The notes under the pieces were generated by a model. That model worked only from the letters and a program-made list of their open reading frames with translations, was not told the DNA's origin and searched no databases. Below, in pieces: positions 1-24,260 of a stretch of DNA of 24,260 nucleotides. This DNA is from a virus. Every line of letters starts with the position of its first letter. Position 1 is the stretch's first letter. Made by a program: the position numbers and the translations under genes. The stretch spans positions 1 to 24,260 of IMG/VR virus record IMGVR_UViG_3300025849_000218; one strand, 5' to 3'.

Positions 1-2
1 TC

Positions 3-386
3 AGAAAATGGGCTTGCAAAAATTATGATTTAAATGATGCAGACCTTGAATTACTAATATACTTCGATTGCATGGATCTTTTCACTAGAGAAGATTTTAA
101 AATCGGTACATATTCTTATAGTTGGGACAATAGACGCTGGAACAGATTACTTAAAGAAGGTTGGATAACGGTATGGAGAAAACATAACCGCACAACCCAA
201 AAGTATAATATCTATAAAGTTTCCTTCAAGTGTAAACAACTTATAAGTCGAATGTACCGTATCATGCTTGGTACCGAGGATATACCTACAAGTACACATC
301 GAAACAAAATAATGAAGGGTAAAACCTATATGGATAAAGTTATGATTACATCCATTAATAATGTTAACAAAGATAAAAACCGATAA
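3..386 (+). CDS. Winged-helix-like protein, 5' truncated by window edge
   Basis: The frame is open from position 3 and the first ATG in it is at 72, so the true start lies upstream of the window; at least 127 residues are visible. The pattern of helices (around the codons for DADLELLIYF and RRWNRLLKEGWI) followed by a beta-like stretch (KYNIYKVSF) and a closing helix resembles a winged helix-turn-helix of the MarR type, a fold often found in small phage proteins of this kind. That is a fold impression only. The protein is basic at its C-terminus. It ends three bases before the next start, so it is likely co-transcribed with it. A role in DNA binding, as a regulator or minor virion protein, is inference. 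Confidence 0.6.
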   Translation, partial: RKWACKNYDLNDADLELLIYFDCMDLFTREDFKIGTYSYSWDNRRWNRLLKEGWITVWRKHNRTTQKYNIYKVSFKCKQLISRMYRIMLGTEDIPTSTHRNKIMKGKTYMDKVMITSINNVNKDKNR

Positions 387-388
387 TC

Positions 389-493
389 ATGGGAAAAAAA
401 GAAAAAAAAGTAGAGGTAAAAGAATTATCTCCTATTGACAAAAAGATTGCTAAGCTAAAAGAAGTTATTAAAAAATTAGAAGCTAAAAAATAA
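389..493 (+). CDS. Very small lysine/glutamate-rich helical protein (34 aa)
   Basis: A short ORF fills the whole gap between its neighbours: ATG at 389 and TAA at 491-493, followed 4 nt later by the next ATG. The product is 34 residues, almost entirely Lys, Glu, Ile, Val and Leu, and should form one amphipathic helix (core IDKKIAKLKEVIKKLEAKK). The heptad-like spacing of Ile/Val/Leu suggests a minimal coiled coil. I do not recognise a family. Exact fit between neighbouring genes supports it being translated; composition alone would not. Confidence 0.5.
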   Translation: MGKKEKKVEVKELSPIDKKIAKLKEVIKKLEAKK

Positions 494-497
494 AGCT

Positions 498-1124
498 ATG
501 ATGAATCCTAATAAGTTTGCGAGCTATAAAATGCAAGAACTAGGTAAAAACCTTTTTCAAGGTGAAGAACTTGCTCAGCAAATAGCTAATAAAGAATTAA
601 GCCAACCTGTTCCACCTCCTGGTAGTATACCTCAATCACCTTATGGTGATATGAATCCTATAATGAATAAGGAAAGTAGAGAAGCTAAAAGACAAGAGAG
701 AAAAAATATAAGAATGGCTAATAAAGGTTTACGTCAAGCTAGAAGAGAAAGAGCTAAAGGCGTAAAAGAACAAGGTCAAGAAAATTATAGTTATGATGGT
801 TATGAAAAAGGTAGGTATGATAAAAAAGGTGATGATATAGAATTTGGTAAAACACCTAGATATTCTAAAAAAAATCCACCTTTAAACCAAAACGATCCTA
901 ACAAGGGTAGACCATATGTTGTAAACGAAAGGCCTAATGTTTGGCAAGAAGGAACTCTTAATAGAGATAAAGATACTTTATTTTTGCCATCTAAGTTTAA
1001 AGGGCAAAAGGGAAAAATGATAGGTGAAGATGATTATGTAGATAACGCTAAAATAAATAAAGATGTATATTTTCAAGTAGGTGTACAGGATCTTGAAGAT
1101 AAAGGTGAAATAAAAATAAGATAA
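498..1124 (+). CDS. Unrecognised basic, low-complexity phage protein (208 aa)
   Basis: The product is 208 residues and starts with two consecutive Met codons (498 and 501), so the start could be either. It has a Pro/Ser-rich stretch around residues 36-50, a strongly basic helical stretch around residues 58-90 (Arg/Lys-rich, no acidic clusters), then a Gly/Asp/Tyr/Lys-rich region likely disordered, and a more ordered C-terminus. There are no cysteines, signal peptide or membrane segment. I recognise no domain. The basic helix and disorder resemble small virion-associated or nucleic-acid-binding phage proteins, but that is only inference. It sits 7 nt upstream of the next gene in the same transcription unit. 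Confidence 0.7.
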   Translation: MMNPNKFASYKMQELGKNLFQGEELAQQIANKELSQPVPPPGSIPQSPYGDMNPIMNKESREAKRQERKNIRMANKGLRQARRERAKGVKEQGQENYSYDGYEKGRYDKKGDDIEFGKTPRYSKKNPPLNQNDPNKGRPYVVNERPNVWQEGTLNRDKDTLFLPSKFKGQKGKMIGEDDYVDNAKINKDVYFQVGVQDLEDKGEIKIR

Positions 1125-1131
1125 TAATATT

Positions 1132-1341
1132 ATGAGCAAAAAAGGACAATACGGAAGCGATGCAGTATGGGGTGCACCTCACACGCCATCAAACTTAAAA
1201 AAAGGTAATCCAAGATATGGTATGGATCCAATACAGGTTTTAAAAGCTGATACACCGTACAAGCCTGGGCCTATAACTACTAAAAGTTATAAAAACAGAA
1301 TTAGTAGTGGAGTAGACTTAGGTATAAAACCAATACAGTAA
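1132..1341 (+). CDS. Small unrecognised protein (69 aa)
   Basis: The 69-residue product is rich in Gly, Pro, Lys and Tyr and has little predictable secondary structure. ATG at 1132 is preceded by the leader AATATT, as in several other genes here. It lies 7 nt after one gene and 12 nt before the endolysin start, so it is probably part of the same operon. No motif is recognised; it may be a small disordered virion or accessory protein. Confidence 0.6.
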   Translation: MSKKGQYGSDAVWGAPHTPSNLKKGNPRYGMDPIQVLKADTPYKPGPITTKSYKNRISSGVDLGIKPIQ

Positions 1342-1353
1342 AAACTCACTAAA

Positions 1354-1818
1354 ATGAGTGATAGAATAAGTGAACACATATCTCTTAAAGAAGGTATTAA
1401 ATCTCACACAGCTACTAGGCTTGGTATTGACAATACACCTAGAGAATTAGATTTAATAAACATGAAAACTATTGCAGAGCAAGTGTTTGAACCTCTACGT
1501 AAATGGGTGGGTGGTCCAATTGCTATTAATAGTTTCTATCGCTCACCCAAATTGAATTCTGCTATTGGCGGAAGTACAACCTCACAACATTGTATAGGTT
1601 GTGCACTTGACCTAGACGATAACTATGGTTATAAAACTAATGCAGAAATGTATGAGTACATAAAAAATAATTTAGATTTCGATCAGATTATTTGGGAATT
1701 TGGCACAGATGAAAACCCTAATTGGGTACATGTGAGTTATGTATCTGAAGATGCTAACAGAAGAAGATGTTTACAAGCTTATAAAGAAAATGGTAAAACT
1801 AAATATAAAATAATATGA
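1354..1818 (+). CDS. Peptidase M15-family peptidoglycan hydrolase (endolysin)
   Basis: This 154-residue protein matches the compact peptidase M15_3 / VanY-like pattern, zinc D,D- or L,D-peptidases that cut the peptide part of peptidoglycan. The N-terminal stretch SHTATRLGIDNTP (residues 17-29), typical of the phage branch, is present. SFYRSPKLN (60-68) leads to the zinc-binding motif S-Q-H79-C-I-G-C-A-L-D86, and W124-V-H126-V-S supplies the third ligand. E115 in IIWEFG is a candidate catalytic acid. There is no signal peptide, so release would depend on a holin, and a good candidate lies at 4974-5435. Its last four bases overlap the next start (ATGA). Two cysteines, C80 and C83, lie inside the zinc motif, which is a little unusual. 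It could instead act as a virion-associated hydrolase during entry. Confidence 0.9.
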   Translation: MSDRISEHISLKEGIKSHTATRLGIDNTPRELDLINMKTIAEQVFEPLRKWVGGPIAINSFYRSPKLNSAIGGSTTSQHCIGCALDLDDNYGYKTNAEMYEYIKNNLDFDQIIWEFGTDENPNWVHVSYVSEDANRRRCLQAYKENGKTKYKII

Positions 1819-1940
1819 ATTCACCTTTTTTTAAAAAAATGATGAAAAACCCGTGCTGGAAAGGATATGTTGCTTACGGTATGAAGACTAAAAACGGTAG
1901 AAAAGTACCTAATTGTGTTCCTAAGAAAAAGAAAAAATAA
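1815..1940 (+). CDS. Two-cysteine mini-protein with PCWKGY...GMK...VPNCVP motif (41 aa)
   Basis: ATG at 1815 overlaps the endolysin stop (ATGA) and the stop at 1938-1940 overlaps the next ATG (TAATG), so it is tightly coupled on both sides. The 41-residue product has a hydrophobic/basic start, then NPCWKGYVAYGMKTKNGRK and VPNCVP, and ends in five lysines. The two Cys (C14, C34) flank the motif and could form a disulfide or half a metal site. I recall very similar motifs at the ends of, or as stand-alone proteins in, uncultured marine phages, but no function is known to me. The coupling and the motif make a real gene likely. Confidence 0.75.
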   Translation: MNSPFFKKMMKNPCWKGYVAYGMKTKNGRKVPNCVPKKKKK

Positions 1941-2215
1941 TGGCTTTTAATTTACCAAATGGTCCACTTAATATGCGAAAGACTACTCAAGGAAAAGGTA
2001 GGACTTTTAGAAAAGCTGAGGAAGGGGCTGGTATGACTGAAACAGGTGTTAAGCAATATAGAAAAGAAAACCCTGGAAGTAAATTAAAAACTGCAGTTAC
2101 TGGTAAAGTTAAACCAGGAAGTAAAGCTGCCAAAAGAAGAAAATCATTCTGCGCTAGATCAAAAGGCTGGACCGGTGAAAGAGGTAGAGCTGCTAGAAGA
2201 AGGTGGAAATGTTAA
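1940..2215 (+). CDS. Small basic two-cysteine protein, DUF6321-like
   Basis: The 91-residue, highly basic product contains GAGMTETGVKQYRKENPGSK (residues 29-48), LKTAVTGKVKPGSKAAKRRK (49-68), FCARSKGWTGERG (70-82) and a C-terminal RRRWKC. This series resembles a small family common in marine phages, including T4-like cyanophages; from memory it corresponds to DUF6321, and the assignment was not searched. Two cysteines (C71, C91) bracket the C-terminal block, perhaps a zinc or disulfide element. The start overlaps the previous stop by one base (TAATG). No enzymatic residues are evident; basic charge suggests binding to nucleic acid or to acidic virion surfaces. Confidence 0.85.
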   Translation: MAFNLPNGPLNMRKTTQGKGRTFRKAEEGAGMTETGVKQYRKENPGSKLKTAVTGKVKPGSKAAKRRKSFCARSKGWTGERGRAARRRWKC

Positions 2216-2235
2216 ATAAAAAAAAATAAAAAAAA

Positions 2236-2754
2236 ATGATTAGAAATTATTACACTGACTCTTATAAGTCTGGATTAGCTGTAACACCAAGTGATACACT
2301 ATTATTAGATGGCAGAACAAAATCAACAACACCACAAAGCTCGTGGAAACAATATAATTTATATGTTGGTAATTCACCATCAATATTACCAGTTACAACA
2401 ACTAGTGATAACACTGTTGTTTCAAACTCAGCTAATGTAGGTTTAGCTTCACCTAACGCAGAAATAAAAGCTGGTATGAGAGTAACAGGTGGTACATTGC
2501 CTGCGGCTGGTGTTTTAATAGCATCTGTAACAGATGCAAGTAATTACGTTTTAGCAACTGCTTCAAGTATAGCTGCTGATTCAACTCTTACATATAGCTA
2601 CGATACAGAAGCATCTATAAAAGTTCACACTGTTAATGATGAAGCAATAACATTTGTAAAACCTGCTGAAGGTTTCGTATTACCAGTTAGTGTAGTTATG
2701 GTTTATGCTACAGGTACAGGTGGTGGTATTTCAGATCTAATAGCCTTGAGTTAA
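2236..2754 (+). CDS. Beta-rich virion structural protein, possible head decoration protein
   Basis: The 172-residue protein is rich in Ser, Thr, Ala, Val and Gly, as expected of beta-sandwich virion proteins. Residues about 60-120 form a module with the pattern N-A-[ED]-I-K-A-G-M-x-V-x-G followed by a second beta half ending in SSIAADSTLTY. The same kind of module appears twice in the large tail protein at 17222-21649, which supports a virion location. The start is preceded by an A-rich leader. Decoration or minor head protein is the likeliest role; a small tail or fibre component cannot be excluded. Confidence 0.75.
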   Translation: MIRNYYTDSYKSGLAVTPSDTLLLDGRTKSTTPQSSWKQYNLYVGNSPSILPVTTTSDNTVVSNSANVGLASPNAEIKAGMRVTGGTLPAAGVLIASVTDASNYVLATASSIAADSTLTYSYDTEASIKVHTVNDEAITFVKPAEGFVLPVSVVMVYATGTGGGISDLIALS

Positions 2755-2758
2755 TATT

Positions 2759-2929
2759 ATGAATCAACCATTTTACAAGACCGGTTGGATACAAGATGTA
2801 ACCAAGAGTATAAAAAAAAGAGGTACAAAAGGTGTTTGTACAGGGTCTAAATTTGGTGGACCATCTTGTCCTCCAGGAAGTAAAAGATATAATTTAGCAA
2901 AGACCTTTAAAAAAATGTCTAAAAAATAA
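2759..2929 (+). CDS. Two-cysteine mini-protein with KGVCTGSKFGGPSCPPGS motif (56 aa)
   Basis: ATG at 2759 sits 4 nt after the preceding stop within the leader TTAATATTATG. The 56-residue basic product has one helix-like N-terminus (WIQDVTKSIKKRG), a compact loop with two cysteines (C27, C37) inside VCTGSKFGGPSCPPGSKR, and a C-terminal basic helix (YNLAKTFKKM). From memory, similar KGxCTGxKFGxxxCPPGS elements recur in marine phage mini-proteins. The Cys spacing suggests a disulfide loop or a metal-binding knuckle. Function unknown. Confidence 0.75.
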   Translation: MNQPFYKTGWIQDVTKSIKKRGTKGVCTGSKFGGPSCPPGSKRYNLAKTFKKMSKK

Positions 2930-2946
2930 ATATAAAAAACAATATT

Positions 2947-3102
2947 ATGCCGAACATTAGTAAAAAAACAGCTTACGACGTAAAAGAAGCTAGCAATCAG
3001 TCACTTTCTAAAAGTGCAAGAAAACATTATGCAGAAAATGCACAAGCAGGTTCTAAATCAGATTCAAAGCATGGCTCTTGGATTTCTAAACACATGTCTT
3101 AG
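2947..3102 (+). CDS. Small basic helical protein (51 aa)
   Basis: ATG at 2947 follows the leader AATATT and the stop TAG at 3100-3102 lies 2 nt before the next ATG. The 51-residue product is Ser/Lys/Ala/His-rich with a central helix (SLSKSARKHYAENA) and ends GSWISKHMS. It has no cysteine and no membrane segment. I recognise no named family. Spacing and start context, both matching neighbouring genes, support it. Confidence 0.6.
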   Translation: MPNISKKTAYDVKEASNQSLSKSARKHYAENAQAGSKSDSKHGSWISKHMS

Positions 3103-3104
3103 TT

Positions 3105-3824
3105 ATGGGGAAATATAAACACGAAGGAAAAGGCAGAAACATCTCAGTAGGTGGTGGTCAAGAAAGAAAAGACTTATTTAAAGATATGTCTGGAGGTTAT
3201 AACGCTATGGGTGATTCTAATCAACCTTTGTATAAATACAACGGTAGTGTTGCACAACAAAGATATAGTTCTGCAACGCCATTAGAAGGTAATGCTTTTG
3301 GTCACGCTATGCAAAAAGCTGGAGGTGATTACGATAAAGCAAAATCTATGTTAGAAATGAAAGGATCACCGATGTATAAAGATGATCCTAAAAAAATTGC
3401 TAAACTAGCATCATTAGAGCAAAAGCCAAAAGCTAGCGTGGAAGGTTTAAATAAAAAGAAAACTATAAAACCAAAACCTAAACCTAAAACTACTCATCAT
3501 ATGTATGGTGAACTTAAAGATAAAAAAACTGGTAAAATTATAAAAACATTTGGAACAAAACCAGAGTCACCTGCTAATAAAATGAAAGGTTCTCCAATGT
3601 ACAAAAGTGGTTGTACAAGTGGAGGAAGTTCTAAATCTCCATATAGTAAAATAGGAGATCCTAATAAAAAAATGGACAGACTATCTGCTAGACACAAATC
3701 ACTTTATGACCGTTTTGAAATGGGTCAAACTAGTGAAGCTGAAGAACAAAGAATGTATAGATTAGAAGATCGTATGGATAAAGTAGGTAAAAAAATAAAG
3801 AAAAACAAAAGTAAAAATAAATAA
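3105..3824 (+). CDS. Disordered/coiled-coil protein with two MKGSPMYK motifs
   Basis: The 239-residue protein carries the octapeptide MKGSPMYK twice, at residues 85-92 and 160-167, separated by a Lys/Pro-rich linker. A Ser/Gly/Cys patch follows (residues 168-180, single Cys at 170). Residues about 187-235 (from KKMDRLSARHKSLYDRFEMG) form an amphipathic helix likely to make a coiled coil and ending in a poly-Lys tail. Short SP[ML]Y-type motifs also occur near the N-terminus of the protein at 4616-4987 (AKSPLYRR). Duplicated short linear motifs suggest a docking peptide repeated on a flexible scaffold. The function is unknown; a virion-associated role is inference. Confidence 0.75.
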   Translation: MGKYKHEGKGRNISVGGGQERKDLFKDMSGGYNAMGDSNQPLYKYNGSVAQQRYSSATPLEGNAFGHAMQKAGGDYDKAKSMLEMKGSPMYKDDPKKIAKLASLEQKPKASVEGLNKKKTIKPKPKPKTTHHMYGELKDKKTGKIIKTFGTKPESPANKMKGSPMYKSGCTSGGSSKSPYSKIGDPNKKMDRLSARHKSLYDRFEMGQTSEAEEQRMYRLEDRMDKVGKKIKKNKSKNK

Positions 3825-3865
3825 CAACAATCAATAAACATTAACAAAAAACAAAAACAATTATT

Positions 3866-4153
3866 ATGGCAAAATTTATTTCAATTCCATCAAGCGGTGC
3901 GGGAATCGCAGGTGGTGACATCCTAGTAGGTGCAGACTTAATAACAGGAGTAGTTCAAGCAAGTTCTACTACTGTAGTTATCTATTTAGCAGGAGGTGCT
4001 GGTGGAGATGTGTGTACAATTACTCACGACACAGTTAGCAAACCTTCAGTAAGAGATGCAGTTAACTATGCATTAACAGCTAATCCTGGAGGCGTAAAAG
4101 CTAAAGTTAAACTTCCTTCTGGAATAGAAGTTTCAGGAGTAGTATTCGCTTAA
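3866..4153 (+). CDS. Small beta-rich virion structural protein (95 aa)
   Basis: The 95-residue product begins MAKFISIPSSGAGIAGGDIL, followed by alternating beta segments (TTVVIYLAGGAGGD, CTITHDT), a short helix (SVRDAVNYALTA) and a final beta hairpin (KVKLPSGIEVSGVVFA). Comparable short proteins with a MAKY/F-x-I-P start and a helix before a GxxVKVxxPxGxxVSG hairpin are, from memory, common structural proteins in marine phages. The codons look like those of the capsid gene (more C-ending Asp, Ile and Thr codons), hinting at high expression. The stop overlaps the next start by one base. Its exact place in the virion is not known. Confidence 0.75.
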   Translation: MAKFISIPSSGAGIAGGDILVGADLITGVVQASSTTVVIYLAGGAGGDVCTITHDTVSKPSVRDAVNYALTANPGGVKAKVKLPSGIEVSGVVFA

Positions 4154-4305
4154 TGAAACCAAAAGGCTTAGGTGATAGAATAGAAGATTTCACTAAAGCA
4201 ACTGGTATTAAAAAAGTTGTTGATTCAGTGTCACAGGGTTTAAACATACCCTGTGGCTGTCAACAGCGTAAAGAAAAACTTAATAAAATATTCCCTGGAA
4301 AGTAA
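4153..4305 (+). CDS. Two-cysteine mini-protein with CGCxxRKExLNKxFP motif (50 aa)
   Basis: ATG at 4153 overlaps the preceding stop and TAA at 4303-4305 overlaps the next ATG, giving coupling on both sides. The 50-residue product reads as a helix containing GLGDRIEDFTKATGIKKVVD followed by IPCGCQQRKEKLNKIFPGK, with cysteines 34 and 36. I recall the combination GLGDxIExxTxATGIKKVV plus CGCxxRKExLNxxFP as widespread in Bacteroidota and marine phages. The closely spaced Cys pair could be half of a zinc site completed by dimerisation or by a partner. Function is not known. Confidence 0.85.
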   Translation: MKPKGLGDRIEDFTKATGIKKVVDSVSQGLNIPCGCQQRKEKLNKIFPGK

Positions 4306-4613
4306 TGGCTTTTAAAATTAATCCACCATACGTTATAGATAACACCCCAATTTACAATGTAGATTTAGAGGATGGTGTGTTAGGAAAAGCAGACAGAAAC
4401 GGAAGTATTTTAATAAATAAAAATATTAAAGATCCAAAACAAATTGAAGATGTTGTCAGGCATGAAAAAGTTCATATTGATCAAATGAAACGAGGTGATT
4501 TGGATTATGATGATAGTGCGGTTTACTGGAGAGGTAAACGTTATTCAAGAGCACAAATGCAAGAAGGTGCTAAAAATCTTCCGTGGGAAGCTGAAGCATA
4601 TAAAAAAAGTTAA
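4305..4613 (+). CDS. Small HExxH zinc-metallopeptidase-like protein
   Basis: The 102-residue product has a clear zincin motif, RH53-E54-K-V-H57-I-D-Q, on a helix preceded by IEDVV. It is followed by a conserved-looking block (GDLDYDDSAVYWRGKRY) and NLPWE95-A-E97-AYK. In gluzincin-type enzymes a downstream Glu completes the zinc site, and E95 or E97 could do so. The length is near the minimum for such a fold. It lies in the lysis region between a two-Cys mini-protein (1-nt overlap) and a Lys-rich coiled-coil gene. The substrate is unknown: a virion maturation peptidase, a wall-associated peptidase or an inactive structural derivative are all possible. No signal peptide is visible. Confidence 0.7.
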   Translation: MAFKINPPYVIDNTPIYNVDLEDGVLGKADRNGSILINKNIKDPKQIEDVVRHEKVHIDQMKRGDLDYDDSAVYWRGKRYSRAQMQEGAKNLPWEAEAYKKS

Positions 4614-4615
4614 TT

Positions 4616-4987
4616 ATGAGTAAATTTAGTTCGCCTTTTATGGCAAAAAGTCCGTTATATAGAAGAAATGTGAGTAAAAAAGAAGAAAGACTTTCGGATA
4701 AAAAAGAAAAATTAAAACAAAAAGAATATAAAGCGGAAGATAAAGCTTTTGATACGGGAAAAGAAAAATATGAAAAGAAACAAGATCGTATAGAAAAAAG
4801 AAAACTAAAAACAGAACAAAAACTTTCTAACGAAAAAAGAAAACAAAGTAGAAAAAGTTTTGGTTTAGATAAAGATCCAAACAAAAAAGACATAAAAAAA
4901 TCTCAAAAACAAGAAGTAAAAGATTTAAAAACAAAACAAAAAAGACAATCTAAACGAAGAAAAGAAAGAAAAAGTGCCAAATCCTAA
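4616..4987 (+). CDS. Lysine/glutamate-rich coiled-coil protein
   Basis: The 123-residue product has a short N-terminal segment, MSKFSSPFMAKSPLYRRNV, with the SPLY element related to the MKGSPMYK motif at 3105-3824. About 100 residues made almost only of Lys, Glu, Arg, Gln, Asp and Ser follow and should form a long charged helix. There are no cysteines and no membrane segment. Its 3' end overlaps the holin start by 14 nt. Low-complexity composition prevents family recognition; it could be a DNA-coating or scaffold-like accessory protein. Confidence 0.65.
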   Translation: MSKFSSPFMAKSPLYRRNVSKKEERLSDKKEKLKQKEYKAEDKAFDTGKEKYEKKQDRIEKRKLKTEQKLSNEKRKQSRKSFGLDKDPNKKDIKKSQKQEVKDLKTKQKRQSKRRKERKSAKS

Positions 4988-5435
4988 AAAAAAATTTAAA
5001 GACACAACAGTAGGTAAACTATTATTCGGTGCTGCATCATTAGTTAACCCTGCGTTAGGCAATGTGCTAAGTGGTGTAACTTCACCAGCTGAAGCTATTG
5101 CTGCTATCGGTAAATCTGATGTAAGTGGTGAAGATAAAATAAAACTACAACAGCTTATATTTGAACAACAAAATAAAGAAATGGAAGCTGTTACATCAAG
5201 ATGGCAAGCTGATTCAATATCAGATTCATGGCTTTCTAAAAACGTACGCCCATTAGTTTTAGTGTGGTGTATTGTTATATTCTCACTAGCTGGTATATTA
5301 GACAGCGTTGAATCAATACCATTTCATATAGGAGTAACCTGGAACGACACGTTTGAAAAAGTAATGATGGCTGTTGTTTTAGCATATTTTGGCGGACGCA
5401 CAACTGAAAAAGCTACAAGTTTATTTAAAAAATAA
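4974..5435 (+). CDS. Holin, three-TM-family-like (GTA holin type)
   Basis: The 153-residue protein has a hydrophobic amphipathic N-terminus (VGKLLFGAASLVNPALGNVL, residues 13-32) and a charged helix to about 80 (RWQADSISDSWLSKNVRP). A transmembrane segment follows at about 93-110 (PLVLVWCIVIFSLAGILD), then a loop and a second one at about 128-140 (EKVMMAVVLAYFGGRTTEK). The order R-W-x-x-D-S-x-S-D-S-W-L-S-K-x-V-R-P followed by TMs and F-G-G-R-T-x-E-K is characteristic of 3-TM holins such as the gene-transfer-agent holin family. It would make membrane lesions that let the endolysin out. The start is GTG at 4974, overlapping the upstream gene by 14 nt; the first in-frame Met, residue 70, is too far in. 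A weak GTG start could keep holin levels low. Confidence 0.8.
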   Translation: MPNPKKKFKDTTVGKLLFGAASLVNPALGNVLSGVTSPAEAIAAIGKSDVSGEDKIKLQQLIFEQQNKEMEAVTSRWQADSISDSWLSKNVRPLVLVWCIVIFSLAGILDSVESIPFHIGVTWNDTFEKVMMAVVLAYFGGRTTEKATSLFKK

Positions 5436-5473
5436 ATAAAACCTGTAACTATATTAATAAATAAATAACTAAG

Positions 5474-5493
5474 TTAAATTAAATTAAATTAAA
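5474..5493 (+). repeat. Four TTAAA pentamers ending 1 nt before a start codon
   Basis: Four exact tandem copies of TTAAA occupy 5474-5493; one A follows and then ATG at 5495. The whole leader lacks any Shine-Dalgarno-like purine block. Because the repeat is placed as a 20-nt leader before the start, it may act as an unstructured A/U-rich translation enhancer, as proposed for Bacteroidota starts. Confidence 0.75.
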
Positions 5494-5494
5494 A

Positions 5495-5749
5495 ATGGAA
5501 ATTAAAAAAGACCAATTAGAAAAAATCCAAGGATTTCAAAAAGACTTAAACAAGTTGTTAAACGAAGTAGGATTTTTAGAAGCCCAAAAAACCGCGGTAT
5601 TATCTAAGTTTCACGAAGTAAACAAAGAAACTGAAGACTTTAAAAAAGAACTTGAAGAAGAGTACGGATCGATTAACATTAATCTTGAAGACGGTACCTA
5701 CACTCCTATCGAAAAAGAAGAAGAAAAAAAAGAAGAGGTTAAAGAGTAA
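5495..5749 (+). CDS. Small coiled-coil protein with acidic C-terminus (84 aa)
   Basis: Residues 1-55 (from MEIKKDQLEKIQGFQKDLNK) have regular hydrophobic heptads and should form a coiled coil. A short beta-like segment follows (YGSININLEDGTYTPI, about 57-72) and then a Glu/Lys tail. From memory, such proteins with LExQKxAVLxKFxE helices followed by YGSxxIxLxxGxY are frequent in phages of Bacteroidota and marine samples. The role is unknown. The stop overlaps the next start by one base. The stretch before it (5436-5494, 59 nt) holds only AT-rich leader. Confidence 0.8.
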   Translation: MEIKKDQLEKIQGFQKDLNKLLNEVGFLEAQKTAVLSKFHEVNKETEDFKKELEEEYGSININLEDGTYTPIEKEEEKKEEVKE

Positions 5750-5976
5750 TGTCATCTGTTATTAGAAAGATCAGTATAGGATCTGATTACAAAACAGATG
5801 CTATGCATTATTCTTTGGCTCAGTCGGTATATGGAGGTCACACTATATCTCATATACTCTTTGATTCAAAAGATAATTCTTATAACATTTACATTAAAAA
5901 GAACAGCGAAGTATTGCCGTGGAAGAAGTTTAATTCTAACATGGCAATATCCGTTGAATATGATTTAGAATACTAA
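5749..5976 (+). CDS. Conserved-looking small phage protein (75 aa), function unknown
   Basis: The 75-residue product reads IRKISIGSDYK followed by DAMHYSLAQSVYGGHTISHI, a beta pair containing YNIYIKKNSE, VLPWKKFN and a final strand NMAISVEYDLEY. It looks like a compact alpha/beta domain. From memory, an almost identical pattern (IRKISIGxDYKxxAMHY...VYGGHTI...IYIKKxxExxxWKxFNxNMxxSxEY) occurs repeatedly in marine phages just upstream of the packaging genes. No enzymatic motif is evident. It overlaps both neighbours by single-base TAATG junctions. Confidence 0.8.
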   Translation: MSSVIRKISIGSDYKTDAMHYSLAQSVYGGHTISHILFDSKDNSYNIYIKKNSEVLPWKKFNSNMAISVEYDLEY

Positions 5977-6581
5977 TGAAAAGTATATTTGATTTTATTG
6001 TTGAGCCCTACGGCCAGCGATATAATAATGAAGTTAAAGTAGGTGACAAAAGCCTTATAATTAACACTCAATCAGAAAGTTTTAAATCAGTAAATAATAT
6101 AGCTAAAGTTATAGCAGTACCAAAAGCATTTAAAACACCTATTAAAAAAGGTGATTTAATTATGATACATCATAATGTGTTTAGAAGATTTTATGATATA
6201 AGAGGTGAAGAAAAAAACAGTAGATCATATTTTAAAGATGGTTTATATTTTGTTCAATTAAATCAAATATATTTATATAAATCTAAAGACAGATGGCAAG
6301 CTTTTGGTGATAGATGCTTTATAAGTCCAATTCATAACAATGATGATATAGACGCTAATTTAGAAGAACGCCTTGTTGGTATATTAAAATATGGTAATAG
6401 TTCATTAGAAGCGTTAAAAATCAATGAGGGAGACCTTGTGGGTTATTCACCGTTTGGTGAGTTTGATTTTGTAGTTGATGGCAAGCGTCTTTATTGTATG
6501 AAATCAAATGATATTGTAATTAAGTATGAACGTCAAGGAAACGAAACAGAATATAATCCTAGCTGGGCACAAAGCGGTTGA
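5976..6581 (+). CDS. Tandem GroES-like (Cpn10-fold) protein, candidate phage co-chaperonin
   Basis: The 201-residue protein looks like two GroES-type halves. In the second (about 110-186), GDRCFISPI mimics the first GroES strand (DRVLVKP). A charged stretch (NNDDIDANLEER) follows in the mobile-loop position, then LVGILKYGN and INEGDLVGYSPFGEFDFVVD, then GKRLYCMKSNDIVIK, like the GroES ending. The first half (about 5-102) has the same order: FDFIVEP, a loop, IAKVIAVPK, IKKGDLIMIHHNVF and DGLYFVQLNQIYLYK. GroES heptamers cap GroEL; T4 gp31 is the classic phage version used to fold capsid protein. The position just before terminase and capsid genes fits that. The C-terminus (GNETEYNPSWAQSG) is extra and overlaps the next gene by 56 nt. 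It may alternatively be a structural protein with a borrowed fold. Confidence 0.6.
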   Translation: MKSIFDFIVEPYGQRYNNEVKVGDKSLIINTQSESFKSVNNIAKVIAVPKAFKTPIKKGDLIMIHHNVFRRFYDIRGEEKNSRSYFKDGLYFVQLNQIYLYKSKDRWQAFGDRCFISPIHNNDDIDANLEERLVGILKYGNSSLEALKINEGDLVGYSPFGEFDFVVDGKRLYCMKSNDIVIKYERQGNETEYNPSWAQSG

Positions 6582-6801
6582 GGAACTTATTAAGGTAGCA
6601 AAAGAAGCTATAGTTGATTCTGATGATGATATATCAGCTGATAGATTAAAAAATGCTGCTGCAACTAAAAAGTTAGCTATATTTGATGCTTTTGAAATAC
6701 TTAATCGTATTAAAGAAGAAGAAGATATGTTAAACGAAAAACCAAAAGAAGAAGTTCAAGCTAAAGCTTTTGGAGGTTTTGCAGAAAGAAGATCTAAGTA
6801 A
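6526..6801 (+). CDS. Small helical protein in terminase small-subunit position
   Basis: The 91-residue, mostly alpha-helical protein begins MNVKETKQNIILAGHKAVEE, continues LIKVAKEAIVDSDDDISADR, KNAAATKKLAIFDAFEILNR, and ends AFGGFAERRSK. It lies directly upstream of the large terminase gene, with a one-base TAATG overlap, which is the usual place of the small subunit that recognises DNA for packaging. A classical helix-turn-helix is not obvious and the length is at the short end, so the role is inferred from position. The only usable start in frame is ATG 6526: no ATG, GTG or TTG follows in the next 60 codons. This forces a 56-nt overlap with the GroES-like gene. Confidence 0.65.
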   Translation: MNVKETKQNIILAGHKAVEELIKVAKEAIVDSDDDISADRLKNAAATKKLAIFDAFEILNRIKEEEDMLNEKPKEEVQAKAFGGFAERRSK

Positions 6802-9005
6802 TGTATAAGCAAACTTTATATAAAGTAATTGATCATATAAAACCACATGTAATAAAAAGATTGAATAAATCTAAAAAGTGGAAATATGGTTATAATAAAG
6901 AATATGATGTTATTGTTATATCTAATACAGGTCAAATAGGTGAAGTATACGAAATACAAAATTTAAAAATAGCACTACCAAAAGAGAAAGATGTTAACAA
7001 GGATTATGACAAGTGGCAAGTACACGAATATCCTAAAACATTAAAAAAGATTAAAACAATATTCGACTGGAAACAATATCCAGATGATTTCAAAGAAAAA
7101 TGGTATGCGTATATTGATAGAGAATTTGCTAGGCGCCACGAAGGCTATTGGTTTACTAATAAAGGTAAAGCTACTTATATTACTGGTACTCATTACATGT
7201 ACCTGCAGTGGTCCAAGATTGATGTTGGGCAAGCAGATTTTAGGGAAGCAAACAGATTATTCTATATATTTTGGGAAGCTTGTAAAGCAGATACAAGATG
7301 TTACGGAATGTGCTACCTCAAAAACAGACGGTCTGGTTTTTCATTCATGGCATCCGGCGAAACTGTCAACCTTGCCACTATCTCTAGTGATGCTAGATAC
7401 GGCGTCTTATCAAAGTCTGGGGCTGATGCAAAGAAAATGTTTACCGATAAAATCGTACCAATTTCAGTCAACTACCCTTTCTTCTTCAAGCCGATTCAAG
7501 ACGGTATGGATAGGCCAAAAACAGAACTTGCATACAGAGTTCCTGCTAGCAGATTTACAAGACGTAAACTAGACAATAATGAACAACTAGAAGAATTAGA
7601 AGGATTAGATACAACTATTGACTGGAAAAATACAGGAGACAATAGTTATGATGGTGAAAAATTAAAATTACTTGTACATGATGAATCTGGTAAGTGGGAA
7701 AAACCTGATAATATATTAAACAACTGGAGGGTTACAAAAACTTGTTTACGATTAGGTTCTAGAATTATAGGTAAATGTATGATGGGATCAACGTCAAATG
7801 CTTTAGATAAAGGAGGTAGAAATTATAAAAAATTGTATGATGACTCAGACGTTACCAGAAGAAACCGCAACGGGCAGACTAGCTCGGGATTATATAGCCT
7901 GTTCATTCCTATGGAGTGGAATTACGAAGGATACATTGATTCTTATGGATTACCTGTCTTTGAGACACCGGAAAAACCTAAAAAAGGGCCAGATGGTTTC
8001 CCCATTGAAATCGGTGTTATCGAACACTGGGAAAATGAAGTAGATGGCCTTAAGAATGATCCTGATGCACTTAATGAATTATATAGACAGTTTCCACGTA
8101 CAGAGAAACATGCTTTCAGAGATGAAACAAAACAATCATTGTTTAATCTTACAAAAATCTATGAACAAATAGATTATAATGAAGATTTAAAACAATCAAA
8201 TGTAGTTACACAGGGTAATTTTATGTGGGAAGGTGGGATTAAAGATACAAGCGTTCAATTTGTTCCCAGTAAACAAGGTAGGTTTATAGTATCTTGGGTT
8301 CCAGATGTTCAACAACAAAATAGATTTATTATTAAAAATGGTATGAAGTATCCTGCTAATGAACATATGGGTGCTTTTGGTTGTGATAGTTATGATATAT
8401 CAGGAACTGTAGATGGTAGAGGATCTAAAGGTGCGTTGCACGGTTTAACTAAGTTTACTATGGATACTTGTCCACCTAACTTATTTTTTTTAGAATATAT
8501 AGCTAGACCACAAACTGCTGAAACATTTTTTGAAGATGTGCTTATGGCTTTGCATTTTTATGGTATGCCTATATTAGCAGAGAATAATAAACCTAGGTTA
8601 TTATATCATTTAAAAAGAAGAGGTTATAGAGGTTACTCTATGAACAGACCAGACAAAACAGCATATAAATTATCTGTAACGGAAAAAGAAATAGGTGGTA
8701 TACCTAATTCAAGTGAAGATGTTAAACAAGCTCACGCTGCAGCTATTGAATCCTATATTGAAATGTTTGTAGGATATAATAATGAACAATACGGAACAAT
8801 GTATTTTCAAAGAACATTAGAAGACTGGGCTGCTTTTAATATAAATAACAGAACAAAACATGATGCATCTATAAGCTCTGGCTTAGCTATCATGGCTTGT
8901 AATAAAAATAAATATAGACCTATACCTGAACATATAAAAGAAAAAGTAAGTTTAAATTTTTCTAAATATGATAACAAAGGTTTTAAATCAAAAATAATTA
9001 ATTAG
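6801..9005 (+). CDS. terL: Terminase large subunit (DNA-packaging ATPase/nuclease)
   Basis: The 734-residue protein has the full two-domain plan. The N-terminal part contains FTNKGKATYITGTHYMYLQW (118-137), then the adenine-binding/Walker A-like segment LKNRRSGFSFMASGE (173-187), which is degenerate with Arg-rich R-R-S-G-F-S. Walker B follows at about 289-295 (KLLVHDE, D294/E295), then the coupling motif GSTSN (329-333). The C-terminal RNase H-like nuclease shows FGCDSYD (D529), ILAENN (E594) and RTKHDASISSGLA (D688) as the acidic triad. TerL pumps DNA through the portal and cuts it at the end of packaging. The next gene, the portal, starts directly after the stop. Two internal patches (about 7290-7570 and 7845-8010) use more C- and G-ending codons than the rest of the gene. 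Confidence 0.93.
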   Translation: MYKQTLYKVIDHIKPHVIKRLNKSKKWKYGYNKEYDVIVISNTGQIGEVYEIQNLKIALPKEKDVNKDYDKWQVHEYPKTLKKIKTIFDWKQYPDDFKEKWYAYIDREFARRHEGYWFTNKGKATYITGTHYMYLQWSKIDVGQADFREANRLFYIFWEACKADTRCYGMCYLKNRRSGFSFMASGETVNLATISSDARYGVLSKSGADAKKMFTDKIVPISVNYPFFFKPIQDGMDRPKTELAYRVPASRFTRRKLDNNEQLEELEGLDTTIDWKNTGDNSYDGEKLKLLVHDESGKWEKPDNILNNWRVTKTCLRLGSRIIGKCMMGSTSNALDKGGRNYKKLYDDSDVTRRNRNGQTSSGLYSLFIPMEWNYEGYIDSYGLPVFETPEKPKKGPDGFPIEIGVIEHWENEVDGLKNDPDALNELYRQFPRTEKHAFRDETKQSLFNLTKIYEQIDYNEDLKQSNVVTQGNFMWEGGIKDTSVQFVPSKQGRFIVSWVPDVQQQNRFIIKNGMKYPANEHMGAFGCDSYDISGTVDGRGSKGALHGLTKFTMDTCPPNLFFLEYIARPQTAETFFEDVLMALHFYGMPILAENNKPRLLYHLKRRGYRGYSMNRPDKTAYKLSVTEKEIGGIPNSSEDVKQAHAAAIESYIEMFVGYNNEQYGTMYFQRTLEDWAAFNINNRTKHDASISSGLAIMACNKNKYRPIPEHIKEKVSLNFSKYDNKGFKSKIIN

Positions 9006-11402
9006 ATGATTAATACGAGTACTAATAGTTCCTTTCCTAGTCAGGTGGTACCTGTCGCGGAAAAGCTTAGTTTAGAGTATGGTCTGCAAGTAGGGCAAGC
9101 CATTGAATATGAATGGTTTAGAGGTGGTAGAGTTAACGGAACAAGATGGCAAAAAGGATTTCAAAACTTTAATAGATTAAGATTATATGCTAGAGGTGAA
9201 CAACCTGTACAGAAATATAAAGATGAATTATCTATTAATGGTGATTTATCTTATTTAAATTTAGACTGGAAGCCAGTACCTATAATACCTAAATTTGTAG
9301 ATATAGTTGTAAATGGTATTTCTTCTAAAAAATATGATATAAAAGCTTACGCTCAAGATCCTTTTTCACAAAAAGAAAGAACTAATTACGCGTCATCAAT
9401 TTTAAGAGACATGTTATCTAAACCTTTGTTAGATAATATACAGCAAAGTTTAGGTGTAGATGTTTACAATGTAGTTGATCCTGCAAATTTACCTCAATCA
9501 AAGGAAGAGCTTGAAGTACATATGCAATTAAACTATAAACAGTCTGTAGAAATAGCTGAAGAAGAAGTTATTAATAATGTTTTAGATTTTAATAAATACG
9601 AATTAATTAATAAAAGAGTTGTAGAAGATATAGTTACTGTTGGTATTGGAGCTGTAAAAACTAGTTTTAACAAAGCTGAAGGTGTTACAATAGATTATGT
9701 TAATCCTTCTAATTTAGTTTATTCATATACTAACGATCCTAATTTTCAGGATTTATATTATGTAGGTGAAATAAAATCTATAACACTACCTGAATTAAAA
9801 AAAGAATTTCCTAATTTAACTAACGAAGAGCTTAAAAAAATACAAAAGTATCCTGGTAGAGAAGGTTATATGCGTAACCGTAATAACGATGATGATTTAG
9901 TTCAAGTAATGTATTTTGAATACAAATCTTATATAGATCAAGTTTTTAAAGTTAAAAACACTGATAATGGTTTAGAAAAAGTATTAGAAAAACCTGACAC
10001 ATTTAACCCACCAGAAAGTGATAACTTTGATAGAGTGTCTAGAACAATAGAAGTATTGTTTACTGGTGCTAAAGTTATGGGTGTGGAACAAATGCTTAAA
10101 TGGGAAATGTCAGAAAACATGACAAGACCTAAAAGTGATTTAACTAAAGTTAATATGAACTACAACATCGTAGCGCCTCATATGTATCAAGGTCGTATAG
10201 ATTCGCTTGTAGGGCGTATAACAGGTTTTGCTGATATGATACAGCTTACATCGCTTAAGCTACAACAGGTGATTGCTAGAATGGTTCCAGATGGTGTCTT
10301 TGTAGATGTTGACGGTTTAGCAGAAGTTGATTTAGGTAATGGTACTAATTATAATCCGCAGGAAGCATTAAATATGTATTTCCAAACTGGTAGTATAGTT
10401 GGTAGAAGTTTAACACAGGACGGTGATCCTAACAGAGGCAAAGTACCTATACAAGAATTACAAACATCTAGTGCTAACGGAAAAATACAATCGTTGATCA
10501 ACACTTATCAGTATTATTTACAAATGATAAGAGACGTAACAGGATTGAATGAAGCAAGAGATGGCAGTTTACCAGACAAAAACGCGTTGGTCGGTTTGCA
10601 AAAAATGGCTGCCAATGCTTCTAATGTAGCAACTAAACATATTTTAAACAGTAGTTTATATTTAACACTTAAAACTTGTGAAAATATATCACTTAGAATT
10701 GCTGATATGTTAGATTTTGATTTAACTAATAATGCACTTAAAGCTAGTATAGGTAAATTTAATGTTGCTACTTTACATGAAATAGATGATTTACATTTAT
10801 ATGATTTTGGAATTTACATGGAGTTAGAACCTGAAGAAGAGGAAAAAGCTATGTTAGAACAAAATATACAAATGGCTTTACAACAAAATCAAATATACCT
10901 TGAAGATGCTATTGATATTAGAGAAATAAGAAACTTAACTTTAGCTAATCAAGTTTTAAAATACAAAAGAGTTAAAAAGCAAGAAGCTGATCAAGAAGCT
11001 CAAATGGCTAACATACAAGCTCAAGCAGATTCAAACTCTAAAGCATCAGAGCAAGCGGCTATGAATGATGTTCAAAAAGCTGAAGCTTTAGCTCAAACAG
11101 AAACACAAATAGAACAATCCAAATCTCAGTTTGAAATACAAAGAATGCAAACAGAGAATCAACTTAAGTTACAATTAATGGCTCAAGAATTTGAGTATAA
11201 CATGAAACTTAAACAAATGGATGTAGACACAAACACAAAAAAAGAAGCTCAAATAGAAGATCGTAAAGACAAACGAACTGAAATGCAAGCTACACAACAA
11301 TCAAAATTAATTAGTCAGAGACAAAATGATCTTCCACCTACTAATTTTGAATCATCAGGTATTCCACCTGAAAACACAGATATGCAGCAACAACCTGTAT
11401 AA
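9006..11402 (+). CDS. Portal protein
   Basis: The 798-residue protein starts immediately after the terL stop, the standard place for a portal. Early residues include EYEWFRGGRVNGTRWQKGF and NLDWKPVPIIPKFVDIVVNG, similar to the clip/stem core of podovirus portals, with repeated aromatic and Asn-rich strands. The centre contains IQSLINTYQYYLQMIRDVTG and LNEARDGSLPDKNALVGLQK, typical of the crown/helix region that lines the tunnel. From about residue 664 to 790 the sequence is Gln/Glu/Lys/Ala-rich and should form a long coiled-coil barrel. A dodecameric ring at one capsid vertex is expected for the family. The last residues are Pro/Gln-rich and probably disordered. Confidence 0.88.
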   Translation: MINTSTNSSFPSQVVPVAEKLSLEYGLQVGQAIEYEWFRGGRVNGTRWQKGFQNFNRLRLYARGEQPVQKYKDELSINGDLSYLNLDWKPVPIIPKFVDIVVNGISSKKYDIKAYAQDPFSQKERTNYASSILRDMLSKPLLDNIQQSLGVDVYNVVDPANLPQSKEELEVHMQLNYKQSVEIAEEEVINNVLDFNKYELINKRVVEDIVTVGIGAVKTSFNKAEGVTIDYVNPSNLVYSYTNDPNFQDLYYVGEIKSITLPELKKEFPNLTNEELKKIQKYPGREGYMRNRNNDDDLVQVMYFEYKSYIDQVFKVKNTDNGLEKVLEKPDTFNPPESDNFDRVSRTIEVLFTGAKVMGVEQMLKWEMSENMTRPKSDLTKVNMNYNIVAPHMYQGRIDSLVGRITGFADMIQLTSLKLQQVIARMVPDGVFVDVDGLAEVDLGNGTNYNPQEALNMYFQTGSIVGRSLTQDGDPNRGKVPIQELQTSSANGKIQSLINTYQYYLQMIRDVTGLNEARDGSLPDKNALVGLQKMAANASNVATKHILNSSLYLTLKTCENISLRIADMLDFDLTNNALKASIGKFNVATLHEIDDLHLYDFGIYMELEPEEEEKAMLEQNIQMALQQNQIYLEDAIDIREIRNLTLANQVLKYKRVKKQEADQEAQMANIQAQADSNSKASEQAAMNDVQKAEALAQTETQIEQSKSQFEIQRMQTENQLKLQLMAQEFEYNMKLKQMDVDTNTKKEAQIEDRKDKRTEMQATQQSKLISQRQNDLPPTNFESSGIPPENTDMQQQPV

Positions 11403-11430
11403 CTTTTATTAATTTTTATATTATTTTATT

Positions 11431-12615
11431 ATGTCAGAAACAAAAGAAAAAGCTGGAAAGCTTAAGGTAAAAGCTAAAATTCTTAAACCTAAAAATCTAT
11501 CAAACAATGATGAACCTATAAAAGTAGATTTATCAAAACCTAAAACAGAAGAACAAGATGCCATTCAAACACAAGAGACAAATGATAGCAATGTTGTTGT
11601 CGAAGAGTCAAAAAACAGTGTCGACAGCAAAGAAGTGGTTGAAGAAATACGGCCCACCGAAGAAGTAAAACCAGTTATTGAAGAAATAATTGATGAAAAA
11701 CCTGAAGAAGAAGAGGTTATTTCAATAGGTGAAAAAATGGAACCACAAGCTGAAACTACAGCGGAGGAACCACAAACTGTTAAACAAGATATTAACTTAC
11801 CTGAAAACATCGAAAAAGTCGTAGACTTTATGAAAGAAACAGGTGGAACATTAGAAGATTATGTTAGATTAAATGCTGACTACTCTAATGTAGATAGTGA
11901 TACTTTACTTAGAGAGTATTACAAACAGACTAAATCTCACTTAGATTCAGAGGAAATTAGTTTTCTATTAGAAGACAATTTTCAATTTGATGAAGAGTTA
12001 GATGAAGCAAGAGATATTCGGAAGAAGAAACTTGCATATAAAGAAGAGGTTGCAAAAGCCCGTAAGCATTTAGATGGTTTAAAGAGTCAATATTACGACG
12101 AAATCAAGTTGAGACCCGGAGTAACTCAAGAACAAAAGAAAGCTATGGATTTTTTCAATCGCTACAACGAAGAGCAAAATGTAGCAGAGCAACAACATGA
12201 AGTGTTTAAAAACACCACTAAAGATTATTTTACCAAAGAATTCAAAGGTTTTGATTTTAGCGTAGGAGACAAAAAATTTAGATACGGTGTTAAAAACCCT
12301 AGTGAAGTTGCAGATAATCAATCAAACATCAGTAATATAGTTAAGAAGTTCTTAAACGATAAAGGTGATGTAACTGATGTAAAAGGTTATCATAAAGCTA
12401 TGTATGCCGCACAAAATGCAGATACTATTGCACAACATTTTTATGAGCAAGGTAAAGCCGATGCTATAAGAAATGTCGCTGCAAAATCAAACAACATTAC
12501 TAACGAAGCTAGAGAAAGTGCTCCGAGCGATGTATTTGTTGGTGGATTTAAAGTTAAAAGTATAAGTGGTCTTGACTCTTCAAAATTAAAAATTAAAGCA
12601 AGAAAATTTAACTAA
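11431..12615 (+). CDS. Scaffolding-like capsid assembly protein
   Basis: The 394-residue protein sits between portal and major capsid genes, where scaffolding proteins are found. The N-terminus is basic (KLKVKAKILK, residues 10-19). Residues about 28-120 are highly acidic and repetitive (Glu, Val, Thr, Pro; likely disordered). Residues about 125-350 are helical with coiled-coil character (EARDIRKKKLAYKEEVAKAR), and the C-terminus is again basic (KLKIKARKFN, 385-394). Acidic helical proteins with a basic end that binds coat protein are typical of scaffolds. Similar basic motifs at both ends are unusual. No protease motif is visible. The A/T-only leader at 11403-11430 contains no Shine-Dalgarno motif. 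Confidence 0.75.
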   Translation: MSETKEKAGKLKVKAKILKPKNLSNNDEPIKVDLSKPKTEEQDAIQTQETNDSNVVVEESKNSVDSKEVVEEIRPTEEVKPVIEEIIDEKPEEEEVISIGEKMEPQAETTAEEPQTVKQDINLPENIEKVVDFMKETGGTLEDYVRLNADYSNVDSDTLLREYYKQTKSHLDSEEISFLLEDNFQFDEELDEARDIRKKKLAYKEEVAKARKHLDGLKSQYYDEIKLRPGVTQEQKKAMDFFNRYNEEQNVAEQQHEVFKNTTKDYFTKEFKGFDFSVGDKKFRYGVKNPSEVADNQSNISNIVKKFLNDKGDVTDVKGYHKAMYAAQNADTIAQHFYEQGKADAIRNVAAKSNNITNEARESAPSDVFVGGFKVKSISGLDSSKLKIKARKFN

Positions 12616-12633
12616 AACTAAAAATTATTAATT

Positions 12634-14112
12634 ATGGGACAAATTGCTCCAGTGTTTGGAAGTATCGTACCTTCTCAAACGCAACTACCGCTAGCTAACA
12701 ACTACCTAGCGTTTAATACTGCTGCTGCAGGTGCAAACGATTTTGCACAACAGTATCTACCAGAAGTTTATGAAGCTGAAGTAGAAAGATATGGAAACAG
12801 AACTTTAGGTGGTTTCTTAAAAATGGTTGGCGCTGAAATGCCAATGACGTCTGATCAAGTTATCTGGTCAGAACAAAATAGATTACACATCTCTTACACA
12901 GGGTGTACACTAACAGGACCTGGTGCTGGAACATTCGTGTTTAGCGTACCTACTAATGCTGCTGTTGGTGCAACTTCTATTAAAAATGCAATTGCTCCTA
13001 ACGATACTATCGTTGTAATGAACCCAACTACTGGCGTTACATTAAAAGGTATTGTAGGTGCTGTAGCTGCAAATGGTGCTTTAACAAACGTTACTGCTTA
13101 TCCATTTACAACTGCTAACTGGGATACTTTAGGTATTGCTGCTGCTGCAGGTGCTGCTGGATTAAAGATATTCGTTTACGGTTCTTTATTTGCTAAAGGA
13201 ACTGGAAGTGGAAACTTTTCAGTACAGCCACAATTTACTCAATACTCTAATCAACCAATCATAATCAAAGATAGATTTGAAATTAATGGTTCTGATATGG
13301 CACAGATTGGATGGGTAGAAGTTGCTACAGAAGACGGAACATCAGGATACTTATGGTATTTAAAGTCTGAGTCTGAAACAAGATTACGTTTTGACGATTA
13401 CTTAGAAATGGCAATGGTTGAAGGAGAATTAGCTGCTGCTGCTAGTGGTTTCACTGCTCAAGCTGCTAACGTACCTGGATTCTCAGCTACTATTAATGCT
13501 CATGGTACTGAAGGTCTTTTCCAAGCTATTACTAATAGAGGTAATATTATGAGTGGATTCCAAGGTGCTACAGGTATTTCTGATTTCGATCAAATACTTA
13601 AAAACCTTGACACACAAGGTGCTATTGAAGAAAACATGTTATTCTTAAATAGAGATACAGACTTAGAGTTTGATGACATGCTAAGCCAAATTTCTGCAGG
13701 ACAATCTGGAGGAACTGCTTACGGTTTATTTGAAAATTCTGAGGATATGGCTTTAAATTTAGGTTTCTCTGGTTTCAGAAGAGGTTCTTATGACTTCTAC
13801 AAAACAAGCTGGAAATACTTAAATGACGCTTCAACAAGAGGTGCAGTAGCTGTAAACAATATCGATGGTGTATTAATTCCTGCGGGAACTTCTACAGTTT
13901 ATGACCAAATTTTAGGTACAAACATTAGAAGACCATTCTTACACGTAAGATATAGAGCTTCTCAAGGAGATGACAGAAGATACAAAAACTGGATCACTGG
14001 TACTGCTGGTGGTGCTTACACTTCTGAAATTGACTCGATGATCGTAAACTGGTTATCAGAGAGATGTTTAGTTACTCAAGCTGCTAATAACTTCGTGTTA
14101 TTCCAAAGCTAG
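12634..14112 (+). CDS. Major capsid protein (probable HK97-like fold)
   Basis: The 492-residue protein is in the canonical position after the scaffold and before a strong terminator. Its codons are noticeably richer in AAC, ATC and TTC than most genes here, as expected for the most abundant product. The N-terminus (TAAAGANDFAQQYLPEVYEA) leads into GNRTLGGFLKMVGAEMP. Residues about 90-185 are a Gly/Ala/Thr/Val-rich beta insertion (from TGCTLTGPGAGTFVFSVP) that looks like an added surface domain. Then come the spine-like segments DDYLEMAMVEGELAAAASGF and FRRGSYDFYKTSWKYLND, and a beta-rich C-terminus (RCLVTQAANNFVLFQS). Fold assignment rests on context and pattern; hexamer/pentamer assembly is expected. 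Confidence 0.85.
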   Translation: MGQIAPVFGSIVPSQTQLPLANNYLAFNTAAAGANDFAQQYLPEVYEAEVERYGNRTLGGFLKMVGAEMPMTSDQVIWSEQNRLHISYTGCTLTGPGAGTFVFSVPTNAAVGATSIKNAIAPNDTIVVMNPTTGVTLKGIVGAVAANGALTNVTAYPFTTANWDTLGIAAAAGAAGLKIFVYGSLFAKGTGSGNFSVQPQFTQYSNQPIIIKDRFEINGSDMAQIGWVEVATEDGTSGYLWYLKSESETRLRFDDYLEMAMVEGELAAAASGFTAQAANVPGFSATINAHGTEGLFQAITNRGNIMSGFQGATGISDFDQILKNLDTQGAIEENMLFLNRDTDLEFDDMLSQISAGQSGGTAYGLFENSEDMALNLGFSGFRRGSYDFYKTSWKYLNDASTRGAVAVNNIDGVLIPAGTSTVYDQILGTNIRRPFLHVRYRASQGDDRRYKNWITGTAGGAYTSEIDSMIVNWLSERCLVTQAANNFVLFQS

Positions 14113-14119
14113 AATTACT

Positions 14120-14167
14120 GTAGTAGTTACCCTCGTTGAACTGACGGGGGTAATTATTACTTTTATT
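14120..14167 (+). terminator. Intrinsic terminator after the major capsid gene
   Basis: Arms 14120-14135 and 14145-14160 pair perfectly over 16 bp if three G-U wobbles are allowed (14123/14157, 14126/14154, 14133/14147). The loop is nine bases and a TTTTATT tract follows at 14161-14167. The GC-rich part is at the loop side (CCCTCG with CGGGGG). It begins 8 nt after the capsid stop, so it should set the 3' end of an abundant capsid transcript, perhaps with partial read-through to the tail genes. Confidence 0.85.
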
Positions 14168-14170
14168 AAT

Positions 14171-14190
14171 TATATTATATTATATTATAT
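14171..14190 (+). repeat. Four TATAT pentamers ending 1 nt before a start codon
   Basis: Four exact tandem TATAT units occupy 14171-14190; one C follows and ATG begins at 14192. The arrangement (4 x 5 nt, one spacer base, ATG) is the same as before the gene at 5495, although the pentamer differs. It may serve as an A/U-only translation leader or contain a promoter -10-like element for restarting transcription after the terminator. Confidence 0.75.
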
Positions 14191-14191
14191 C

Positions 14192-14956
14192 ATGTCAAAG
14201 ACAAAACAAATTTCAACCCCTGAATGGGAGATCAAGGATAGAACTTATTTTTTAACAAATCAAGTATCACCTTTAACATATACATTAGGAACAAGACATT
14301 CAAGACGTTATCCATTATTACATTTTGATGAAAAAAGTGGAGAACAAAGAGAATTAAGATATGCAACCAATATGAACTCACCGTTTGTTGATGAGCAAAA
14401 AGGAGAGGTCACATTAGGTCATGTCATTTTTGAAGAAGGAATGTTGTTTGTACCTAAACAAAAACAAAACTTACAAAAACTACTTTCATTATATCATCCA
14501 AGAAAAGGTCACGTTTATGAAGAATTTAAACCTGAAGTAATAGCAACAGATGAAATAGATGAAATAAACTTTGAAATAGACGCTTTACTTGCTGCTAAGC
14601 AAATGGAGATTGATGAAGCTGAGTCTGTTTTAAGAGTTGAAAAAGGATCTGCCGTAAGTACAATGAGCTCTAAAGAAATAAAAAGAGATTTACTTTTAAT
14701 GGCAAAGAAAAATCCTGCTGGATTCTTAGCAATTGCAAACGATGAAAACGTGGGTCTTAGAAATACAGGTATAAAAGCTGTAGAACAAGGTATTGTAAAA
14801 ATATCTCAAGATCAAAGAACGTTTCTTTGGGGATCGAATGATCGTAAGTTAATGACTGTACCTTTTGATGAAAATCCATATTCGGCTTTAGCCGCTTGGT
14901 TTAAAACTGATGAAGGTGTAGAGGTTTTTAAAACAATCAATAAAAAGTTACAATAA
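14192..14956 (+). CDS. Conserved-looking head/virion-associated protein (254 aa), function unknown
   Basis: The 254-residue protein begins with an ordered alpha/beta part (TYTLGTRHSRRYPLLHFDEK, RELRYATNMNSPFVDEQKGE, VTLGHVIFEEGMLFVPKQKQ). It continues with an acidic linker helix (about 118-155) and ends in a helical domain with SSKEIKRDLLLMAKKNPAGF, RNTGIKAVEQGIVKIS and VPFDENPYSALAAWFKTDEG. The last block resembles a winged-helix-like domain seen, as I recall, in phages of Bacteroidota next to the capsid gene. The gene is bracketed by a terminator upstream and a hairpin downstream, so its expression may differ from its neighbours. It could be a completion factor or a minor head protein; I cannot name it. 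Confidence 0.8.
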   Translation: MSKTKQISTPEWEIKDRTYFLTNQVSPLTYTLGTRHSRRYPLLHFDEKSGEQRELRYATNMNSPFVDEQKGEVTLGHVIFEEGMLFVPKQKQNLQKLLSLYHPRKGHVYEEFKPEVIATDEIDEINFEIDALLAAKQMEIDEAESVLRVEKGSAVSTMSSKEIKRDLLLMAKKNPAGFLAIANDENVGLRNTGIKAVEQGIVKISQDQRTFLWGSNDRKLMTVPFDENPYSALAAWFKTDEGVEVFKTINKKLQ

Positions 14957-14971
14957 TATGTGACTATAATT

Positions 14972-15007
14972 ATAGTGAAGGGTCACTCCGGTGGCCCAAA
15001 TCACTAT
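14972..15007 (+). promoter_or_regulatory. RNA hairpin with UCCG tetraloop in a 67-nt intergenic gap
   Basis: The inner stem pairs GGGTCAC (14980-14986) with GTGGCCC (14991-14997), seven pairs with one T-G wobble, closed by a C(TCCG)G loop of the very stable UNCG class. An outer stem pairs ATAGTGA (14972-14978) with TCACTAT (15001-15007) across a 1/3 internal loop. There is no T-tract, so it is a poor intrinsic terminator and more likely an mRNA-end stabiliser or processing site. A perfect 14-bp palindrome (ACTATAATTATAGT, 14963-14976) overlaps the 5' arm and could compete with it. Confidence 0.7.
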
Positions 15008-15023
15008 TAACTAAAATATTAAA

Positions 15024-15950
15024 ATGGCAATAAACGTAAATACTGTATATCAAACCGTTTTATTAATACTAAATAAAGAGCAGAGAGGTTACATGACACC
15101 TGTTGAGTTTAATAAAATAGGTGGTCAAGTTCAATTAGAAATATTTGAAAAATATGCTGAGGATATGAATCAGCAACTACGTGTGCCACAAATAGATTTA
15201 GACTATTCTGATCGACAAATCAACATAGATGAAAAAATATCTATATTTAAAGAAATAGACCCTGCTGTTTACACAGCTAATGGTTTTCAAATACCTTCAC
15301 AATACTCTGGAACTTCTTCCTCGAGTCAATCATTTACAGCAACAAACCCTGGTTTAACGTATACACTAACTGGAGACACTTTAAGTTTATCAAACTCTGG
15401 TGGTATACCGGTTGTATTTTTAAATAATGTTCAATTGTCAAATAATGATTTTACATTAAGTGGAGCAACTTTAACATTAAACTCACAACCACCGGCTGGA
15501 CAAATAATAGTTGTAAACATATATTCTAAACAGTTTTATAGACTAGGAACAGTAATATACTCGGTTGGAGCATTACCAATACAAGAGCTACAAAGAGTTG
15601 GTAGTAGTGAATTATATCATTTATTAAGCTCTAATCTTACTAAACCCACAAGTAAATATCCAATTTATACTTATAAAAATAATTATTTAAATGTTTATCC
15701 AACTAGTATACAGTCTGGAATATCAGTTAATTATTTAAGAAAACCAATTCCACCTATATGGAATTTTACAGGGGCAAATCAATATGTTTTTAGCCCAACT
15801 TCATCTAATAATTTTGAATTACATAATTCAGAACAAACTGAAGTTATATTAAAAATATTATTATATGCTGGCGTTGTAATAAGAGATCCTGAAATAATAC
15901 AAGTTGCGGCCTCACAAGTACAGAGTCAAGAAATGAATCAAAAAAGCTAA
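15024..15950 (+). CDS. Head-tail connector/adaptor-like protein with inserted beta module
   Basis: The 308-residue protein starts with a helical part (VNTVYQTVLLILNKEQRGYM, PVEFNKIGGQVQLEIFEKYA) as in proteins that dock below the portal. It ends with helices (TEVILKILLYAGVVIRDPEI, IQVAASQVQSQEMNQKS). Between them, residues about 104-169 form a separate beta-sandwich-like module containing VVFLNNVQLSNNDFTLSG, ATLTLNSQPPAGQ and IIVVNIYSK. This is the x-L-N-x-x-x-L-x-x-x-D-[YF]-T pattern familiar from phage fibre and surface domains. The core then resumes (YPIYTYKNNYLNVYPTSI). Adaptor is inferred from the position after the capsid genes and before the nozzle. Confidence 0.7.
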   Translation: MAINVNTVYQTVLLILNKEQRGYMTPVEFNKIGGQVQLEIFEKYAEDMNQQLRVPQIDLDYSDRQINIDEKISIFKEIDPAVYTANGFQIPSQYSGTSSSSQSFTATNPGLTYTLTGDTLSLSNSGGIPVVFLNNVQLSNNDFTLSGATLTLNSQPPAGQIIVVNIYSKQFYRLGTVIYSVGALPIQELQRVGSSELYHLLSSNLTKPTSKYPIYTYKNNYLNVYPTSIQSGISVNYLRKPIPPIWNFTGANQYVFSPTSSNNFELHNSEQTEVILKILLYAGVVIRDPEIIQVAASQVQSQEMNQKS

Positions 15951-15956
15951 TAAAAC

Positions 15957-17216
15957 ATGGCAATACAACCACCAAATAACGGACTAGTAACAGAAACTGC
16001 ACAACAATATTACCAAGGTGCTGAAAGTTTTAGAGGAGATGCGGGCAACACAACTGGCCAATCTTTTGTCACAAGTTTTGATACAGCTCTTTTTTTAGGT
16101 AGCACCACAAGTTGGTCACCTAATGACCCTAAGTATGCTTTAAATAATTTTAAAATATATACAAGTGCTTCGGGTTTAGCTGGCACGTGGGTAGAGTGGG
16201 TTACAGCGTTTACAGTTACAGATGGCACAACAGTAACTCTTACCGCTGCGCCAGGAGCAAATCAATATATAGTTATACAATTAACAATATTAACTGGTGG
16301 TAAGTATGGCAGCACCGAAGCTGAAAAAGCATATGGGCAAACAGTTGAAGATAATTATGGAAGCTATGAATACACTAAATTAGATGATGTAATTGATAAT
16401 TTTTTAATTGCATATGTTGGTGCTGGTAAACTTATACCAAGTGTCAAAAGAACTGATGTTATATTTCACGCAAAACGTGGTTTACAAGAGTTTAGTTATG
16501 ATACATTAAAAAGTATTAAGTCCGCTGAATTAACAATACCAGCTGGGCTTACATTGGTTTTACCACAAGACTATGTTAATTATGTTAAAATGTCTTGGAT
16601 AGATGGTTTAGGTGTAAAACACCCTATATATCCTACAAATAATTTAACAACAAGTCCTTATTATACTCAAGCTCAAGACTCTGCAGGTATACCAACTCAA
16701 GACAATTTTGGCAACGATGTTGAAGGTACTTCTATAACTCAAGAAAGATGGCATAAAGCTAATGACAGACTTATAAATGGTAATTTTAATATAAATAATT
16801 TTAATATACAAGACGCTAGCATTTTAAATAACGGTTTTTATGATGGTGCTTTAGGCCAAAGATATGGATTGGATCCACAATTAAGTCAAGCTAATGGTTG
16901 GTTTAATTTAAATGAAAGAGAAGGTAAAATTTCTTTTTCATCAAATTTAGTTGATAAACTTATAATTCTTGAATATATATCTGATGGTTTAGCAACAGAT
17001 ATGGATACTAAAGTTCCTAAACTAGCTGAAGAAGCTTTGTATGCTCATATAATACACGCTATATTATCTGTATCTTCTGGTATTCAAGAATATGTTGTAA
17101 GAAGGTTTAAACAAGAAAGAAGTGCTAAATTAAGAAATGCTAAAATAAGATTATCTAATATTAAACTTGACCAAATTATTCAAGTTATGAGAGGTAAATC
17201 TAAATGGATTAAATAA
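15957..17216 (+). CDS. Head-tail connector / tail tubular A-like protein
   Basis: The 419-residue protein has an N-terminal beta module (about 36-113, with NNFKIYTSASGLAGTWVEW, FTVTDGTTVTLTAAPGANQ and YIVIQLTILTGG). The core follows: YTKLDDVIDNFLIAYVGAGK, VIFHAKRGLQEFSYDTLKSI and ELTIPAGLTLVLPQDYVNYV. The core pattern, a helix bundle followed by a beta barrel with LPxDYVxYVK, is like gatekeeper proteins of short-tailed phages (T7 gp11-like). The C-terminus is helical and basic (VRRFKQERSAKLRNAKIRLS). It lies 6 nt after the adaptor and 5 nt before the nozzle gene. The module near its N-terminus is related in pattern to that of the preceding protein. Confidence 0.75.
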   Translation: MAIQPPNNGLVTETAQQYYQGAESFRGDAGNTTGQSFVTSFDTALFLGSTTSWSPNDPKYALNNFKIYTSASGLAGTWVEWVTAFTVTDGTTVTLTAAPGANQYIVIQLTILTGGKYGSTEAEKAYGQTVEDNYGSYEYTKLDDVIDNFLIAYVGAGKLIPSVKRTDVIFHAKRGLQEFSYDTLKSIKSAELTIPAGLTLVLPQDYVNYVKMSWIDGLGVKHPIYPTNNLTTSPYYTQAQDSAGIPTQDNFGNDVEGTSITQERWHKANDRLINGNFNINNFNIQDASILNNGFYDGALGQRYGLDPQLSQANGWFNLNEREGKISFSSNLVDKLIILEYISDGLATDMDTKVPKLAEEALYAHIIHAILSVSSGIQEYVVRRFKQERSAKLRNAKIRLSNIKLDQIIQVMRGKSKWIK

Positions 17217-17221
17217 CTAAC

Positions 17222-20200
17222 ATGGCAGAAATTAAAAATAGTTTTCTAAAATCCAAGATGAATAAAGACTTGGATGATAGATTAATTCCTAACGGTGAGT
17301 ATAGAGATGCAAATAATATATCTGTAGGTAAATCTGAAGATGATGATATAGGTGCATTAGAAAACGTAAAAGGTAATACTTTAGTTCCTGGAACTAATGT
17401 TGGATCGTTAGAAGTTATAGGTTACTTAAAAGATAACAACTCTGAAACTATTTATTTATTTTTAACAAACAATGCTAGCGATCACAGGATATATAAATAT
17501 TATAATAATTCATATACAAAAATAGTTGAAGGGGCTTTTTTAAACTTTAGCAATGAAAATTTAATAAGCGGTATTAATCTTGTAGAAAACTTATTATTTT
17601 TTACAGATAATAGAAATCAACCTAGAAAAATAAATGTTAACAAACCTTTGGGTTATTACACAAAAGAAAACCAAATATCAGTTGCTAAATATAACCCATA
17701 CAAACCATTAGAATTATTAAAGTCTACAACAAGCACAGCTGGAGCAGCAAGCACTTCTACAACTATAACACTATCAACGGCTAATACAGCTATAAAAAAA
17801 GGTATGAATGTTATTGGTCCAACTATAACAGCTGATCAATATATATATGTAACAAATGTATCCGGTGTAACTATAACTATAAATGCCGCCGCAACAGTAG
17901 CAAACTTAGATGTTTTAACATTTTTGGCTACAACTATGACTGGCAAGGATATTACTTATGATTTTAATGGTGGTGCAGATTGGCCTGGTGATCCAGATTT
18001 TTTAGAGGATTTATTTGTAAGGTTTAGTTATAGATTTAAGTTTGATGATGAAGAGTATTCTATAATGGCACCGTTTACTCAACCTGCTTTTATTCCACAA
18101 CAAAAAGGTTATTTTTTAGCTGATGATGAAGATACTTCATATAGAAGTACAATATTAGCTTTTATGCAAAATGGTGTGCAAAATGTAGAATTAATTATAC
18201 CATTACCTGATGCGCAAAATAAACTTGGAGATCAAGCAAATGATACATATAAAATAACTGAAATAGATATACTGTATAAAGAATCAGATGGTAGAGCTGT
18301 AAAAGTTTTAGATACAGTTAAAACTGAAAATTTATCTTCAAGTTCTAATATTTATACATATGATTATCAATCCAGAAAACCTTATAAAACACTACCAGAA
18401 AGACAAACAGTAAGGGTTTATGATAGAGTTCCCGTAAGAGCTTTATCTCAAGAAATAGCTGGTAACAGGGTTATGTATGGTAATTTTCAAAGTCAGCATA
18501 CTCCGCCTGTAACATTAGATTATAATGTTGGTGCTAGTGCAAAAAACTCTACAGTTTTTACTAATTGGGCGGAATATCCTAATCATACTTTAAAACAAAA
18601 CAGAAACTATCAAGTAGGTTTCATACTTGCTGATAAATTTGGTAGACAGTCTTCAGTTATACTATCCTCTGTTGATCAAGGTACTACTGTTGGTTCTGAT
18701 TTTTTTGGTGGTTCAACTTTTTATCACCCTTACTCTTCAACAACTCAAAACTTAAAACAATGGTTTGGTGATGCTTTAAAAGTTGTTATAAATACAGCTA
18801 TATCAAGCTCACAAGATTCTAACACTGGAACACCAGGTTTGTATGCTGAAGAAAAAGGTAATGGTTTTAACGCATTATCAATAGCACAGTTAAATACACC
18901 TGTTACTATACCAGTTTTAAATGAAACAGGATTTGAATATGAATTTACATTGGTTAATACTACAGCTACTACTAACGCAGTCCAGTATGGCGTAGGCGAT
19001 GACACAACTGTAACAATAACTACAAGTAATGCTGATATTAAAATCGGTGATAGTCTTATAAATAATACAACAAAAGCTGTTTATGGTATAATAACTGAAC
19101 TAATAGGAAGCTCTCCTTATACGCAATTTAAAGCAGATATAACAGCAATTATTCCCCAATCAACTTTACTTTTATTTTGTGATATAACTGATATATCAAA
19201 TGTAGGAGAATATTTAAGAGGAGAATATCAAGACTTTACTCAAGTTGTTGAAGTTGATTTAACAGCTTTACCTGTTTGTGAAATATATACTAAAACAAAA
19301 ATTAACGAATTTTTATATTCTGCTACAACTAATAATCCTGATACAAAGTTTGCTTATACTTTACCTAATACTTTAGGTTGGTATTCGTATAAAGTTGTTG
19401 TTAAACAACAAGAGCAAGATTATTACAACTGTTATTTACCTGGGTTTTTAAATGGATATCCTGATCACGGTGGTACATCACCTTATCCCACAAATGAAAA
19501 TAATAAAACAGCTCATGTTATTTTACTTAATGACAACATAAATAAAATACCTAGAGATTTAAACGAAACATCTGATCAACAAAAGCAATTCAGAAGCTCA
19601 GTAAGATTATATGGTAGGGTAAATAATACAGCAACAGATAATGTTCAATTTTTTCCAGTAAGCACAAGTGGTACTCAAATACTACCATTAAACATGACAG
19701 CTGATACAATTGCTACAGCTGTAGATTTAAACATGGGCTTTACTGAACTGTCGAATGCTGGTAGAGATAATTTTTATCAATTAGATACAAATCCTTTAAT
19801 AAGTAGATTAGCTTCTTCTAATGCAGGTACAACTAATATAGGTGTTTTAACAGCAAATTTAACTACACCTTTTCTTTCTATTGTTGAAACAGAACCTGTT
19901 GAAAGCTTATTACAATTATTTTATGAAACATCTACAGCTGGTTTAATAGCTGATTTAAATGCTGACATAAATACTGGGTTTGATGGAGTAGCTGCTTTAT
20001 CTGCTTTAAGCTATTCACATAACGAAGGCATGGCTGCTAACACAGATATAACTGCTATTTTTTATCCACAAAACAATCAAGGTAGTAATTTTTCTAACAC
20101 GAATATAAGCGCTGTTAGTATGACGGTGATTGATGGCGCTCAGCAAACTAGAGCTACAGGAAACTTAGTTGATGGTTTTACAGGTGATTTTAAACTAATA

Positions 20201-21649
20201 ACATCTGGAACAGGTTATAAATTACAAACAGCTGTTGATACATTTATTTATTCTAACGCTGGATATGAAACTAATGGTGATTCAAAAGAAGTTTATACCT
20301 TTACATTTACATGGACAACTGTAGGAGGTGATACTAGTTCTACTGTAGCAACTGGATCACTAACTAATTTAGCTCCAGTTTTTGTAGCTGGTTCTAGTTT
20401 ACCAAATGTTACAGTTAGCGCTGGTGATGCAACTGGTGTAACTAGAAATGGATATAATGGTTCAGCAACAAGTAGTTCGACCCAGTTAAAATACAGTATA
20501 GTTTCACAATCTCCTGGTTCATATTTTTCAGTTGACTCGACAACAGGTGTTGTAACTAAATTAACCTCTACGCCTATAGGTGTTTATACTTTAAATTTAA
20601 AAATAGAAGATGCAATCATAAGTGGCGTTGCACAAAGTAATTCTTTAAGTGTAACCAAACCACAAATTATAACTGTAGGTGCTGTAGCTGTTAATAACGG
20701 TGTTATATCTGGTTGTAAAACTCTTGGTAGCCCTAACAATGTTGCTACAGCACAAATAACTGCTCCGTTTAATGGAACAACTGTTGTTGGTGTTTGGTAT
20801 TTATCAAACAACGTTTTGGCTTCTAGTGCTTTTCCAGTGACGCCTTCAACAAATACAAGTGAATCAAACTTTTTTCATAGACTAGGTTCAGCTGCATTGA
20901 GCACAGGAACACTGGTTATTTCTTGTAACATGCAACAAAGCTTTACAAATAATCAAGGTGGTTTAATGAGTTTTGTAAATTCAGGTATAATATGGAAGGT
21001 ATGGCATAGAGATCCTAGTGTAACTAGTAATTGGGCTATGATAGAAGATGTTAACAATGACAATATGGGTGCTCCAGGAGTAACTTCATTTATATCAAAT
21101 TCTTCTTTTGGAACAACTAAACACGCGCAAACTGTGTTTGCTTTTGATGAGCCAGGTGAATATGCTATAGCGGCAACCGATGCAAATACAGGTCAAGCTG
21201 CTGTTGCAGCTGATGCTATGTGTGCTTGGGTAAACACTAATGATTTATACTACAGTACGTGCGTTGTAGAAAACGGATTAGACGTAACAAGCACTGATAA
21301 TCCTAAATACTATGAATATGATATTTCAGGAGCTCAAACAGCTTATAATTGTGCAACTGGTGGCACACCAAGATTTGCGCCAATGCCATATGCTCAATAT
21401 GTAGATTTATTTTACACAACAAACGCGTTAAATGTTCCTTGGACACATAGTCAAGCTGAATACCGTAGTTTTAAAACAGACGCTGCAGAACCACTTACAA
21501 GTATAAGAGTTTCGGCTAAGTTTGGTACAAACGGTATAAAAATAAGTCCCGCTTTAATACCTGATGCTTGTAGTGATCAATATGCTAGAGCTTGTCAAGC
21601 TGGTAATATAACTTGTGCTCACCCTGTATATGGTGGTGAAGGATGGTAG
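17222..21649 (+). CDS. Giant tail protein: nozzle N-terminal part with Ig/cadherin-like extension
   Basis: The 1475-residue protein starts MAEIKNSFLKSKMNKDLDDR, then LIPNGEYRDANNISVGKSED. This is the start typical of T7-gp12-like tail nozzle (tail tubular B) proteins of marine podoviruses. Nozzle-like beta-propeller stretches run to about residue 500-750 (LLFFTDNRNQPRKINV, QVGFILADKFGRQSSVILSS). Two copies of an N-x-x-I-K-x-G beta module lie near 179-234 and 594-650. From about 780 on the sequence is Ser/Thr/Asn-rich; residues about 1050-1130 look like a cadherin/Ig-type domain (LAPVFVAG..., FSVDSTTGVVTKL). The C-terminal ~60 residues hold four cysteines. The rest of the nozzle appears to be the next gene. 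The extension probably decorates the tail tip and may touch the host. Confidence 0.75.
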   Translation: MAEIKNSFLKSKMNKDLDDRLIPNGEYRDANNISVGKSEDDDIGALENVKGNTLVPGTNVGSLEVIGYLKDNNSETIYLFLTNNASDHRIYKYYNNSYTKIVEGAFLNFSNENLISGINLVENLLFFTDNRNQPRKINVNKPLGYYTKENQISVAKYNPYKPLELLKSTTSTAGAASTSTTITLSTANTAIKKGMNVIGPTITADQYIYVTNVSGVTITINAAATVANLDVLTFLATTMTGKDITYDFNGGADWPGDPDFLEDLFVRFSYRFKFDDEEYSIMAPFTQPAFIPQQKGYFLADDEDTSYRSTILAFMQNGVQNVELIIPLPDAQNKLGDQANDTYKITEIDILYKESDGRAVKVLDTVKTENLSSSSNIYTYDYQSRKPYKTLPERQTVRVYDRVPVRALSQEIAGNRVMYGNFQSQHTPPVTLDYNVGASAKNSTVFTNWAEYPNHTLKQNRNYQVGFILADKFGRQSSVILSSVDQGTTVGSDFFGGSTFYHPYSSTTQNLKQWFGDALKVVINTAISSSQDSNTGTPGLYAEEKGNGFNALSIAQLNTPVTIPVLNETGFEYEFTLVNTTATTNAVQYGVGDDTTVTITTSNADIKIGDSLINNTTKAVYGIITELIGSSPYTQFKADITAIIPQSTLLLFCDITDISNVGEYLRGEYQDFTQVVEVDLTALPVCEIYTKTKINEFLYSATTNNPDTKFAYTLPNTLGWYSYKVVVKQQEQDYYNCYLPGFLNGYPDHGGTSPYPTNENNKTAHVILLNDNINKIPRDLNETSDQQKQFRSSVRLYGRVNNTATDNVQFFPVSTSGTQILPLNMTADTIATAVDLNMGFTELSNAGRDNFYQLDTNPLISRLASSNAGTTNIGVLTANLTTPFLSIVETEPVESLLQLFYETSTAGLIADLNADINTGFDGVAALSALSYSHNEGMAANTDITAIFYPQNNQGSNFSNTNISAVSMTVIDGAQQTRATGNLVDGFTGDFKLITSGTGYKLQTAVDTFIYSNAGYETNGDSKEVYTFTFTWTTVGGDTSSTVATGSLTNLAPVFVAGSSLPNVTVSAGDATGVTRNGYNGSATSSSTQLKYSIVSQSPGSYFSVDSTTGVVTKLTSTPIGVYTLNLKIEDAIISGVAQSNSLSVTKPQIITVGAVAVNNGVISGCKTLGSPNNVATAQITAPFNGTTVVGVWYLSNNVLASSAFPVTPSTNTSESNFFHRLGSAALSTGTLVISCNMQQSFTNNQGGLMSFVNSGIIWKVWHRDPSVTSNWAMIEDVNNDNMGAPGVTSFISNSSFGTTKHAQTVFAFDEPGEYAIAATDANTGQAAVAADAMCAWVNTNDLYYSTCVVENGLDVTSTDNPKYYEYDISGAQTAYNCATGGTPRFAPMPYAQYVDLFYTTNALNVPWTHSQAEYRSFKTDAAEPLTSIRVSAKFGTNGIKISPALIPDACSDQYARACQAGNITCAHPVYGGEGW

Positions 21650-21684
21650 TAATAATAACAAAAAATAAGTGATAATAAAATAAC

Positions 21685-23016
21685 ATGGGTGCTACTTTAG
21701 AACTAAAATATTTTAACTCATACTGGTTGAAGAAAATGTCAAACGTTGTAGATGCTAATCCACAACCAACAGCGCCTTATGCAACTGTACCTCAAGCTTA
21801 TGCTAATGATAATGCAACTGATTGGTTTATTGAAGAAGCAAGAATAAGAGGTGGTTATAATAACACTATAACTGATTTAGGTGTTAAAGCTCATATAGTT
21901 GAAGACAATCCTAACAATCAAAATAGGTTTAATACAATTATATATTCAGGGGTTTTTAATTCTAGAACAGGTATTAACCAAACAAATGAATTTTCAGTAG
22001 GTGAAGACATAACTAGAGGTGTAGATCCAGCACATGGTAAAATAATGAAATTATATGCAGAAGATACTAATCTAATTATATTTCAAGAAGACAAAGTTAA
22101 TAGAGCTTTAATAGATAAAGATGCTATATATACAGCAGAAGGTCAAGCTTTAACAGCGTCAGGAAGAATGGTTATTGGTCAAATAGTACCTTACAAAGGT
22201 AATTATGGTATAGCTACAGATCCTTTTAGTTTTGCTGTTTATGGTTACAGAAAATACTTTACAGACAGAAAAAGAGGTTGTGTGTTGAGATTAACAACAG
22301 GTGGTGAAATTGTAGAAATATCAGGTTATGGTATGCATGATTTTTTTAGAGATCAGCTCACACAAGATGGTATAACTAGAATAGTAGGTGGTTGGGACAA
22401 CCATACTAAAAATTATATACTGTCTATACAAACAGCTTCAGGTTATAGCACAACTTCGTTTGATGAAGGTGTACAAGGTTGGACTAGTTTCTTTAGTTTT
22501 AAACCAAGCTTTATGTTTAGTTTAACATCTACTTTCTTTTCTACAAACGCTGGTAAGTTATATAGTCATTATGGCAGTAGTGCATATGGTCGTTTTTATG
22601 ATGCACCTAACAATATATTTCCATCTGATGTAACAGTTGTTTTAAACTCTTCACCATCTACGGTAAAAGTATTTAAAACAGTTAATTATGAAGGTAATAA
22701 TGACTGGACTGTTAGCAATATAGTTGCTAGTTCTGGTGACATAGCTTTAGTACCAATATCTAAATACAGTTTACCAAGCAACTTAACTGACTTAGAAAGC
22801 GAAATGTTTTCTAATAAATTTAAAAGAAAAGAAAATAAATACTTTGCTAACATTATAAATAATTCTCCAGCAACAAAAGGTGAAATACTTTGGGGACCAA
22901 GTGTAACAGGTATTAAAGGATTTTTTAGCACATTTAAGTTTAACTTAGATAACAGTATAAACCAAAAAAGAGAATTATTTGCAGTATCTTCTGACACTGT
23001 AGAATCATCATATTAA
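21685..23016 (+). CDS. Tail nozzle C-terminal part (tail tubular B-like)
   Basis: The 443-residue protein resembles the second half of one-piece nozzle proteins. It has KYFNSYWLKK, RFNTIIYSGVFNSRTGINQT, NEFSVGEDITRGVDPAHGKI, MKLYAEDTNLIIFQEDKVNR, GNYGIATDPFSFAVYGYRKY, FTDRKRGCVLRLTTGGEIVE and ISGYGMHDFFRDQL. This is the familiar order IYSG..N..NxF......DxxxGxIxxL...DTxxxxFxEDKV, then YGI..xPxS, then YFTDxxRGxVLRL. It starts with its own ATG; an in-frame stop at 21676-21678 excludes extension upstream, and 35 nt separate it from the giant protein before it. The two products probably fold together at the tail tip. The remainder (about 230-443) is beta-rich. Confidence 0.78.
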   Translation: MGATLELKYFNSYWLKKMSNVVDANPQPTAPYATVPQAYANDNATDWFIEEARIRGGYNNTITDLGVKAHIVEDNPNNQNRFNTIIYSGVFNSRTGINQTNEFSVGEDITRGVDPAHGKIMKLYAEDTNLIIFQEDKVNRALIDKDAIYTAEGQALTASGRMVIGQIVPYKGNYGIATDPFSFAVYGYRKYFTDRKRGCVLRLTTGGEIVEISGYGMHDFFRDQLTQDGITRIVGGWDNHTKNYILSIQTASGYSTTSFDEGVQGWTSFFSFKPSFMFSLTSTFFSTNAGKLYSHYGSSAYGRFYDAPNNIFPSDVTVVLNSSPSTVKVFKTVNYEGNNDWTVSNIVASSGDIALVPISKYSLPSNLTDLESEMFSNKFKRKENKYFANIINNSPATKGEILWGPSVTGIKGFFSTFKFNLDNSINQKRELFAVSSDTVESSY

Positions 23017-23022
23017 AATATT

Positions 23023-23871
23023 ATGGAAGAAGTTTTAAATATATTATACGAATTTTTATTCGCTACACCTGAAGGTGTTAACATGGGTATTGCTCCTTTG
23101 GTAGCTGGAGCATTAGTTAGTGGTGTGGGTAAAGTTATAGGTGGTTTATTTGGTGCTGGTAGAGCTAGAAGAGCTAGAAGAAGAGCCGCCGCTGAAAAAA
23201 GAAAATTAAAAGGTGAGTTAAACAGTTTAGAAAAAAGTAGACAAAAAATAGTAAATCCATATTCAAATACAAAAGACTTAAGCTCGCTGGCTAAAGATCT
23301 TAGTGGTAATTTAAGTAATCCATACGGTAATTTAAGTGTTTCTACTGCTGGTGCTGCTATGCAAGTAGAAGAGGCAGATATTGCATTAGCGAACACCTTA
23401 GACACCTTAAGAGCTACAGGTGCTAGTGCTGGTGGAGCAACTGCTTTAGCTCAAGCTGCTTTACAAAGTAAAAAAGGTGTAGCAGCTAGTATTGAAGCTC
23501 AAGAAGCATCTAATGAAAAACTAAGAGCACAAGGTGAAGAGTATTTACAACAGGCACAAATAAAAGAACAAACAAGATTACAAAACGTAAACATTCAAGA
23601 AGGTAGAAGAACACAACAAGCTGACGCTTTGGGTAAAACATTTATGTTTAACGCTCAAGAAAAAAGAGAAGATAGTAAAATTGGATATACAAGAAGACAA
23701 ATAACAGGTGCACAACAAAGAGAAACTGCTGCATACAATCAAGGTACAAATGCAATGATGGGTGCAATAGGAGGCTTAACACAGTTAGGATCTATTGGTG
23801 CTGCTGGTTTAGCTGGTGGAAAAGGTAATTTTTCAAAAGGAGCTACAGAATATTTAACTGGGGGAAAGTAA
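23023..23871 (+). CDS. Internal virion/ejection-type protein, 0-frame product
   Basis: The 282-residue protein is Ala/Gln/Gly-rich. A hydrophobic Gly-rich segment (MGIAPLVAGALVSGVGKVIG, residues 21-40) is followed by a basic patch (RARRARRRAAAEKRKLKG), then long helices (ADIALANTLDTLRATGASAG, GATALAQAALQSKKGVAASI, QEASNEKLRAQGEEYLQQA), and a Gly-rich end. Such a profile is common among podovirus internal proteins ejected with DNA (T7 gp14-like), but homology is not proven. The start may be ATG 23023 or ATG 23083; the latter has the AACATGG context of several neighbours, while the former leaves almost no gap. The frame ends at 23869-23871 right after a GGGAAAG slippery heptamer, so a longer -1 frameshift product is likely. 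Confidence 0.75.
   Translation: MEEVLNILYEFLFATPEGVNMGIAPLVAGALVSGVGKVIGGLFGAGRARRARRRAAAEKRKLKGELNSLEKSRQKIVNPYSNTKDLSSLAKDLSGNLSNPYGNLSVSTAGAAMQVEEADIALANTLDTLRATGASAGGATALAQAALQSKKGVAASIEAQEASNEKLRAQGEEYLQQAQIKEQTRLQNVNIQEGRRTQQADALGKTFMFNAQEKREDSKIGYTRRQITGAQQRETAAYNQGTNAMMGAIGGLTQLGSIGAAGLAGGKGNFSKGATEYLTGGK
23862..23868 (+). promoter_or_regulatory. Candidate -1 ribosomal frameshift site GGGAAAG
   Basis: In the 0 frame the codons read GGG GGA AAG TAA (23860-23871), so the heptamer is phased G GGA AAG, a proper X XXY YYZ arrangement. GGGAAAG is the slippery sequence of the lambda G/GT tail-assembly gene pair. The stop codon follows immediately. After a 5-nt spacer, GCCA (23874-23877) can pair with TGGC (23882-23885), a small stem that might stimulate slippage. 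Confidence 0.65.
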
Positions 23872-23996
23872 ACGCCAGTAGTGGCAATAATACTTTTGGC
23901 TTAACACCAACAGACAAAATTGATATAAATTTTGGTAAATCAGATCCAACAAGTGATAGTTATCAAAATAGATATTTTGCACAGTATCCACAATAA
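23868..23996 (+). CDS. -1 frame extension of the internal virion protein (42 aa)
   Basis: After slipping at GGGAAAG, translation would continue with GTA AAC GCC and so on for 42 codons to TAA at 23994-23996, giving a 324-residue product. The tail includes NNTFGLTPTDKIDINFGKSD followed by PTSDSYQNRYFAQYPQ, which looks like real protein sequence. This frame is open only from 23829, after a TAA at 23826-23828, and contains no ATG, GTG or TTG, so it is not an independent gene. It fills nearly all of the otherwise unexplained space before the next start at 24006. The alternative is a recent frameshift mutation or sequencing indel in the G-run. Confidence 0.6.
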   Translation, partial: VNASSGNNTFGLTPTDKIDINFGKSDPTSDSYQNRYFAQYPQ

Positions 23997-24005
23997 ATTA
24001 ACACA

Positions 24006-24260
24006 ATGGGATTAAAAGAAAAATTAATAGAAAACAAAAAAATTAACGAACAGATTAAGTTTGCTATATCAGAACAACAATCTAGACTTTCTTATGAACT
24101 TGGTTATAGCGATAGCAAGGTAGAGCCTATTGATTATGCATCTTTGTTTGATCCTTTTATAAAACAATATGCAGACATGCAACTAGCGCTTACAAATGGG
24201 ACAAGCAAAAACCCTATGTATGACAGAAAGTTTAGTGATTTAATCATGGCTAGCGTTGAA
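24006..24260 (+). CDS. Virion-associated protein, 3' truncated by window edge
   Basis: ATG at 24006 opens a frame that runs to the window end (85 codons, no stop). The visible part starts MGLKEKLIENKKINEQIKFA and continues with ISEQQSRLSYELGYSDSKVE, YASLFDPFIKQYADMQLALT and PMYDRKFSDLIMASVE; it is helical and polar. The position after the internal virion protein and the A-rich, non-Shine-Dalgarno start match the operon. The family is not recognised; another internal or tail-associated structural protein is likely. Confidence 0.65.
   Translation, partial: MGLKEKLIENKKINEQIKFAISEQQSRLSYELGYSDSKVEPIDYASLFDPFIKQYADMQLALTNGTSKNPMYDRKFSDLIMASVE

Follow-up and report, generated by a model that had tools for sequence, protein, structure and literature searches.

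A candidate programmed -1 frameshift site at the end of a putative gp14-like virion protein gene in phages related to crassviruses

The DNA analyzed here, referred to as the window, is a 24,260-bp IMG/VR virus record. It carries a terminase, a portal and further virion genes, and the gene under study lies far downstream of the terminase-portal block. The terminase matched those of Flavobacterium elemo phages at 44%, and Cellulophaga phages were also matched. Terminase and muzzle together are related to proteins of Cellulophaga, Flavobacterium elemo, Tenacibaculum and Maribacter phages, and by these two proteins the window is related to the Crassvirales/Pervagoviridae group. The gene had been predicted to lie behind a podovirus-like nozzle gene, and the upstream gene indeed matches the Pfam family crAss_MUZ_C. 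The muzzle is encoded by two genes, 17222-21649 and 21685-23016 (about 1,475 and 443 aa), as in the metagenomic relatives checked; it is a single fused gene in phi38:1 and elemo, and is split in Panino. The features at the end of the window are as follows:

21685-23016, + strand: muzzle/nozzle protein, C-terminal part (Pfam crAss_MUZ_C, 38.3 bits against a cut-off of 27)
23023-23871, + strand: 0-frame gene adjoining the muzzle gene, 282 aa; putative gp14-like ejection/cargo virion protein, short (main) form
23862-23868, + strand: candidate slippery heptamer G_GGA_AAG, in phase, read in the sequence; kept in 13 homologues, with variants in 8 more
23869-23871, + strand: 0-frame stop codon TAA, directly 3' of the heptamer, read in the sequence
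23874-23885, + strand: putative stimulatory stem-loop GCCA-GTAG-TGGC after a 5-nt spacer (equivalent stems at other sites; covariation)
23868-23996, + strand: -1 frame tail of 42 codons plus stop, predicted to give a 324-aa long form (homology to the tail of locus L020; codon-position pattern in eight tail pairs)
24006-24260, + strand: next gene, start only, cut by the window end, read in the sequence

The 0 frame ends ACT GGG GGA AAG TAA, and GGGAAAG lies exactly in the X_XXY_YYZ phase at 23862-23868, as the original prediction had read it. The other elements that it described were likewise recovered: the -1 frame is open from 23829, its 42 codons contain no ATG, GTG or TTG and end at a stop codon at 23994-23996, 9 nt before the ATG at 24006, and the GCCA/TGGC stem, of only 4 bp, begins exactly 5 nt past the heptamer. 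After a slip, the tail reads VNASSGNNTFGLTPTDKIDINFGKSDPTSDSYQNRYFAQYPQ (42 codons). The shift site contains a run of five Gs. The gene probably starts at 23023 rather than at 23083, because close relatives retain the N-terminal MEEVLNILYEFLF, and the second Met is absent from some of them. Among the other window genes, no in-phase heptamer was found within 15 codons of the stop codon, except for AAAAAAA in 5495-5749. This heptamer stands 7 codons ahead of the stop codon, the accompanying -1 opening of 76 codons extends into the following gene (5749-5976), and the heptamer is probably due to chance.

More than 540 IMG/VR stretches encode relatives of the window gene. Six scans of IMG/VR and one of genome contigs yielded 149 and finally 162 distinct readable homologous genes; all homologues with the site are metagenomic and come from independently assembled contigs. 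An in-phase heptamer at the 0-frame end, followed by a -1 tail of 16-45 aa, was found in 21 of the 162 homologues (13 GGGAAAG, five GGGAAA[C/T] and three AAAAAAG). When only the last five codons of the 149 genes were considered, 20 carried a heptamer, all in phase (13 GGGAAAG, five GGGAAA[C/T] and two AAAAAAG), and none carried an out-of-phase GGGAAAN; this limit, like the stem range used below, was chosen after the first examples had been seen. The larger set adds one AAAAAAG site, L337, a close relative of L086. As a control, none of 643 other ORFs from the same loci contained any such heptamer in phase, and in 236,410 control codons an in-phase heptamer was seen once, where composition predicts 4.4. 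A search for the same heptamer with a -1 tail in homologues had been suggested as a check, and distant homologues (54-58% identical) do keep the heptamer, each with a tail of its own. Heptamer and tail are lacking in 139 of the 162 homologues, including L002, whose core region shares 94% identity with that of the window, and the site is absent from the gene 3' ends of the cultured relatives examined (phi38:1, elemoE and Panino).

At all GGGAAAG sites, GGA is preceded by a codon with G in third position, be it one for Gly, Leu, Thr, Pro, Ser, Val, Ala or Glu; in this gene overall, codons ending in G amount to only 11%. In none of the five Gly-Lys ends spelled GGA AAA is there a preceding G. This pattern argues that selection is acting on the seven nucleotides and not on Gly-Lys. 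One rival reading is that a sequencing or assembly indel in the G-run has broken a gene that truly runs in a single frame to ...YFAQYPQ. The five Gs at the site and the in-frame fused long forms of some relatives (L028) would fit such an error. However, about 20 contigs assembled independently of one another show this arrangement, each with the same heptamer in phase, and the GGGAAAG sites among them also share the stem and its spacing. The indel reading fails because homologues without a long G-run (TTG, CCG or TCG before GGA AAG, thus three Gs only) share the layout; as judged from the assembled sequences, recurrence already refutes it for the family, and we regard it as highly improbable.

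Stems of at least 4 bp, starting 4-7 nt past the heptamer and with an energy of -6 kcal/mol or better, were then searched for. A qualifying stem was detected 4-6 nt downstream at 15 of 20 frameshift sites, compared with 0 of 60 non-frameshift homologues (combined p 3e-14). At the same 20 sites, the search gave 0/20 at a +30 offset and 4/20 upstream. A G+C-rich stem is present at all 13 GGGAAAG sites and at both GGGAAAC sites. No stem was found in the searched range at L086, L099, L153 and L208, which carry AAAAAAG or GGGAAAT; L337 was outside that test. The stem sequences vary (GCCA/TGGC, ACCG/CGGT, GGGA/TCCC, CCAG/CTGG, GGGCC/GGCCC and others) while all pairs are standard, and each of the four outer positions shows three types of pair. 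Since the stems were picked for pairing, the weight of this result is carried by the shuffle and non-frameshift controls; the covariation score of five sites of equal geometry was matched by 0 of 500 shuffles. The window stem, at 5 nt, lies within the 5-9 nt expected for downstream structure at a -1 frameshift site and is a putative stimulator. Pairing of the loop with 3' sequence in an H-type pseudoknot looked attractive in L009, L058, L135 and L211 and gave p 0.32 over all sites combined; because this is not significant, we do not claim a pseudoknot.

We evaluated whether the tails behave as coding sequence in the -1 frame. The tails of the window and L020 are homologous (score 107, null maximum 42), as are those of L058/L066, L087/L099/L009, L015/L135 and L161/L211 and, weakly, L053/L153. 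Frame-blind DNA alignments of eight tail pairs contained 51, 36 and 70 differences at positions 1, 2 and 3 of the -1 frame (p 9e-4), and the -1 frame gave the best protein score in seven of the eight pairs. The tails are therefore conserved as protein in the -1 frame, with two of the eight pairs not supporting this: L015/L135 shows no -1 preference, and L086/L337 shows five nonsynonymous changes to one synonymous. The distance from the 0-frame stop to the next ATG has a median of about 108 nt at the frameshift loci, compared with 13 nt in the other homologues (p 5e-13). It had also been suggested to look for the tail fused in one frame in homologues, and the -1 tail of L024 is found in the 0 frame in its relative L028. 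The tails appear to be short and to have little predicted order, and a comparison of the window tail with the other ORFs of the phage gave nothing above shuffles.

The same observations weigh on two further readings. The tail could be a decaying remnant, once in frame, cut off by an indel and now untranslated, as the in-frame C-terminal extensions of relatives and an apparent out-of-frame leftover of a C-terminal domain in L068 might suggest. A remnant, however, would not share the heptamer, a stem at fixed spacing and a third-position bias in its substitutions, and tails of 24-45 aa are still open at 20 of the 21 sites; we therefore consider decay very unlikely. Alternatively, a separate small protein could be made from the tail by internal initiation or reinitiation, in keeping with its position between two genes of a compact operon. 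The absence of start codons in the 42 codons of the window tail speaks against this, separate initiation would leave both the in-phase heptamer and the stem unexplained, and the counterpart of the L024 tail is fused in L028; such a protein is hardly credible. The recurrent heptamer, the covarying stem, the tails coding in the -1 frame and the in-frame fusion point instead to programmed -1 ribosomal frameshifting, with a 282-aa main form and a minor 324-aa form, a reading to which we assign a probability of about 0.9. Comparison across the family supports joint selection on heptamer, phase, hairpin and coding tail, as far as sequences can tell.

Under programmed frameshifting, ribosomes would decode GGA and AAG at 23863-23868 with the hairpin at 23874-23885 positioned at the mRNA entrance, and a fraction of them would slip both tRNAs back by one base onto GGG AAA. 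The slipped ribosomes would read GTA instead of TAA and add 42 residues, while the majority would stop at TAA. The predicted junction of the long form is ...TGGK-VNASS..., and the trans-frame peptide would be ...TGGKVNASSGNNTFGLTPTDK. The level of shifting in lambda is a few percent; by analogy, a few percent would be expected in the window, and the stem may raise this level. G_GGA_AAG is highly shift-prone in E. coli (PMC5009743); the hosts here are presumed to be flavobacterial.

Regarding the identity of the protein, a direct search of cultured phages with the window protein gave no match, and only a profile reached gp99 of Cellulophaga phage phi38:1 (E 5e-7, filters off). Alignment of the window family with gp99 by hhalign covered 160 columns (probability 93, E 2.7e-7). 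Together with its elemo and Panino counterparts, gp99 matches phrog_13764, "virion structural protein". By these profile comparisons, the window protein is a distant homologue of gp99, a virion structural protein. Both genes belong to the same block behind the muzzle gene, where the order in phi38:1 is the muzzle gene, a small gene (acetyltransferase-like, so named only in the relative MW202828) and then gp99, annotated as structural. They differ in that the acetyltransferase-like gene separates gp99 from the muzzle gene and in that the 3' end of gp99 has neither a slippery heptamer nor a -1 tail. The window protein begins with a hydrophobic stretch. A first AF2 model was poor (pLDDT 57); a second was all-helical (pLDDT 79, pTM 0.51). 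A fold search with the model gave no meaningful PDB match, and no convincing sequence match to solved chains was found. In PhiCrAss001, the muzzle gp44 is followed by cargo protein C1, gp45, and cargo is present in tail and capsid (PMC10172136). The window gene occupies the same slot after the muzzle gene, and both proteins have a hydrophobic segment near the N-terminus; gp45, however, is a 90.8-kDa protein, and the search of solved phage chains gave no sequence match. From its position behind the muzzle gene and the structural annotation of gp99, we infer that the window protein is a gp14-like ejection/cargo protein, internal or ejected.

The original prediction had called the site "Lambda G/GT-type", which holds for the shift site but not for the protein. 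As in lambda, the heptamer G_GGA_AAG lies close to where the 0-frame gene ends, the operon is one for virion assembly, and a minor form is extended at its C-terminus. Unlike the lambda gene, which precedes the tape measure gene and encodes a tail assembly chaperone, the window gene comes after a muzzle gene of the podovirus type, and its product has a virion structural protein as a homologue; searches of PHROG and Pfam gave no match to a chaperone of tail assembly. The tails here are also short, at 16-45 aa, a compact stem follows the heptamer after 4-6 nt, and the shift is missing from most relatives. The capsid systems of T7/T3 (gene 10A/10B), Lactobacillus A2 and Listeria PSA/A118 share with it an end-of-gene frameshift that places a C-terminal extension on a minority of copies. 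There, the shifted genes encode major capsid or tail-shaft proteins, and the extension is Ig-like in several of them, though not in T7, whereas here a small helical putative ejection protein is concerned, and its homology is to phrog_13764, an accessory virion structural protein, and not to a major capsid protein.

Both forms would be present in virions, and the tail would most likely serve as a C-terminal tag on few copies, contacting a partner during packaging or ejection of internal proteins. The main rival to this role is that the long form is an assembly factor, for instance a recruiter of the next cargo protein, that is absent from mature particles like lambda gpGT. The minor long form does arise from the same kind of shift site, and gpG and gpGT both leave the lambda tail (PMC5009743). 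On the other side, the homologue gp99 is annotated as structural in phi38:1, and many relatives extend the C-terminus on every copy, which would suit a resident part of the virion without being decisive. We consider an assembly-only role rather unlikely.

Among the other homologues, a gap of at least 60 nt after the stop codon was found only in L131 and L186. Both end GCC TTT GGG TAA C, and their +1 frame is open from GGG, with tails of 22 and 40 codons, respectively; these are probably +1 frameshift sites. The +1 tail of L131, STVSTLTPQGYSF, matches the -1 tail of L153, NTVSTLTPQGYSF (score 73, null maximum 42), so the same tail is seemingly reached by opposite shifts, a lead from two loci and not proof. 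Capsid frameshifts, including those of Listeria phages, use both -1 and +1 among relatives (PMC5009743).

On a tree of the 162 homologues, the frameshift label changes 17 times, at least 11 of them forced by supported branches. The nearest relatives are often tailless or have a different in-frame C-terminus; L002, for example, has another in-frame stretch at its end. With lengths taken from the GGATAL motif onward, the short forms at frameshift loci have a median of 130 aa, which is the commonest non-frameshift length, and the long forms a median of 162, within the range of the longer in-frame homologues. From the differing ends of relatives and this length pattern, the C-terminus looks like a mosaic module, carried on all copies in some phages, on none in others and, by frameshifting, on a minority in others still. 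Long in-frame versions with a related C-terminal domain were seen in L016, L059, L076, L151, L170, L204 and L249. For the domain of L016, matches were obtained to phrog_6121 and to Peptidase_S74 (chaperone of endosialidase; E 5.5e-4, the best value in the set), and a domain of this type is odd for a putative internal protein. In L068 (3667-3705), the -1 frame right after the 0-frame stop reads INKIDVEFKRIS, which resembles the end of the C-terminal domain, SLIDVEFKKI, and was probably left behind by a deletion.

Known cases of frameshifting among phage virion genes concern tail chaperones, capsids and tail shafts. In the open-access literature, we found no paper on frameshifting in crass-like phages or in internal virion proteins, and as far as we found there, a frameshift-extended putative DNA-injection protein has not been reported previously. 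Here, frameshifting appears to serve a gp14-like protein of crassvirus-related phages, a large group whose members are mostly uncultured, from a site that combines a compact covarying stimulator with a tail that changes quickly. On this reading, many genomes are predicted to encode a second form of a virion protein that is missing from their annotation, and such tails would escape ordinary single-frame gene calling. Tentatively, and with slightly less than an even chance of being right, we propose that marine Bacteroidetes phages of the podovirus type use frameshifting to tune what fraction of the ejection protein bears an exchangeable C-terminal tag. The tag would be a mosaic cassette, varying among close relatives, that can be supplied in frame or through a -1 or +1 shift, and the ratio of tagged to untagged protein would matter for loading or ejecting internal proteins. 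The tails would give a handle on the role of the C-terminus in poorly understood ejection proteins, and the family suggests that one direction of shifting, -1 or +1, can stand in for the other.
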